64,000 nt of DNA. It comes from Tunturibacter gelidoferens (GTDB lineage: Bacteria > Acidobacteriota > Terriglobia > Terriglobales > Acidobacteriaceae). The notes under the pieces are model-generated. The model had not been told where the DNA came from and searched no databases. It saw only the letters and a program-made list of their open reading frames with translations. Where the stretch lies: NCBI RefSeq assembly GCF_040358255.1, contig NZ_CP132938.1, forward strand, positions 2,666,001 to 2,730,000. The letters run 5' to 3'. Made by a program: the position numbers and the translations under genes. This document shows, one piece after another, positions 1 to 64,000 of the stretch. Position 1 is the first letter of the stretch, and every line of letters starts with the position of its first letter.

Positions 1-71
1 GCAAGCAAGGCCTCCTGTGGGTGTGATGCGTTGAGGGTGGGAAACGGGCGATTGCAGCGGTGGGACGACAG

Positions 72-162
72 CAGATCCCCTTCGGGGATGACAACGAAGA
101 ACGGCAACTGCAACGGCAAGGGCAACGGCAGATTCCTCCGCTGGCGCTGCGGAATGACAACC
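72..162. repeat. Two REP-like hairpin units
   Basis: Two units share the frame CAGATYCC...GGRATGACAAC. The first (about 72-95) has an ATCCCC/GGGGAT stem closed by a TTC loop. The second (about 129-162) has an ATTCC/GGAAT stem. Between them CAACGGCAA-like words repeat. No convincing gene occupies 1-217. Short hairpins of this kind between genes resemble REP elements; that these are a genome-wide family is inference. Confidence 0.5.
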
Positions 163-217
163 AAAAAAGCGGAACGACAGAGCGACAGCGAGAGAAGCGG
201 CAAAGGGACGTTTTGGG

Positions 218-544
218 TTAGTAGCGGGGGATGGCTGGGTCGATGGTGCGGGACCAGGAATCGATGCCGCCGGCCAGGGACTGGACGTGTTCGAAGCCTT
301 GATTACGCAACCACATAGTAACGCTGAGGGAACGGGCTCCGTGATGGCAGAGGACGACGATGGGGGCGTCGGGGTCGAGTTCGGTGTGGGCGCGGGAGGG
401 GATCTCGCCCATGGGGATGAGGGTGGAGTCGGGGAGGTGGGCCGTCTGGTACTCCCAGGGCTCGCGGACGTCTAACAGGAGGGGGGAGTTGGGCTGCTGG
501 CGGAGGGCGGAGAAGGCTTCTACGGTAATTTCGGGCTCTAACAT
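218..544 (-). CDS. Rhodanese-like domain protein
   Basis: A single-domain rhodanese of 108 aa, probably cytoplasmic, of the GlpE/PspE size class, which carry sulfur as a cysteine persulfide. The domain opens with LLLDVREPWEY and the active loop reads CHHGARS, with the catalytic Cys first. The motif GFEHVQSLAGGIDSW near the C-terminus is typical of the family. I chose the ATG at 544 because the protein then begins MLEPEITVEAF, right at the fold. An in-frame GTG at 580 would add 12 residues. Neither start has a good Shine-Dalgarno sequence. The gene is divergent from the sigma-54 regulator downstream. The sulfur acceptor cannot be told from context. Confidence 0.85.
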   Translation of the reverse strand: MLEPEITVEAFSALRQQPNSPLLLDVREPWEYQTAHLPDSTLIPMGEIPSRAHTELDPDAPIVVLCHHGARSLSVTMWLRNQGFEHVQSLAGGIDSWSRTIDPAIPRY

Positions 545-764
545 GGTTTCAAGGATATCCTTAGAGATGGCGTACGGCACAGGTCCCGAGACGGGGCCTG
601 GGCGAGGATTGAGTTAATGGAGTCGGTTCCGCGAAGCGTGCCGGGCTGAGGATGTGATTGAGCAGGGTGCATCCTGTTTGATAAGCTCTCGAATTTAATT
701 GCGGACGGTGGCTGCTTTGGAGACTGTCTTGGGTTCGACTACTGGTTTTGGTTTGGAGAGTGTG

Positions 765-2210
765 TTGGAGAAGGTACTGATTGTTGAAGATGAGGTTCAT
801 GCACGGAGTGGCCTGACGGAGCTGATTGAGAGCTGGGGCTATAGGGCTGAGTGCGCGGCGGATGGCATGGAGGGTCTGGAGAAGGCGGTGTCGTGGGCTC
901 CCGCGATCATTGTGACCGACCTGAAGATGCCACGGATGGATGGGATGGAGCTGTTGAGCAGGATTGGCGAGCTGCCGCAGAGGATTGCGGTGGTGATGCT
1001 GACGGCGCAGGGGTCGATTGAGTCGGCCGTCGATGCGATGCGGATGGGGGCGTACGACTATATTCCGAAGCCGGTGGACCCGCATCGGCTGAAGACGATT
1101 CTCCATAATGCGAGTCGGCAGCGGGAGGCGGATGCTGAACTGGAGGCGACGGGTCGGCAGCTAAGGGACACGGGCGTGCTGGGGCCGATGGTTGGGTCGT
1201 CGCCGCAGATGGTGGATATCTTTTCGATGATCGAGAGGATCGCTCCGTCGAATGTGTCGGTGCTGGTGACGGGTGAGAGTGGGACGGGAAAAGAGCTGGT
1301 AGCGCGGGCTCTTCATGACCTGAGTGCGCGAAGGCTGAAGCCATTTGTGGCGGTGAACTGCGCGGCGATTCCGGAGACGCTGATCGAGAGCGAGATCTTT
1401 GGGCATGAGAAGGGCGCGTTCACCGGGGCGCTGGAGCGTCGCGCTGGCTGCTTTGAGTTGGCGGAGGAGGGAACTCTGCTGCTCGATGAGATCGGCGAGA
1501 TGCCGATGGCGACACAGGCGAAGCTGCTGCGGGTGCTGGAGGATCGGAAGCTGAGACGGCTGGGAAGCAAGATCGAGACGCCGGTGGATGTGCGAGTGGT
1601 GGCGGCGACGAATAAAGATCCGGAGAAGGCTGTGGCGAGTGGGGAGTTGCGTGGGGATCTTTACTATCGGCTGAATGTTTTTAATATCCAGATGCCTCCG
1701 CTGCGGGATCACCTGATGGATGTGTCGGCGATTGCGGAGAAGATGATCGACGATATGAACGAGCGGCATCACTGCACGGTTGCGGGATTGAAGGATTCGC
1801 TGATGACGCGGCTGGAGAGCTACAAGTGGCCGGGCAATGTTCGGGAGCTGCGGAATACGATTGAGCGGGCGGTGATTCTGGCCGGGTCGGGGATGCTGGG
1901 GATTGAACATCTGCCGCCGCACTTTGGCGAGCCGGGATTTGCTCCTCCACCTAACCGGGTTGGCGTAGTGGAGGCTGCTGCTGCGCAGATGGCGCACTTT
2001 GAGGACGGTCAGCGGCGTCTGGATGAGTCGAACTCGGTGCGGGTGGAGGTGGGAACGACGGTGGATGAGGCAGAGAGGCAGCTGATTCTGAAGACGCTGG
2101 TGGCGACCCATAACAACAAGACCAAGGCCGCTGAGATTCTGGGGATCAGTTCGAAGACTCTGCAGAATAAGCTGAAGGAGTACTCGAACGCTGCTGCTGT
2201 GACGGAGTAA
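765..2210 (+). CDS. Sigma-54-dependent response regulator (NtrC family)
   Basis: A 481-aa bacterial enhancer-binding protein with three domains. The receiver domain has acidic residues in IVEDE, the phosphorylatable Asp52 in VTDLKMPRMDG, and the conserved Lys in YIPKP. The AAA+ domain has Walker A GESGTGKE and the sigma-54 contact loop GAFTGA, so it should activate Esigma54. The C-terminal Fis-type helix-turn-helix reads KTKAAEILGISSKTLQNKL. A GGAG at 755-758 sits 6 nt before TTG 765 (GTG 762 is the alternative), and this start places the fold at residue 3. A much longer TTG start at 699 is less likely. It is followed after 2 nt by its kinase. Regulated genes are unknown. Confidence 0.93.
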   Translation: MEKVLIVEDEVHARSGLTELIESWGYRAECAADGMEGLEKAVSWAPAIIVTDLKMPRMDGMELLSRIGELPQRIAVVMLTAQGSIESAVDAMRMGAYDYIPKPVDPHRLKTILHNASRQREADAELEATGRQLRDTGVLGPMVGSSPQMVDIFSMIERIAPSNVSVLVTGESGTGKELVARALHDLSARRLKPFVAVNCAAIPETLIESEIFGHEKGAFTGALERRAGCFELAEEGTLLLDEIGEMPMATQAKLLRVLEDRKLRRLGSKIETPVDVRVVAATNKDPEKAVASGELRGDLYYRLNVFNIQMPPLRDHLMDVSAIAEKMIDDMNERHHCTVAGLKDSLMTRLESYKWPGNVRELRNTIERAVILAGSGMLGIEHLPPHFGEPGFAPPPNRVGVVEAAAAQMAHFEDGQRRLDESNSVRVEVGTTVDEAERQLILKTLVATHNNKTKAAEILGISSKTLQNKLKEYSNAAAVTE

Positions 2211-2212
2211 CG

Positions 2213-4165
2213 ATGCGGCTGAAGACGAAGCTGGTGCTTGCGGCAACGGGGTTGACGTTTGCGATCGTGCTGGTGCTTTCGGCGCTGTTCGTAAGCGAAC
2301 TGCTGCGGCAGAGGATCGAGCAGACGGCTGCGGCGAACGATGTGCTGGTGCATGAGGTCTGGCTGGAGATGCGGAAGGCAATCGAGACGGGGCTGCGGGC
2401 GAATCCACCGGTGGACCGAAGCGATGAGGCGCTGCATGCGGCGGTGGTGGATGCGCTGAGGAGTCATACGGCGCTGATCGAGGTGATGAATACGATCGTG
2501 CGGTACTCGCCTACGGTGCAGGACGTGAGTGTGACGGATGCCCACGGAATGACGCTATTGAGTACGGATCCGGACGCGGTGGATCAGCCGTCGGTGTTTC
2601 GGTTCAGCCTGGCGAGTGTTCAGAACGGGCCGATCCCGCGGCAGATGAGAGTGGTGTTTGGCAAGCCGCGAGTGCTGGATATCTCGCAGGCGTTGCAGCG
2701 GAACGGGGATCCGTTTCTGGTGGTGCACGTTGGGGTGCGATCGACGTTTTTGAAGAACTCGTATGAGCCGTGGTTATTGGATGCACTGATCTTTGCGGCA
2801 CTGGCGGCGCTGGCGGCGATGTTGTCGGCTGGGTTGCTGGCGAATGTGGCGTTGCGACCGCTGGAGGCGATCAGCGCGCGGCTGGAGAGCTTGACGTTGG
2901 CAGGGGGAGCGATTCCGGAGAAGTTGCTGGAGAGTCGGAATACCAGAAGCGACGCGGTGGTTCGGGTGACGAAGACGCTGGATCGCCTGGGAGAACAGAT
3001 GCGAACGCAGGAGGCCGGGTATACGGCGCTGCAGGCGAATCTGAACCAGATGCTGGATACGCTGCGCGATGGAGTATTGCTTTTTACGGCGGATCGGCGA
3101 GCGGTGATGGTGTCGGATGCGGTGGCTTACTTTCTTGGGGCTCCGTTGAACGAAGATCACGAAAAGCTGGTAGGGATGCGGCTTGAAGAGATCTTTGCGC
3201 CGGACAGCGTGCTCGGAGAGGCGGTGCTGGAGGCGTTTGCCGAGGGCGGGCAGGTGAGTGCGCAGGCGTTGACGCTGGAGGATGGGCGGCAGGTGCAATT
3301 CTCACTGGACCGGATCGACGACAAGTTGGCAGGGGTGGGGAGTGTAGCGACGCTGTTGACGCTGCGGGATATGGAGTCGGTGGCGCAGTTGGGGCAGGAG
3401 CTGGAGGTCGCGAGGAGGCTGGCGGCGATTGGGAGGCTGACGGCTGGGGTGGGGCACGAGGTGAAGAACCCGATCAACGCGATGGTGCTGCATCTGGAGC
3501 TGTTGCGCGGGAAGCTGGCGCCGGGCGGGGCGGAGGCGTTTGGCGGAGCGCAACGGCACGTGGAGATTCTGGCGGGCGAGATGCAGCGGCTGGACAGAGT
3601 GGTGCAGACGTTGGCGGACTTTTCGCGACCGATGGAGCTGCATCTGCGGGAGCATGATCTGAGGCAGGTGGTGGGAGTGGTGATGGACCTGACATCCGCC
3701 GAGATGAAGGAAAATCGGGTGCGGGTGGTGGTGGAGGCTCCGAAGGATCCGTTGATGGTGAGGGTGGATGCGCAGCTGATGCAGCAGGCGCTGCTGAACC
3801 TGTTGCTGAACGGTATGCAGGCTATGCCCGAGGGCGGGGCGATGGTGGTGCGGATGCGGCGGGACCACCAGTTTGCAGTGGTGGAAGTGATCGATGAAGG
3901 AGAGGGTATACCTCCGGAGCTATTACCGCGTATCTTCGAACTGTACTTCACCACCAAACCTAAGGGCAGCGGAATCGGGCTGGCGATGACGTACAGGATT
4001 TTGCAGCTGCATGGCGGAGCGATGGAGGTGCGATCCAATGCCGACCCGAATTCGGTCGAGCGGGGGACGACCTTTACGTTTCGGCTGCCGGTTGCGGCGG
4101 GAGTTGGCGGCGAGAGCAGGAAGGCCGCAGGAGCAGTTCACAAAGAACTAGGGGAACGGGTTTGA
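2213..4165 (+). CDS. Membrane sensor histidine kinase partner of the sigma-54 regulator
   Basis: A 650-aa histidine kinase. Transmembrane segments lie near residues 7-29 and 187-212 and flank an extracytoplasmic sensor region of about 155 residues. A HAMP-like linker (213-265) and a PAS-like segment (about 278-385) follow. The H-box is AGVGHEVKNPINAM with His415. The ATPase has an N-box near 526-538, DEGEGIPPE (561-569) and the G2 box KGSGIGLAM (584-592). The ATG lies 2 nt after the regulator stop and the stop overlaps the next start, so the three genes are probably translated as one unit. The signal sensed is unknown; the periplasmic region has no family I recognise. Confidence 0.93.
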   Translation: MRLKTKLVLAATGLTFAIVLVLSALFVSELLRQRIEQTAAANDVLVHEVWLEMRKAIETGLRANPPVDRSDEALHAAVVDALRSHTALIEVMNTIVRYSPTVQDVSVTDAHGMTLLSTDPDAVDQPSVFRFSLASVQNGPIPRQMRVVFGKPRVLDISQALQRNGDPFLVVHVGVRSTFLKNSYEPWLLDALIFAALAALAAMLSAGLLANVALRPLEAISARLESLTLAGGAIPEKLLESRNTRSDAVVRVTKTLDRLGEQMRTQEAGYTALQANLNQMLDTLRDGVLLFTADRRAVMVSDAVAYFLGAPLNEDHEKLVGMRLEEIFAPDSVLGEAVLEAFAEGGQVSAQALTLEDGRQVQFSLDRIDDKLAGVGSVATLLTLRDMESVAQLGQELEVARRLAAIGRLTAGVGHEVKNPINAMVLHLELLRGKLAPGGAEAFGGAQRHVEILAGEMQRLDRVVQTLADFSRPMELHLREHDLRQVVGVVMDLTSAEMKENRVRVVVEAPKDPLMVRVDAQLMQQALLNLLLNGMQAMPEGGAMVVRMRRDHQFAVVEVIDEGEGIPPELLPRIFELYFTTKPKGSGIGLAMTYRILQLHGGAMEVRSNADPNSVERGTTFTFRLPVAAGVGGESRKAAGAVHKELGERV

Positions 4166-4740
4166 AGGGTACGAGCAACATTACGCAGAAGATCGCATGG
4201 ACGGCTCTCTGGTTTGGTTTGGCGATGGGGATGGCGGGATGCCGGCATAAGCCGCAGCTTGCGCCTTTGCCTCCGGTGATGGCTCCGGTGGCGCTGGAGG
4301 AGATTCCGGAGCCGGATGATCTGCCGATGGTAGAGGCGCAGACGGAGAAGCTGCCGCCGGTGCCGGTTTCGACCGACGCAGGGAAGCTGAAGCGGAAGAA
4401 GAAGACGCCCAAGGTTGTCGCGCCATCGGAACCGCCGCCGGAGACGCAGGTGGCCAGCGCCGCTGCGGGACCGCCGTCGCCCGATGCCGCGGTTGGTGCG
4501 TTGACGGCTGGCGGAGAGACGAACCCGCAGACGAAACAAGAGGCAGAGGACCTGATTGCTTCGATCGAGAAGAGGCTGAATGGTCTTCCTGCGGCAAAAG
4601 TGGAAGAGCAAAAGGCGCAGGTGAGTAAGGTGAAGAACTTCTGGAAGGATGCGCAGGATGCGCTGAAGTCCGGCGATGCTGAAGGAGCCAAGACGCTGGC
4701 TACGAAGGCTAAGTTGTTGCTGGATGATCTGGAGAAGTAA
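4162..4740 (+). CDS. Proline-rich lipoprotein coupled to the two-component system
   Basis: A 192-aa exported protein that starts at TTG 4162, overlapping the kinase TGA (4163-4165), with AGGGGA six bases upstream. A hydrophobic segment (about 11-24) ends in a lipobox-like MAGC with Cys27. A Pro/Glu-rich, Lys-rich linker spans about 35-115. The last 65 residues are charged and probably form an alpha-helical hairpin, from KQEAEDLIASIEKRL to LLLDDLEK. I recognise no named family. Tight coupling suggests a job in sensing or as an envelope effector of this sigma-54 system; that is inference. Confidence 0.75.
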   Translation: MKGTSNITQKIAWTALWFGLAMGMAGCRHKPQLAPLPPVMAPVALEEIPEPDDLPMVEAQTEKLPPVPVSTDAGKLKRKKKTPKVVAPSEPPPETQVASAAAGPPSPDAAVGALTAGGETNPQTKQEAEDLIASIEKRLNGLPAAKVEEQKAQVSKVKNFWKDAQDALKSGDAEGAKTLATKAKLLLDDLEK

Positions 4741-4857
4741 CGAGACACTCGTTGTTCCTTTATCAGATCTGTCGGGCGATTTCCGCTGCTGTTGCGAGGT
4801 TGCAGCCGGCGCATCTTTAGCTGCGGCAAAGTCGCGGCGCTTCGAACAAACACGAAG

Positions 4858-4885
4858 TTGACACAGTTGCGACAGGGATTATAAT
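4858..4885 (+). promoter_or_regulatory. Near-perfect sigma-70 promoter of the cupredoxin gene
   Basis: TTGACA at 4858-4863 and TATAAT at 4880-4885 are both exact consensus hexamers, separated by 16 nt. They sit 54 nt before the ATG at 4940, predicting a leader of about 45-50 nt. A consensus promoter predicts high basal transcription of the cupredoxin gene. Confidence 0.8.
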
Positions 4886-4939
4886 TCCCGCCGGGCTCCG
4901 GGCCTGCTCCCCCAAAATCTATATTTTCAAGAGGCGATC

Positions 4940-5944
4940 ATGAAATCGAGAGACTCGATGTTTCTGTCGCTGGCGGCGCTGTCGGCGCTGTCGGTTTGTA
5001 TCCCAGGTAGCGTTTATGCCCAACAAGACTGGAAAGCGGTGTTGGGCGGTCAAAGCAAGGATATGGGTAGGCTGGCTATCGCCTTTCTTCCCAACGAGCT
5101 TTGGATCCACGAGGGCGATAACATCACCTGGACCTCCGGCAGCGGTGAGATTCATACGGTGTCATTCCTGATAGCCGGTCAGGCATATACCAATTTCATG
5201 GTGGGTTGTCCGGGGTACTCGCCCAGCGGCACGAGTTTCGATGGCTCGAAGTGCGTGAGCACGCCTCCGTTGGTTACGGGGCAAAGTTTTACCGTGAACT
5301 TCCCTAAACCCGGCAACTATAGCCTTGTCTGTCTGGTCCACCCGCACATGACTGGGGTCATACACGTCCTCGCGGCGTCGGCGACTCTACCGCACGATCA
5401 GGCCTTCTACGACGAGCAGGGGGCGGAGCAGCGAAAGAGTCTGCTCACCGATACGGACAACCATAGGGACATGGATGACATGCTCTCAGCACACGTGCTG
5501 GCAAACAAGAACGGCGTGACTGCCGGCGTTGGAGAGATGAACGTGACTGGCGCTGGATTTGAGTCGCTTTCCGTTGTGCGTTTTCTGAAGGGAACGATTG
5601 AAATCCGCAAGGGAGAGACGATCGAGTGGACCAATCTAGACCCGGCTTTGCCGCATACGATCACCTTCGGAAAGGAGCCGGCGAATCCCATTCCTCCGTC
5701 CGGCAATGTGCCCATAACTCTGGATGCGGACGGCGTATTGCATGCAACGATCAGTTCGCAAGGGGACAACGTTCATTCGGGCTTTATTGTCGCGGCGTCG
5801 GAAAACCAGGTTGGCGTGCCACAGTCTCCTCCGGGCAATACGCGTTTTCGCATTACCTTCACGGAGGCGGGGACATACAACTACATTTGCGCGCTGCATG
5901 ACAATCTTGGCATGGTTGGCAAGGTGATTGTCCGGTCCTATTAG
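4940..5944 (+). CDS. Secreted protein with two cupredoxin domains
   Basis: A 334-aa protein with a signal peptide (cleavage near VYA-QQ, residue 27) and two plastocyanin-like domains. The type 1 copper ligands appear twice: His72 with Cys131, His134 and Met137 (CLVHPHM), and His239 with Cys317, His320 and Met325 (CALHDNLGM). It should bind two blue-copper sites in the periplasm or outside the cell and carry electrons or store copper. AGAGG precedes the ATG by 6 nt. It is monocistronic behind a strong sigma-70 promoter and is followed by a hairpin. No multicopper oxidase lies alongside, so the redox partner is unknown. It differs from nitrite reductase in lacking a type 2 copper site that I can see. 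Confidence 0.85.
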   Translation: MKSRDSMFLSLAALSALSVCIPGSVYAQQDWKAVLGGQSKDMGRLAIAFLPNELWIHEGDNITWTSGSGEIHTVSFLIAGQAYTNFMVGCPGYSPSGTSFDGSKCVSTPPLVTGQSFTVNFPKPGNYSLVCLVHPHMTGVIHVLAASATLPHDQAFYDEQGAEQRKSLLTDTDNHRDMDDMLSAHVLANKNGVTAGVGEMNVTGAGFESLSVVRFLKGTIEIRKGETIEWTNLDPALPHTITFGKEPANPIPPSGNVPITLDADGVLHATISSQGDNVHSGFIVAASENQVGVPQSPPGNTRFRITFTEAGTYNYICALHDNLGMVGKVIVRSY

Positions 5945-5974
5945 CAGACTGACAGCGAGTCGGCGGAAAAGCTG

Positions 5975-6036
5975 GTTAGCGAGTCAGCAAGTCAGCGGAG
6001 TTCTTGCGCTGGGCAACTACTTGCTGACTCGCTGAC
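5975..6036. terminator. Large stem-loop between convergent genes
   Basis: Arms at 5975-5992 and 6019-6036 are complementary at 17 of 18 positions, around a 26-nt loop. There is no long T-run. It lies between convergent cupredoxin and secA genes, so a shared terminator or transcript-stabilising structure is likely. The core GCGAGTCAGC recurs in part at 5954-5960 and 6045-6056. Confidence 0.55.
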
Positions 6037-6060
6037 GGATTTATCGCTGACTCGCTTGAG

Positions 6061-9105
<3,045 letters not shown>

Positions 9106-9234
9106 AACGGTATCCTTCGGGGCGCACTTAATCCCAAATACTAGTGTAACTGGTATGGGTGGCGCGGTTGGAAGTGAAGTTGGCCGTTGGAGATACGGCG
9201 AATCTGAAGCGCGCGGGTGCCAGGGATCGAACGG

Positions 9235-9789
9235 CTAGGATTTCGAGCGTACGTAGACCGGATCGCGCTTGAGGTAGGCGAAGCGATACTTGGCGTCTTG
9301 TCCTGAGGGCGCGCAGAGGTGGCCGGTGAAGGGAGCGCGGAGGGTCTCGGTGCCGAAGGCTATGGCTACGAACGCCGGGGAGAAGCACTTGCTGTTGTCG
9401 AAGACCTCGCCGGAGACCCAGTGAAGTTCGCCGGTCGCCTCGGCGTTTGCAGGAATCGCGACGGGCAGAATCACCGGGCCGGGGTGCATGCCGGGCGGGG
9501 TTTCGATGGAGATGGGGAGTTTGGTGTTGGAGGCGTCTTCGAAGGCCAGGGTTGGGCGGCCGGGGACGGTGCAGGTTTGCGCACCGATGTTGCGGAGGAC
9601 CAGCAGGGTACCGGACTGCGACATGCCGTCGAAGTTGCTGCCTTCGCCGTCGAAGGAGAGCGAGAGCTGCGCGGCGGTGCAGGCCAGCAGGGTGGATGCG
9701 GAGGGCAGCGGGGTCGCACTCGCTGAAGATGCGAGGATGAGGACCACTGCGACGACTACATAGACCGCGTTTGAGGCTGGTTTGGTCAC
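9235..9789 (-). CDS. Secreted DUF4232-type protein
   Basis: A 184-aa protein with an N-terminal signal peptide (about 1-25, ending near SASA). The mature part begins CTAAQLSLSFDG and contains the GTLLVLRNIGAQTCTVPGRP pattern of DUF4232, an immunoglobulin-like fold of unknown role often found in exported proteins. Four cysteines may form two disulfides. The start is GTG 9789 with no clear Shine-Dalgarno sequence, so the exact start is uncertain. The gene lies upstream of secA on the same strand, 129 nt away, with no sign of co-transcription. Confidence 0.75.
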   Translation of the reverse strand: MTKPASNAVYVVVAVVLILASSASATPLPSASTLLACTAAQLSLSFDGEGSNFDGMSQSGTLLVLRNIGAQTCTVPGRPTLAFEDASNTKLPISIETPPGMHPGPVILPVAIPANAEATGELHWVSGEVFDNSKCFSPAFVAIAFGTETLRAPFTGHLCAPSGQDAKYRFAYLKRDPVYVRSKS

Positions 9790-9947
9790 TGCGAGAATTT
9801 TAGTCTTTCTTTGCTGATCTGTTGAGATGTTTTCCGATGGTTGTTCGATGCGCGTGCCATTTCGATGAGCGGTCGAAGCGGTGTGAGCGGCTTCCTATTA
9901 TTGACCAGGGGTGTGAACCGAGTGTGACGGTTAGGACAGTGGGGCGG

Positions 9948-10487
9948 CTAGGACAGCCTATGGCCAGAGTCGTTCAGGTCAAGGTCGGAGCGCTCGAAGA
10001 CTCGTTGGAAGAAGGTGCGAGTGACGAGGTATCCGCCGAGAAAGCCTTCGACGATGAAGAAGACGAGCAGAGCGGCGGCAAATGGGACCAGTTTGGAATC
10101 GTCGCCCATGCCGGCAGCGACGAAATGGGATGCTGCGCCGAGTCCGTGAGGCAGGTCTTTGAGTTCGACCAGACCGACGCCGACGAGGAGTTTCGTGAGC
10201 CAGTCGGAGATCTGCTCGATGTTGGTGTTGGCAGAGAGGCCGGCGTGGGACTGCGTGGCGTCGGTCGCTGAACCAGTTGCGGCTCGGGGGATGCCGAAGA
10301 CGAAGCCAAGGAGCGACCCGACGGCGAGACAGGCGAGGGTCCACATGAGGGCCGCAGCGGGCTTTGGGACTTTGTAGAGGAGTACCGTTATCAGGCCGCT
10401 CGTGATGGAGCCGACGACTAGAACTCCGGTGAGCCACAGATCACGATCAATACCAAGCCATTGCTTCGAACGAAGAGAATGGATCAA
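9948..10487 (-). CDS. Conserved membrane protein, function unknown
   Basis: A 179-aa membrane protein with transmembrane segments near 16-38, 46-66 and 133-155. The most conserved-looking parts are LLGFVFGIPR after the second helix and NTNIEQISDWLTKLLVGVGL in the loop. I have seen this pairing in unnamed proteins, but no function is known to me. The start is TTG 10487, with GAGG 9 nt upstream and an in-frame TGA two codons before it, so no longer start is possible. It is divergent from the DUF4239 gene across 225 nt. Confidence 0.7.
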   Translation of the reverse strand: MIHSLRSKQWLGIDRDLWLTGVLVVGSITSGLITVLLYKVPKPAAALMWTLACLAVGSLLGFVFGIPRAATGSATDATQSHAGLSANTNIEQISDWLTKLLVGVGLVELKDLPHGLGAASHFVAAGMGDDSKLVPFAAALLVFFIVEGFLGGYLVTRTFFQRVFERSDLDLNDSGHRLS

Positions 10488-10582
10488 ATGTCAGACCTCA
10501 CGGCGAGCGTGTCTTTTCCGTTGGGCTGGTGATTACGTCACCGCTAAGGAAGAGTTGGAGAATGATAGCGCATACGGTTTTA

Positions 10583-10594
10583 GGCGAATTCGCC
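10583..10594. promoter_or_regulatory. 12-bp perfect palindrome in a divergent intergenic region
   Basis: GGCGAATTCGCC is a perfect palindrome about 96 nt before one start and 118 nt before the other of two divergent membrane-protein genes. It could be an operator, but 12-bp palindromes also occur by chance in GC-rich DNA. Confidence 0.25.
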
Positions 10595-10712
10595 GGGTTG
10601 TGTGTAGCGCTTCGGTGCGTCGGTCGGAGAAGGCGTCTTGAGAATGGTGTGATGCGAGGGCGGGATGTAGTCTGATTGGTCAGTTGCAGGTTCCTTTGAG
10701 GAGAACGCTGAA

Positions 10713-11477
10713 ATGCTGAGTTATGTGCAGAGTAGTTCTCTGGTCTTCCTGGCTTTGCTGGTGTCGGTGCTGCTGGTGCTCCTGCTTAATCGGGTGTGGC
10801 CGATTCCGCATCGCAAGCTGATCAATGATGTGACGGGGTGGCAGCTTGGAATTCTGGGGACGACGTATGGGGTGATTCTGGGCTTCATGCTCTATACCGT
10901 CTGGATCGACTTTCGCTCTGCTGAGATCAATGCGACGCAGGAGGCGAGCTCGCTGCTGACGGCGACGAGAGTCGCTTCGGCTCTGCCGGCGGCGGAGAGA
11001 GATGCGTTTCGTGCGTTGGGCATGAAGTATGCCGATGCGGTGATTCACCAGGAGTGGCCAGCGATGCAGCACCAGGAGGAGAGCCGCGCGGGAGAGTTGA
11101 TCGAAGTGGATATGTGGAAGTTGCTGGGGACAGTGAAGGATGCGGACGCTGCGAACAGTGTCGACCATCTGACGCGGGTGCTGAGTGAGCTTTCGGAGAG
11201 ACGCAGCCTGCGGGAGGAACAACTTCGCGTGAGGCTCCCGATTGTGTTGTGGATTCTGTTGTTGGCGGGTGGTGGGGCGACGGTGGGGTCTTCGTGCCTG
11301 CTGGGAAATGACAACAAATGGCTGCACTATTGCCAGGTGTTGGCGCTGACGTTCGTGGTGGCTGTGACGCTGTCGGCGATTGCAGACCTGGCACGGCCGT
11401 TTGAGGGGTCTGTGTCCGTGAGCCCGATTGCGTTTGAGCGGGCGCAGACGATTATGCAGATGGATGTTGCCCGTTAG
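10713..11477 (+). CDS. DUF4239 (bestrophin-like) membrane protein
   Basis: A 254-aa membrane protein with four predicted helices: about 8-27 and 43-62 at the N-terminus, and 176-196 and 206-228 near the C-terminus. The motif LARPFEGSVSVSP after the last helix is the hallmark of DUF4239, sometimes called bestrophin-like. The central region is soluble and helical. A bestrophin-like ion channel role is only a proposal from fold similarity. GAGGAGA lies 9 nt before ATG 10713. It is convergent with the MFS gene, with only 8 nt between stops. Confidence 0.8.
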   Translation: MLSYVQSSSLVFLALLVSVLLVLLLNRVWPIPHRKLINDVTGWQLGILGTTYGVILGFMLYTVWIDFRSAEINATQEASSLLTATRVASALPAAERDAFRALGMKYADAVIHQEWPAMQHQEESRAGELIEVDMWKLLGTVKDADAANSVDHLTRVLSELSERRSLREEQLRVRLPIVLWILLLAGGGATVGSSCLLGNDNKWLHYCQVLALTFVVAVTLSAIADLARPFEGSVSVSPIAFERAQTIMQMDVAR

Positions 11478-11485
11478 ATGTGGGG

Positions 11486-13123
11486 TTAGTGTCCGCCCAT
11501 GGCTTCGGGGTCGGGTTTGGCGGCCTTGGTGGGGAGACGCATGATGAAGGGCAGCGGCGTGAGCAGGAAGATGGTGCAGGCGAGAATGGCGAAGGCGTTT
11601 TTGTAGCTGAGCATGGAGGCCTGACGGAGCATCTGCTGGTAGGCCTGGCCGATGGCCATCTGCGAGGCGCTGGCGGCGGACATGCCCTGCGACATGAGCA
11701 TCTCTTTCATGCGGTCCATGTAGAGGTTGTAAGGGACGCTTCCGCGAACGACGTTGGCGGAGAGCGCGACCTGCTGAACCTGGGAGTTGCGCGCGAGATA
11801 GGTGGTGAGGAGCGCAGTGCCGGCGCTGCCTCCTAGGTTGCGGGCAAAGTTGGAGAGGCTGGAGATCTGGTTGGTTTTACTGGCAGGGACTCCGACGTAG
11901 TTGAGTGTGCTGATGGGGATGAAGATGAAGGCGAGGCCGATGACCTGCAGCATGCGCCAGAGGGTGACGGTGCCGAAGGCGGCGTTGAGATCGAGGCGTG
12001 TGAGGTTGTAGATGCCGATGGCGGTGACGAGGTAGCCGAGGCAGACCATGAGGCGGGGATCGAATTTGCCCAGGGTGCGGCCGGCAACGAACATCATGAG
12101 CATCATGACGAAGCCTGCGGGGGAGAGGACCATGCCGGCGCGCTCGGCGGTGTAGCCGAGGAGGCCCTGGAGGTACTGCGGGATGAGGACTGTCGAACCG
12201 AAGAGGACCATGCCGAGGATCAGTTGGAGGAAGACGGCAGTTCCGAAGTTGCGGTTCTTGAGGAGCTTCAGGTCGACGATGGGGTCGGGGTGGTGCCACT
12301 CCCACCAGGTGAAGAAGATGAGGGTGACGGCGGCGAGGATGGCGAAGGTGCGGATCATGGGGTCGCCGAACCAGTCTTTTTCCTGGCCTTTGTCGAGGGT
12401 GAACTCGAGGCAGCCTACACCGAGTGCGACGAGGCCGAGACCGAGGAAGTCGATCTTGAGATGCTTGGCCTGCTCCATGCGCTCCTTGAGGTGCGGCGGG
12501 TCTTCGACCATGCGGTTGCTGAGAAAGAGCGAGATGAGGCCGATGGGGATGTTGATGAAGAAGATCCAGTGCCAGTTGAAGTTGTCGGTGATCCAGCCGC
12601 CGAGGGTGGGGCCGATGGCGGGTGCGACGACAACAGCCATGCCGTAGACCGCGAAGGCCTGGCCGCGCTTTTCTACGGGGAAGGTGTCGGCGAGGATGGC
12701 TTGTTCGCTTGGGGCGAGGCCTCCGCCGCCCGCGCCCTGAAGGATGCGCGCGACGATGAGCAGGGGAAGCGTGTTTGCGATGCCGCAGAGGAAGGAGCAG
12801 ATGGTGAAGAGCGCGACGCAGACCATGTAGAAGCGCTTGCGTCCGAAGCGGTTGGAGAGCCAGCCGGAGATGGGCAGGACGATTGCGCTCGAGACGAGAT
12901 AGCTGGTGAGTACCCAGGTGGCTTCTTCGGAGCTGGCGCCGAGAGTTCCGGCGATGTGGGGCAGGGCGACGTTGGCGATGGAGGTGTCGAGGACCTCCAT
13001 GAAGGTCGCGAGTGTGACCGTGAGCGCGACGGCCCAGGGGTTGTGATGGGGCTTCCACGCGGCGGCCGCGGCGACGGGCTTAGGCCGGGCTAGCGCGGGC
13101 GAAGGTGCGGTCATTGTTGCCAT
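11486..13123 (-). CDS. DHA2-family MFS drug efflux pump (EmrB/QacA type)
   Basis: A 545-aa, 14-helix proton-driven multidrug exporter. Motif A is GWLSNRFGRKRFYM, and the antiporter motif C is seen in APAIGPTLGGWITDNF. The N-terminus carries an Ala/Pro-rich cytoplasmic tail of about 28 residues. The ATG at 13123 is inside a palindrome that also supplies its AGGAG Shine-Dalgarno sequence. The divergent MarR gene is the evident local regulator. No membrane fusion protein (EmrA) or outer membrane channel is alongside, so it either works alone in the inner membrane or borrows partners. Substrate unknown. Confidence 0.93.
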   Translation of the reverse strand: MATMTAPSPALARPKPVAAAAAWKPHHNPWAVALTVTLATFMEVLDTSIANVALPHIAGTLGASSEEATWVLTSYLVSSAIVLPISGWLSNRFGRKRFYMVCVALFTICSFLCGIANTLPLLIVARILQGAGGGGLAPSEQAILADTFPVEKRGQAFAVYGMAVVVAPAIGPTLGGWITDNFNWHWIFFINIPIGLISLFLSNRMVEDPPHLKERMEQAKHLKIDFLGLGLVALGVGCLEFTLDKGQEKDWFGDPMIRTFAILAAVTLIFFTWWEWHHPDPIVDLKLLKNRNFGTAVFLQLILGMVLFGSTVLIPQYLQGLLGYTAERAGMVLSPAGFVMMLMMFVAGRTLGKFDPRLMVCLGYLVTAIGIYNLTRLDLNAAFGTVTLWRMLQVIGLAFIFIPISTLNYVGVPASKTNQISSLSNFARNLGGSAGTALLTTYLARNSQVQQVALSANVVRGSVPYNLYMDRMKEMLMSQGMSAASASQMAIGQAYQQMLRQASMLSYKNAFAILACTIFLLTPLPFIMRLPTKAAKPDPEAMGGH

Positions 13124-13160
13124 ATCAGTCTCCTGATATGATATCAGGAGACTGATATGG
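13120..13160. promoter_or_regulatory. 41-bp perfect palindrome: MarR operator over two start sites
   Basis: Arms 13120-13139 and 13141-13160 are perfect inverted repeats around one central base. Each arm is itself a dyad: ATATCAGTCTCCTGATAT (13122-13139) and ATATCAGGAGACTGATAT (13141-13158), typical in size for a MarR dimer site. The palindrome contains the AGGAG and the ATG of both genes, so the two mRNAs share their first bases. Only 33 nt separate the two ATGs, so at least one core promoter must lie inside the opposite coding region. Confidence 0.85.
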
Positions 13161-13624
13161 TTTCTTTAAATTCTAACGGGACGAAGAGACAAGCTGAAAG
13201 GCGGCGAGCTGCGCAGATGATGAAGCGCATCCTGGTCCACTTCCGCAGCCAGATGGATGAGGCGCTGCGCCCCCAGGGCGTGACGACAGCTCAGTTACAC
13301 ATACTGAAGACGATTCGGGAGGAGCCAGGGGTGTCGGGCGCTCAGTTGGCGCGGTTGTGCTATGTGACGCCGCAGTCGGCTCAGTCAATGTTGACGGGGC
13401 TTGAGAGAGGCGGGTGGATCGTACGGAATAAAGGGCGGGAGAATGATCGGATTCTTGCGGCGCGACTGACTGCTGAGGGGGAAGAGCTGCTTCAGACGGC
13501 GGAGAAGATGGTGAAGGTGATCGAAGGGAAGTTGTGGCGGGGGGTGGCGGAAGGTTCAATTGAGGCTTTGAATGGAGTGCTGGAGCAGTGCCTTGCGAAT
13601 CTTGGGCCGGAGGATGTTCGCTAG
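13157..13624 (+). CDS. MarR-family transcriptional regulator
   Basis: A 155-aa winged-helix repressor. The DNA-binding part spans roughly residues 40-115, with the recognition region LARLCYVTPQSAQSMLTGLE and the wing around RNKGRENDRILAARLT, ending in the usual dimerising helices. Loss of DNA binding on ligand contact is the family norm. The ATG at 13157 has AGGAG six bases upstream inside the shared palindrome. It is divergent from the DHA2 exporter, so it probably represses both genes and responds to a pump substrate. Followed by a terminator. Confidence 0.93.
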   Translation: MVSLNSNGTKRQAERRRAAQMMKRILVHFRSQMDEALRPQGVTTAQLHILKTIREEPGVSGAQLARLCYVTPQSAQSMLTGLERGGWIVRNKGRENDRILAARLTAEGEELLQTAEKMVKVIEGKLWRGVAEGSIEALNGVLEQCLANLGPEDVR

Positions 13625-13640
13625 CGTCTGAGAAGATAGG

Positions 13641-13677
13641 ACGGCCTGCCGCGGTGGAGGCAGGCCGTTGGTTTTAT
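13641..13677 (+). terminator. Rho-independent terminator of the marR gene
   Basis: A perfect 10-bp stem, ACGGCCTGCC (13641-13650) with GGCAGGCCGT (13659-13668), has an 8-nt loop and is followed by TGGTTTTATT. It may also serve the convergent gene, whose stop is at 13674, but the T-run favours the plus strand. Confidence 0.8.
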
Positions 13678-14498
13678 TGGCTAGGCTGTTTGCCGTGGAA
13701 GAACTTGTGGTTGATATCGGGCCAGAACTCGTGAAGGAGGAAGGTCCCGGCATCGATACCGACGCTTGTGCCCCATCTGCTTGCGGTATTGCTGAAGGTG
13801 CGCTGGGACTGAGGATAGTAGAAGTTCGATATTCCGGCCGCGGCGCCAGCACCCACAATTTCGCTGATGTTGAAGGTATTATGCCCGGCATCGTTTCGAG
13901 TAATGACGACGCGGCTGAGGGAGTACTCGGCGCGCTTGATAAAACCGCCGCTGCCGAGGGTGTAGTAGCGCGTGTCTTCGCGGGTGATAGTGGGCACAAT
14001 GAACTCGACGAGGTAGTTTTCACTGGTCTGGTCGACGAAGGTGTGCCAGAAGTAGCGGCCGTACCCGGCTGCGCCCTGGTGAAATTCCGGTACGGAATTC
14101 GTAGCCTGGTTAATGCCCGCGACAAAGGCGGGAATGAAGAGGGAAGAGTAGTCGAAGCTATCGTGAGTCGCGGTGATGAACTTCTCCTTGACCGACTGAG
14201 GGGGCAGGTGGACGTTGGCACTGACCGCTCGAAAGTTGGGAAAGATCCCGAGGATGCGCTTGGTCTGCTGACCTTCTTCGGAGGCCACTGGTCCTGACAC
14301 TGGTCCCTGGGGGGCGTCGGGCAAGTCCGAGTTATTGAGCGAAGAGGAGGAAGTTGTGTCGGCGCTCACTGTCTTGAGCTTGACTGTCGGGTCCGAGGTG
14401 GAATTCGATGTGTCCTGTCCGTTTGCGTTTCCGCAGAAAAGATACAGTAACAGGAACAAATTGGCGACGCAGAGAGACTGACTCGATTTTATTTTCAT
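13674..14498 (-). CDS. Exported acidobacterial protein of unknown function
   Basis: A 274-aa protein with a signal peptide (1-27, NANG-QD) and a Ser/Thr-rich linker up to LPDAPQGP. The conserved body runs from RILGIFPNFRAVS through LPPQSVKEKF, FHQGAAGYGRYFWHTF and EDTRYYTLGSGGF to LLHEFWPDI. I know this pattern from unannotated acidobacterial proteins; the aromatic-rich body suggests an outer membrane or cell-surface location. There is no known function and no catalytic motif that I can name. An inverted repeat at 14522-14553 lies upstream of its start. Confidence 0.75.
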   Translation of the reverse strand: MKIKSSQSLCVANLFLLLYLFCGNANGQDTSNSTSDPTVKLKTVSADTTSSSSLNNSDLPDAPQGPVSGPVASEEGQQTKRILGIFPNFRAVSANVHLPPQSVKEKFITATHDSFDYSSLFIPAFVAGINQATNSVPEFHQGAAGYGRYFWHTFVDQTSENYLVEFIVPTITREDTRYYTLGSGGFIKRAEYSLSRVVITRNDAGHNTFNISEIVGAGAAAGISNFYYPQSQRTFSNTASRWGTSVGIDAGTFLLHEFWPDINHKFFHGKQPSQ

Positions 14499-14521
14499 AG
14501 GCCTGATTGTTTTGTTAATTC

Positions 14522-14553
14522 ATTAGACGCAGAAGTATGATGTTTCGTCTAAT
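14522..14553. promoter_or_regulatory. Inverted repeat upstream of the 274-aa protein gene
   Basis: ATTAGACG (14522-14529) and CGTCTAAT (14546-14553) are perfect inverted repeats separated by 16 nt, starting 24 nt before the minus-strand start codon. It could be a regulator site or a leader hairpin. Confidence 0.35.
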
Positions 14554-14647
14554 TGAGATGATTCATCCACTTTTAATTGATTCTGAGGCACGGAAGCGGC
14601 AAGAGATTTGAGGTAAGATGCGGGACTCGCTCTGGGATCTGTTGCGC

Positions 14648-15469
14648 CTAGCGGAGGGTGGCGTGGAAGCGGAGTCGAACGTAGTCGGCGGTCCAGTTTC
14701 CGTCGGCATCGCGGAGGATGGGTTCGAGCAGGGCGATGGTGTCAGCGAGTGCGGCAGCGCGATCATGTGGATTGAGGCGGTCGAGGACTCCGTTACGGAA
14801 GGTGTTAAGCCATGACTCCATGCCGTTGGGCAGCGGCGTGGGGCGAGGGATGAGTTCGATGGATTGAATCGTGAAGCCAGCGGATTCGAGCAGGCGGCGA
14901 TAGAGCGCGGGTGAGGGGAAGAAGCTGGCGGCGGCTGCTTCGGCGTCGATGTGGAAGGGCGCGAGGATGGCCTGGAGTGCTGTACGAATGGCGGCGATGT
15001 TGCCGTGGCCGCCCATCTCGGCGACGAAGCGGGCTTGTGGATTTTTGCTGCGGAGGGCTCGGTGAACACCGGCGAGCGTGGCCTGCTGGCCGGAGATGCC
15101 TGTGATCCAGTGAAGGGCGGCGTTGGAGAAGACGGCGTCAAACTGCTCGTGGTAGGGGAGGGCGGTGGCGTTGTGTTGTTCGACAACAAATTTGGCGGAG
15201 CTGTGAAGGCTGCGTTGGCGAGCGGCTTCGAGCATGGTGGCTGAGGCGTCGACGCCGGTGAGGATGGCGCCGGTGGCTGCGAGTTGTTCGGTGAGGGCGC
15301 CGTCGCCGCAGCCGAGATCGAGTATTTGTTCGCCGGATTGCGGGGCGAGGAGAGCGACGACCTCGGAGGCGAGGGTGGCGACGAATCGGCCGTTGGCGGC
15401 GTAGGCCTCGGTGTTCCAGGTTTGGCCGGTTTTGAATGAGGCTGTGTCAGCGGGGGGCGTGGTCGTCAT
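14648..15469 (-). CDS. Class I SAM-dependent methyltransferase (trans-aconitate methyltransferase-like)
   Basis: A 273-aa Rossmann methyltransferase. SAM motif I is ILDLGCGDGALTEQLA. The acidic ribose-binding residue follows in LTGVDASATML, and the motif IV region is DAVFSNAALHWI. The family resembles trans-aconitate 2-methyltransferase, but the substrate cannot be deduced. I chose ATG 15469 because the preceding in-frame stretch overlaps the DUF488 gene and does not look like protein. The Shine-Dalgarno sequence is weak. It is last in a same-strand run with the DUF488 and cupin genes. Confidence 0.85.
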   Translation of the reverse strand: MTTTPPADTASFKTGQTWNTEAYAANGRFVATLASEVVALLAPQSGEQILDLGCGDGALTEQLAATGAILTGVDASATMLEAARQRSLHSSAKFVVEQHNATALPYHEQFDAVFSNAALHWITGISGQQATLAGVHRALRSKNPQARFVAEMGGHGNIAAIRTALQAILAPFHIDAEAAAASFFPSPALYRRLLESAGFTIQSIELIPRPTPLPNGMESWLNTFRNGVLDRLNPHDRAAALADTIALLEPILRDADGNWTADYVRLRFHATLR

Positions 15470-15554
15470 AGAGGCATTGTGCGCCACTGCGATGGGGGAC
15501 GCTATGAAGATAAGAATTTTCGAAACGATGATAAGCGAGATAAGCGGAGACGGT

Positions 15555-15917
15555 TCAGGTTCGGATGGTTCCTTCGTGGCGCAAGAGCTCTTGAAGCACG
15601 ACGGCCTCATTGTGTTCTGTATCTCGGGCGCCGTATAGCAGGGTGGATCGACCACGACCTGTGGCTTGTCTAAGGAGAGCTAGCTGCTTGGCGTTATGTT
15701 TGAGCTCCCTCTTGTACCGCGCTTTGAACTCCGGCCACTTTGCGGGGTCGTGATCGAACCATCTTCGAAGTTCGTTACTGGGGGCGATCTCTTTGAGCCA
15801 GAGGTCGACGCGAGCCTTCTCCTTGCTTAGACCTCGCGGCCAGAGTCTGTCGACTAAGATGCGGGTGCCGTCTTCGAGGGAGGGTTCTTCGTAGACGCGC
15901 TTGAGTTCAGCTTCCAT
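15555..15917 (-). CDS. DUF488 family protein (YeaO-like)
   Basis: A 120-aa protein with the DUF488 pattern: GTRILVDRLWPRGLSKE near the N-terminus, WFDHDPAKWPEFKARY in the middle, and TLLYGARDTEHNEAVVL at the end. The family is widespread and its biochemical role is not established. The length matches the family. It follows the cupin gene by 28 nt on the same strand, so they are probably co-transcribed. Confidence 0.88.
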   Translation of the reverse strand: MEAELKRVYEEPSLEDGTRILVDRLWPRGLSKEKARVDLWLKEIAPSNELRRWFDHDPAKWPEFKARYKRELKHNAKQLALLRQATGRGRSTLLYGARDTEHNEAVVLQELLRHEGTIRT

Positions 15918-15945
15918 CGTGTCTTCGCTTTTGCTTTGCGTGGCT

Positions 15946-16353
15946 CTAGGTGCCGTAACCGCGGTGCTTCATTGCGAGCAGATCCTGATTGCTGGGCCAG
16001 GAGATGGTGAGGAGGAAGGCGGAGTCCTGAAGGGCCTCTACTTCGTGCCGGATAGAGGCGCTGAGTGTGATGAGGTTTCCTTCCTTGAGGTCATGGGATT
16101 TACCGTGAACGGTGAAACGTATCTGCCCCTTGAGTACTTGGACAGAGAGGGTTCCGTCTGCGTGATGCTCCTTCATCCTGGATGCGTCTTCCATGACGAC
16201 GAGGACGACTCGGAGGTCGTGCTTCTTGAAGAGGGTCTTGGCGTAGTGGCCGGATTGCCAGGGTTTTTTCTGCTCGGAGTCAGCGATCTCCTGATGGAGG
16301 TCAAACTGCGCCATCTTGTCGATCATGGTGCCGTCTTTGAGGGAGGTGGTCAT
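15946..16353 (-). CDS. Cupin domain protein
   Basis: A 135-aa single-domain cupin. The two motifs are around SRMKEHHADGTLSVQVLKGQ (EHH provides likely metal ligands) and around LSASIRHEVEALQDSAFLL, where His is the expected third ligand. The role of such small cupins is variable. I chose ATG 16353 because GAGG stands 8 nt upstream; an ATG at 16374 would add 7 residues without such a site. It heads a same-strand trio with a DUF488 protein and a methyltransferase. Confidence 0.8.
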   Translation of the reverse strand: MTTSLKDGTMIDKMAQFDLHQEIADSEQKKPWQSGHYAKTLFKKHDLRVVLVVMEDASRMKEHHADGTLSVQVLKGQIRFTVHGKSHDLKEGNLITLSASIRHEVEALQDSAFLLTISWPSNQDLLAMKHRGYGT

Positions 16354-16494
16354 TTTGTTTTCCTCAGCCCGCATTAATTACGCTTTGTGATGGATGAGAT
16401 GCAAGGGGAATGATTGGGGAGTGGGGCGGACATATACTTGTGTTTTGCCGGGCGAGGATTTGCCGGCGGGAGAATACTCTCCGGGAGTGGACAA

Positions 16495-17910
16495 GTGACG
16501 ACGAGGATGATGACGGCGGTTGCGTTTGGGCGGGAGAACAAAGCACGGTTCGTCGAAGAGTTGAAGGCGCTGCTGCGGATTCCTTCGGTGTCTACGGCTC
16601 CTGAGCACGTGGGGGATGTGCGGCGTGCGGCGGAGTTTGTGGCGGCGGAGCTGAAGAGGATCGGGATGGAGAACGTTCGTCTGATTGAGACGACTACGTC
16701 GAAGCGGAAGGGGCATCCTCTAGTGTATGCGGACTGGCTGCATGCGGGGGCGGGAGCTGATGGAAAGGCTAAGCCTACAGTGCTTTGCTATGGTCACTAC
16801 GATGTTCAGCCAGCGGAGCCTCTGGATGAGTGGAAGTCGCCGCCGTTTGAGCCGACGGAGCGTGATGGGAACATCTATGCTCGCGGTGCGGTGGATGACA
16901 AGGGACAGATGTGGATGCATGTGAAGGCACTGGAGTCGTTGATGACGGCGGGCGGGGGGACGCTGCCGGTGAATGTGCGCGTGATTGTGGAGGGCGAAGA
17001 AGAGGTGGGCGGCGAGGGGATCGCTGCGTTTGTGCGTGAGCATGGAGATCAGCTGAAGGCAGATGTCGCGCTGGTGAGCGATACGGAGATGTTTGCGCCG
17101 GAGCTGCCGACGCTTTGCGTTGGGTTGCGCGGGATGATCTATACCGAGATCGAAGCACGCGGGGCGAAGACGGATCTGCATTCGGGGATGTATGGCGGGG
17201 CGGCTCCGAATCCTTTTGTCGCGCTGGCGCAGGTGATTGCGAAGTTGAAGGATGAGAACGGAAAGATTTTGATTCCGGGATTTTATGACGAGGTGCAGAA
17301 GCCGACGGCGGATGAGTTGAAGGCGTGGAAGGCGCTGCCTTTTGATGAAGAGCACTATCGCGCGACGGAGGTTGGGTCGAGTGTGCTGACGGGCGAGCCC
17401 GGGTTGAGCGTGCAGGAGCGGACGTGGGCGCGGCCGACACTCGATGTGCATGGAATGCCGGGTGGGTTTGTTGGAGTGGGCGCTAAGACGGTGATTCCCG
17501 CGAAGGCAGTGGCGAAGGTGAGCATGCGGCTGGTGCCGGATATGACGCCGGCGGCGAGCTTTGCGAAGTACAAGGCTTTTGTGGAGTCGATTGCGCCAAA
17601 AGGAGTTGCGTTGGAGGTGCGGTTGATTCATGCGGGCGATCCGATTGTGGTGAGCACGGACAACTCCTACGTGAAGGCCGCGACGGAGGCGATGCGCGAG
17701 GTGTTCGGGAAGGAGACGGTGTTTGTGCGCGGGGGCGGGTCGATTCCGATTGTGGGCGACTTTGTGCGGGAGCTGAAGGTGCCGACCGTGATGATGGGGT
17801 TTGGGTTGCCGGATGACAACCTTCACGCGCCGAACGAGAAGTTTCATCTGGCGAACTTCCATCGCGGAATCGAGTCGATTGTGCGGTTTTTGAGTGGTGT
17901 AGGTGCCTGA
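16495..17910 (+). CDS. M20-family dipeptidase/metallopeptidase
   Basis: A 471-aa M20 peptidase that should cleave dipeptides or N-acylated amino acids with two metal ions. Ligands: His in CYGHYDVQPAEPLDEW, bridging Asp in ARGAVDDKGQ, the catalytic and ligand Glu pair in VEGEEEVGGEG, Asp in VSDTEMF, and a C-terminal His in NLHAPNEKFH. The dimerisation domain lies between. The GTG at 16495 is chosen because GGGAG lies 7 nt upstream; earlier in-frame starts are poor. It overlaps mobA by one base (TGATG). Substrate is unknown; carnosinase-like and deacylase activities are both possible. Confidence 0.9.
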   Translation: MTTRMMTAVAFGRENKARFVEELKALLRIPSVSTAPEHVGDVRRAAEFVAAELKRIGMENVRLIETTTSKRKGHPLVYADWLHAGAGADGKAKPTVLCYGHYDVQPAEPLDEWKSPPFEPTERDGNIYARGAVDDKGQMWMHVKALESLMTAGGGTLPVNVRVIVEGEEEVGGEGIAAFVREHGDQLKADVALVSDTEMFAPELPTLCVGLRGMIYTEIEARGAKTDLHSGMYGGAAPNPFVALAQVIAKLKDENGKILIPGFYDEVQKPTADELKAWKALPFDEEHYRATEVGSSVLTGEPGLSVQERTWARPTLDVHGMPGGFVGVGAKTVIPAKAVAKVSMRLVPDMTPAASFAKYKAFVESIAPKGVALEVRLIHAGDPIVVSTDNSYVKAATEAMREVFGKETVFVRGGGSIPIVGDFVRELKVPTVMMGFGLPDDNLHAPNEKFHLANFHRGIESIVRFLSGVGA

Positions 17911-18641
17911 TGGCTGGCCCGGTCGCGGAGGAGGTCGGCGGCTATGTGCTGGCTGGTGGGAAGAGTTCGCGCATGGGAAGAGAAAAGGCTTTGCTGGAGC
18001 TGGCTGGGAAGCCGCTGGTACACCATGCGGTGAAGAAGCTGCGGCGGGTGTGCATGGATGTGCGGATTTTGAGCAGTAACCCGGAACTGGCGGCGTACGC
18101 ACGGATTCTTCCTGATCTGCACCCCGGTTGCGGGCCAATGGGAGGGATGGAGGCGGCGCTTGCTCATTCAGTCTTCCATTGGAACCTGTTCCTGCCGGTA
18201 GATATGCCGTTTCTTCCTTCGGCATTCTTGCACCACTGGGTTCGCAGAACGCTGATTGAGGAGAAGAGGGGAGCGAGGCTGGTAATGTTTACGGTCGATG
18301 GCCTTGCGCAGCCCACGCTGGCGATGATTCACCGGGACGTCGCCCCATTTTTGACGAGTGCGATAGAGCAAGGGGAGTTGAAGTTGTATCCGGTGCTGGA
18401 GCGGGCGGGCAGGGAACTGGCGGCGAAACACGGGGTCGTGCTCAGGATGACATTCCGCAATTTGCCATGGAACGATCACTCGACGTTTCGGGCCACGCCA
18501 AGCTTGCACGGTCCGGGGCGAGAAGACTGGATGGCAACGACGGAGTTCCAGCAGTCAGCGAAGCATCTCTGGTTTGCGAATCTGAATACTCCGGAGGAGT
18601 TTGAGGAGGCGGAGCGGCATGTCGATGCGTTGGATACTTAG
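17910..18641 (+). CDS. mobA: Molybdenum cofactor guanylyltransferase
   Basis: A 243-aa nucleotidyltransferase that links GMP from GTP to molybdopterin, making MGD for DMSO-reductase-family enzymes. The signature GYVLAGGKSSRMGREKALLEL sits near residue 10. The acidic site follows in the LPVDMPFLPSAFL stretch (DMP metal binding). The C-terminus ends in NLNTPEEFEEAE, the usual MobA ending. The ATG overlaps the peptidase stop. No other cofactor genes are near. The MobA assignment is favoured over MobA-like MocA by the LNTPEE ending. Confidence 0.88.
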   Translation: MAGPVAEEVGGYVLAGGKSSRMGREKALLELAGKPLVHHAVKKLRRVCMDVRILSSNPELAAYARILPDLHPGCGPMGGMEAALAHSVFHWNLFLPVDMPFLPSAFLHHWVRRTLIEEKRGARLVMFTVDGLAQPTLAMIHRDVAPFLTSAIEQGELKLYPVLERAGRELAAKHGVVLRMTFRNLPWNDHSTFRATPSLHGPGREDWMATTEFQQSAKHLWFANLNTPEEFEEAERHVDALDT

Positions 18642-18700
18642 CGGGGACCAATGGGTTAGGCTAGATTTGTGTCGTGATTTGGTTGGTGGGAGTCGCTGAG

Positions 18701-19621
18701 ATGGCAGAGCCGGATGACAAGATCGAGGAACAACAGCCTGAGGTGACCGCGGATACTCCGCTGATTGAGAGTGTCTCGGAGGACGTGTCTGCGGAGGTGG
18801 GTGATTTTATCCAGCAGGCGGCGGAGCAGAATGAGGCTGCCGCCGAGGCTGTCCCGGATGTGAAGAACAAGCCCGGGCCGTACATCTCGTTCGAGCATGT
18901 ATATAAGTCGTTCGGCGAGTTTGTGGTGCTGGAGGATGTGAGCTTCTTTGTGCTGCCGGGGGAGACGCTGTGCATCCTGGGACGAAGCGGCGTGGGCAAG
19001 TCGGTCTCGCTGCAGATGCTGCTGGGTTTTTTGAAGCCTGACAAGGGGATGATCAAGGTTGCGGGTGAAAATATCTGCGGCTTCCGGGAAAAAGAGTTAC
19101 AAGAGATTCGTCGGAAGGTGACGATGGTCTTTCAGAATGGAGCGCTGTTCGACTCGATTACGGTGGGAGAGAACGTTGCGTTTCCGATGCGTGAGCGCGG
19201 AGAGATGGCGGAAGACCAGATTCTGCAGGTAGTAAAGGGTTTGCTGGAGATGGTGGGTGTGGCGGGAATGGAAAGCCTGCTGCCATCTGACCTCTCGACA
19301 GGGATGAAGCGGTCCATTGCGATCGCGCGGGCGTTGGCGTCGCAGCCGGAGGCGGTGCTGTATGACGAGCCGACGACGATGGTTGATCCGCTGATGGCGC
19401 ATCTTCTCGGAGATTTAATCGAACGGTTGAAGCAACAACTACATCTCACCAGCATTGTGGTGACACACGACATGCGGCTGGCGAAGAAACTGGCGGACCG
19501 AGTGGTGTTTTTAAGCGCAGGTAAAGCGATTTTCTTTGGAACCATGGAAGAGATGGAGCGCAGCCAGGATCCGATTCTTCAGGAGTTTTTGACGCTGGAT
19601 GAGCTAGTTACCCCTGTCTGA
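18701..19621 (+). CDS. MlaF-like ABC transporter ATP-binding protein
   Basis: A 306-aa ATPase of the Mla/MCE importer type. The first 60 residues are an acidic extension with no known domain. The ATPase follows: Walker A LGRSGVGKSVS, signature LSTGMKRS (in place of LSGGQ), Walker B AVLYDEPTTMVDPL and switch VVTHD. In Gram-negatives the partner permease and MCE protein move phospholipid between membranes, but no such genes are adjacent. The ATG at 18701 has GGGAG 8 nt upstream; GTG 18674 is less likely. Confidence 0.88.
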   Translation: MAEPDDKIEEQQPEVTADTPLIESVSEDVSAEVGDFIQQAAEQNEAAAEAVPDVKNKPGPYISFEHVYKSFGEFVVLEDVSFFVLPGETLCILGRSGVGKSVSLQMLLGFLKPDKGMIKVAGENICGFREKELQEIRRKVTMVFQNGALFDSITVGENVAFPMRERGEMAEDQILQVVKGLLEMVGVAGMESLLPSDLSTGMKRSIAIARALASQPEAVLYDEPTTMVDPLMAHLLGDLIERLKQQLHLTSIVVTHDMRLAKKLADRVVFLSAGKAIFFGTMEEMERSQDPILQEFLTLDELVTPV

Positions 19622-19877
19622 GTGCGCAACGTGAGGTAGGTTACAACCGAGTAAAGCGTCTCCCCTGAAGGTGTTAGACAGTTGCTGCCAAGTGTTGCCG
19701 TACCCTGTTGCCAAGCCCCTGCCTGAGACGTATGCTCCAGATAGTCTTCAATTTTTCTATATTGCCCGCATAACTGCTCGACTGGCGACTTTTTTTATCG
19801 ACGGTATTCCTGAGCTTCAATTCAGGCATCCTACCGACTATAAGGCCCTGGGATTATTGAGTTGAAAGGCGTTCGCT

Positions 19878-21392
19878 ATGGCGACACCGGATTATCTGCA
19901 GCAGGTCATCGTTTCAGAGAGAAAATACGCGGGGAACGGAAGGCGTGCGTCGAGGACCGACGGCGGAATCTTCCGCAGGCCGTCGATCACGAGCACGGTC
20001 TGGGCTTCCCTGGACCTGCTGACGGTGGTGATTGCGGCGGTGGCAGCTTTGAGGTTCCGCGTGGCGACGCCTGCCGATGTACCGACGCTGCATGTGCTCC
20101 CGCATCTGATCAAATCTTCTCCAAATCTTCTGTTTTTTTATATTGGCTGGTATGGAATCTGCCTGATCTTCCTTACGCGTTCGTATGGGCTGTATGGGAC
20201 GATTCAGCACCATAGCGGATTGCATGAACAGAGGATGACGATTCAGGCTTCGCTGACCTCAGGGCTGCTTTTGTGTGGGACGCTGTACCTGTCGAGTGGA
20301 GAGGCGATCTCGCGAATCGTGGTTGGACTGATGGTGGTGTTTACGACGGCGCTGCTGTGCGTGCGGCGCGCGTTGTGGCGGAGGATGGTCTATCGGCGAT
20401 TCCGGGCGGGGATCGAGACGCGGAATGTTTTGATCGTGGGCGCGGGTCGGGTGGGGCATGCGCTGAGAAATCATATCGACACGCTGCAGCATCTGGGATT
20501 CCGATTCAAGGGCTTTGTTGCGCTGACCGAACGTGAGGCGGAGTCCGGTAATGCAGATGTGATCGGCGATGCGAGGAACTGCCTGTCGCTGGCTCGATCG
20601 TTGTTTGTGGACGAGATCTTCTTTTCTGTTCCGGCCGAAGAGAAGATGGTGATCAGCATGGTGGAAGAGGCTCGGATTGTCGGCATTGATGTTCGTGTGG
20701 TTCCGGATATGTACGACGGCCTGGCGTGGAATGCGAAGGTTGAATATGTCGGTCAGTTTCCGACGATTCCACTGCACCGCAGGGACTTTCCGATCGGTGG
20801 ATTTTTGCTGAAGCGCGTGCTTGATACGACGGTTTCCTTGATTGGGCTGGCATTGACTGCGCCGGTGATGCTGGCGATTGCGATCGCGATTCGGCTGGAC
20901 TCTCCTGGGCCGATCTTTTATAAGGCGCAGAGGATTGGCCGGAAGGGCCGCGCGTTCTCCTGCTACAAGTTCCGGACGATGGTGCAGAATGCGGACAAGC
21001 TGAAGGCTGATCTGGAGCATATGAACGAGCGCGATAGTGTGCTGTTCAAGATCAAGAAAGATCCTCGGATTACAAAGGTGGGCAGAGTGTTGCGGAAGTA
21101 CTCGCTCGATGAGCTACCGCAGTTTTATAACGTTCTGAAGGGTGATATGAGTCTGGTAGGGCCGCGGCCTCCGATGGCGGCTGAGGTGGAGCAGTACGAC
21201 CTTGCGCATCTGCGGCGGCTGGATGTGTTGCCGGGCATTACCGGGCTGTGGCAGGTGGAGGCTCGGCAGGACCCGTCGTTCGACAGCTATATCTCGCTGG
21301 ACACGGCGTATGTGGAGAACTGGAGTCTGATCATGGATCTTCGGATTCTGGCGCGTACGGTGGGCGTGGTGTTGAGCGGGACAGGCTCCTAA
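19878..21392 (+). CDS. Polyprenyl-phosphate sugar-1-phosphate transferase (WbaP/EpsE-like)
   Basis: A 504-aa membrane enzyme that puts a sugar-1-phosphate on undecaprenyl phosphate to begin exopolysaccharide or O-antigen synthesis. Four hydrophobic helices (about 40-155) precede a Rossmann-like CoA-binding-type domain with VLIVGAGRVGHALRNH. A membrane hairpin (KRVLDTTVSLIGL) and the catalytic bacterial sugar transferase part follow, with FYKAQRIGRKGR, CYKFRTM and DELPQFYNVLKGDMSLVGPR. AAAGG stands 8 nt upstream. No other glycan genes are visible here. Which sugar is used cannot be told. It shares a transcript direction with nadE, 16 nt downstream. Confidence 0.92.
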   Translation: MATPDYLQQVIVSERKYAGNGRRASRTDGGIFRRPSITSTVWASLDLLTVVIAAVAALRFRVATPADVPTLHVLPHLIKSSPNLLFFYIGWYGICLIFLTRSYGLYGTIQHHSGLHEQRMTIQASLTSGLLLCGTLYLSSGEAISRIVVGLMVVFTTALLCVRRALWRRMVYRRFRAGIETRNVLIVGAGRVGHALRNHIDTLQHLGFRFKGFVALTEREAESGNADVIGDARNCLSLARSLFVDEIFFSVPAEEKMVISMVEEARIVGIDVRVVPDMYDGLAWNAKVEYVGQFPTIPLHRRDFPIGGFLLKRVLDTTVSLIGLALTAPVMLAIAIAIRLDSPGPIFYKAQRIGRKGRAFSCYKFRTMVQNADKLKADLEHMNERDSVLFKIKKDPRITKVGRVLRKYSLDELPQFYNVLKGDMSLVGPRPPMAAEVEQYDLAHLRRLDVLPGITGLWQVEARQDPSFDSYISLDTAYVENWSLIMDLRILARTVGVVLSGTGS

Positions 21393-21408
21393 GCGGTAGA
21401 CTTGAAGG

Positions 21409-23088
21409 GTGAAGATAGCGCTTGCCCAGATCAACCCGACGGTGGGGGACTTCGCCGGGAATGCGAAGAAGATTCTTGAATATGCGACTCGTGCCGACAC
21501 TTTAGGCGTGGGTCTTGTGGTGTTTCCGGAACTTGCGGTGTGTGGGTATCCGCCGGCCGATCTTTTGGAGAAAGCTTCGTTCGTTGCGAGGGCAGAGCAG
21601 GTGGTGGCTGAGCTTGCAGGCTGGACCGCAACTGCGGGTCGACCGGCGATTCTATGCGGGACGGTGATGGCTACCAAGGCCAGCGTGGGCAAGCAGGTAA
21701 GGAATGTCGCGGCACTGCTGGATGGGGGCAGGGTGAGCTTCGTGCAGCAAAAGATGCTGCTGCCGTTTTACGACGTCTTCGACGAGCAGAGATACTTTGA
21801 GCCGGCCGCGGAGCAGACGCTGGTCTGTGTCGGCGGTGAGCCGCTGGCGATTACGATCTGCGAGGATGCCTGGAACGACAAGGGATTCTGGCCGCGGCAG
21901 ATGTATCCGGTCGATCCGGTTGAGAAGCTGATGGGGCGGTGGGAGTCGCAGCCGAAGGAGCTGGCGGGACAGCAGCGGGTGATCTTGAATATCTCGGCGT
22001 CGCCTTATTGGCAGGGAAAACCGCAGGTGCGGCAGAACATGCTGGCTGCGCTGGCGCGGCGGCATCATGCGTTTGTGGCGATGACGAACCAGGTGGGCGG
22101 GAACGACAGCCTGGTGTTTGATGGCTCGTCGCTGGTGATTCGGCCGGATGGTCATGTAGTGGCGCGGGCGGCTTCGTTTGCTGAGGATCTGGTGGTCTTC
22201 GATACACGGGATGGCGAGGCGATCGCGGCTGCGACTCAGGTAGACGAGGTCGCTGCGATGTGGAGTGCGCTGGTGCTGGGCACGCGGGACTATGTGAGGA
22301 AGTGCGGGTTCAGCAAGGCTCTGGTGGGGTTGAGTGGGGGGATTGATTCGGCGCTGGTGGCGGCGATTGCGGTGGAGGCCCTGGGTAAGGAGAACGTGAT
22401 CGGCGTGGGAATGCCGACGGAGTACTCGTCGCTGGGCTCAATTGAGGATGCGCGGAAGCTGGCGAAGAACCTGGGGGTGAGGTTTGAGCTGCTACCGATC
22501 CACGATGTGTTCGCGCAGTTTCAGCATGTGTTGCAGCCGCTGTTTACCGGCACGCCGTTTGGGCTTGCGGAGGAGAACCTGCAGCCGCGGATTCGCGGGA
22601 CGCTTTTGATGGCGTTGTCGAACAAGTTTGGTGCGCTGGTGTTGACGACGGGGAATAAGAGCGAGATGTCGACCGGATACTGCACGCTGTACGGCGATAT
22701 GGTGGGCGCGCTGGCCGTAATTGGCGATGTGATGAAGATGCGGGTGTATGCGCTGAGCCGGTATGTGAATCGCGTCAAAGAAGTCATACCGTGGGAGACG
22801 ATCTCGAAACCACCGTCGGCGGAGCTGCGGCCGGAGCAGCGGGATACCGACTCGCTGCCGCCGTATGAGGTGCTGGATCCGATCCTGGAGGCATATGTGG
22901 AGCGGTACTGCTCGGCGGAGCAGATTGCCGAGGAGCAGGGAGTGGACGTGGCGCTGGTGAGGTCGGTGTTGCAGCTGGTGGAGAAGAGCGAGTATAAGCG
23001 GCAGCAGGCGGCTCCGGTGTTGAAAGTCACGAGAAAGTCGTTCGGAATGGGTCGTCGGTTTCCCATTGCGGTCAAGGTTCAGGTGTAA
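21409..23088 (+). CDS. nadE: Glutamine-hydrolysing NAD+ synthetase
   Basis: A 559-aa two-domain enzyme making NAD+ from nicotinic acid adenine dinucleotide, ATP and glutamine. The N-terminal nitrilase domain supplies ammonia: Glu in VVFPELAVCGYPP, Lys in QQKMLLPFYDVFDE, Cys in ITICEDAWND. The C-terminal synthetase has the P-loop LVGLSGGIDSALVAAIA, and STGYCTLYGDMVGALA and PPSAELRPEQRDTDSLPPYE later. The start is GTG 21409 with a modest GAAGG. It follows the sugar transferase by 16 nt and precedes a DsbA-like gene by 32 nt. Confidence 0.97.
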   Translation: MKIALAQINPTVGDFAGNAKKILEYATRADTLGVGLVVFPELAVCGYPPADLLEKASFVARAEQVVAELAGWTATAGRPAILCGTVMATKASVGKQVRNVAALLDGGRVSFVQQKMLLPFYDVFDEQRYFEPAAEQTLVCVGGEPLAITICEDAWNDKGFWPRQMYPVDPVEKLMGRWESQPKELAGQQRVILNISASPYWQGKPQVRQNMLAALARRHHAFVAMTNQVGGNDSLVFDGSSLVIRPDGHVVARAASFAEDLVVFDTRDGEAIAAATQVDEVAAMWSALVLGTRDYVRKCGFSKALVGLSGGIDSALVAAIAVEALGKENVIGVGMPTEYSSLGSIEDARKLAKNLGVRFELLPIHDVFAQFQHVLQPLFTGTPFGLAEENLQPRIRGTLLMALSNKFGALVLTTGNKSEMSTGYCTLYGDMVGALAVIGDVMKMRVYALSRYVNRVKEVIPWETISKPPSAELRPEQRDTDSLPPYEVLDPILEAYVERYCSAEQIAEEQGVDVALVRSVLQLVEKSEYKRQQAAPVLKVTRKSFGMGRRFPIAVKVQV

Positions 23089-23120
23089 TAGAGGAGCTGC
23101 GCGGATAGCGACGGCGAAGG

Positions 23121-24209
23121 ATGGTGTCTTTGACGATTTCAAAAGCGAAGATTTCGAATTGGATGTTGGCGGGATTGGTGACGGCTCTCAGCGTTACGGC
23201 AGCGGCGGGAGCACAGACGTCAGCGGGTGCGGGAGCGCAGACTGCTCCTGCGGCACAGAAGGCTGGAGCTCCGCTGCAGCTGCAGAGTCTGGGGCAGGAT
23301 ACGAAGGCGGATCCATTTCCTCCGGTGAATCAGAAGTATTTCACGGCGTCTACGCCGACGGTGGATACGGTCAATGCGTTTTTGAAGGCCCTGTGGGGAT
23401 ATGATCCGAACCGGATCTGGCGGGTCGAGGCGATCCAGTCCACCACGGCGCCGAGTGTGAGTAAGGTAATTGTGTTTGTCACGGACAAGACAGCCAATGC
23501 GAAGGTGCAGCCTACGGCGTTTTTTGTGATGCCGGATGGAAAGCATGCGGTTGCGGGCGATGCGGTGGTGCCGTTTGGCGCGACTCCGTTTGCTGATCTA
23601 CGTAAGACGCTGCAGGCTCGGGCGGATGGTGCGACGCGCGGCGCGACGAGCAAGGATCTTTTGCTGGTTGAGTTTGCAGATCTGCAGTGCCCGCATTGCA
23701 AAGAGGCGCAGTCGACGATGGAGCAGTTGGTGAAGGACTTCCCGAACGCACGCGTGGTGTACCAGAGCTATCCGCTGGTGGATCTGCACCCGTTCGCGTT
23801 CAAGGCGGCGTCGTATGGGTATTGCGTGCAGAAGCAGAAGAACGATGCGTACTTTGTCTACTCTGCCGCGGTGTTTGATACCCAAGGCGCTTTGACTCCT
23901 GAAACTGGGGATCAGACGCTGAAGAACGCAGTGACTAAGGCTGGATTGGATCCGGCGGCGATCGACGCGTGTGCGGCGACTCAGGCGATCAAGGATCAGG
24001 TGAATGCTTCGATCAAACTTGCGCAGGACATCGATGTCGAACAGACTCCGATGCTTGCGGTGAACGGACACCTGTTGCCGTTGACTGGGATTCCGTACGA
24101 GACGCTGAAGACGATCATCTCCTACCAGGCGTCGCTCGACGGCGTGAGCACGGGAGCGACTGGGGCGGCTGTGGGTAGCAGTTCGAATCCTCCGACTCTG
24201 GGTAAGTAG
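23121..24209 (+). CDS. Exported DsbA-like thioredoxin-fold protein
   Basis: A 362-aa protein with an N-terminal hydrophobic signal segment (11-31) and an Ala/Gln/Gly-rich linker. The thioredoxin-like domain contains the redox pair CPHC (Cys190, Cys193) after LLLVEFADLQ, and the cis-Pro region EQTPML. Helical insertions of the DSBA family lie between. It should act as a disulfide oxidoreductase in the periplasm. The extra N-terminal region (about 50-170) may be a separate domain of unknown fold. It is the last gene of the operon and is followed by a strong terminator. Confidence 0.88.
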   Translation: MVSLTISKAKISNWMLAGLVTALSVTAAAGAQTSAGAGAQTAPAAQKAGAPLQLQSLGQDTKADPFPPVNQKYFTASTPTVDTVNAFLKALWGYDPNRIWRVEAIQSTTAPSVSKVIVFVTDKTANAKVQPTAFFVMPDGKHAVAGDAVVPFGATPFADLRKTLQARADGATRGATSKDLLLVEFADLQCPHCKEAQSTMEQLVKDFPNARVVYQSYPLVDLHPFAFKAASYGYCVQKQKNDAYFVYSAAVFDTQGALTPETGDQTLKNAVTKAGLDPAAIDACAATQAIKDQVNASIKLAQDIDVEQTPMLAVNGHLLPLTGIPYETLKTIISYQASLDGVSTGATGAAVGSSSNPPTLGK

Positions 24210-24252
24210 CGAGTTCAGGCTTCCCGCTGTTCTGGAGGAATTCAATTAGAAG

Positions 24253-24281
24253 GCCTCGGTCACAACGACCGGGGCTTTTTT
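24253..24281 (+). terminator. Rho-independent terminator of the nadE operon
   Basis: GCCTCGGTC (24253-24261) pairs with GACCGGGGC (24267-24275), with one G-U pair, around a 5-nt loop, and TTTTTT follows at 24276-24281. It ends the sugar transferase, nadE and DsbA-like operon. Confidence 0.9.
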
Positions 24282-24300
24282 GTCGCGCGAAGTTGGAGTG

Positions 24301-24558
24301 TTAGCGGCGGCGGTCGCCGATGAGTTTGACTGCCGCCAGAAGAAGCGTGAGGAAGCCGGTGGGGAGACAGCCCATTGCGAGCATCAGGGAGAGCCATCCG
24401 AGGTTGGTGTGGGGGCCTTGATGGCGGGTAATGCCGCCGAAGCTGGTAAAGATGAGTGCGGCTGCGACGACTCCGGTGCCGAAGATAAGGAGGCCGGTTC
24501 GGAGGAGCTTGCTGGTGTCTGGCTGCATAAGAGTCGTGCTTGGAGTTTGCGGTTTCAA
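24301..24558 (-). CDS. Small membrane protein of the ctaB cluster
   Basis: An 85-aa protein with two predicted helices: about 20-42 (LLRTGLLIFGTGVVAAALIF) and 54-79. The start is uncertain: TTG 24558 lies 8 nt after the DUF420 stop, and ATG 24528 would give 75 residues. Neither has a good Shine-Dalgarno sequence. As the third gene of a ctaB, DUF420 run it may help cytochrome oxidase assembly, but it has no family I recognise. Confidence 0.6.
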   Translation of the reverse strand: MKPQTPSTTLMQPDTSKLLRTGLLIFGTGVVAAALIFTSFGGITRHQGPHTNLGWLSLMLAMGCLPTGFLTLLLAAVKLIGDRRR

Positions 24559-24566
24559 TGACTGAT

Positions 24567-25130
24567 TTATCGGTATGCGGCAAGCATCGCGTACACGATG
24601 ACTCCGGAGACCGAGACGTAGAGCCAGATGGGATAGGTCCAGCGGGCGAGGCGGCGATGTGCGGGGAAGCGGCCGGTGAGGGACAGGAAGAAGGTGATCA
24701 GGATCATGGGCAGGCAGATGATCGCGAGCAGAATGTGCGGCGTCAGCAGGATCCAGAGATAGATGAAGCGCGTTGTGGGATAGGCCTTGGGAAAGAGCAT
24801 GTCGCCGTGGAGGACATGGTTGGCGATATAGGCGACTAGAAAGACGCTAGACACGATGAAGGCGCCGAACATGCTATTGCGGTGGGCTGTGATCTGGCGA
24901 CGACGGATGAAGCGATATCCGATGACGAGGAAGACAGCGCACAGGGCGTTCAGGATGGCGTCGAGCGCAGGAAGGAAGGCCAGGTGAGTGCCTGCTACGT
25001 CGACCGGAGGGTGATAGTAGACAAGCCATGCGAGAAAGAGCGATGCGACAGCGCTGACGGCGATGATCGAAGCGATGACGGAGGGCGGGGTGCGGTATTC
25101 AGGGCTGATTTGTTGTGTGGAGAAAGGCAT
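24567..25130 (-). CDS. DUF420 membrane protein (CtaM/YozB-like)
   Basis: A 187-aa protein with five predicted helices. It has the DUF420 features: paired His in ITAHRNSMF, and VAYIANHVLHGDMLFP and LTPHILLAI, which could bind heme or copper. Family members are needed for haem-copper oxidase maturation in Gram-positive bacteria. The ATG at 25130 lies 4 nt after the ctaB stop, so translation is coupled. This supports a job in oxidase assembly with the heme O product of CtaB. Confidence 0.85.
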   Translation of the reverse strand: MPFSTQQISPEYRTPPSVIASIIAVSAVASLFLAWLVYYHPPVDVAGTHLAFLPALDAILNALCAVFLVIGYRFIRRRQITAHRNSMFGAFIVSSVFLVAYIANHVLHGDMLFPKAYPTTRFIYLWILLTPHILLAIICLPMILITFFLSLTGRFPAHRRLARWTYPIWLYVSVSGVIVYAMLAAYR

Positions 25131-25134
25131 AGGT

Positions 25135-26091
25135 CTAGAAGAGCAAGCGTCCTTTGGCGTCGAGCATCATGGCGGCTAAAAGTAGCGGGAGATAGATCAC
25201 GGAGGCGCGGAGGAGGTCGCGGGCTACGAGGCGGGAGGAGTCGGAGTCGGGATTGCGGAGGATGCGGGCGAAGCGGACCGTGTACCCGAGGTAGCCGGCG
25301 CCCAGGAGCGTTGCAGCTACGGCATAGAAGTAGCCGGTGGTGTGGAGAGCTGCGGGCCACAGGCTGACCGGGATCATGAGGACTGCGTAGAAGAGGGCCT
25401 GGATGACCGTGCTCTGGGCAGCGTACTGGGCATTTGGCAGGTTGGGCGTGAGGCGGATGCCAGCGCGGGCGTAGTCCTCGCGGTACATCCAGCCGATGGC
25501 CATGAAGTGAGGGAACTGCCAGACGAAGAGGATGGCGAAGAGTGCGACGCCGGGCCACTCGATTATGCCTCGTGCGGCTGTCCAGCCGATAAGCGGCGGG
25601 AGTGCTCCGGGAAATGCCCCGATGAAGGTGTTGATGGTGGTGACGCGCTTGAGCGGGGTGTAGATGGCGACGTAGCCGATGGCTGTGAGAAGGGTCAGGG
25701 TTCCGGTGAGCAGGTTGGTGGTGTAGGCGAGGTAGAGGGATCCCAGAAAGATCGCCGCGAAACCCAGAACGAGGCCGTGCGTGAGAGAGATTCGACCTGC
25801 TGCCATGGGGCGTGAGGCGGTGCGGCGCATGAGCGAGTCGGTCTTGCGCTCGAGGGCCTGGTTGAGAGCGCTGCTGCCGCAGGTGACGACGGCGATTCCT
25901 GCGAGCGCCTGGAGGAGGCCGGCGTGGAAGGGGCTGATGCCGCTGCGGAGGCTACCCAGGTAGAAGCCGGCTCCGGCGGTGATGATGACCATGGTGGAGA
26001 CACGGAGTTTGAACAGGGTGGCGTAGTCGGCGAGCAGCGAGTGGGGCTTTGCGGGCGCGAGGACTGCATCGGTTGTCGCGGAGGTAGCCAC
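25135..26091 (-). CDS. ctaB: Protoheme IX farnesyltransferase (heme O synthase)
   Basis: A 318-aa polytopic UbiA-family prenyltransferase that adds a farnesyl group to heme b, giving heme O for terminal oxidases. The two Asp-rich regions of the family appear as NQALERKTDSLMRRTASRP and YTPLKRVTTINTFIGAFPGALPPLIGW. About eight or nine membrane helices fit. It heads a three-gene run with DUF420 and a small membrane protein. No oxidase subunits or CtaA are in the window. Confidence 0.95.
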   Translation of the reverse strand: MATSATTDAVLAPAKPHSLLADYATLFKLRVSTMVIITAGAGFYLGSLRSGISPFHAGLLQALAGIAVVTCGSSALNQALERKTDSLMRRTASRPMAAGRISLTHGLVLGFAAIFLGSLYLAYTTNLLTGTLTLLTAIGYVAIYTPLKRVTTINTFIGAFPGALPPLIGWTAARGIIEWPGVALFAILFVWQFPHFMAIGWMYREDYARAGIRLTPNLPNAQYAAQSTVIQALFYAVLMIPVSLWPAALHTTGYFYAVAATLLGAGYLGYTVRFARILRNPDSDSSRLVARDLLRASVIYLPLLLAAMMLDAKGRLLF

Positions 26092-26148
26092 AGGGTAAGG
26101 ATAACGCGTTTGGAGCGCGGCGACCGGACCGGCGTCGCCGCTTGTGCG

Positions 26149-27912
26149 CTATTCGGCGGACTCTCCGTGTTTAGTTTCAGCGGCCTCGGCCTGTTTGACC
26201 TGGGGGCGGAGGAGGGGGAAGAGGATGACGTCGCGGATGGACTTCGAGTCGGTGAGGAGCATGGTGAGGCGATCGATGCCGATGCCTTCGCCCGCGGTGG
26301 GGGGCAGGCCGTAGCCGAGGGCGCGAACGTAGTCCTCGTCCATCTGGTGGGCTTCGTCATCGCCGCGAGCCTTTTCGGCCATCTGCTGTTCGAAGCGAGT
26401 GCGTTGGTCGTCGGGGTCGTTGAGTTCGGAGAAGGCGTTGCCGACCTCAAAGCCGCCGATGTAGAACTCGAAGCGCTCGACCCAGTCGGGCTCGTCGGGC
26501 TTGATTTTCGAGAGGGGGCTGACGGCCAAGGGGAAGTCGTAGATGATGGTGGGCTGGATGAGAGGTTCTTCGATGCCCATTTCGCCGCCTCGCAGAGCCT
26601 CGGCTCTTAGCTCGAAGAGGTCGGAGATGGCTTTGCCGTACGGTGCGCCTTTGTCGAGGACGAACTCACGAACGAAGTGGCAGTCTGCGCCGAGGCGATT
26701 GAGGGCTCGATCGAAGGAGGACTTCTCTGGATCGGCAAACTTCTCGCCTTCGTTGATAAGCGCCCTGAACTTCTCCTCGGAAGAAAAGTCGTCTTCGGTC
26801 GGCTGAATTGGCGCGTTTGGCGGCCACCACTTCATGATGGCCTCGCGCATGGAGAGTCGGGTCCAATTGCTGAGGTCGATCTCGTGGCCGTTGAAGTGGG
26901 TGATGGTCGTGCCGTTGACCTCCTTGGCGACGCAGATGACGAGTTCTTCGCTGAGGGTCATCAGGTCGTGATAGTTCGCGTAGGCCTGGTAGAACTCGAG
27001 CATGGTGAACTCGGGGTTGTGGCGGGTGCTGATGCCTTCGTTGCGGAAGTTTCGATTGATCTCGTAGACGCGGTCCATGCCGCCTACGACGAGGCGCTTG
27101 AGATAGAGCTCGGGCGCGATGCGGAGGAAGAGGTCGAGGTCGAGCGCGTTGTGATGCGTGGTGAAGGGCTGGGCCGCTGCGCCTCCCGCTATCTGATGCA
27201 TCATCGGGGTTTCGACCTCGAGGTAGCCGCGGTGGTCGAAGAACTTGCGGATGGCGCGGAGGATGGCGGCGCGCTTGACAAAGACCTCGCGGACGTTGGG
27301 AGTTTCGGGCTCGGCAGGTTCGTTCGACGTTTCGCCTGAGGTGGCGGGTTTAGCGGCGCCGGTGTTCATGAAGAGGTCGACGTAGCGCTGACGGTAGCGA
27401 AGTTCGGTGTCTTCCAGGCCGTGGTACTTGTCGGGAAGGGCCAGCATGGCCTTGGTGAGGAAGGTCAGGGCGGGTAGATTGTCGAAGCTTCCGACGTGGA
27501 CGGTGAGCTCACCGGTCCGGGTGCGGAAGAGATGGCCGCGGACGCCGATATGGTCGCCGAGGTCGAGAAGCTTGTAGAGGGCGAAGGTGTTTTCGCCGAC
27601 GTCATCTTTACGGACGTAGATCTGGAAGCGCTGGCCGCCTTGTTGCAGCTGCGCGAAGCCGGCCTTGCCCTGGACGCGGATGGCCATGATGCGCCCTGCG
27701 ATGCTGACGAGGATAGGGTCGGCGTCGAGCTGCTCGGCGGTGAGGAGGTCGTAGCCGGCACGGATCTCGGGGATGGTGTGGCTGGCGGCGTAGTGATTGG
27801 GGTAGGTCGCCTCGGCGTGGCTGAGGCCCTCGAGCTGCCCGAGGGCGGCGATCAGTTGGAGTTTCTCGCGGCGCTGTTGATAAAGATTCTTTTCGAACTC
27901 CGACTCGTACAC
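26149..27912 (-). CDS. lysS: Lysyl-tRNA synthetase, class II
   Basis: A 587-aa enzyme charging tRNA-Lys in the cytoplasm. The N-terminal OB-fold binds the anticodon. Class II motif 2 is VYEINRNFRNEGISTRHNPEFTMLEFY in outline, and motif 3 is near GEGIGIDRLTMLLT. A roughly 22-residue Ser/Pro/Glu insert lies after FMNTG. The GTG at 27912 is chosen because AAAGGA stands about 6 nt upstream and the protein then begins VYESEFEKNLYQQRR, as in homologues. An earlier in-frame start adds 20 residues unlike the family. It is divergent from the ATP synthase operon. Confidence 0.97.
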   Translation of the reverse strand: MYESEFEKNLYQQRREKLQLIAALGQLEGLSHAEATYPNHYAASHTIPEIRAGYDLLTAEQLDADPILVSIAGRIMAIRVQGKAGFAQLQQGGQRFQIYVRKDDVGENTFALYKLLDLGDHIGVRGHLFRTRTGELTVHVGSFDNLPALTFLTKAMLALPDKYHGLEDTELRYRQRYVDLFMNTGAAKPATSGETSNEPAEPETPNVREVFVKRAAILRAIRKFFDHRGYLEVETPMMHQIAGGAAAQPFTTHHNALDLDLFLRIAPELYLKRLVVGGMDRVYEINRNFRNEGISTRHNPEFTMLEFYQAYANYHDLMTLSEELVICVAKEVNGTTITHFNGHEIDLSNWTRLSMREAIMKWWPPNAPIQPTEDDFSSEEKFRALINEGEKFADPEKSSFDRALNRLGADCHFVREFVLDKGAPYGKAISDLFELRAEALRGGEMGIEEPLIQPTIIYDFPLAVSPLSKIKPDEPDWVERFEFYIGGFEVGNAFSELNDPDDQRTRFEQQMAEKARGDDEAHQMDEDYVRALGYGLPPTAGEGIGIDRLTMLLTDSKSIRDVILFPLLRPQVKQAEAAETKHGESAE

Positions 27913-28025
27913 AGGGATTCCTTTAGCTGGATGTTGCTGACACCCCAGTATAGCGAGGCATGTGAACTTCAAAAGGATACACAGGATGTGTCAGTCGGCG
28001 TTGTGCGTGGTGTAATAGTCCTGCT

Positions 28026-28289
28026 ATGGCGGATGATGGAGCAGGGAACGGCGGTAACGGAGCGGGTGGTGGCGGGAAGGGGGCGCTCGGCGAGCTAGTA
28101 AAGGCTGAGTCGATGATCCAGTTGGCGATCGCGCTGCCGGCTGGGTGCGTGATCGGATGGCTGGTAGGAAGTTGGCTGGATCGGCACTTTCATCAGGGCT
28201 GGATCGCGATTGTGGGGATTTTGCTTGGGGCCGCAGCTGGCTTTGTCCAGATATTTCGAACCGCATCTCGGTATATCAAGCGTGGATAA
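28026..28289 (+). CDS. atpZ: AtpZ/AtpI family protein
   Basis: An 87-aa protein with a Gly-rich N-terminus and two helices (about 31-51 and 58-76) in the AtpZ pattern, including IQLAIALPAGCVIGWLVGSW. AtpZ acts with AtpI during c-ring assembly or as a magnesium carrier in some bacteria. First gene of the F0 operon, 22 nt before atpI. The ATG has no strong Shine-Dalgarno sequence. Confidence 0.8.
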   Translation: MADDGAGNGGNGAGGGGKGALGELVKAESMIQLAIALPAGCVIGWLVGSWLDRHFHQGWIAIVGILLGAAAGFVQIFRTASRYIKRG

Positions 28290-28311
28290 CGGCACAGGCG
28301 AGGACGATCTT

Positions 28312-28722
28312 GTGAAAACGTTGGAGAGTTTCAGCGACGCGGACTTCAAGCGGACTATTTTGAGCGCGTTGCGGTTGCTGGTGGTGATTACCGTGGTTGC
28401 GGCACCAGTGGTGTGGTGGAAGATGGGGTGGCAGTCCGCGGTTTTGCTGCTGGTGGGGGCACTGATCTCGGGATCGGGGCTGTTCGAGTGGCTTCGGCTG
28501 ATGACAGCGGTGATGGTCAGGATGGATGGCGGAGGAAAGGCGAAGCCGATGGGGCTGATTTTGTTCGGTTTCTTCCTACGGCTCGGGCTGACCGTCGTGC
28601 TGCTTTATGTTAGCCTTAAGATTCTGAATGGTTCGGTCTATGCGCTTGCCGCTGGCCTCGCTCTGGGTGTGTTTGCACTGACGGTCGAGGGTTTGAGGCT
28701 GATGAAGGCGTGGACGGTTTAG
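28312..28722 (+). CDS. atpI: ATP synthase subunit I
   Basis: A 136-aa, four-helix protein of the AtpI type that helps assemble the c-ring. The helices fit roughly 13-37, 38-60, 80-101 and 103-124. The start GTG 28312 has GAGGA 7 nt upstream. Another GTG at 28282 overlaps the atpZ stop and has no such site. Position before atpB is the usual one. Confidence 0.8.
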   Translation: MKTLESFSDADFKRTILSALRLLVVITVVAAPVVWWKMGWQSAVLLLVGALISGSGLFEWLRLMTAVMVRMDGGGKAKPMGLILFGFFLRLGLTVVLLYVSLKILNGSVYALAAGLALGVFALTVEGLRLMKAWTV

Positions 28723-28764
28723 GCCGGACGTTCGCAGATTACGTTTCGCAGAAGCTTTATTTAT

Positions 28765-29496
28765 ATGCCTACACAAACAGCCATCACCCTATTTTTGAAT
28801 CAGCACTTTGGTGCGTTCACGACCTCGTTTCTTGAGGCGCTGCATGTGCATCCGAAGTATCCGGCTTATCCGATTACGGACTCGTTCGCAATGGAGCTGC
28901 TGGTGTTTTTCGTTCTGATTGCTTACTTCATGCTCGTACGGATGACGCTGAGCGTTGAGAAGCCTGCCGCAGCGCAGCATCTGGCAGAGATGACCCATGA
29001 GTTCGTCTCGGAGCAGGGCGAACAGATCATCGGACACGGTTCGGAGCGGTTTACCAGCTATCTGACGGCCCTGGGTTTGTTCATTCTGCTGGCCAACCTG
29101 ATGGGTGTGGTTCCGGGACTGAAGTCGCCTACCGCGTATGCGGTGGTGCCTCTCGGCTTTGCGCTCTGTACCTTCATTTACTACCACTACCACGGCGTTC
29201 GGGAGAACGGCTGGGCATACATCAAGCAGTTCCTTGGGCCGGTATGGTGGTTGTATCCGTTGCTGTTGCCGATTGAGATCATCTCGCATTTTGCCCGTGT
29301 ACTTTCGCTGACGGTTCGTCTCTACGCAAATATGTTTGCGGGAGATCTGGTGACAATCGCGTTCTTTTCATTGGTTCCGGTGGGAATTCCGTTGATCTTC
29401 CTCGGGCTGCACGTCGGTGTGGCTGTGGTGCAGGCCTATGTGTTCTTCCTGCTGGCTTCGATCTACTTGTCACTGGCCGTAGCGCACGATCACTAA
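28765..29496 (+). CDS. atpB: ATP synthase F0 subunit a
   Basis: A 243-aa membrane subunit providing the two proton half-channels next to the c-ring. The essential Arg is in LTVRLYANMFAGD. Five to six helices are predicted. The motif LGLFILLANLMGVVPGLKSPT is typical of the family. It lies 42 nt downstream of atpI and 129 nt upstream of atpE. Confidence 0.96.
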   Translation: MPTQTAITLFLNQHFGAFTTSFLEALHVHPKYPAYPITDSFAMELLVFFVLIAYFMLVRMTLSVEKPAAAQHLAEMTHEFVSEQGEQIIGHGSERFTSYLTALGLFILLANLMGVVPGLKSPTAYAVVPLGFALCTFIYYHYHGVRENGWAYIKQFLGPVWWLYPLLLPIEIISHFARVLSLTVRLYANMFAGDLVTIAFFSLVPVGIPLIFLGLHVGVAVVQAYVFFLLASIYLSLAVAHDH

Positions 29497-29625
29497 AGAC
29501 TTTGAGTTTCGCTGCGTTGGGGCCTCCTCTCGCAGTGTGCAACAACGCCGCATAGCGTGAGGGTGCCAGCACGGTGAGCATCAACCACCCACTGGCGGCG
29601 TATCCACGGAGGCAGGAGTAACACC

Positions 29626-29934
29626 ATGAAGAAGCTGCAATATCTGTTTATGTCGTTGGCCGCGCTGCTGTTTGCAACGCCGGCTTTTGCGCAGGGCGCT
29701 GCCGCTGTAAGCCCCGGAGCCCAGTGGGTTCCTCTGGCTGCTGGTTTGGGCATGGCGCTGGCTGCTGGGCTTTGCGGTCTGGGTCAGGGCAAGGCGACCG
29801 CGTCGGCAACCGAGGCGCTGGCACGCAACCCGGGTGCTCGTCCTGGAATCTTTATCTTCCTGATTCTTGGGCTGGCGTTTATTGAGTCGCTCGCGCTGTT
29901 CACGTTCGTCATCATCTTCCTGAAGGTCCAGTAA
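29626..29934 (+). CDS. atpE: ATP synthase F0 subunit c
   Basis: A 102-aa protein: a signal-peptide-like leader (1-22, AFA-QG) followed by the usual helical hairpin. Helix 1 ends in GLGQGKATASATEALARNPGA with Gln54. The ion-binding Glu87 and Ser88 are in LAFIESLALFTF. Gln, Glu and Ser resemble sodium-type rings, but the neighbouring Thr and Tyr of that type are Leu and Phe, so ion specificity is open. AGGAG stands 7 nt before the ATG. No b, delta or F1 genes follow: a terminator does. Confidence 0.95.
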   Translation: MKKLQYLFMSLAALLFATPAFAQGAAAVSPGAQWVPLAAGLGMALAAGLCGLGQGKATASATEALARNPGARPGIFIFLILGLAFIESLALFTFVIIFLKVQ

Positions 29935-29962
29935 AGCTTCGGCCTTTGGAGTTTGTGAGCAT

Positions 29963-29993
29963 GAAAAGCCTCCGGAGTTCGCGGAGGCTTTTC
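29963..29993. terminator. Terminator after atpE
   Basis: GAAAAGCCTCCG (29963-29974) pairs perfectly with CGGAGGCTTTTC (29982-29993) around 7 nt. The stem is A/T-rich at its base on both strands, so it could stop transcription from either side. Confidence 0.8.
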
Positions 29994-29997
29994 TGTT

Positions 29998-30202
29998 GTC
30001 CTGCCGACGGGCCCACTGCGCGTGGGGCGGTCACTTCGTGACGGGTCTACCTTGTTTGAGTAAGAGATCTCTGGTGGTCCTCCCGTTGGTCGGAAGGATG
30101 CTCTTGCCGACCAACGGGAGGAGTTAGATCTATCTGTTTGCAAGACCGGTATACGCGCCACGAAGTGGCCGCCCCACGCGCAGTGGGCCCGTCCGGCAGG
30201 AC
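29998..30202. repeat. Nested inverted repeats between atpE and nuoN
   Basis: Outer arms 29998-30040 and 30159-30202 are almost perfectly complementary, with one wobble pair and one extra base. An inner perfect 16-bp repeat (30078-30093 with 30107-30122) has a 13-nt loop. Each outer arm also folds on itself: CCCAC/GTGGG (30012-30026 and 30173-30187) and GTCAC/GTGAC (30030-30042) or GCCAC/GTGGC (30157-30169). It ends 5 nt before the nuoN stop codon. It could be a MITE or REP-like element, or a double-sided terminator. Confidence 0.75.
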
Positions 30203-30206
30203 GCAA

Positions 30207-31727
30207 TTACTTCTCGTCGAACTGGAGCTGGAGGTGGCAGCTATCAGGAGAGGCAGCACACTCCTGCCGGCCTTGTTCGATCAAGGTGGAGTGGCTGGCG
30301 TACTCCGCAAACGAGACCGCACCGCTAGGCAGAATACCGAGTGCGCCTGTTGCTACAGCGGCAAGAGCGATACCGATCGCCGCAGGAACACTGATGCGGC
30401 GAAGCTGGTTGAGGCGAGTGCTTTCGCTGCCAGGGCGCGTGTAGATCGCAGCCAGCAGACGGAGGTAATAGAAACAGGCGACGCCGCTGTTGAGAAGACC
30501 GATGACGGCGAGCCAGACGTTGCCGCCATGGATCGCTGCGGAGAAGACGTAGAACTTGCCGAAGAAGCCGCCGGTGAAGGGAATTCCAATGAGCGAAAGC
30601 AGGAAGAAACTGAGCAGGGCGGCGAGGTAGGGGCGCTTCTGGCCGAGGCCGGTGTAGTCGTCGATGCTGCGGGCGCGCTCGTCATAGCCGGCGATTTGGG
30701 TGACTACCGCGAAGGCGCCGACGTTCATCGCGGCGTAGGTGGCGGTGTAAAAGCAGGCCGCGGCGATACCGTCGAAGGGGAAGGCGGTGAATGCGACCAG
30801 CAGGTAACCGGCGTGGGCGATGCTGGAGTAGGCCAGCATGCGTTTGACGTCGCGCTGCATAAGGGCGCCCAGGTTGCCAACTGTCATCGATAGTGCGGCG
30901 AGAACCCACATCATGATGGCCCAGCGATGTTGATAGGTTGGGAAGCCAGTGAAGGTGATGCGAAGCAGGACGGCGAAGGCGGCTGCTTTCGGTGCGGTCG
31001 ACATGAGGCCGACGACTGGGGCCGGGGCGCCCTGGTAGACATCCGGGGTCCAGACGTGAAATGGGGCGGCGGAGACTTTGAAGCCGAGACCGATGAGGAT
31101 GAGCGCGAGGGCCGTGAAAGCGAGAGCCGGGGTTGCGGTGGTCTCGAGGCCGTGGGCGATGGCGTAGATGTTGGTCGAACCGGTGGCTCCAAACGCGAGG
31201 GCTACGCCGTAGAGGAAGAAGGCGGTGGCAAAGGAGCCGAGCAGGAAGTACTTGATCGAGGACTCCGTGCCGGTGGCCTGACCCTTGCGGAATCCGCACA
31301 TGATGTAGGTCGAGATGGAGGAGATCTCGAGGCCGACGAAGACCATGAGCAGTTCGACGGAGCAGGTCATCAGCATCATGCCGACTGCGCCGAAGAGCGT
31401 GAGGGCAAAGTACTCGCCAGCATGGCTGGCGTTGCCTTCGAAGTAGTCCAGCGATCCCAGGAGCGTGACCAGGACGACCGAGCCAATGACGAAGTGGAAG
31501 AGGACCGAGAAAGCGTCGATCTGAATTGTGCCGGAGAAGGCGTGGACGGTCCCAAACTGGATCTGATACCAGCTTGCGGCGAGAGCGGCGACGGTGCCGG
31601 CGATGGCTAGCCAGCCGAGAGGTTTGCGGCTGGAGCCTGGCTTCAGGCACGGCTCTGCGAGCATGACCAGAACACCGACAAGGGTGAGGATGAGCTCGGG
31701 AAGGAGGGCCAGGACGTTAGGGGACAT
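30207..31727 (-). CDS. nuoN: NADH-quinone oxidoreductase subunit N
   Basis: A 506-aa antiporter-like membrane subunit of complex I, one of three proton-pumping modules. Conserved lysines appear in helices such as [19 protein letters not shown], and Glu in [16 protein letters not shown]. The ATG at 31727 overlaps the nuoM stop (TAATG), and the protein then begins [12 protein letters not shown], as in homologues. It is the last nuo gene, and a nest of inverted repeats follows. Confidence 0.96.
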
Positions 31728-33298
31728 TACTTCGTGGCCTCCTGGGCGGCGGATGTCTGTGTCTGTGGGACGATGGTGCTGACGGAGGCTGCGGGCTCGA
31801 TAGTCTGAGGTTCCTGCGCGAGATAGGTGCCTGCGGTGTCGATGGCGCGCAACCAATAGGGCGAAGCAATGCCCATGAACAGCATGACGGCGATCAGGGG
31901 CCAGAGTGCAAGGTGCTCGCGGGCGGTGACGTCAGGGACTGGCACGTCGGCTGTGTTCTCGTTCAGGTCGCCGTAGAAGACGCGCTGGATCATCCAGAGC
32001 ATGTAGGAGGCGGTGAGGATGACGCCGGTGGTGGCGAGCACCGTCCAGCGAGTGTGGTGGGTGACTGCGGACTGCATGCCGCCGGTGAGGACGAGGAACT
32101 CGCCCACGAAGCCGTTGAGCATTGGCAGACCGATCACCGACAGGGTTGTGATGACGAAGAGGGTCACCATCCAGGGGAGCTTGGCCGCAAGACCGCCGTA
32201 GTCGCGCATGTCGTAGGTGCCGTAGCGCTCGTAGAGGATGCCAAGAAGGATGAAGAAGGCGCCAGCGCCGATGCCTTCGTTGAGGGTGGCGTAGATGCCT
32301 CCGTCGATGCCGGCGATGGTGAAGGTGAAGATGCCGAGGATGACGACGCTGACGTGTCCGAGTGCGCCGTATGCTGCAAGTTGCTTGAGATCTTTCTGGA
32401 CGAGAGCTATGAGCGCGCCGTAGACGATGCCGATCGCTCCGAGGGCGATCATAAGCGGGGCGATCTGGCGGGACTGCTCGGGGAAGATGCTGAAGGAGAA
32501 ACGCAGGATGGAGTAGAGGCCGAGTTTGCCGACCAGAACCATCACGGCAGCGGTGGGTGCTTCGGCGATTGCGTCTGAGAGCCAGCCGTGAAGCGGAAAG
32601 ACTGGTACCTTGACTGCAAAAGCTACGAGGAAAGCGAGCGAGGCCAGCCAGAGCGCTGCGCTGTTGCTGGAGATATTGTGGGCGGCGGCAAGCTGGGCGA
32701 GCTCGGGCAGCTGGAAGGTGCCGGTGCGGGCGTAGACCCAGAGCATGCCGACCAGCAGGATCGCTGACGGAATGAAGGTGTAGAGGAAGTATTTGATGGC
32801 GGCGCGGCGGCGGTTGGCGCTGCGGCCGAAGGTGGCGATGAGCAGCGTCATGGGAACGAGTGAGAGCTCCCAGAAGGCGTAGTAGAGGAAGAGGTCGAGC
32901 GAGACGAAGATGCCGATCATCGCAACCTGTTGCAGGAGGAAGAGGGTGTAGAAGAGCTTCTTGCGGTCGCCGATGGTGTTCCAAGAGACGAGGACGCCGA
33001 GCGGGGCGAGGAAGCCAGTGAGAACGACGAGCCACATGGACAGGCCATCGACGCCGAGGTGATAGCGGATGGCGGGGGAGTTAATCCACTCGTGATTCTG
33101 TTCAAACTGGAAGCTGCCGGCGACAGCCGAGTAGTCGTAGCGTGCGGGCAGATGCAGGGTGCAGATAAAGGTGATGAGGGTGACGGCGAGCGCACCCCAT
33201 TGCATCAGCCTGCCCTTGTCGGGCAGCAAGGCCAGCAGGACCGCACCCGCGAGCGGGACGAAGATGAGTACGGTCAGGATGGTGTGGTCGATATTCAT
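31727..33298 (-). CDS. nuoM: NADH-quinone oxidoreductase subunit M
   Basis: A 523-aa, 14-helix antiporter-like subunit of complex I. Landmarks are the pumping Glu in [16 protein letters not shown] and Lys in [22 protein letters not shown]. It begins [16 protein letters not shown]. The C-terminus has a Thr/Gln-rich cytoplasmic or periplasmic tail after the last helix. It overlaps nuoN by one base and follows nuoL by 48 nt. Confidence 0.96.
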
Positions 33299-33346
33299 CG
33301 TTTCCTTTGGGTGTTGCTAAAGCAAGATACTGGTAAACGAGCTTCT

Positions 33347-35395
33347 TTAGTGCATCCAGATGGAGCGGCCGAAGATCATGACAAGCAGAACGGCGGCGGC
33401 TCCGAGTGCGAGCCAGCCGGCGTAAGAGCGAATGTTTCCAGACTGAACGCGGCGAACCAGAGAGCTCAATCCTCGTGTGGTTGCGCCAGCGGCCGCGCCT
33501 GCGCCGTTGACGATGCCGCCGTCGATGATGCCGCCGAGGAAGAGACGGCTGAACATGAGCAGGGGGGAGACGATGACCGCCCCGTAGATCTCGTCGATGT
33601 AGAACTTGTGGTCAACGAGGTTGTAGAGGGCTGGCATCTTTGCTGCGAGCGCTGCGGCGGTGCCGGGCTTCTTGTAATAGAAGAGGTAGGCAATGCCAAG
33701 ACCTGCGAGTGCGACGAGGACGGAGACTACGGCAAGGCCCAGCTCGGGGCCGCGGCTGATGGTTGCTGCTTCGACCGCTGCGCCTGAGCTGAAGACGGGA
33801 TCGAGGAAGTGTTCGATCTCGTTGTGGCCCCCCATAGCGGCGGGAACGCCTACCCACCCGCCAATAATCGACAATAGAGCGAGGATGGCTAGTGGAACGG
33901 TCATAATCGCGGGGGACTCGTGGACGCCGTGGGTGTGATTGTCTTCTGGGTCGACGACCATAACTGCGTGGCTGCCGGAGTGAGTGTGGACGGCTGCTCC
34001 GTGGGCGTGAAGGTCGGTGCGCTCTTCAAAATGCTCTGGGCCAAAGAAGGTCTTGAACCAGAGGCGGAACATATAGAAGGAGGTCATGCCGGCGGTGATG
34101 AGGCCGACGAACCAAAGCAGCTTGCCGAGGGGATTGGTTGAGACGAAAGCTTGATAGAGGATCTCGTCTTTGGAGAAAAAGCCGGCAAGCGGCGGAATAC
34201 CTGAGATGGCGAAGACGCCCATCGTCATGGTCCAGAAGGTGACGGGAATGCGCTTGCGGAGTCCACCCATCTTGCGCATGTCCTGTTCGCCGGAGAGTGC
34301 GTGGATGACCGAGCCGGCAGAGAGGAAGAGAAGAGCTTTGAAGAAGGCGTGGGTGAGCAGGTGGAAGATGCCTGCGGTGTAGGCTCCAACTCCGCAGGCC
34401 AGGAACATGTAGCCGAGCTGGGAGACGGTGGAATAGGCGAGGACGCGCTTGATGTCGTGTTGCACCATACCGATGCAAGCCGCGAAGATGGCCGTCGCCG
34501 CGCCGATGACCGCAACGACGCCGAGAGCGTAGGGGCTGCGGTCGAAGAGCACGTGGCAGCGTGCGACCATGTATATGCCGGCCGTGACCATCGTTGCCGC
34601 GTGGATCAGCGCAGAGACAGGCGTGGGGCCTTCCATTGCGTCGGGGAGCCAGACGTAGAGCGGAATCTGGGCGGATTTTCCAACTGCGCCGAGGACAAGC
34701 AGAAGGGCGATCGCGGTGAGGATGCCGCCATTCCAGCCGGGATTGACGCTGATGGCCTGGAAGATGTGGGTGAAGTCGAGGGATCCGAACTCGCGGACGA
34801 GGAGGAACATCGCAAGGAGAAACCCGAAGTCGCCGATGCGGTTGACGATGAAGGCTTTTTTCCCCGCGTTGGCGGCGGAATCCTTCTGAAAGTAGAAGCC
34901 GATCAGCAGATAAGAGGCCAGACCCACACCCTCCCAGCCGACGAAGAGCAGGAGGAAGCTCTCGGCAAGGACGAGGACGAGCATGAAGAACATGAAGAGG
35001 TTCAGGTAGGCGAAGAAGCGCCAGTATCCCTCTTCGTGCGCCATATAGCCGACGGAATAAACGTGAATGAGGAAGCCGACGCCGGTGACGACGCCAAGCA
35101 TGATGAGGGTAAGGTGATCGACGGTGAGGGCGAAGTCGATCTGGAGGCCGGTGATTGCGATCCACGGCTGGCTGACGACCCGGAGGACTTCGGGCGCGCC
35201 TTCGGCCTTCATGACGATCCAGAGCCATGCGACGATGGCGGCTGGAATGACGGTGCAGATCAGCGCGACGGCTGACACGAGTGCGCGGGGCAACTTGCGG
35301 CCTACGGTTCCGTTGACTAGAAAGCCGGCGAAGGGAAGCAGCGGGATCAGCCAGAGGTAGTCGGAGATCATGGAGGCAGAGGGCATAGAGTTCAC
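33347..35395 (-). CDS. nuoL: NADH-quinone oxidoreductase subunit L
   Basis: A 682-aa membrane subunit at the distal end of complex I, with the lateral helix and last helix typical of NuoL. Landmarks: [21 protein letters not shown] outlines the Glu helix, [15 protein letters not shown] the Lys helix, and [24 protein letters not shown] the central region. A His-rich loop near residues 460-494 has eight histidines. The start GTG 35395 overlaps the nuoK TGA (GTGA), favouring coupled translation; ATG 35386 is an alternative. Confidence 0.96.
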
Positions 35396-35703
35396 GATTT
35401 CATCAGGTCGATCTGGTCGACGTTCAGCGTTTCACGCGTGCGGAAGATGGCGATGATGATGGCAAGGCCGACGGCGGCCTCGGCTGCGGCGACGACCATC
35501 ACGAAGAAGACGAAGATCTGACCGGAGAGCTGATGCCACATGTGCGCGAAGGCGACGAAGGTGAGGTTGACGGCGTTGAGCATAAGCTCAATCGACATGA
35601 AGATAGTGATGAGGTTGCGTTTGATGAGGAAGGCCGCGACGCCGACCGAGAAGAGTATGGCAGCGAGGATGAGATAAGCGGCGATGGGCACCTGTGGGAG
35701 CAT
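35392..35703 (-). CDS. nuoK: NADH-quinone oxidoreductase subunit K
   Basis: A 103-aa, three-helix subunit of complex I (MrpC-like). Buried Glu residues of the proton path are in [18 protein letters not shown] and [18 protein letters not shown]. It overlaps nuoL by four bases and follows nuoJ by 2 nt. Confidence 0.96.
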
Positions 35704-35705
35704 CT

Positions 35706-36212
35706 CTACTGCTCCTTTCGCGCGAGCACGACGGCTCCGAGGATGGCTACCAGGATGAGGATGGAGGTGACTTCGAAGGGAAGCAGCAGCTTGGTGAAGA
35801 GAATGGTGCTGATCTCGGAGATATTGCTGGTGACGTGGTTGAGATAGCCGCCGATGTTGGTGTAGCCGAGCGCCTTGCGCTCCGACAGGAAGACGAAGCT
35901 GAGCAGGCAGAAGATGGCTGCGGCGCCGGGAAAGCCGACGAGGTAGGCGGCGCGGCTGCCTGTAGTTCGCTCCTCTTCGCCGGCGTTCAAAAGCATGATG
36001 ACGAAGACGAAGAAGACCATGATGGCGCCGGAGTAGACGATGACCTGGGATGCGGCGAGGAACTCGGCTCCGAGCGACCAGTAAAGGACGGCCAGCGACA
36101 TCATGACGACGACCAGCGACAGTGCGCTGTTGATGGGATGGCGCTGCAGGAGGAGGTTGAGCGCTCCCGCTACGGCCAGCCCGCCAAAGATGAGAAAGAG
36201 TGCCAGTTGCAT
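35706..36212 (-). CDS. nuoJ: NADH-quinone oxidoreductase subunit J
   Basis: A 168-aa, five-helix membrane subunit of complex I whose third helix contributes to coupling. The pattern [20 protein letters not shown] contains the conserved YxGAI stretch. It follows nuoH after 117 nt, where nuoI would normally be; that gap has no usable reading frame and no ferredoxin cysteine motif. It is coupled to nuoK, 2 nt downstream. Confidence 0.95.
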
Positions 36213-36329
36213 GATGTTCCGTCAGGTCCTTTGTGAGTCGCTTGAGACGCTTGAAACAGGGCAGAGGCCGATTTCGAAGAACTGGGCTATCTGCTGATTG
36301 TAAAACACCTTGTTGCGTATTCCGTGGAG

Positions 36330-37403
36330 CTAACTCCGTAAGGCAATGACAAGACTCGTGACGATGATGTTGGCCATGGCGAGCGGCAGGAGAAACTTCC
36401 AGCCGAAGCTCATGAGCTGGTCATAACGGAAGCGGGGCAGTGTGCCGCGGACCCAGATAAAGAGAAGCAGGAAGGCCAGAACTTTGAGTACGAACCAGAG
36501 GATTGGAAAGATGGCCGATAGGATAGGGCCGCCGAAGTCCGCTGGGAGGAGATGGCCGAGGGGGCTGGAGGCTCCGCCGAAGAAGAGCAGCGAAGCAACG
36601 CAGCTTACGGTGATCATGTTCGCGTACTCAGCCATGAAAAACATGGCGAACTTCATGGAGCTGTACTCGGTGTGATAGCCGGCGACGAGTTCGGATTCTG
36701 CTTCGGGAAGGTCGAAGGGCGCGCGGTTGGTCTCAGCGTAAGCGGCCATGATGTAGATGAAGAACCCAACGAACTGGAATCCACCAAAGAAGTTCCAGGA
36801 GAGCAGGCCGTGAGCGCCCTGGCTGTTGACGATGTCGCGGAGGCTGAGAGATTGTGCGCGGAGAACAACGCCGACGAGCGATAGGCCAAGGGCGAGTTCG
36901 TAGCTGATCATCTGCGAGGTGGCGCGGAGGCTGCCCAGCAAGGCGAACTTGTTATTCGACGACCAGCCGGAGAGCGCGATGCCGTAGACCCCGATCGAGG
37001 TGATGCCTAGAATGACGAGGAGGCCGATGTTGAGGTCAGCGATGTTGAACATCTCGACGCCAACACCATTGACATTGACGGTCTGCATTCCGCCGAATGG
37101 GACGACCGCGATGGAAATAAGCGCACAGGCCAACGCGATGATAGGTGCAAGGATGAAGAGAGGGCGTTCGGCGGCGATAGGCAGGAGGTCTTCCTTGAGG
37201 AAGAGTTTGATTCCGTCGGCGAGCGGCTGCATCAGTCCGAAGGGTCCGACGCGAGAAGGTCCCCAACGGTTCTGGATGCGACCCAGAACCTTGCGCTCGA
37301 GTAGCACCGTGTAGGCGACCGACATCAGCGTGATGACGAGGACGACCACGACCTTAAGGATGCTGAGCAGCAGGAACGTCTGAAATGGGCTGAGGTGGCT
37401 CAC
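36330..37403 (-). CDS. nuoH: NADH-quinone oxidoreductase subunit H
   Basis: A 357-aa, eight-helix subunit that links the quinone site to the pumps. Landmarks are [23 protein letters not shown] and the conserved acidic loop [24 protein letters not shown], shown here in part of each. It follows nuoG by 50 nt. Complete at both ends. Confidence 0.96.
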
Positions 37404-37453
37404 GGCGGTGGGTTGGGCTCCTGTAGTTGTTTCGAGTCTGCTGTTGAGTCTAC

Positions 37454-39856
37454 TTAGTCGGCTGCGGGCTGGATCTGCGTGAGGCCGGTTGGAGGACGGA
37501 GGCTCTCGTTGTGCTGCAGATCGGAGAGCATGGCGGAGTAGCGACCCAGGGTGCCCGAGGTAAACAGTGTATCGTTCGCCGGCAGGACGAGGTCGCGGCG
37601 GTTGCCGATTTGAACGAGGTCGTGGGTAGCTACGGCAGGCTGCAGATGCTGATCATTGCCGCTGAGCAGCTGAAGTCGCAGCAGGTTGTAGCCGGGGACT
37701 AGGCGCTGGATCTCATCGAGAATGGCGAACGGATCGAAGGGGCTGAGTTTCGGCTCCATGTTGTTTGCGGCAAGCCATACGGCATGACGGTCGGCCTCGC
37801 CGGACTGTGCGCCGCGGGACTGGCCCATGTCGGCGCGAGTGCCTTTGCCGAAGGGAATGAGGGCTTGCATATTTGCGCCCATCTTGTCGGCGATACGAAC
37901 GATCATCTCGAAGTCGGTGCGGACTCCGGCACGGTCACCAGCCTTGTTGACGAGCTGGAGGTCGCCGTAGCTGTTGGTGACGGAGCCGGATTTTTCGTAG
38001 AGATTCGCGGCCGGGAGGATCACGTCCGCGAGGGCTGCCGTCTCGGTGAGGAACATGTCCTGCACGACTACGAATGTGTCTTTGAGAGATAAGGGATCGA
38101 TTCCGTAACGGGAGACGGGGTTGGAACCGACGACATACAGAGCGGAGAGTTCGCCGCGTTCTGCTGCTTCGAAGATCTCAAGCATGTCGAGACCCGGGGT
38201 GGTTGGAGTGTTGTATTCGGCGAAGGTAGTGTTCCCTGCGAGCGGAGTGTAGCCGGGTAGCAGGTCGGGCAGCAGGCCCATGTCGGCGGCTCCGCGAGAG
38301 TTGACGTAGTCGGAGATCAGCGCGAACTTGCGGTTGGGCAGAGTCTTGCCGAATGCGAGCAGGCGCTGCAGATCGCCGCCGCGGAACTCCGACCCGATAA
38401 GGACTAGGAGACTCTCCTCCGAACGAACGGCCTTACGGAAGTCATGGAAAGAGGACGTGTCTGCGCCGGAGTGGGTGAGGGAATCGACGGCGCTGTCATC
38501 TCCGGCCATGAAGCTTGCCAGTGCGCTGTAGCTGAACGGCGCGATGTGCGCGAAGGCTTTTGCCTGACGGCGAAGCTTGATCTCGGCGGAGTTCGCGATG
38601 TAGAGGCGGGCGCGGTTGTTGCGGACGTTTGTGCGGATGTTCCAAGCTGTCGCGGGTGCCTGAATCGTTGGGTCGCCGCCGAGGATCATGATGGCCGGCG
38701 CGGTCAGCGTATCGTTCAGACTGGCTGTGCGGTTGGTTCCGGCCAACGCCCGGGCAAAGGCAACATAATCGGCGGTGCGATGGTGATCGATGTTGTTGGT
38801 GCCGAGGACAGTGCGAGCAAACTTCTGCAGCAGGTAGGCTTCTTCGTTCGTGGTGCGATTGGAGCCGATGACTCCAATGCTCTTACCGCCACGGGTATCG
38901 CGAAGTTCGCGGAACTTCTTGCCGACGTAGTCGAGTGCGACCTCCCAGCTGACTTGCTTCATCTCGCCGCTGGGCTGGCGGACGAGCGGCTGGGTGATGC
39001 GGTCTTCATTGTTTGCAAAGTCGAAGGCGTAGCGGCCTTTGTTGCAGAGGAAGTCGACGTTGATGCCGGACTTGTCGCGGTTATCGCCCCGGACGATCTC
39101 GGAGCCATCCGTGGTGCTGCGAACGCCGAGGGTGGTCTTGCATCCATCGCCGCAGTGCGTGCAGATGGTCGATACGTGATTCATCTCCCAGGGGCGGGTC
39201 TTGTAGCGATACGTGCCGGAGGTCAACGCGCCGACCGGACAGGCGTCGATGCACATGCCGCACTGCTCGCAGTCTACGTGGGCAAGGTCGTCGGGAGACA
39301 TCTGCGCGGGGACGTTAGGGGCGATGACCGAGGAGCTGCCCCGGTTTTGAATGCCGAGAGCGAAGACGTCCATGCCTTCGCCGCACATACGAATGCAGCG
39401 ATAACAGAGGATGCAACGTGGGCGATCAAAATAAACGACGGGGGACCACTTCTGCTCTTCGCGGTGGTTCTTGGGCTCAGCGTAGAAGCTGTCGGCGGCG
39501 CCGTACTTGAACGTCATATCCTGCAACTCACACTCGCCCCCGGCGTCGCAGACGGGGCAGTCGAGAGGATGGTTGCCGAGAAGAAGTTGCAGCGTCGCCT
39601 TGCGCGCCTGAGCGATCTCCGGAGACTCGCTTGTGACGACCATCCCCTCTGTAACCGGTGTGGTGCAGGCCGTTTGGAGCTTGGGCATCTTTTCAATACG
39701 CACGACGCACATGCGGCAGGCTGCCTGCAGAGAGAGGCCGGGATAGTAGCAGAAGGCGGGAATTTCGATACCGGCGGACTTACAGGCTTCCAGAAGAAGA
39801 GTGCCTGCGGGTGCGGTAAGTTTCTTGCCGTCTACGGTAAAGGTTACGTCTGCCAT
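37454..39856 (-). CDS. nuoG: NADH-quinone oxidoreductase subunit G
   Basis: An 800-aa iron-sulfur subunit of the peripheral arm. The N-terminal 2Fe-2S site uses CYYPGLSLQAACRMC and a later Cys in KLQTACTTP. The His/Cys N5 site is HPLDCPVC...C. Two 4Fe-4S sites are CILCYRCIRMC and CEQCGMCIDACP. A further CTHCGDGC with a distant Cys resembles the N7 site. The rest is a molybdopterin-oxidoreductase-like domain without a cofactor. It follows nuoF by 3 nt. Confidence 0.95.
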   Translation of the reverse strand: MADVTFTVDGKKLTAPAGTLLLEACKSAGIEIPAFCYYPGLSLQAACRMCVVRIEKMPKLQTACTTPVTEGMVVTSESPEIAQARKATLQLLLGNHPLDCPVCDAGGECELQDMTFKYGAADSFYAEPKNHREEQKWSPVVYFDRPRCILCYRCIRMCGEGMDVFALGIQNRGSSSVIAPNVPAQMSPDDLAHVDCEQCGMCIDACPVGALTSGTYRYKTRPWEMNHVSTICTHCGDGCKTTLGVRSTTDGSEIVRGDNRDKSGINVDFLCNKGRYAFDFANNEDRITQPLVRQPSGEMKQVSWEVALDYVGKKFRELRDTRGGKSIGVIGSNRTTNEEAYLLQKFARTVLGTNNIDHHRTADYVAFARALAGTNRTASLNDTLTAPAIMILGGDPTIQAPATAWNIRTNVRNNRARLYIANSAEIKLRRQAKAFAHIAPFSYSALASFMAGDDSAVDSLTHSGADTSSFHDFRKAVRSEESLLVLIGSEFRGGDLQRLLAFGKTLPNRKFALISDYVNSRGAADMGLLPDLLPGYTPLAGNTTFAEYNTPTTPGLDMLEIFEAAERGELSALYVVGSNPVSRYGIDPLSLKDTFVVVQDMFLTETAALADVILPAANLYEKSGSVTNSYGDLQLVNKAGDRAGVRTDFEMIVRIADKMGANMQALIPFGKGTRADMGQSRGAQSGEADRHAVWLAANNMEPKLSPFDPFAILDEIQRLVPGYNLLRLQLLSGNDQHLQPAVATHDLVQIGNRRDLVLPANDTLFTSGTLGRYSAMLSDLQHNESLRPPTGLTQIQPAAD

Positions 39857-39859
39857 GGC

Positions 39860-41176
39860 TTAGTGCGCTCCGACCAGCTGTTCAACGGTGATGATGGGGG
39901 TTCCGGCTTTGTTGCCTTCGATATAGTCTTCGAACTCTTTGCGAAACTTCTTGACGAAGGCGATGGTGGGCATCGCTGCTGCGTCGCCTAGAGGGCAGAA
40001 GGTACGGCCCAGCATGTTCTCGGCGAGATATTGAACGTTGTCGACATCTTTCTTATTGCCGCCGCCGTTATAGACGCGGGTGAGAGTCTTCTTGATCCAG
40101 TCGGTGCCCTCGCGGCAGGGAATGCACCAGCCGCAGGATTCATGCTGGTAGAACGCGATGGTGCGAAGCGCAAATTCGACGATCGAGACCGTCTCATCGA
40201 GCACGACGATTCCGCCCGAGCCTAGCATGGTGCCGGCCTTCCCCATCTGGTCGAAGTCCAGGCCTACGTCGATCTCGTCAGCAGTCATGACGGGACAGCT
40301 TGAGCCACCGGGGACGACAGCTTTGAGTTTCTTGCCGTCCTTAATACCGCCTGCTACCTCATAGATAGCCCGCTTGAGGTTGTAGCCCATCGGAAGTTCG
40401 TAGACGCCGGGGCGTTCGACGTGGCCGCTGATGCCAAACAGGCGTGTGCCGCCGTTGCGCTCGCTGCCTAGCTTGGCATAGGCCTCGCCACCCATCAGCA
40501 GGATGTGCGGTGCGTTGGCGATCGTCTCAGCATTGTTGATAACCGTAGGACCACCGTAAAGCCCGACGACAGCAGGGAAGGGAGGCTTGATGCGAGGCAC
40601 TCCGCGTTTGCCCTCGAGCGACTCCATCAGGGCAGACTCTTCGCCGACCTCGTACGCCCCAGCTCCCGTCTGCGTGATGATGTCGAAGTCCACGCCGGTG
40701 CCGAAGATGTTTTTCCCTAGGAAGCCCTTCGCGTAAGCGTCCGCGACCGCCTTCTCGACGATCTTGAGCAGGTAGCGGTACTCGCCGCGGAGATAGATGA
40801 AGCCCAGCTTGGAGCCGATGGCGAGGCCGGCGATCATAGTGCCTTCGATGACGGCGTGGGGATCGTGCAGGAAGAGGAGGTGATCCTTACAGGTGCCGGG
40901 CTCGGATTCGTCGCCGTTGACCAGCACGTACTTCGGCTTTTCGGACTGTTTCGGGACGAAAGACCACTTCATGCCGGTCGGGAAGCCAGCGCCGCCACGG
41001 CCACGCAGACCGCTGGCCTTCATCTCGCTGATGATCCACTCAGGCCCCTTGGCGATGGCCTGCTGAACGGCTTTATAGCCATCGAGTTCGACATACTTGT
41101 CGATGTCGGTCGCGCCCAGACCGAAGCGGCGGGAAACAACTTTTACCTCATCGGGGTGCGAGACGAGTGATGGCAT
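39860..41176 (-). CDS. nuoF: NADH-quinone oxidoreductase subunit F
   Basis: A 438-aa subunit that oxidises NADH, holding FMN and the N3 4Fe-4S cluster. The FMN site includes GLRGRGGAGFPTGMKW. N3 uses ESCGWCIPCREGT and the later Cys in RTFCPLGD. The ATG follows the nuoE stop with no gap. Confidence 0.97.
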   Translation of the reverse strand: MPSLVSHPDEVKVVSRRFGLGATDIDKYVELDGYKAVQQAIAKGPEWIISEMKASGLRGRGGAGFPTGMKWSFVPKQSEKPKYVLVNGDESEPGTCKDHLLFLHDPHAVIEGTMIAGLAIGSKLGFIYLRGEYRYLLKIVEKAVADAYAKGFLGKNIFGTGVDFDIITQTGAGAYEVGEESALMESLEGKRGVPRIKPPFPAVVGLYGGPTVINNAETIANAPHILLMGGEAYAKLGSERNGGTRLFGISGHVERPGVYELPMGYNLKRAIYEVAGGIKDGKKLKAVVPGGSSCPVMTADEIDVGLDFDQMGKAGTMLGSGGIVVLDETVSIVEFALRTIAFYQHESCGWCIPCREGTDWIKKTLTRVYNGGGNKKDVDNVQYLAENMLGRTFCPLGDAAAMPTIAFVKKFRKEFEDYIEGNKAGTPIITVEQLVGAH

Positions 41177-41686
41177 CTACTTCACGTCCTTTCCCTGGCC
41201 GTCGCGATAAATCTGGAAGAGAACGTCGACTTTCTCTGTGGTGAGGTCGTCGTGGAAATCATAGTTGATCTGAATGGCTGGAGCCCAGCAGCAGGCGCCG
41301 ATGCACTCGACTTCTTCCAGTGAGAAGACGCCGTCCGGGGTCGTGCCTTTATGGCCAATGCCCAGCTTATGCTTGCAGTGGTCGAGGATCTCGTAGCCGC
41401 CACGCAGCATGCAGGAGATATTGGTGCAGACCTGCACGTTGTACTTTCCGGCGGGCCTGGTGCGCAGCATGGAGTAATACGAAAGCACGTTGCGTACGTC
41501 CAACTCCAGAAGGTCGATGCGCTCCGCGATCTCGGCGATGACAGCATCAGAGATATAACCGATCTCATCCTGTGCGTAGAGCAGCATGGGCACAAGCGCC
41601 GACCGCTTGAGCGGGTAGATGGTGACGAGATGGTCGAAGCGTGCGGCCGTCTCTGGCGAAAAGATCGTATTGGCTATTTCACTCAC
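41177..41686 (-). CDS. nuoE: NADH-quinone oxidoreductase subunit E
   Basis: A 169-aa thioredoxin-like subunit with the N1a 2Fe-2S cluster. The four ligands are in VCTNISCML and CIGACCWAP. It starts at GTG 41686, inside the end of the 100-aa upstream gene (8-nt overlap), so translation is probably coupled. Confidence 0.95.
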   Translation of the reverse strand: MSEIANTIFSPETAARFDHLVTIYPLKRSALVPMLLYAQDEIGYISDAVIAEIAERIDLLELDVRNVLSYYSMLRTRPAGKYNVQVCTNISCMLRGGYEILDHCKHKLGIGHKGTTPDGVFSLEEVECIGACCWAPAIQINYDFHDDLTTEKVDVLFQIYRDGQGKDVK

Positions 41687-41981
41687 TCTGCATCATCTCC
41701 CGCGCCAGCCTCTCGGCGGCAAGGTCCATCTCTTCGGCGATACCGTTCAATTTGACCGTTCCATCTTCCTGCATGGTGAAGGTAGAGCGGCTTCCATCAC
41801 TTGATTCCATCGTCTCGTGCGTGAAGCGAAGCCATCGGCTGGCCACACGAAGTGTAATCTCTTCTGCTCCCACTTCAACTACCGCATGATGCCTGCTATT
41901 CATTCCGTGGGCGGCCGCGTAAGAGCGGATCAGTGAGGCCCACGAGGTCCAAAGTTCAGCTCTGAGGCGTGCTTCGAGCAT
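41679..41981 (-). CDS. Small unknown protein inserted between nuoD and nuoE
   Basis: A 100-aa soluble protein, without membrane segments or cysteines. The middle forms beta-strand-like runs (AVVEVGAEEITLRVASRWLRF, cut here to its pattern of alternating hydrophobics) and the C-terminus is a charged helix, MDLAAERLAREMMQ. It begins 6 nt after nuoD and overlaps nuoE by 8 nt, so it is expressed with the complex. I recognise no family. A role in assembly of complex I is inference from position. Confidence 0.75.
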   Translation of the reverse strand: MLEARLRAELWTSWASLIRSYAAAHGMNSRHHAVVEVGAEEITLRVASRWLRFTHETMESSDGSRSTFTMQEDGTVKLNGIAEEMDLAAERLAREMMQSE

Positions 41982-41987
41982 CAGAGG

Positions 41988-43256
41988 TTAGCGGTCGATC
42001 TCGCCCAGAACGATATCGATCGACCCGATGACGGCGACGACATCGGCGAGGAGACGGCCTTTGCACATGGTTTCGAGTGCCTGCAGTGTGGCAAATCCCG
42101 GATTGCGCATGTGGACGCGGTAGGGTTTGGCGGTGCCGTCGGAGACGACGTAGTAGTTCATCATGCCGTGCGGCGCTTCGACGGAGCTGGTCGCCTCACC
42201 TGCTGGAACGCCAAAGCCTTCCGTCACAATCTTGAAGTGATGGATGAGGGACTCCATCTGGGTCTTCATCTGCTCGCGATTTGGCAGGATGATCTTCGGT
42301 GCGTCCGCGACGATGCTTCCCTCGGGAAGACCATCGAGCGCCTGCAGGCAGATCTTGACCGACTCGCGGAACTCCTGCATGCGAACGATGTAGCGCGCCC
42401 ACACGTCGCCGACATCAGAGACCGGCACGTTGAACTGGAACTTCTCGTAGCCGGAGTACGGCATGTCGCGGCGGACATCGAAGTCGACCCCCGAGGCACG
42501 CAGTGGCGGCCCGGTAACGCCTAGTGCGATCGCATCCTCGGCTGAAAGGTACCCCACGCCTTTCAGGCGGTTCATCCAGATGGGGTTGGTCTGCAGCAGG
42601 CCTTCGTACTCCTCAACGTGGGCAGGAAAGTTTTTGAGGAAGGTGCGGATCTTGTCGTAGATATCCCGCGGTGGTTCGAGGCTAAGGCCGCCGACGCGAA
42701 CGTAGCTGGTCATCATGCGCTGGCCGGCTACCGCCTCGAAGATGCGCAGCAGATCTTCGCGCTCGCGGAAGCAGTAGAGGAAGACAGTGAGTGCGCCGAT
42801 GTCCATGGCGTGGGTGCCGAGCCAGACCAGGTGCGATTGGATGCGGGTGAGCTCGTTGAAGAGGACACGGAGATACTGCGCGCGCTCGGGAATCTCAAGG
42901 CCCAGCAACTTCTCTACCGCAAGGCAGTAGGCGAGGTTGTTGGTCATGGGACAGAGATAGTCGATGCGGTCGGTCATGGGAACGACCTGCTGGTAGAACT
43001 TGGCCTCGCAGGTCTTCTCGATACCGGTGTGAAGATAGCCGATATCCGGAGCCAGCCCTACGATGGTTTCACCGTCGACCTCGATGACCAGCCGAAGCAC
43101 ACCGTGGGTCGAGGGATGCTGCGGACCCATGTTGATGATCATGGTCTGGTCGCCGGACGGAGGGTTCTGTCGATTTCGTGCTGAGTTGGCGATTAAATCA
43201 TCTATGCCCGGATTGATAGCCGCCACTCCGGTAAGTTCTTCAACAGGGGGAGTCAT
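41988..43256 (-). CDS. nuoD: NADH-quinone oxidoreductase subunit D
   Basis: A 422-aa quinone-binding subunit related to the hydrogenase large subunit but without its metal ligands. Landmarks are NMGPQHPSTHGVLRL near residue 42 and the C-terminal ending VAVIGSIDIVLGEIDR. The N-terminal 35 residues are an extension rich in Pro and Asn. The ATG overlaps the nuoC stop (TAATG). NuoD normally contacts the N2 cluster of NuoB, whose gene is not in this operon. Confidence 0.96.
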   Translation of the reverse strand: MTPPVEELTGVAAINPGIDDLIANSARNRQNPPSGDQTMIINMGPQHPSTHGVLRLVIEVDGETIVGLAPDIGYLHTGIEKTCEAKFYQQVVPMTDRIDYLCPMTNNLAYCLAVEKLLGLEIPERAQYLRVLFNELTRIQSHLVWLGTHAMDIGALTVFLYCFREREDLLRIFEAVAGQRMMTSYVRVGGLSLEPPRDIYDKIRTFLKNFPAHVEEYEGLLQTNPIWMNRLKGVGYLSAEDAIALGVTGPPLRASGVDFDVRRDMPYSGYEKFQFNVPVSDVGDVWARYIVRMQEFRESVKICLQALDGLPEGSIVADAPKIILPNREQMKTQMESLIHHFKIVTEGFGVPAGEATSSVEAPHGMMNYYVVSDGTAKPYRVHMRNPGFATLQALETMCKGRLLADVVAVIGSIDIVLGEIDR

Positions 43257-43747
43257 TAGCGGTAGCCCTCCACGGGGTAGTCCTTGCGTAATGGATGCCC
43301 GTTCCAGTCTTCCGGCATCATGATTCGGCGAAGGTTGGGATGACCGCCGAAGTGGACGCCGAAGAGGTCGAAGACTTCGCGTTCGTAGAAGTTGGCGGAG
43401 GGCCAGACCGAAGTAATGCTGTCGAGCGCGGCATCGTCTCCGTCGAGACGAACCGCGAGGCGCAGACGCTCCTTCAACTTGAGCGAGAGGATGTGATAGG
43501 TGATCTGGAAGCGTGGCTCAGACGGGTACCAATCCACTGCAGTGACATCTTCAAGGAAGTTGTATCCGGCCTGCTGAGCGGCTTTGGCTGCTGTGATGAT
43601 GTTCTCTCGAGCCACCGTGATGGTCAGCTCAGCGCGGTCATATTTGGCATCTGTCGCGAGGTCGGCCAAGGCCTTGACCGCAGCGTTTTCAGGATGCGCC
43701 TCGAAGACAGCCTGTTTGCCTTTAATCGCAGAGGCTGGATCGTACAT
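43256..43747 (-). CDS. nuoC: NADH-quinone oxidoreductase subunit C
   Basis: A 163-aa peripheral-arm subunit (30-kDa family). The signature runs ANFYEREVFDLFGVHFGGHP to MPEDWNGHPLRKDYPVEGYR. It overlaps nuoA at its start and nuoD at its stop by one base each. There is no room for nuoB between nuoA and nuoC. Confidence 0.95.
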   Translation of the reverse strand: MYDPASAIKGKQAVFEAHPENAAVKALADLATDAKYDRAELTITVARENIITAAKAAQQAGYNFLEDVTAVDWYPSEPRFQITYHILSLKLKERLRLAVRLDGDDAALDSITSVWPSANFYEREVFDLFGVHFGGHPNLRRIMMPEDWNGHPLRKDYPVEGYR

Positions 43748-44160
43748 TAGAGGTCCCCTTTATCGTTCGCCCAGTTCAGGATGCCCTTTTTCCACACATA
43801 AAAGAGGCCGACGGCGACGAAGCCGAGATAGACGAGCATCTCGTAGAATCCGAACATGCGCGAGCCGGTGATGGCTGGGAGACGGCGGAAGATCACGGCC
43901 CAGGGAAGCATGAAGACGGCTTCGACATCGAACAGGATAAAGAGCATCGCGACCATGTAGAAACGCACGGTAAAGCGGCCTCGAGCGTCGCCCACCGGGT
44001 CCATGCCGCACTCGTAGGCTCCGGCCTTGGTGCGTGAGTTTTTGTGTTTTCCGATGAGAAACGAGGCGCCGACCATGCCCACAGCAAGTCCGAGCGCGAC
44101 CAGAATCTGAAGCACGAGTGGAAGGTAGTTCCAAATGTAGGGGTAACTGTGCATGGCCAT
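43747..44160 (-). CDS. nuoA: NADH-quinone oxidoreductase subunit A
   Basis: A three-helix membrane subunit of 137 aa. The conserved loop is AGAYECGMDPVGDARGRFTVRF, shown here as its main part, and the buried acids are in LFILFDVEAVFMLPWAV. Two ATGs fit: 44160 (AGAG 6 nt upstream) and 44154. It is the promoter-proximal nuo gene, and 57 nt separate it from the prepilin peptidase. Confidence 0.93.
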   Translation of the reverse strand: MAMHSYPYIWNYLPLVLQILVALGLAVGMVGASFLIGKHKNSRTKAGAYECGMDPVGDARGRFTVRFYMVAMLFILFDVEAVFMLPWAVIFRRLPAITGSRMFGFYEMLVYLGFVAVGLFYVWKKGILNWANDKGDL

Positions 44161-44217
44161 CTTCGACTCTAAGATTGCGGCTGGCAAGTGTCAAGCGATT
44201 GTCGGGCCGGTGTGCGG

Positions 44218-45177
44218 CTATCGAAGCAACGCTATGTACATATTGATCAGGTAATTACCGAAGAGCGCGCTTACCAGTCCGCCGATTGAAAGAAAGCTGC
44301 CGAAGGCAAGTCTGGAGGTCGCTCCTGCCTTGCCACGCGCGAGAAGTGCCGCACCATAGACCGCAGCGGCCAGGGTTCCGAGAAAGAGAGAGAGGATCGC
44401 CGGCCAGAAACCAAGAAAGGCCGCGATCATGGCAAGCAGCTTCACGTCACCGAGGCCCATGCCGTCGCGGTGGCGAACTGCCTTGTAGAGCCAGCGGATG
44501 AGGAGCAGAAGAAGTGCTGCTCCACAGACCGCCGCGATGCGTCCGAAGATCAGGCTCTCCGGACCGGTAAAGAAGAGATTGCCGCGATCGACCACACCGC
44601 CGGGACTGGTGAGCTGGATGTGGTGCTTGGTCAGGACAACTTCATCTTCGTTCGGGCCGAGGAAAAGGGCTTGGGTGCAGACGAGGAAGAGAGCAATGGC
44701 AATGCCGCCGAGCGTGAAGGAGTCAGGCAGGATCATCGTCTGCCAGTCCATCACCATGAGGCCGATGAGGAGAAAGCCGACGATTGCTAGACCTATGCCG
44801 GTCAGTATATGAACTGCCCACCATTCCGAGGAAAGCTGAACGTATTGGCCGATAGACGAAGAGGACGTCACTTCAAGTGTGACAACTGCGAACCATAAAC
44901 CGGTGGCAAGTTCTACAAGAAAATAGCGCCAAGAGATAGGTTGACCGCAGTCGCGGCAGCGGCCACGAAGAATAACCCAGCTCAGCAGCGGAATATTGTC
45001 GTACCAGCGAATCGGCACTCCACACTGCAGGCACCGTGAGCGCGGATGGACGACCGACTCATGCTGCGGAAGTCGTGAGATACAGACATTGAGGAAGCTG
45101 CCAAAGAGAAGTCCAACCAAAAACGCCGCGAAGAGAACGATGCCGAGCTGGTCCACCCGATGAGTATACGGTTTCAT
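44218..45177 (-). CDS. Prepilin peptidase (A24 aspartic protease)
   Basis: A 319-aa inner membrane enzyme that cuts the leader from type IV prepilins and related pseudopilins, and N-methylates them. The N-terminal GSFLNVCISRLP and two zinc-binding CxxC pairs (CLQC and CRDC) belong to the methylase part. Catalytic aspartates are in VMDWQTMILPD and GLGDVKLLAM. ATG 45177 is chosen because the homologous region begins soon after; an earlier TTG start would add 24 unlike residues. No pilin genes are in the window. Confidence 0.92.
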   Translation of the reverse strand: MKPYTHRVDQLGIVLFAAFLVGLLFGSFLNVCISRLPQHESVVHPRSRCLQCGVPIRWYDNIPLLSWVILRGRCRDCGQPISWRYFLVELATGLWFAVVTLEVTSSSSIGQYVQLSSEWWAVHILTGIGLAIVGFLLIGLMVMDWQTMILPDSFTLGGIAIALFLVCTQALFLGPNEDEVVLTKHHIQLTSPGGVVDRGNLFFTGPESLIFGRIAAVCGAALLLLLIRWLYKAVRHRDGMGLGDVKLLAMIAAFLGFWPAILSLFLGTLAAAVYGAALLARGKAGATSRLAFGSFLSIGGLVSALFGNYLINMYIALLR

Positions 45178-45272
45178 GGCCGAGTCTACGGTACCGGCTA
45201 AATGCGGAAGTCCGTACCTAAGTCTCTTCCTTCGAATACTTTGCACCAAAAAAGTACAGGTAGGAGTAATAC

Positions 45273-46730
45273 TTAGAAATCGACGTGCATGCGGACTGAT
45301 TCGACAAGCACAGGACCTCGATCCTGGTTGTAGCCCGGATGCTCGATGAACTGCAGGTCCAACGCATAGTAGATTCCGCGCCAGGTATGGAGGTTGTAGT
45401 AGCTCTCCAGAATGTCCTCTCGGGCGTAGTTCAGTTTGCCGTCGCCCAGGAGAAAGCCGAGACCTCCGAGCTTGAGGTACGCCTGGTGATCTTTCTTAAT
45501 GGCATTGGAGACGAAGACTAGACCCAGCTTGTCATTGGGACGAGACCACCTGCGGCCAGAGTAGTCGCCGCCAAACTCCACCGTCTGGTCGACCTCCGTA
45601 TAAGCAAAGGACTCATGCTGACCTTCGTTCCATCCAAGACGGCCAAACACCCTCACATCCTCCGTCAACTCCTGTTCGGCATTGAAGGTGAAGCCGTACT
45701 TTACCGCGCCGAATCTCTCAGAGTTCTGGATGACCGGCCGTGTACCTTCGCCGGCGAGGAAAGCTTTGTTGGAGTCGCGATACAAACCCATGTGAGCGTG
45801 ATTGACGTAGCTCAGGACGCGGATGGTGCCTTTGCGTTCGGGCGGTAGCAGCCTTCCGAGCAGTGGCTTGCGTAGCTCGAACTCCCAGTTCTGCCCGCTG
45901 GCACGACGAAGAGCCCAATCCAGATCGATCCCATTGGCTACGGTCGGCATCAGTGCGAGCGCGTATCGTGCGGACCAAACCTTGTCATCGTATTCGCTGA
46001 CGATGCCATAGGTGTAGCCGCGAGTGTCGGCAGCATAGTCCCAGGCACCGTTGTTGTCGACGGTCCAGTTCATGAACTGCAAATGGCTGTCGCTGCCGAT
46101 GCTGTTGATGTCGAGAAAGTCGGGCAGGCTCATCTTGCCGACGTGGAACTCCAGACGTCGCTCCGGCACTTCGCGGGCTACGGAAAACTGTGTTTGCGAA
46201 TTTTCTACGAGCTTGTTGGTGAAGCCGATCGTCTGATGGAGTTGCGCGCGGGCCATGTAGGGTGTCGAACCGAGGTTCGGATTACGGACCACATCGAGAT
46301 TCGTGAAGCCGGCCAGTCCCAGGGCCTCGCTGTCGCCCCGGCCGCCTGCAGATTCGAGGTCGAAGAGAGCGTCCAGCGCGAACTTCGGATCAGTGATTAC
46401 TTGCGCACCCAGATAAAGCGTGCCGAGCAGGGAGGTCTTGTATTCGCCGCGGGGCAGCAGGCTGTTGACGCCCTCGTAGGGCGAATGGAAGGGCCCATGC
46501 GCCTGGAAGATGATGTTTGCCTGACCGCCGATGAAAAATCGTGAATGCTCCCAGTGCGGAAACATGGTCGGGGAATCAGTTTGAACAGCGGCTGGAGCAG
46601 GAGCATCGATCTGTGATGGCTGCGTCGTCTCTGTTGCGAACTGCGTCTGCGCAGCCGAAAAAAAAGAGGCTGATAGCCACATCGCGCATGTGCCAGCAAG
46701 CAGGCGACTCCGGTTGAGGTTTCGTGTCAT
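45273..46730 (-). CDS. OprB-type carbohydrate porin family protein
   Basis: A 485-aa outer membrane protein with a signal peptide (to about residue 26, FFSAAQT). The OprB pattern is seen in GGQANIIFQAHGPFHSPYEG, ITDPKFALDALFDLESAGGRG, and alternating strands up to the C-terminal Phe (RMHVDF), the usual beta-barrel end. It should make a channel, for sugars in known members. Divergent from an RcnR-type regulator, across 150 nt with an operator-like palindrome near the regulator start, which hints at metal control. Start ATG 46730 has a weak Shine-Dalgarno sequence. Confidence 0.85.
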   Translation of the reverse strand: MTRNLNRSRLLAGTCAMWLSASFFSAAQTQFATETTQPSQIDAPAPAAVQTDSPTMFPHWEHSRFFIGGQANIIFQAHGPFHSPYEGVNSLLPRGEYKTSLLGTLYLGAQVITDPKFALDALFDLESAGGRGDSEALGLAGFTNLDVVRNPNLGSTPYMARAQLHQTIGFTNKLVENSQTQFSVAREVPERRLEFHVGKMSLPDFLDINSIGSDSHLQFMNWTVDNNGAWDYAADTRGYTYGIVSEYDDKVWSARYALALMPTVANGIDLDWALRRASGQNWEFELRKPLLGRLLPPERKGTIRVLSYVNHAHMGLYRDSNKAFLAGEGTRPVIQNSERFGAVKYGFTFNAEQELTEDVRVFGRLGWNEGQHESFAYTEVDQTVEFGGDYSGRRWSRPNDKLGLVFVSNAIKKDHQAYLKLGGLGFLLGDGKLNYAREDILESYYNLHTWRGIYYALDLQFIEHPGYNQDRGPVLVESVRMHVDF

Positions 46731-46847
46731 TGAACTGTTATCTTCAGCCCTGAAAGTGAACAGAGTGCAAATTGGCCGACGGATTGAGCCTTTCGAAGGT
46801 CGGGCGACTCTGATCGCAAGATTGCATCTACATCGCCCGTCACGGTA

Positions 46848-46866
46848 GTATACCCCGGTAGGGTAC
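46848..46866. promoter_or_regulatory. RcnR/CsoR-type operator
   Basis: TACCC (46851-46855) and GGGTA (46861-46865) flank CGGTA; the outer bases extend the dyad toward GTATACCC/GGGTAC. TA-flanked C- and G-runs are typical of CsoR and RcnR sites. It ends 14 nt before the regulator ATG and about 118 nt before the porin start. Confidence 0.65.
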
Positions 46867-46880
46867 ATGGGGTGAAGCAA

Positions 46881-47156
46881 ATGTCACACACAAAGTCGGC
46901 TCAGATCAAATTGCTCAACAGGGTCAAGAAGATTCGAGGCCAGATAGATCGTGTGGATCGCACCCTGTCGTCAGAGGATCACGAATGCGCCGAGGTGCTG
47001 ATGTTACTCGCGGCGGCGCGTGGTGGAATCAACGGGCTGATGGCTGAGGTGCTTGAGGATCATATCCGGCTGCATCTGTTGCGCGACGGACATGCTCCTC
47101 TCACTCCAGAGTTAGGGGAAGATTTGATTGATCTCGTGCGCGCCTATCTCAAGTAA
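46881..47156 (+). CDS. RcnR/FrmR-family metal-sensing repressor
   Basis: A 91-aa all-helical DUF156 repressor. From the ATG at 46881 the ligand set is His3, Cys36, His61 and His65, which matches E. coli RcnR (His3, Cys35, His60, His64) for nickel and cobalt rather than copper CsoR (Cys-His-Cys). The motif DHECAEVL and RGGINGLMAEVLEDHI resemble RcnR, while RGQIDRVDRTL and the ending LVRAYLK resemble FrmR. GGGGTG stands 6 nt upstream. A GTG at 46872 would add three residues and move His away from position 3. It probably represses itself and perhaps the divergent porin gene. Confidence 0.88.
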   Translation: MSHTKSAQIKLLNRVKKIRGQIDRVDRTLSSEDHECAEVLMLLAAARGGINGLMAEVLEDHIRLHLLRDGHAPLTPELGEDLIDLVRAYLK

Positions 47157-47224
47157 CAGTTTGCACAGTTTCCTCTCGACTGCCTTATGAAACTCGTGAC
47201 TTCATCGCCGCACTCAAAGATCGC

Positions 47225-47446
47225 TCAATTCGACTTTGCTCCAACTACCACCAGACCAATCCCAGCAATGAGCGAGACCGTGCTCAAGATCGGAGAGAGC
47301 GGAAGGGTGTCCTGAGTCTTACGCGAGATCTGAACCGGTCCTGCGTCGACCACCTTCTTCTCGTGTGTGAAGGAGAGTCCGCCGGTGGCGTACCCGATGA
47401 TGCCAAGGACGATGAGGAGAATTCCAACAATAGTTGCTGCCTTCAT
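47225..47446 (-). CDS. Small two-helix membrane protein
   Basis: A 73-aa protein with helices at 4-24 (ATIVGILLIVLGIIGYA) and 51-70. Between them a polar loop KKVVDAGPVQISRKTQDTLP. ATG 47446 is chosen because AAAGG stands about 10 nt upstream. It resembles unnamed small membrane proteins of the DUF3185 size; I assign no function. Confidence 0.65.
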   Translation of the reverse strand: MKAATIVGILLIVLGIIGYATGGLSFTHEKKVVDAGPVQISRKTQDTLPLSPILSTVSLIAGIGLVVVGAKSN

Positions 47447-47593
47447 GGAGTGAGGCCTTTCTTCTTCGAATGAAGATCGCGACTTAATTTCTGATGCCGA
47501 TTTCGACTTGCGCAGATGCACCATCACTGTTTACCGGCGAACTTGCATGCAACCGGACCTCGGGAGTAGTCTGCTTTTACACGGGAAAGGAGG

Positions 47594-47659
47594 ATGGTCC
47601 AGCCTATGAAAATTGATGGAAGATGTAGTTCAACGCAACGTGAGGTGACTGAGGCTTAG
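47594..47659 (+). CDS. Possible leader peptide upstream of thiG
   Basis: AAAGGAGG (47586-47593), the strongest Shine-Dalgarno sequence nearby, touches ATG 47594; an in-frame ATG 47606 lies 12 nt after it and would encode MKIDGRCSSTQREVTEA. Both end at TAG 47657-47659, within the first stem-loop of the thiG leader. A Cys codon sits mid-peptide. No homology is claimed. Confidence 0.35.
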   Translation: MVQPMKIDGRCSSTQREVTEA

Positions 47660-47816
47660 AGCGTCCATAGCTCTAGTCCTGGCGGTCTTTGTACAAAAGT
47701 CCACGCCGAGGCCCAGTCCGAGTATGGACGCCTCAGGTCAATCTCAACAGTTCACCGCCAGACGGCTCGCTGCTCTCCTTAGAGTGCGAGCCGTTTGCGT
47801 TTACCCCGCACTCTAA
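47646..47816 (+). promoter_or_regulatory. Structured thiG leader with two exclusive hairpins
   Basis: Stem 1: TGAC-TGAGG (47646-47654) and CGTCCATA (47662-47669) pair with TATGGACG (47723-47730) and CCTCAGGTCA (47731-47740). Hairpin A: ACGGCTCGC (47762-47770) with GCGAGCCGT (47786-47794), plus CTCT/AGAG inside. Hairpin B: TTAGAGTGCG (47779-47788) with CGCACTCTAA (47807-47816). A and B share bases 47779-47788, so they cannot form together. B ends 16 nt before the thiG ATG, near its AGGAT. No TPP riboswitch core is present. The rest of 47447-47832 holds no other gene. Confidence 0.6.
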
Positions 47817-47832
47817 CGGTAGGATATTAACC

Positions 47833-48603
47833 ATGAAACCTCTGGTGATTGCAGGACGGGCCTTTCAGTCGCGGCTTATCGTCGGTACTGGCAAGTACAA
47901 AGATGGCGCAGAGACTCAGGCTGCTATTGAAGCCTCTGGAGCCGAGATGGTGACCGTCGCGGTTCGAAGGGTCAATCTCGATCGAACGAGTGAGTCACTG
48001 CTGGACTTCATTGATCCGAGGCGTTATTTTCTGTTGCCCAACACGGCTGGATGTTACACCGCCGACGAGGCGATTCGAGCAGCGCGACTGGGGCGCGAAG
48101 TGGGGCTGTCGGATTGGGTCAAGATCGAGGTGATCGGCGATCAGCAGACCCTCTATCCGGATGTGCAAGCTACGCTCGAGGCGACCCGCGTACTGGTCAA
48201 AGAAGGGTTCACCGTTCTGCCGTATACGTCGGACGATATTGTCTTCGCCAAGCGGCTGATTGACGCTGGTGCGGCGGCTGTTATGCCTCTGGGCGCACCC
48301 ATCGGCAGCGGGCTTGGGCTGCAAAATACGGCCAACCTGCGCATTCTGCGGGAGCTGATCACCGAAGTGCCGTTGATCGTGGATGCAGGCGTTGGCACTG
48401 CCTCTGATGCTGCGGTCGCGATGGAGTTAGGCTTCGACGCCGTGCTGATGAACACCGCGATAGCTGCGGCGAAGGACCCCTTGCTGATGGCCGAGGCGAT
48501 GCAGCACGCCGTGCTGGCAGGGCGGCAGGCCTTTTTGGCGGGCAGGATGCAACGAAAACTCTACGCTACGGCCAGCTCCCCGCTTGAAGGGATCTCCCGC
48601 TAG
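47833..48603 (+). CDS. thiG: Thiazole synthase
   Basis: A 256-aa TIM-barrel enzyme making the thiazole phosphate of thiamine from 1-deoxy-xylulose 5-phosphate, dehydroglycine and ThiS thiocarboxylate. The Schiff-base Lys is in [17 protein letters not shown]; other landmarks are [29 protein letters not shown] and [15 protein letters not shown] 47833 is chosen because homologues begin here, with AGGAT 8 nt upstream. thiS, thiF and thiH are not adjacent. Its leader is structured. Confidence 0.95.
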
Positions 48604-48674
48604 TGCGCTAAGTTCCCTTGGTGGACTCAACCTCGATAGTCCGAAGCTGGCGCGAGATGCAGTAAACTTCGCCC

Positions 48675-49184
48675 ATGCGAGTCTTCGGCATCGACTGCGG
48701 AACGGAGTTCACCGGCTACGGGGTGGTGGAGGTGGATTGCGGCGCCCGCATGCCTCGTCTCGTTCACCTGGCGGCCGGTACGATCCGGCTCAACAAGAAA
48801 GAGAAGACACCGCAGCGGCTGGCTCAGGTTTACGCTGAGCTGACTGCCTTGATGACTCTGCACCAGCCGGAGATCGTCGCTATCGAGGAGGTCTTCTTCT
48901 CGGCGAATGCAAAGTCTGCACTAAAGCTTGGCCAGGTGCGAGGGGTCGCGATGCTGGCCGCGGCGACCTGTGGAATGCCAGTGGCCGAGTATGCGCCGCT
49001 CTCGATAAAAAGCTCGGTGGTGGGCTATGGGTTGGCCGCCAAAGAGCAGGTGCAGTTCATGGTGAGGCGTCTACTCAACAACGAAGACGCCTTCGATTCC
49101 GCAGATGCAGCCGACGCGCTCGCGATTGCGATCTGCCATATCCACACCGCGCAGACACTTGAACTCGAGGGCGCGCGCCGATGA
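48675..49184 (+). CDS. ruvC: Crossover junction endodeoxyribonuclease RuvC
   Basis: A 169-aa Holliday junction resolvase that cuts paired strands during recombination. The acidic site has Asp7 in FGIDCGTEFTGYG, Glu in VAIEEVFFSANAKSALKLGQ, and Asp residues in DSADAADALAIAICH. RuvA and RuvB are not adjacent. The stop overlaps the next start (ATGA). Confidence 0.97.
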   Translation: MRVFGIDCGTEFTGYGVVEVDCGARMPRLVHLAAGTIRLNKKEKTPQRLAQVYAELTALMTLHQPEIVAIEEVFFSANAKSALKLGQVRGVAMLAAATCGMPVAEYAPLSIKSSVVGYGLAAKEQVQFMVRRLLNNEDAFDSADAADALAIAICHIHTAQTLELEGARR

Positions 49185-49897
49185 GAACGACAGCGAGCGT
49201 TGTGTTTTGCACCGCTCTTCTCCTAGCCTCGGCTTTTTCATCCGTGGCCCAGACACCCGAAGCACAATCTGCTGTGCCTGCAAATCAACCGGCTGAGGTT
49301 AGCTTTCAGTTCGACCACGCGGGGCTTCCTGTCCCACGGTTCACACTGCGGATCCATGAGAACGGAACAGGTACCTATCAGGCAGATCAGGCGGAGACTC
49401 CAGCCACGCAGACATCGATGCGGGGTCAGGCAGCGCAGCATGTCGATCGGCCGATCAACCTGACTCCAGGCGTCGTCGCAAAGATCTTCAAGGCGGCGCG
49501 GGGGCTGAATCATTTCAATGTCGAATGTGCTTCCAAAGCGAAGAACATAGCCGACACGGGCACGAAGACGCTCACTTACAATGGCTCAGATGGGTCGGGA
49601 TCGTGTGTCTACAACTACTCAGAGAACAAGATGGTTGGTACGCTTACCGATATCTTCCTTGCAATCGCTTCCACGCTGGATGAAGGCCGTAAGCTGGAAT
49701 TTCTGCATCGTTACGACCGCCTCGGCCTCGATGCCGAAATGAACTCTTTCGCCGACGAAGTGAAGGAGGGACGTGCGCTCGAATTGGGAACGATCTCGTC
49801 GACGCTGGCCTCAATCGCCGACGACACTGCGGTGATCCAACGCGTTCGCTTGCGGGCGGCAAAGATGCTCGAGCAGGTTGCAGCGGATCGTCCTTGA
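49181..49897 (+). CDS. Exported protein of unknown function, coupled to ruvC
   Basis: A 238-aa protein with a signal peptide (1-24, SSVAQT). The mature part has a beta-rich region (PRFTLRIHENGTGTYQ), two Cys, and a helical C-terminus rich in Ala and charged residues. The ATG overlaps the ruvC stop by four bases, yet an exported product has no obvious link with recombination. I recognise no family. Confidence 0.7.
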   Translation: MRTTASVVFCTALLLASAFSSVAQTPEAQSAVPANQPAEVSFQFDHAGLPVPRFTLRIHENGTGTYQADQAETPATQTSMRGQAAQHVDRPINLTPGVVAKIFKAARGLNHFNVECASKAKNIADTGTKTLTYNGSDGSGSCVYNYSENKMVGTLTDIFLAIASTLDEGRKLEFLHRYDRLGLDAEMNSFADEVKEGRALELGTISSTLASIADDTAVIQRVRLRAAKMLEQVAADRP

Positions 49898-49935
49898 AGC
49901 TTCTGCTGAGAAGGTGCAGCAATCACGCGTAGACC

Positions 49936-50751
49936 TTACTCATAAGACATCGGCGGTATAGATAAGGATCGATAGAGCTCTGCCATCGATTCCAGCGCGA
50001 TTGATTCGGCGCGTGCCTGCACAGGGATACTGCGTGGCCATGCCGCGGAGAGCTGTTCAGCGGAGTGGCCAGCGGCACGGAGGTTATTCTGAAGCGTCTT
50101 ACGCTTCTGCGCGAAGGAGTGCCTGAGAAAGATGTTGAACCCGTCAGGATCCACTCCAAGCTCAGCAAACCTCGGCGCGAAGTGCAACCGGAGCACGGTG
50201 GAGTAAACGTCCGGAGGAGGCGAAAAAGCGGACGGCGGCAATGTAAAGAGGGTGTCGACCTTCGCGTTCATCTGCGCCGTCGCGGAGAGCAAGCCATAGT
50301 CGCGAACCCCCGGTGCAGCCGAGACGCGTTCGGCTACCTCTCGCTGCATCATCAGAACGGCGCGGGCGAGCGTGCCGACTTTGCCAGCCGCGAAGAGCTG
50401 CAGCAGAATATCCGACGTGATGTAGTACGGAAGATTCCCAATCACGTCTGCCGTCTCCCCCGCGGGCACAAGTGCTCGCAGGTCCGTCTCTAGAACATCG
50501 CACTCGAGAATCTGTACCTGCGGGTGATCGCGAAAACGAAAGGTCATTTCGGCTGCCAGAGCACGGTCGAGTTCGAGCGCAATCAGCTTGTGACAACGTC
50601 CTGCCAGTATGTCGGTAATCGCCCCGTGCCCAGGGCCAATCTCGATGACGGTACGCTTGCTAAGATCACCAAGGGCATCAACGATGGCGTGACGGGCGGA
50701 GTCGTCAACGAGAAAATTCTGCCCCAGCTTCGGCTTACGTTTCATCAGCAT
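49936..50751 (-). CDS. rsmA: 16S rRNA (adenine-N6,N6) dimethyltransferase
   Basis: A 271-aa SAM-dependent enzyme that dimethylates two adjacent adenines near the 3' end of 16S rRNA. The start region reads KRKPKLGQNFLVDD; SAM motif I is VIEIGPGHGAITD; the catalytic motif is NLPYYITS. Start ATG 50751 or 50745. Divergent from glgA. Confidence 0.96.
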   Translation of the reverse strand: MLMKRKPKLGQNFLVDDSARHAIVDALGDLSKRTVIEIGPGHGAITDILAGRCHKLIALELDRALAAEMTFRFRDHPQVQILECDVLETDLRALVPAGETADVIGNLPYYITSDILLQLFAAGKVGTLARAVLMMQREVAERVSAAPGVRDYGLLSATAQMNAKVDTLFTLPPSAFSPPPDVYSTVLRLHFAPRFAELGVDPDGFNIFLRHSFAQKRKTLQNNLRAAGHSAEQLSAAWPRSIPVQARAESIALESMAELYRSLSIPPMSYE

Positions 50752-50823
50752 CCAATGTGTGCGGTTTGTTCCTGTGCTCTTCTATAGACTAACGGTTTGG
50801 TTGGAAAGATAAAGGACGAAGGT

Positions 50824-52272
50824 ATGCATATTGTTTTCGCAGCATCGGAGTGTTCCCCCTGGGCCAAGTTGGGCGGTATGGCAGATGTCGTGAGCGCGCT
50901 CCCACGTACACTGGCCAAACTCGGTCATCGCGTCAGTGTCTTTCTGCCCTACTACCGGCAGGTCGCGAAGGCTGTACCGAACCCTCCGGTGGTACTGCCC
51001 AGTGTCACGATTCCTTTCCCGTCCTATAACCGCTTCGTGCGTATTCTCGACGGTGGAATCAAGGGCGGAGTCCAGACTTACTTTATCGATTGCGCCGAAT
51101 TATTCGATCGCGAGAACTTCTATGACACCCCCTCTGGCGATTACCCCGACAACGCGGAACGCTTCGGGCTGCTCTGCCGCGCCGTTATCGAAGCCTCAAA
51201 GATGCTCGGCATTCCTGACGTCTTCCACGTTCATGATTGGCAGGCGGCGATGCTCCCGGTCATGCTCGGCTCCATCTACTACTTCGATCCCGTCCTGCGC
51301 CACGTTCCATCGGTCTTGACCATCCACAATGCCGGACATCAGGGGGTGTTTCCTCCGCAGACCATCGAAACCCTGCTCCTCCCCTGGGATTTATTCACTG
51401 TTGAGAAACTCGCACACTATGACAAAGTCGACTTCCTGAAAGGCGGCGTCTTGTATGCAGATGCCATCACTACGGTCAGCCGTAGGTATGCCGAAGAGCT
51501 CCAGACGAGCGAGTTTGGCAACGGGCTTGACGGAGTCTTTCGGCAACGTAGCGGAGATCTCCTCGGAATAACGAACGGCATCGACACCGACGAGTGGAAT
51601 CCGGCGACCGACTCACACATTGCAGCGCACTACACGGCTGAAAACCTTGCCGGCAAGAAAGAGTGCCGTCGAGATTTGCTTCATGCTTACGGGCTGGAAA
51701 ATGTCAATGACGACACCGCCATCATCGGAGTCGTCTCCCGCTTCGCCACGCAAAAGGGCTTCGACTTTATCGTCGAGATCATGGATCGTTTGGTGCAGGA
51801 GGACATGGTGCTGGTGATCCTGGGCAACGGCGAAGAGTACTACGAACGCCTCCTGGGGGAGATGGCCGACCGCCATCCCGGCAAGGTGCGCGTGCAGGTT
51901 AAATTCGACAATGTAATGGCGCACAAGATCGAGGCGGGGGCCGACATCTTCCTGATGCCCTCCCGGTATGAACCCGGCGGTCTAAACCAGCTTTACAGCC
52001 TCAAGTACGGTACGATCCCGGTTGTCCGGGCCACTGGCGGTCTTGACGACACGATCGATGAGCAGCCTAACGGCGGCGGTAATGGCTTCAAATTCTGGGG
52101 CTACAGTGCGGGGGCACTCTTCGATGCGCTCAAGCGCGCTCTTGAAACCTTCCGGAATAAACAGGAATGGCATCAAATGATGCAGAGAGGTATGGCGCAG
52201 GACTTCTCCTGGGATAAGCCGGCGGCCGAATACGTGCGCGTCTATGAGCGGGTTATCGAGAATCGCAGTTAG
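50824..52272 (+). CDS. glgA: Glycogen synthase (ADP-glucose, GT5)
   Basis: A 482-aa glycosyltransferase that extends alpha-1,4-glucan from ADP-glucose. The N-terminal site reads AKLGGMADVVSALPR (KLGG in place of the common KTGG). Other landmarks: DVFHVHDWQAAMLPV, IHNAGHQG, GITNGIDTDEWNP, and the C-terminal SRYEPGGLNQLYSLKYGTIP. ATG 50824 is preferred to TTG 50797 because homologues begin MHIVFAASE. The stop overlaps that of the convergent permease. No glgB, C or X nearby. Confidence 0.95.
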   Translation: MHIVFAASECSPWAKLGGMADVVSALPRTLAKLGHRVSVFLPYYRQVAKAVPNPPVVLPSVTIPFPSYNRFVRILDGGIKGGVQTYFIDCAELFDRENFYDTPSGDYPDNAERFGLLCRAVIEASKMLGIPDVFHVHDWQAAMLPVMLGSIYYFDPVLRHVPSVLTIHNAGHQGVFPPQTIETLLLPWDLFTVEKLAHYDKVDFLKGGVLYADAITTVSRRYAEELQTSEFGNGLDGVFRQRSGDLLGITNGIDTDEWNPATDSHIAAHYTAENLAGKKECRRDLLHAYGLENVNDDTAIIGVVSRFATQKGFDFIVEIMDRLVQEDMVLVILGNGEEYYERLLGEMADRHPGKVRVQVKFDNVMAHKIEAGADIFLMPSRYEPGGLNQLYSLKYGTIPVVRATGGLDDTIDEQPNGGGNGFKFWGYSAGALFDALKRALETFRNKQEWHQMMQRGMAQDFSWDKPAAEYVRVYERVIENRS

Positions 52273-53624
52273 GCTGTTCGTCTTCGTTGCAGGAGATAGT
52301 GCAGCGGAACTCCAAGCAGGATGATCCCGGTTCCAACAAGGGAGTTCCGCGGCTGATCTGCAAACGAAAAGACCAACAGGACCGCGGCCGCGAGGATGAA
52401 AAGGGCCGGCAGAACCGGGTATCCCCAGATGCTATACGGACGCGCTATGTGTGGCTCGCGACGGCGAAACACAAAGATCGTACTGGCTGTGAGCATGTAG
52501 AACAGCCACTCGCCGAAGATGGCCAGCGAAAAGAGCGCCTGAAACTTTCCAATCGCAAGTAGCAGCAGTGAACTCAGAACGGCCTGAAGGATCAACGCAG
52601 TCGACGGCGTTTGAAACCGTGAGTTGACATGCGCAAGCTGCTTGAAAAATAGGCCATCGCGGGCCGCTGCGAACGGAACGCGCGCACCGGAGAGCGAAGA
52701 TCCCACAAAGGTCGCGCAGATACTGACTGCCATCCCGATCGACACCAGGGTTGCTCCCCACGGTCCGGCGACTAGTCGCATCGCATCGGCTGCAGGTCGA
52801 TCCGCTGCGGCGATGGTTGCTGCGGGCAATACGTATTGGATGGCAGCGTTGGTCAGCATGTAAAGCGCACCGACGATGGCAACGCCTCCAACCAACGCGA
52901 GCGGCATGCTGCGCTGCGGCTTCTGAACCTCGCCCGCCATGGTTACGACATCGCTCCACCCGTCATAGGCCCATAGTGCGGCGACCAACGCAATCATGAA
53001 CCCAGTAAAACCTCCGCGTGCTCCTGTGAAGTCTGTGCTGAAGTTGTGCCACGAGCCATGTTGGCCTGCGGCTCCAAAGCAGAAACCCGCAATCACGAGA
53101 ATCAGCAGTCCCTTGAGCCACGTGAGCAGAAGCTGCACGTTGGCAGATCTTCTCGTCCCGATAATGTTGAGTATGGCGATGAGCCACGTCACCATGATGG
53201 CAAAGATCTGTCCCCAGAAAAGATGGAGGAAAGCTGGACGCGCAAAGAAGCTGAAGACTGCGAAGGTACCCAACACCCGCGCCAGGCCGGCGGCGATGGT
53301 AGCAAGCGAAGCAGGCTTGGCCACCGTAATCTGGGTCCACATGTAGAGGAAGCCGGTCAGATCCCCGTAGGCCTCGCGCAGAAAAGCATATTCGCCGCCG
53401 TACCGCGGTCTAGCGGCAGCGATCTCCGCATAGGTCATGGCGCCAAAGAGTGAGAGCAGGCCCCCCACAATCCAGACCACGTAAACCATGCGAGACGAGC
53501 CCACCGCAGCCATCATCTCCCGCGGCACCAGAAAAATGCCGCTTCCGATAATGATGCCCACGACGATGGAAGTCGCGTGGGACGCGTTTAGAACGCGAGG
53601 TAGTTCGGACTTGCTGTTTGGCAT
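52269..53624 (-). CDS. APC-superfamily amino acid permease
   Basis: A 451-aa transporter with 12 predicted helices. The first helix has the substrate-binding GIIIGSGIFLVPREM, and later ones EYAFLREAYGDLTGFLYMWTQ and VAALWAYDGWSDVVTMAGEVQKP, all typical of the LAT/APC group (L-amino acid or exchange transporters). ATG 53624 is chosen; GTG 53651 would add nine residues. Stop overlaps glgA tail to tail. Substrate unknown. Confidence 0.9.
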   Translation of the reverse strand: MPNSKSELPRVLNASHATSIVVGIIIGSGIFLVPREMMAAVGSSRMVYVVWIVGGLLSLFGAMTYAEIAAARPRYGGEYAFLREAYGDLTGFLYMWTQITVAKPASLATIAAGLARVLGTFAVFSFFARPAFLHLFWGQIFAIMVTWLIAILNIIGTRRSANVQLLLTWLKGLLILVIAGFCFGAAGQHGSWHNFSTDFTGARGGFTGFMIALVAALWAYDGWSDVVTMAGEVQKPQRSMPLALVGGVAIVGALYMLTNAAIQYVLPAATIAAADRPAADAMRLVAGPWGATLVSIGMAVSICATFVGSSLSGARVPFAAARDGLFFKQLAHVNSRFQTPSTALILQAVLSSLLLLAIGKFQALFSLAIFGEWLFYMLTASTIFVFRRREPHIARPYSIWGYPVLPALFILAAAVLLVFSFADQPRNSLVGTGIILLGVPLHYLLQRRRTA

Positions 53625-53707
53625 CGGTTTCCGGAGAGTAGCACACCCCATCCGCCTAAACTCGCAAAATCTGTGAGAAAGCCTGACTCAAACAAGACGG
53701 AATAAAA

Positions 53708-53725
53708 CATCTTACTTATAAGATG
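53708..53725. promoter_or_regulatory. 18-bp dyad before the YpfJ-type gene
   Basis: CATCTTA (53708-53714) and TAAGATG (53719-53725) are perfect inverted repeats separated by CTTA, ending 24 nt before the ATG. Size and place fit a repressor site. Confidence 0.4.
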
Positions 53726-53749
53726 GAGACGCACCTACTGGAGTGAACT

Positions 53750-54667
53750 ATGGACTGGACACCTGGCGGCGGACTCAGCGGCGACATTGAAGACAGACGT
53801 GGTTCTTCCGGAGGCGGTGGTGGAGGCTTTGGTGGCGGTGGGATTGGGATCGTCGGCTTTTTGATCCTGCTTGTCGTCAGCCTGGTCACGGGCCGCAACT
53901 ATATCGGCAGCTATCTCTCCGGCCATAGCGCGTCGCCATCCTACACGCAACAGAGTGCGCCTTCCGCAGCCAACCGCCCGCCGACAACTGAATCGCCTCA
54001 GGAGAAGAGAGCGGCGCAGCTCGTCTCCTGGACGTTGGATGATGTGCAGAACACCTGGACGAAGCTTCTCCCCACGCAAACAGGCAAAAACTACCAGCGC
54101 TCGACGCTCGTGCTCTTTCGCGGTCGTACTTACTCAGGCTGTGGCACCGCTCAGTCGCAGAGCGGACCTTTCTACTGTCCAGCGGACGAGAAGGTTTACA
54201 TCGACCTTAGTTTTTGGGATGAGCTGAGACGCCTTGGGGGCAGCAACGCTGACTTTGCCCAGGCCTACGTCGTCGCTCACGAGTTAGGCCACCATGTGCA
54301 GGACCTTCTCGGGATCGAAGGGAAGGTGCGGCAGCTATCAGGTCAAAATCCTTCGGAGAGGAATCGCCTCTCTGTCGATCTTGAACTGCAGGCAGACTGT
54401 TTCGCAGGCGTGTGGGCCCACAGCACGGCGCAACGCAACATCGTTCACGACTCCGATATCACCGCTGGTCTGCAAGCCGCGGCCGCAGTTGGCGACGACC
54501 ATATTCAACGCCTGGAGCGAGGCACGGTGAGCCCGGAGAGCTTCACCCACGGATCGTCGGCGCAACGCGTCGGCTGGTTCAAACGAGGATTCCAGCAGGG
54601 AACGATCGCAGCCTGCAATACCTTCAAATTCGGTGGTGCAGTACCGCCGACCGACAGCGCCGAATAA
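53750..54667 (+). CDS. YpfJ-type neutral zinc metallopeptidase
   Basis: A 305-aa protein with N-terminal DIEDRRGSSGGGGGG, one membrane helix (about 36-50), and a catalytic domain with the zinc motif HELGHHVQ. The later ELQADCFAGVWAH provides the third ligand region, and ARRCGTAQSQSGPFYCP-like Cys-rich stretch (CGTAQSQSGPFYCP) precedes it. GGAG stands 7 nt upstream of ATG 53750. The family is common but its substrates are unknown. It is convergent with uvrC, with 2 nt between stops. Confidence 0.9.
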   Translation: MDWTPGGGLSGDIEDRRGSSGGGGGGFGGGGIGIVGFLILLVVSLVTGRNYIGSYLSGHSASPSYTQQSAPSAANRPPTTESPQEKRAAQLVSWTLDDVQNTWTKLLPTQTGKNYQRSTLVLFRGRTYSGCGTAQSQSGPFYCPADEKVYIDLSFWDELRRLGGSNADFAQAYVVAHELGHHVQDLLGIEGKVRQLSGQNPSERNRLSVDLELQADCFAGVWAHSTAQRNIVHDSDITAGLQAAAAVGDDHIQRLERGTVSPESFTHGSSAQRVGWFKRGFQQGTIAACNTFKFGGAVPPTDSAE

Positions 54668-54669
54668 CG

Positions 54670-56664
54670 TCACGACGCTTCGTTCAATACGGGCAACACC
54701 GCATTGCCAGACGCCTCCGCGGCAAAGTAGTTGCGAATTCGCTCAGCAGTTGCGGTATTCACTACTGCAGTGAGCGCGTCCGGACCAGCCTGCTTGATCC
54801 CACGCACGCTGCCGAAGTGTTCGATCAATCGTTGACGAGTTCTCGGCCCAACACCGGGTATCGACAACAACTCACTATCCCGGTCGCGCATCTGGCGCCG
54901 CTTGCGATGATAGGTCACGGCGAATCGATGGCTTTCGTCGCGAATCTTCTGCATCAGGTGCAGCACGGGAGACCGGCGATCCAGCACGACCGGTTCATTC
55001 TCCTGTCCGTACACGTAAATAATCTCCTCTTTTTTCGCGATTGATGCCAAGGGCTGCAACGTGACCCCGATCTCCTCGAGCGCCGAATAGGCTGCGTTCA
55101 ACTGCCCTAATCCTCCATCGATCAGGATCAGGGAAGGGAACGGCTTCTTATCTTCCTGTAACCGTTTGTAGCGACGCTGAATGACCTCGCGCATGCTCGC
55201 GAAATCGTCGACGCCCGTAACCGTCTTCACCTGAAACTTCCGGTAGTCGGACTTCTTCATCGCGCCATCCTCCCACACCACCATGGAAGCCACCGTCTCG
55301 GCGCCTTGAATGTGCGAGATGTCGAAGCACTCGATCCTGCGCGGCAGTTCCTCGAGCGTGAGCGCATCCTGCAGCGCCTCTTGGATCGCCTTCATCCCAG
55401 GTTGCAACACGCGGAATCGCTGATCATACGATTGCTTCGCATTCTGACAGACAAGATCGACGAGGGAGCGTTTTTCACCACGCTGCGGTGCAAGAATCTC
55501 AATACGTTTGCCTGTCCGCTCCGTCAGAGCCTCAGCCAATAGCGCTCGGTCAGGAAACTCGACGGGCACGAGAATCGATCGCGGTACATAACTCTGATCG
55601 AGATAAATCTGTTTCAGAAGCGCAGAGAAAAATACTCCAGGACTGAAAGTGCCTCCCAGCTCCGATACCGCGGCATGCTGCACGATGGCGATACCCTCGC
55701 CGATCTCAGGTGCCGGCGCAGCAGGGTCAGGCTCCATGCGAGGCAGCGCCTCCAGTTCCTCGACCTCGGCGACAGCCTCCGTCGCAGCATCCAGCAAGGA
55801 CTCCGGCAGATCCTCCCAGAAGAAGTCGCGGCGATCCACGATCTTTCCGTTGCGCATGTGAAAAAGATTCACCGCCAACATCTCGTTCTCGTAGTGATAA
55901 CCGAATACGTCCGCGTCCTCATTATCGGCGCTCGCCATGCGCTGTTTGTCCTGCATCTGGTGTACGGTAACGATCTGATCTCGCAGTCGAGCAGCCATCT
56001 CAAACTGCTCTGCCTCCGCCGCCGCTTCCATCCGCTTTGTCAGCGACAGCTCGAGCTCGTTGGGCCTTCCCTCCAGAAAGAGCTGCACGTCACGAATGGT
56101 CTGTCGATAGGCCTCGGGCGTCGTCAGCCCTTCGAGACATGGCCCCAGGCAGCGCTTGATGTAGTACTGCAGGCACGCCCGCGGATGATATCGCGACAGG
56201 TCAACCTTGCAGCTGGGAATCAAAAAGCTCCGATGAATCAGATCAACCAGTCGATAAGCCAGATTGCCCGGGAAATAAGGACCGTAGTAGGCCCCTCCAT
56301 CCTTGCGCAACCTACGCGTCACAAAGACCTTCGGGTAACGATCGTTCATCGTCAGCTTGATGTAGGGGTAGGTCTTGTCATCGCGCAGCAGAATGTTGAA
56401 GCGGGGCTTCTTCTGCTTGATGAGATTGTTTTCCAGCGCCAGCGCCTCGTGCTCATTGGCAACCGTGATGTACTCCACATCGACGGCCTCGCGCATCAGG
56501 GTGCCCGTCTTGGCGTTAGCCTGAGACGCCTCCAGGAAATACGAGCGCACCCGTGCACGAAGGTTTTTCGCCTTACCGACGTAGATGACCTCCCCTTCGG
56601 CATTTTTGTAGAGATAGCAGCCTGGCTGAGTGGGGAGAGTGCGAATTTTCTGATGAAGATCCAT
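54670..56664 (-). CDS. uvrC: Excinuclease ABC subunit C
   Basis: A 664-aa dual endonuclease of nucleotide excision repair. The GIY-YIG domain reads GCYLYKNAEGEVIYVGKAKN. The UVR motif is MEAAAEAEQFEMAARLRDQI. The RNase H-like nuclease has ECFDISHIQGAETVASMV and ILIDGGLGQLNAA. Helix-hairpin-helix motifs end the protein (SIPGVGPRTRQRLIEHFGS). Start ATG 56664. Complete. Confidence 0.97.
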   Translation of the reverse strand: MDLHQKIRTLPTQPGCYLYKNAEGEVIYVGKAKNLRARVRSYFLEASQANAKTGTLMREAVDVEYITVANEHEALALENNLIKQKKPRFNILLRDDKTYPYIKLTMNDRYPKVFVTRRLRKDGGAYYGPYFPGNLAYRLVDLIHRSFLIPSCKVDLSRYHPRACLQYYIKRCLGPCLEGLTTPEAYRQTIRDVQLFLEGRPNELELSLTKRMEAAAEAEQFEMAARLRDQIVTVHQMQDKQRMASADNEDADVFGYHYENEMLAVNLFHMRNGKIVDRRDFFWEDLPESLLDAATEAVAEVEELEALPRMEPDPAAPAPEIGEGIAIVQHAAVSELGGTFSPGVFFSALLKQIYLDQSYVPRSILVPVEFPDRALLAEALTERTGKRIEILAPQRGEKRSLVDLVCQNAKQSYDQRFRVLQPGMKAIQEALQDALTLEELPRRIECFDISHIQGAETVASMVVWEDGAMKKSDYRKFQVKTVTGVDDFASMREVIQRRYKRLQEDKKPFPSLILIDGGLGQLNAAYSALEEIGVTLQPLASIAKKEEIIYVYGQENEPVVLDRRSPVLHLMQKIRDESHRFAVTYHRKRRQMRDRDSELLSIPGVGPRTRQRLIEHFGSVRGIKQAGPDALTAVVNTATAERIRNYFAAEASGNAVLPVLNEAS

Positions 56665-56843
56665 GCCTGAGTGTCAGAGCCTGCATCTGAAGTGTAGACG
56701 CAGTCCATTAGGGCTGCTGTGTGCAGTTGTTTGCTCAGTAGATTTGACGCGGCAGACGATCAAAAGTTCCCGCCCGACAACAAACACTCCACTCGGCTAT
56801 TCGCTCTAACTGCTGTAAGTATTTGAGAGGAGTGTAGTTAATT

Positions 56844-56871
56844 GTGCCAACGTTTTGGCACTCTGATTGCA
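56844..56871 (+). promoter_or_regulatory. Sigma-54 promoter of the OmpA-type lipoprotein gene
   Basis: TGGCAC (56856-56861) and TTGCA (56867-56871) have the exact GG-N10-GC spacing of -24/-12 promoters. Start of transcription is expected near 56882, about 49 nt before the ATG. GTGCCAA (56844-56850) and TTGGCAC (56855-56861) make a dyad over the -24 element, a possible repressor site. Confidence 0.8.
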
Positions 56872-56930
56872 TCTTACCAACTGCTGTGGATGGACTGTTG
56901 CAGCACTTACTACCAGGAGAGTGAAAGAGA

Positions 56931-57692
56931 ATGAGCTCCAATACATATAGGGACATGAAAAGAAAATCTGCCTGCACCGCCGCTTTAGCCAGTGCTCTAG
57001 CCCTCACGTTTACGGTAGGTTGCTCCACCAAAAACTACGTCCGCTCCCAGACCACCCCCATCATCCAACAAACCAACGACCTGGACACCAAGACCGCCGC
57101 TGATCACCGCAATATTGTCGACACGGACGAGCGCGCCAAGACCGGAATCGCCGGCGCACAGTCTGCAGCGAACACAGCCGACCAGCACGCCCTTGCAGCA
57201 GGCCAATCTGCAGATGCTGCGAATCAATCCGCGAAGGAAGCGTATAACCGGGTCGACAGTCTCAGTGGCGTCGTAGCCAACCTGGACAACTACAAGCAGA
57301 TCTCCGACGTGAGCGTTACCTTTGCGTTCGATAAGTACGTTCTCACCGCCGCTGATAAAAAGCAGCTCGATGACCTGGCGGCAAACCTCACCAGTACTCG
57401 CGGTTACATCCTTGAGGTGACCGGCGGGACAGACTCAGTCGGCGATGCGGCCTATAACTACCAGCTTAGCCAGCATCGTGCGGATGCCGTCGTCAACTAT
57501 CTATCGTCGAAGTACAACATCCCGCCTCATAAGTTCTACTTGATTGGCATCGGGAAGGACCAGCAGGTCGCAAGTGACAGCACAGCAGCAGGTCGCGCAA
57601 AGAATCGTCGTGTCGACATCAAGCTGATGACGAACATGAACAACGACCAGCCGAGTACTGCTTCCTCCGCGAAACCAAACGGCCAGATGTAG
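56931..57692 (+). CDS. OmpA-family lipoprotein (Pal-like)
   Basis: A 253-aa lipoprotein: hydrophobic segment then TVGC lipobox (Cys31). A helical, Ala/Gln-rich region (about 40-115) with a repeating AANTADQHALAAGQSADAAN-like pattern suggests a coiled coil. The C-terminal OmpA domain (about 122-235) binds peptidoglycan: VTFAFDKYVLTAADKKQLDD, TDSVGDAAYNYQLSQHRADAV, and KNRRVDIKL. Its sigma-54 promoter sets it apart from ordinary Pal, which is housekeeping. It is followed by a terminator. Confidence 0.9.
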   Translation: MSSNTYRDMKRKSACTAALASALALTFTVGCSTKNYVRSQTTPIIQQTNDLDTKTAADHRNIVDTDERAKTGIAGAQSAANTADQHALAAGQSADAANQSAKEAYNRVDSLSGVVANLDNYKQISDVSVTFAFDKYVLTAADKKQLDDLAANLTSTRGYILEVTGGTDSVGDAAYNYQLSQHRADAVVNYLSSKYNIPPHKFYLIGIGKDQQVASDSTAAGRAKNRRVDIKLMTNMNNDQPSTASSAKPNGQM

Positions 57693-57729
57693 TCAGTTCG
57701 CTAAACTCGAGTCAATGCAACCAGCCTGA

Positions 57730-57757
57730 AACGCGCCGATGTTCCTGTCGGCGCGTT
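57730..57757. terminator. Terminator between ompA-type gene and DUF3311 gene
   Basis: AACGCGCCGA (57730-57739) pairs perfectly with TCGGCGCGTT (57748-57757) around 8 nt. Short T-runs follow on both strands, so it may serve both convergent genes. Confidence 0.7.
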
Positions 57758-57813
57758 CATCTTTAACCCCGACCCCATGGTGGAAAAGCACCAAGAGTGC
57801 CCGACTCCAGAGA

Positions 57814-58053
57814 CTACGTTTTGAGTTTGCGATAGACGATAGCCAAAAGCACAGAGGCCAGGATGACCCACGCAAACTGATACCAATAGAAAAACGGAAA
57901 GCCCCAGAGCGCCGGTGTTGAACGCGCATAGACGATCGGGAAACACAGTCCAAGATAAGGCAGTAGGAGCAGTAGCACCCAGCGGCTCCTGCGTTGCCTC
58001 GGTTTAAAGTTCGCTTCCTGCTCTGGCACCATATGGTGCAAAGGATAATGCAT
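57814..58053 (-). CDS. DUF3311 small membrane protein
   Basis: A 79-aa protein with two helices and the DUF3311 pattern: LLLLLPYLGLCFPIVYARSTP, then FPFFYWYQFAWVILASVLLAIVY, cited by their landmark residues PYLGL and FFYWYQF. The family normally sits beside a sodium:solute symporter, but none is adjacent here. ATG 58053 has GAGG three bases upstream; ATG 58032 is an alternative. A palindrome (58026-58039) overlaps its 5' end. Confidence 0.8.
   Translation of the reverse strand: MHYPLHHMVPEQEANFKPRQRRSRWVLLLLLPYLGLCFPIVYARSTPALWGFPFFYWYQFAWVILASVLLAIVYRKLKT
58026..58039. promoter_or_regulatory. 14-bp perfect palindrome at the DUF3311/mazG boundary
   Basis: GCACCATATGGTGC is perfect, lies inside the start of the DUF3311 gene and about 72 nt upstream of the mazG ATG. 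A possible operator for the divergent pair. Confidence 0.3.
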
Positions 58054-58110
58054 TTACCTCGAGGCCGGAAACCATGTCGTCGACTAGTTCATCGGGTAAA
58101 GTTGAAATAT

Positions 58111-58968
58111 ATGTCCGAGTCTAGCCCGGAGAGTCTCCCGCAAGATGTCGCTTCACCTACAGCGGACCCAATCGCTGAGGCCGTAGCGATCATGGCACGT
58201 CTGCGCGCACCCGATGGTTGCCCCTGGGATCGCGAGCAGACCTTCGACTCCATCAAGCGACATACGCTTGAGGAGACCTACGAGGTCTTCGATGCTATCG
58301 AGCGCCACGCGTGGCCCGACCTTAAGGATGAGCTCGGCGATCTCCTCCTCCAGGTGCTCTTCTACGCTCAGATGGCCTCCGAGGCGGGCTACTTCACGAT
58401 CCAGGATGTAGCTGAAAATCTGAACACGAAGTTGATTCGCCGCCATCCGCACATCTTTGCCGACGCTGAGGCGACTGATTCCAACGCCGTTCTGCGCAAC
58501 TGGGAAAAGATCAAACAGACTGAAAAGAAGGGATCTGCATCCACGCAAACCTCCATGCTCGACGATATCCCTCGCTCGATGCCGGCCGTTATGGAAGCGG
58601 GCAAACTCGGCTCCCGCGCCGCAAAAGTAGGATTTGACTGGCCCAACCCGGACGGACTCTTCGACAAGCTGCACGAGGAGATCGGCGAACTCAAGGCCGA
58701 GTTGGATCCCGCCTTAGCCGCAAGCTCCATGACCGCAATCGAAGCAGAGCTGGGAGACATTCTCTTCACGGTCGTCAACCTCGCCCGACACCTCAGGGTC
58801 GACCCCGAATCTGCCCTGCGTGCTACGAATGCAAAGTTTCGCCGCCGCTTCGCCGCAATGGAGTCTGCTGCAGGCAATAGCGCTGCGCTGGCGGCTTCCA
58901 CCCCGGAGCAGCTCGAAATACTATGGAACCAAGCTAAGAACGCCTCTACCGAACCGACAAGGTCATGA
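58111..58968 (+). CDS. mazG: Nucleoside triphosphate pyrophosphohydrolase MazG
   Basis: A 285-aa house-cleaning enzyme that turns NTPs or dNTPs to monophosphates. Two MazG repeats are present: LRAPDGCPWDREQTFDSIK with EETYEVFDAIE and DELGDLLLQVLFYAQMA, and the second with EEIGELKAEL and EAELGDILFTVVNLARHL. ATG 58111 is chosen since homologues begin near here; the upstream in-frame region looks noncoding. The stop overlaps the next start (ATGA). Confidence 0.94.
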   Translation: MSESSPESLPQDVASPTADPIAEAVAIMARLRAPDGCPWDREQTFDSIKRHTLEETYEVFDAIERHAWPDLKDELGDLLLQVLFYAQMASEAGYFTIQDVAENLNTKLIRRHPHIFADAEATDSNAVLRNWEKIKQTEKKGSASTQTSMLDDIPRSMPAVMEAGKLGSRAAKVGFDWPNPDGLFDKLHEEIGELKAELDPALAASSMTAIEAELGDILFTVVNLARHLRVDPESALRATNAKFRRRFAAMESAAGNSAALAASTPEQLEILWNQAKNASTEPTRS

Positions 58969-59732
58969 ACGCCAGTCCTCAGACAGCTATCCACATCCAA
59001 TCCCTTACCAGCCTCGAACACTTTGAGCGCTGCGTCGTCCTCCAGCTCGAAGTCTGGGGCTACAGTGACGGCGATGTGATCCCCCGGCGGGTCTTCGTAG
59101 TTGCACAGCGCATCGGCGGGCAGGTGCTGGGAGCTTTCGCTGGCGATACCCTCGTCGGATTCGCTATGTCCCTCCCTGGCTACCGCGAAGGCAAGTCTTA
59201 TCTCCACTCCCACATGCTCGCCGTCCTCCCGCAGTATCGCAACGCGGGCATCGGCCGCCGGCTCAAGCTCGCCCAGCGCGACGAGGCCATCGCCCGCGGC
59301 TTCGACCTGATGGAGTGGACCTTCGATCCTCTGGAGATCAGGAACTCTCATCTGAACATCAGCCGGCTCGGCGCTATCGTTCGACGCTACCAGGCCGACT
59401 TTTACGGGCCTTCCTCCTCCCCGTTGCAGGGTGGCCTCCCGACCGATAGGCTATACGCGGAGTGGTGGCTGCGCTCCCGGCACGTAACCGATCTGCTAAA
59501 AGGCGAGCCTCAGTCCCAGCCGATTCTTGAACGCATCACGGTCCCGCACACCATCTACCAATGGAAGCAGGACCCTCAGCAACGAGGCCTCGCCAGAACC
59601 CTCCAGAGCAACAACCGGACGGCCCTCGAATCGGCGTTTCAACGCGGATTGGCCGTCGTCGGGTACGAACGGGATACACAGGGCAACGGCAGCTTCCTCC
59701 TCGGTCCCTGGAATAACACCTCGGAGATCTGA
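58965..59732 (+). CDS. GNAT-family acyltransferase (COG3375-like)
   Basis: A 255-aa acyl-CoA-dependent transferase. The acyl-CoA loop follows MLAVLPQYRNAGIGRRLK, and WTFDPLEIRNSHLNI is characteristic of this subfamily. Overlaps mazG by four bases and stands 91 nt before an OSBS/NSAR-family gene. In Geobacillus kaustophilus a related transferase next to NSAR succinylates D-amino acids, so this enzyme may be an amino acid N-succinyltransferase; that is inference. Confidence 0.82.
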   Translation: MNASPQTAIHIQSLTSLEHFERCVVLQLEVWGYSDGDVIPRRVFVVAQRIGGQVLGAFAGDTLVGFAMSLPGYREGKSYLHSHMLAVLPQYRNAGIGRRLKLAQRDEAIARGFDLMEWTFDPLEIRNSHLNISRLGAIVRRYQADFYGPSSSPLQGGLPTDRLYAEWWLRSRHVTDLLKGEPQSQPILERITVPHTIYQWKQDPQQRGLARTLQSNNRTALESAFQRGLAVVGYERDTQGNGSFLLGPWNNTSEI

Positions 59733-59823
59733 CATATCAGCACACCGATTCGCAGTACAATTTCACTGAGCCACGCCCACCAGACCCGCCGCGATCCAGC
59801 AATTCGGAAAGACAGGACTGCAC

Positions 59824-60954
59824 ATGCTCAACATCGATGCGATTCACCTCCGAGAGATCAACCTGCCCTTAGCTCATCCCTTCGAGACCAGCTTCGGCAT
59901 CACCACCAGCCGCCGTATCCTCCTGATCGAACTGGAATCCGAAGGCCTCACCGCGTGGGGAGAGTGCGTCGCCGGTGAACACCCCTACTTCAGCGACGAG
60001 ACCATCGACACAGCCTGGATCATCACCGAGTCTGAGCTTGCCCCGCGTCTGCTCGAAGCTGATGTGGAACGCGGCGGGGACTGCCCGAACATCTTCAGGC
60101 AAGTCCGCGGCCATCGCATGGCCAAGGCCGCGCTCGAAAACGCAGTATGGGACCTCGAAGCGCAGGCTAGGCGCGTCTCCCTGGCTGAACTCCTTGGCGG
60201 GACACGCGGCGTCATCCCCTGCGGAGTCTCGATTGGCATTCAACCCTCGCCCGACCATCTGATGGACAAAATCGCCACCGAACTCGCGGCAGGCTACCAG
60301 CGCATCAAGCTGAAATGCAAGCCAGGCTGGGACGTCAATATCTTCGAAGCCGTCCGCGACCGGTGGCCCGACATCACCCTCAGTTGCGATGCCAACTCCG
60401 CCTACCGCATGAAGGACCTTGAAAATATCGTCGACTGGGACCGCTTCAACCTGCTCATGATCGAGCAGCCCCTCTGGTACGACGACTTCTACTTCCACTC
60501 CATGCTGCAGAAGCGCCTGGAAACCGCAATCTGCCTCGATGAATCCATCCGCAACCGACGCGACGCTCTCGCTGCGATCGACATGGAGTCCTGCCGCATC
60601 ATCAACATCAAAGTCGGCCGTGTCGGTGGTTTCAGCGAGGCCGTCGCCGTTCACAACGCGGCAGAGGAACGCGGGATCCCCGTCTGGTGTGGCGGCATGC
60701 TGGAGACTGGTATTGGTCGATCCCACAACATCGCCCTCGCATCCCTGCCCAACTTCTCTCTTCCCGGCGACGTCTCCGCCTCCAGCCGCTATTGGGCACA
60801 GGACATCATCGAGCCACAGGTCACCGTCAGTGCCAAGGGCGAGATCGCGGTACCAACCACGATTGGCAGAGGCTTCGAAGTACAGCGCGACCGCGTCGAG
60901 TCCCTCACTGTGCGCCGACAAACACTCCACGCCAAGGCTCGTGTAACAGCGTGA
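59824..60954 (+). CDS. menC: o-Succinylbenzoate synthase / N-succinylamino acid racemase
   Basis: A 376-aa enolase-superfamily enzyme. The catalytic set is complete: Lys162 and Lys164 (IKLKCKP), metal ligands Asp189, Glu214 and Asp239, and Lys263. The C-terminal CGGMLETGIGRSHN also fits the OSBS/NSAR family. Members either make o-succinylbenzoate for menaquinone or racemise N-succinylamino acids; many do both. The GNAT gene before it favours the amino acid role; no other men genes are here. The name menC is therefore provisional. Confidence 0.88.
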   Translation: MLNIDAIHLREINLPLAHPFETSFGITTSRRILLIELESEGLTAWGECVAGEHPYFSDETIDTAWIITESELAPRLLEADVERGGDCPNIFRQVRGHRMAKAALENAVWDLEAQARRVSLAELLGGTRGVIPCGVSIGIQPSPDHLMDKIATELAAGYQRIKLKCKPGWDVNIFEAVRDRWPDITLSCDANSAYRMKDLENIVDWDRFNLLMIEQPLWYDDFYFHSMLQKRLETAICLDESIRNRRDALAAIDMESCRIINIKVGRVGGFSEAVAVHNAAEERGIPVWCGGMLETGIGRSHNIALASLPNFSLPGDVSASSRYWAQDIIEPQVTVSAKGEIAVPTTIGRGFEVQRDRVESLTVRRQTLHAKARVTA

Positions 60955-60960
60955 TTCGCC

Positions 60961-61872
60961 CTACCGGTCCGGCAAAGGCGTATTCAGCATCATGCGAATG
61001 GCGTCCTGGTAGCTCATCGGCCCAAGCTTTTGGAAGTCGCTGGCCGTGGACTCGGTATGCACGTTTACCGTCTTCAACATCAGCGCTCTCACGCTCAGCT
61101 TCATCGAAAAGTAAGTGAAGATCCATCTGTTCTCACTAATATTGGTCTGATCCAGCACCAGTTTGCCTCCGGGATAGATATGCGCCAGCATGCCCCAGCC
61201 GAAGTTCACCCCACGCGAGATCGTCCCCTCCATGCGAACCAGATAATGCGACTTGGCATCGATCCAGACTCTTCCCTCGAGCCCCGTCAGTGCCTCGGCT
61301 TCGGTATTTGGCGGATTGAACTTCGGGTTCGGCTTGTAGTCGATTACGATCTCCCGCGCGCCGCCGTTTTTGCCGGACTGCGGCTGCCCCGGGGTGTAGG
61401 TATAAATCGCCGCATCTGGCATCAAAGGCACTAACTTGTCCGCCATCTTCCGCTCCGAGTCGCTATTCCGAATATGCCTGAAGTAGGCTGACGGCGACGC
61501 GATCATGTCGTTCAGCCGTTGCCGCTCGCTTTTATCCTGCTCCTCAGTCAGCGGTTTTCCCTCCCTCATAATCAGACGCGCCACAGTCCCGTCTTTACTT
61601 TCAACGACGTCGCGAACAACGTCGCCCTTCTCGCTGAGTGTGTGGGTGCGATACCGCAGGTACGAGTCGTTGTGGTGAAGCGCTATTAGTTCATTCTTCG
61701 ACGCGTCGACTACCCACGAACGGGGTGGCACCGTTAGCAGGGCCGCCTCATCTACATCTTTCGTCGTAGCGACACTCTGTGCGCTTGTTACCCCCCCAGC
61801 TATGGTCAACAGCAATAGGACAGATCCAACGACGGTCCGCTTCCGCGACCTCCCGTGCCCTGAAACTGCCAT
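60961..61872 (-). CDS. Exported protein of unknown function
   Basis: A 303-aa protein with a signal peptide (about 1-32, TSAQ-SV after a basic N-terminus). The region with VWIDAKSHYLVRMEGTISRG resembles lipid- or lipoprotein-binding LolA/LolB-like folds, where a beta half-barrel is expected. ATG 61872 is chosen; an earlier in-frame start would add 19 residues ahead of the signal. No Shine-Dalgarno sequence is evident. Convergent with menC, 6 nt apart. Confidence 0.7.
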   Translation of the reverse strand: MAVSGHGRSRKRTVVGSVLLLLTIAGGVTSAQSVATTKDVDEAALLTVPPRSWVVDASKNELIALHHNDSYLRYRTHTLSEKGDVVRDVVESKDGTVARLIMREGKPLTEEQDKSERQRLNDMIASPSAYFRHIRNSDSERKMADKLVPLMPDAAIYTYTPGQPQSGKNGGAREIVIDYKPNPKFNPPNTEAEALTGLEGRVWIDAKSHYLVRMEGTISRGVNFGWGMLAHIYPGGKLVLDQTNISENRWIFTYFSMKLSVRALMLKTVNVHTESTASDFQKLGPMSYQDAIRMMLNTPLPDR

Positions 61873-62082
61873 GAATCGGGGCTTGCTGACTGAAGCCCCC
61901 CTACATGCGTCCACGGTAGTTCTTCCCAATCCACACCTCTCGTCTCTCCATTCTATGGTTCTCTCCTATGACTCACGAGGCCCGACAAAGGATGCGCGGT
62001 TTGCCTCACGGCATCAGCTTGGGTATAGTTCGGGCAAGGTGCATGTGAAGCAGGCAGGACCTCAAGGGAGAACAAATCGATT

Positions 62083-62505
62083 ATGAAACCAGCAGAGGGT
62101 TCCACCGTCATCGGTAAGTCGGTCGTCATCCGCGGAGAACTCTCCGGCGATGAAGACCTCTACATCGACGGAGACATTGAAGGGACCATCACTCTCAAAG
62201 AGAGCGGTTTGACCATAGGACCCAACGCTCGGGTACGGGCCGACATCAGCGTCCGCGATGTCACCGTCTTCGGTCATCTTACCGGCAACGTTCAAGCGAC
62301 GGGTCGCGTCGACCTGCGCCAGTCAGCAATCGTAAACGGAGATATCCTTGCCGGCAGGCTCTGCATTGAAGAGAGCGCGATCTTGAAGGGAAGCGTCGAA
62401 CTCAAAGCAAACTCTGAAGGGAAGCCGAAGTCCTCAACTCCAGTTGCGACGCACTCCGCCCCAGTCGAGTCGGGCGCTCCTCTGTTCTCTCAACCACAGG
62501 CCTAG
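62083..62505 (+). CDS. Bactofilin-family cytoskeletal protein
   Basis: A 140-aa polymer-forming protein (DUF583). A central right-handed beta-helix (about 8-112) shows turns like GDEDLYIDGDIEGTI, TGNVQATGRVDL and NGDILAGRL, followed by a disordered Ser/Pro tail. Bactofilins form filaments that place envelope or chromosome-segregation proteins. GGGAG stands about 11 nt upstream. The methyltransferase gene follows after 23 nt. Confidence 0.93.
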   Translation: MKPAEGSTVIGKSVVIRGELSGDEDLYIDGDIEGTITLKESGLTIGPNARVRADISVRDVTVFGHLTGNVQATGRVDLRQSAIVNGDILAGRLCIEESAILKGSVELKANSEGKPKSSTPVATHSAPVESGAPLFSQPQA

Positions 62506-62528
62506 GACCAGAAAGGGAAGCGGGCTCA

Positions 62529-63167
62529 ATGCGCAGCCTTTTCGGCGGTAGCGATAGTACAAGTACTCAACGAAGTGGCGACACCGGTCGTATTCCGCGT
62601 CACTCCAGCGGGTGGAAAGAGCTGTTGAAGCATCTCCAGACGCAGGAATCACTGCGCATCCTCGACATCGGACCAACGTCGTCCACCAACATCAACTACA
62701 TCACCAGCCTCGGCCACAGCATCTATATGGCGAGCGTTGTAGACGAAGCCTCCAAACCGGAGTGGCTTACTCCCGGCGAAGAGGGGCAGGAACCTAAGTT
62801 TGATGTGGATCGTTTTCTCGAGAGCAATCTCAATTTTTCCGGTCGCGTGTTCGACGTCGTCATCTTTTGGGACACGGCGGACTATCTGCCCGAACCCCTG
62901 ATAGGGCCTGTACTATCCCGTATCCACAAGGTGCTGCAACCGGGAGGCCTTATGCTTGCTTTCTTTCACCAGACAAGCAGTCCCGAGACCTTCTTCTGTC
63001 GATATCATCTGACCGATACCGATGTAGTTGAGATGCAGCGTGCAGGAAACTATCCATTGCTTAACATCTTCAACAATCGCAAGATCGAAAACCTGCTCAG
63101 CGAGTTTAGTAATTTCCGATTTTTCCTCGCAAAAGACAGTCTTCGCGAGGTCATTATCACCCGGTAA
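62529..63167 (+). CDS. Class I SAM-dependent methyltransferase
   Basis: A 212-aa protein with a Rossmann-like methyltransferase fold: ILDIGPTSSTNINYI in place of the usual glycine-rich motif I, DVVIFWDTADYLPEPL in motif IV, and KVLQPGGLMLAFFHQ after it. Motif I is degenerate (GPTSST), so binding of SAM is not certain. The N-terminus has a Ser/Thr/Gly-rich tail. Same strand as the bactofilin, 23 nt downstream, and ended by a strong terminator. Confidence 0.82.
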   Translation: MRSLFGGSDSTSTQRSGDTGRIPRHSSGWKELLKHLQTQESLRILDIGPTSSTNINYITSLGHSIYMASVVDEASKPEWLTPGEEGQEPKFDVDRFLESNLNFSGRVFDVVIFWDTADYLPEPLIGPVLSRIHKVLQPGGLMLAFFHQTSSPETFFCRYHLTDTDVVEMQRAGNYPLLNIFNNRKIENLLSEFSNFRFFLAKDSLREVIITR

Positions 63168-63207
63168 TAAGATAAGCCTGAATCTTCGCGCGGAATCGCA
63201 CGCGTCT

Positions 63208-63249
63208 AAAGAAAATAAGGCGCCTCGACTAGAGGCGCCTTATTTCTTT
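63208..63249. terminator. Bidirectional terminator
   Basis: Arms 63208-63226 and 63232-63249 pair along 18 bp with one bulged A, around 5 nt. The GC-rich core GGCGCCTC is flanked by A- and T-runs, so it can stop transcription in both directions, between the methyltransferase gene and the convergent AT-hook gene. Confidence 0.9.
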
Positions 63250-63270
63250 AGCGGAAATTCCAGAAAAACT

Positions 63271-63531
63271 CTATCCCTTCGCACTCTGTTTGCGGCGGTC
63301 TGCCCAGCGCTTCTTCATCGCATCGGCGATTCGTTTACGGCCCTCAGGGCTCAATTTGCGTTTGCGAGGGGCGGTTGCTGCTGGCGTTGCGGCAGCGGCG
63401 TTCTTACTGCCTTTGGGACGGCCAGGGCCCGTTCGCTTTGCTGTTGCCGTCGTCCCCCCCAGTAGCGCGCGCGCCTGCTGAAGCTTCACGATCTGTGCAT
63501 CAATCTCGGCAATAATACGGCTAACTTCCAC
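63271..63531 (-). CDS. Small AT-hook protein, probably DNA-binding
   Basis: An 86-aa basic protein. A short N-terminal helix (EVSRIIAEIDAQIVKLQQAR) could dimerise. An AT-hook-like GPGRPKGSK follows, then an Ala/Pro/Thr-rich linker, then LSPEGRKRIADAMKKRWADR, a basic helix seen in histone-like tails. A nucleoid or regulatory role is inference. The C-terminus ends AKG. Terminator downstream. Confidence 0.75.
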   Translation of the reverse strand: MEVSRIIAEIDAQIVKLQQARALLGGTTATAKRTGPGRPKGSKNAAAATPAATAPRKRKLSPEGRKRIADAMKKRWADRRKQSAKG

Positions 63532-63659
63532 GTGTTACCTCCAGTGGCATCACTAGGTCGAGTTACTCGAGGGTGTATCTGCTTCGACTAATTCTTCTTG
63601 CCACCTAATGACGATACAGAAGTAACTAACGTGATGCAAACAAGAAGTAACTCATCCGA

Positions 63660-64000
63660 CTATTTCGTTTTAGCCGCAGTCACTTTAAGGTCTTCGGCTC
63701 TATGTCCTGTTTTGGGAGCGCGGATCGCATATCCCGGTCCGGCTTCATCCAACTCTTCGTGCCGCGAGCCCCCCAAACCACGACGATGATGCGACTCATC
63801 AATGCACCGTTGCAGATCTTCCAGGGTTCCTTGTTTGTCTCGTGCAAACTCAGTCGCCATGCGGGTCAGGGCATATGCGAGTATGTCGCTGTGGTGGAGG
63901 TCCTGCATATCGGGCGCGCGACGAATGTTGAGCCACAAACGGTGTACAAGCTGCACTTCGTGCGGTTCGATAGTAGGTGCATGCGGACCTATGTGGAAGC
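63660..64000 (-). CDS. C-terminal part of an unknown protein, cut by the window edge
   Basis: The minus-strand frame is open from the stop at 63660 to the edge, so this is the end of a longer gene; a GTG at 63956 is only an internal codon. The visible part contains VQLVHRLWLNIRR, LHHSDILAYALTRMATEFARD and a charged tail. The helical pattern is regular. I recognise no family with confidence. Confidence 0.55.
   Translation of the reverse strand, partial: FHIGPHAPTIEPHEVQLVHRLWLNIRRAPDMQDLHHSDILAYALTRMATEFARDKQGTLEDLQRCIDESHHRRGLGGSRHEELDEAGPGYAIRAPKTGHRAEDLKVTAAKTK

Follow-up and report, generated by a model that had tools for sequence, protein, structure and literature searches.

The question raised by this locus is whether the structured RNA encoded just upstream of thiG (identified as such by Pfam PF05690) in the 64,000-nt stretch of Tunturibacter gelidoferens DNA analyzed here, hereafter the window, belongs to that gene. 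A first-pass annotation took positions 47586-47832 for a thiG leader, an attenuator or an uncharacterised riboswitch built from a leader peptide and 2 mutually exclusive hairpins, A and B. The features it listed are present, but its bounds have to be redrawn, with a predicted promoter from 47543, an RNA start near 47579, and an end near 47802. Judged by its sequence, the interval 47543-47802 is a self-contained gene, comprising a promoter, an RNA, an extended Shine-Dalgarno (SD), a 17-codon ORF, a structured domain, and a terminator, and the element is a small RNA gene separate from thiG, ending at about 47802, ahead of it (Table 1). We consider it probable that this stand-alone, single-copy small RNA gene is translated and represents a diverged acidobacterial branch of the Ms_IGR-5 (RF02471) type, in which completion of the ORF by a ribosome and folding of helices P0 and P1 would be mutually exclusive. 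Computation supports a separate unit with its own promoter and terminator, a conserved frame, covarying helices, and homology. Shuffled sequences fold less stably than 47586-47845 (z = -3.2). An Rfam scan of the window matched no family, at gathering cut-offs or at E<=10, and tmRNA and 6S RNA are ruled out as the element's identity, since the genome's copies of both are located elsewhere. Searches of plasmid and phage collections found no relatives of the window element, and a literature search found no acidobacterial sRNAs of its kind.

Table 1. Features of the element and of the thiG start in window coordinates
Feature	Position	Strand	Remarks
Small RNA promoter, predicted	47543..47572	+	-35 TTGCAT (47543-47548), -10 TAGTCT (47567-47572)
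Stand-alone small RNA, putative	47579..47802	+	Start ~47579 and end ~47802 inferred; conservation from promoter to terminator in relatives
Extended SD	47585..47604	+	Nearly complementary to the entire 16S rRNA 3' tail; contains a 1-nt insertion
Short ORF, MKIDGRCSSTQREVTEA then stop	47606..47659	+	Frame open with a start codon in 141/142 distinct copies
GAGGTG, SD-like	47643..47648	+	Invariant; 9 nt before the stop codon
P0 5' strand (GGUGACU)	47644..47650	+	Within the ORF; helix 1 of A2/A3, 95% of cells paired, both sides changed
P1 5' strand (GAGGC)	47651..47655	+	Helix 2, 95% of cells paired
P2 hairpin (TAGAGC...GCTCTA)	47657..47676	+	Helix 3; includes the stop codon; both-side changes in 4/6 pairs
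P3 stem region (GTC.TGGCG...CGCCG.GGC)	47676..47714, approximate	+	Helices 4 and 5 of A2; both-side changes in 8/8 pairs
P1 3' strand (GCCTC)	47730..47734	+	Helix 2
Conserved single-stranded AATCTCAACAG	47740..47750	+	Between P1 and P0 3' strands; persists in most distant copies
P0 3' strand (AG.UCACC)	47749..47756	+	Helix 1 of A2/A3
Hairpin A, intrinsic terminator	47760..47802 (hairpin 47760-47796)	+	Strong hairpin, then T-rich sequence
TAGGAT, probably the -10 element of a separate promoter for thiG	47821..47826	+	Near-leaderless thiG, ATG 47833

The promoter of the window copy is itself a weak match to the pattern found in relatives, TTGAC-N17/18-TAnnnT with a fixed 7 nt from the -10 box to CAC, for which 109 of 142 distinct copies score at least 8 of 12 as against 12% of shuffles. 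The RNA 5' end reads ACACGGGAAAGGAGG. The AAAGGAGG that had been claimed ahead of the short frame is indeed there (47586-47593), and the extended SD forms a duplex of -26.1 kcal/mol with the genome's own 16S tail, compared with -15.7 kcal/mol for the best of the 43 long-ORF starts in the window; the mean over the 142 distinct copies is -26.6 kcal/mol.

The short frame was also correctly called, running from ATG 47606 (or an in-frame ATG at 47594) to TAG 47657-47659 for a length of 17 or 21 codons, with its stop codon inside a stem-loop. Among relatives, the frame that contains GAG GTG runs uninterrupted between a start codon close to the SD and a stop in 141 of 142 distinct copies, the other frames in 0 of 142; the single failing copy is a mislocated site. 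Stops are TAG in 131 copies, TAA in 6, and TGA in 4. The ORFs are 11-22 residues long, variable in their N-terminal half and constant in a C-terminal EVxxx-stop pattern; before EV, 26% of residues are Ser and 10% Cys, and 242 of 391 Ser codons are AGT. The spacing from GAGGTG to the stop is kept in 139 of 141 copies, and the GAGGTG core gives a duplex of -11.9 kcal/mol with the 16S tail. A frameshift reading past the stop was rejected, since open lengths differ between copies and no constant frame is seen.

That the region encodes a conserved structured RNA, as had been proposed, is borne out by conservation of both the ORF and the structured domain, with covariation. Paired cells in P0-P3 amount to 89% in a 97-copy alignment and 86% in a 50-copy alignment, with 16 and 15 pairs, respectively, changed on both sides, the alignments (A2/A3) being fitted to the model and thus biased toward the proposed structure. 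All of 500 shuffles fall short of the observed values, and with slid partners 28-50% of cells are paired. In the first RNAalifold structure, of alignment A1, part of the fold was an artefact of the alignment; P2 and P3 are manual additions that were then tested. Some copies (L048, L086, and L261) carry large inner-loop insertions, for spans of up to ~340 nt, and retain the ORF and P0.

A covariance model built from the family (R1) matched in 45 of 297 genomes, and a second model (R2) in 69 of 396, namely 48 of 50 family genomes and 21 of 346 others. There is always a single copy per genome, and the element reaches at least 9 further families of the phylum, thinly. The covariance search on relatives, which had been suggested as a check on the leader reading, finds the element conserved, but neither a tie to thiG nor hairpin B is conserved with it.

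The best reading of its ancestry is that the element is a distant relative, or diverged branch, of the actinobacterial Ms_IGR-5. One distant acidobacterial copy (L279) scores 50.6 bits with RF02471, above the cut-off of 45, and 2 others score below it (L278, 42.6 bits; L277, 39.3 bits). Across the phylum, RF02471 matched 12 of 297 genomes at E<=0.001, 1 of them above the cut-off, and its matches in 2 family genomes (G050 and G075) fall exactly on the element. Reciprocally, the acidobacterial R2 detects RF02471 members, a Nocardia copy (L307) at 37.6 bits and L308 (MT835602) at 41.8 bits. With RF02471, a search of the whole genome at E<=10 did not pick up the window copy; hence its membership would run via intermediates, as a diverged branch and not as a member by Rfam's rule. 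The 2 groups share the 5' ACAC.GGAAGGAGGUGGUCC, an ORF ending in GAG GTG, 3 codons, and a stop, and a terminator immediately after. The Nocardia ORF has the same ending, MDSSRTREVAVR then stop, and the RF02471 consensus read in the same frame ends in KLIDLWTCEVAAR and a stop; by eye, Nocardia also has a P0 (GGUGGCUG/CAGUCACC). They differ in that many copies of the window family have a 1-nt insertion in the extended SD, in their inner helices, and in that Rfam lists an sRNA whose consensus pairs stretches other than P0, which is not drawn. The record of L308 (MT835602.1, 801-976), an unverified "Bacteriophage sp." entry, holds an Ms_IGR-5 copy of 76.9 bits and may reflect a prophage or host contamination.

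Likenesses to other RNAs are looser. The consensus of CC2171 (RF01867), a Caulobacter sRNA, begins with GAAAGGAGGUGAUCCAGUG, as does the element, and matches L280 weakly; however, the 24.7 bits reached there, against a cut-off of 75, come essentially from the 5' part only, making this a lead and not a membership, with CC2171 a possible third branch. In leader-peptide attenuators such as rbfL (PMC13009471), translation of a short ORF likewise competes with RNA structure or a ribosome site; an extended SD is known in S. aureus. Unlike such attenuators, the element has no constant downstream gene and has its own terminator.

Is the ORF translated? Transcription of Ms_IGR-5 has been reported in actinobacteria (PMC8079986, PMC8780764, PMC10454040), as have ribosome-protected reads (PMC4974804), and the authors of the latter study described the ribosome-protected noncoding RNAs, as a group, as lacking clear evidence of translation; our literature search on Ms_IGR-5 found no mention of an ORF. 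Because the frame is conserved in 2 phyla and these transcripts and ribosome reads are published, translation is likely. If so, the RNA would bind the 30S subunit via the extended SD and then be translated into a tiny peptide, whose last codons would double as the 5' strands of P0 and P1. The invariant GAGGUG sits where the 16S tail of a ribosome that has reached the stop codon could pair with it. With the 5' strands of P0 and P1 inside the ORF, geometry implies that a ribosome at the stop would exclude both helices, and this mutual exclusion means that translation should gate the 3' domain. Pausing may occur at the stop codon or GAGGUG; pausing at SD-like sites within coding sequence has been reported in Caulobacter (PMC4117421). 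The gating may be sensitive to the decoding of Ser/Cys codons or to ribosome supply, and the RNA may act in trans on putative targets. It is a more tentative proposal that there exists a ribosome-gated small RNA class common to Acidobacteriota and Actinomycetota, perhaps including CC2171, which would dock by the whole 16S tail, be translated, be held at the stop by an internal SD, and release or fold a trans-acting 3' domain according to translation.

The Ms_IGR-5 relationship, as read here, would place members of an actinobacterial sRNA family in a second phylum. It would also mean that a "noncoding" RNA of this type has a coding frame retained in both phyla. Such long-range conservation suggests that its role may be a basic one. 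Concrete, testable predictions follow from the extended SD, from the helices that overlap the ORF, and from the invariant GAGGTG with its 9-nt distance to the stop; Mycobacterium smegmatis and Streptomyces are among the tractable actinobacteria in which they could be addressed.

The same conservation of frame and stop could be read more simply: the element may be a plain mRNA for a functional micropeptide, its 3' structure stabilizing the message. The Ser/Cys-rich N-terminal part and the constant EVxxx end in 2 phyla would fit. We nonetheless think this unlikely, given that the peptide can be anywhere between 11 and 22 residues long, that the N-terminal half is variable, and that the constant end is fixed at the wobble positions of GAG GTG too, which indicates constraint at the RNA level. 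Less likely still is that the element mainly titrates or monitors 30S subunits by way of its complementarity to the 16S 3' tail. The -26 kcal/mol pairing and the second SD-like site before the stop are what such a function would use, but it would require very high abundance and leaves the conserved ORF, P0-P3, and the AATCYCAACAG segment unexplained.

A cis attenuator of thiG working through competing hairpins A and B is by far the least probable account: thiG often closely follows the terminator in this genus, but it has a separate promoter-like box, most loci lack it nearby, and conservation of hairpin B does not extend across the genus. The comparison covered 60 loci and 80 named ones (Granulicella, Edaphobacter, Terriglobus, Bryocella, and others). 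Of the 129 with a usable neighbor, 38 have thiG as the first gene downstream, 7 have it further along, and 84 have none within 3 kb downstream, and the next downstream gene is convergent in 53, all counts being approximate because ORFs were picked mechanically. DNA around the element matches in 100 of 150 family genomes as 2 separate blocks, one being the element and the other the thiG start. With its own promoter and terminator and an inconstant linkage to thiG, the element is neither a leader or attenuator of thiG nor a riboswitch. Attenuation by a leader peptide would require both conserved thiG linkage and conserved alternative hairpins, neither of which is found; a false thiG attenuator is thereby removed. 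Both hairpins can be drawn (A at 47760-47796, B at 47779-47816), but they are not a meaningful competing pair, and the A/B switch is ruled out. In every f1-family copy folded, A is a terminator, its hairpin and T-rich tail following directly after the ACC of P0 with variable sequence, whereas the 3' arm of B recurred in one further genome of this species and in none of the other genus members inspected, a comparison that covered all but the last 3 genus loci. The position 5' of thiG in the genus resembles that of TPP (RF00059) and other riboswitches, none of which matches at E<=10. The absence of a TPP riboswitch had been noted at the outset and holds (RF00059 has no match in the window at E<=10); none was found in the whole genome (G000) at E<=0.001, although the same riboswitch is present in 10 of 14 control genomes.

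As to thiG itself, nearly all genomes inspected have a TANAAT-like box ~7-9 nt ahead of its ATG, whether the element is adjacent or distant, so that a promoter downstream of 47800, the outcome named at the outset as refuting the leader reading, is predicted. The same box suggests that thiG mRNA may be leaderless or nearly so across the family; it is seen at 47821-47833 in the window and at L286-L305. Finally, 4 metagenome-assembled genomes labelled Verrucomicrobia or Rhodanobacteraceae (L161, L203, L184, and L189) carry the acidobacterial element, some beside thiG, and are probably mislabelled or contaminated bins.
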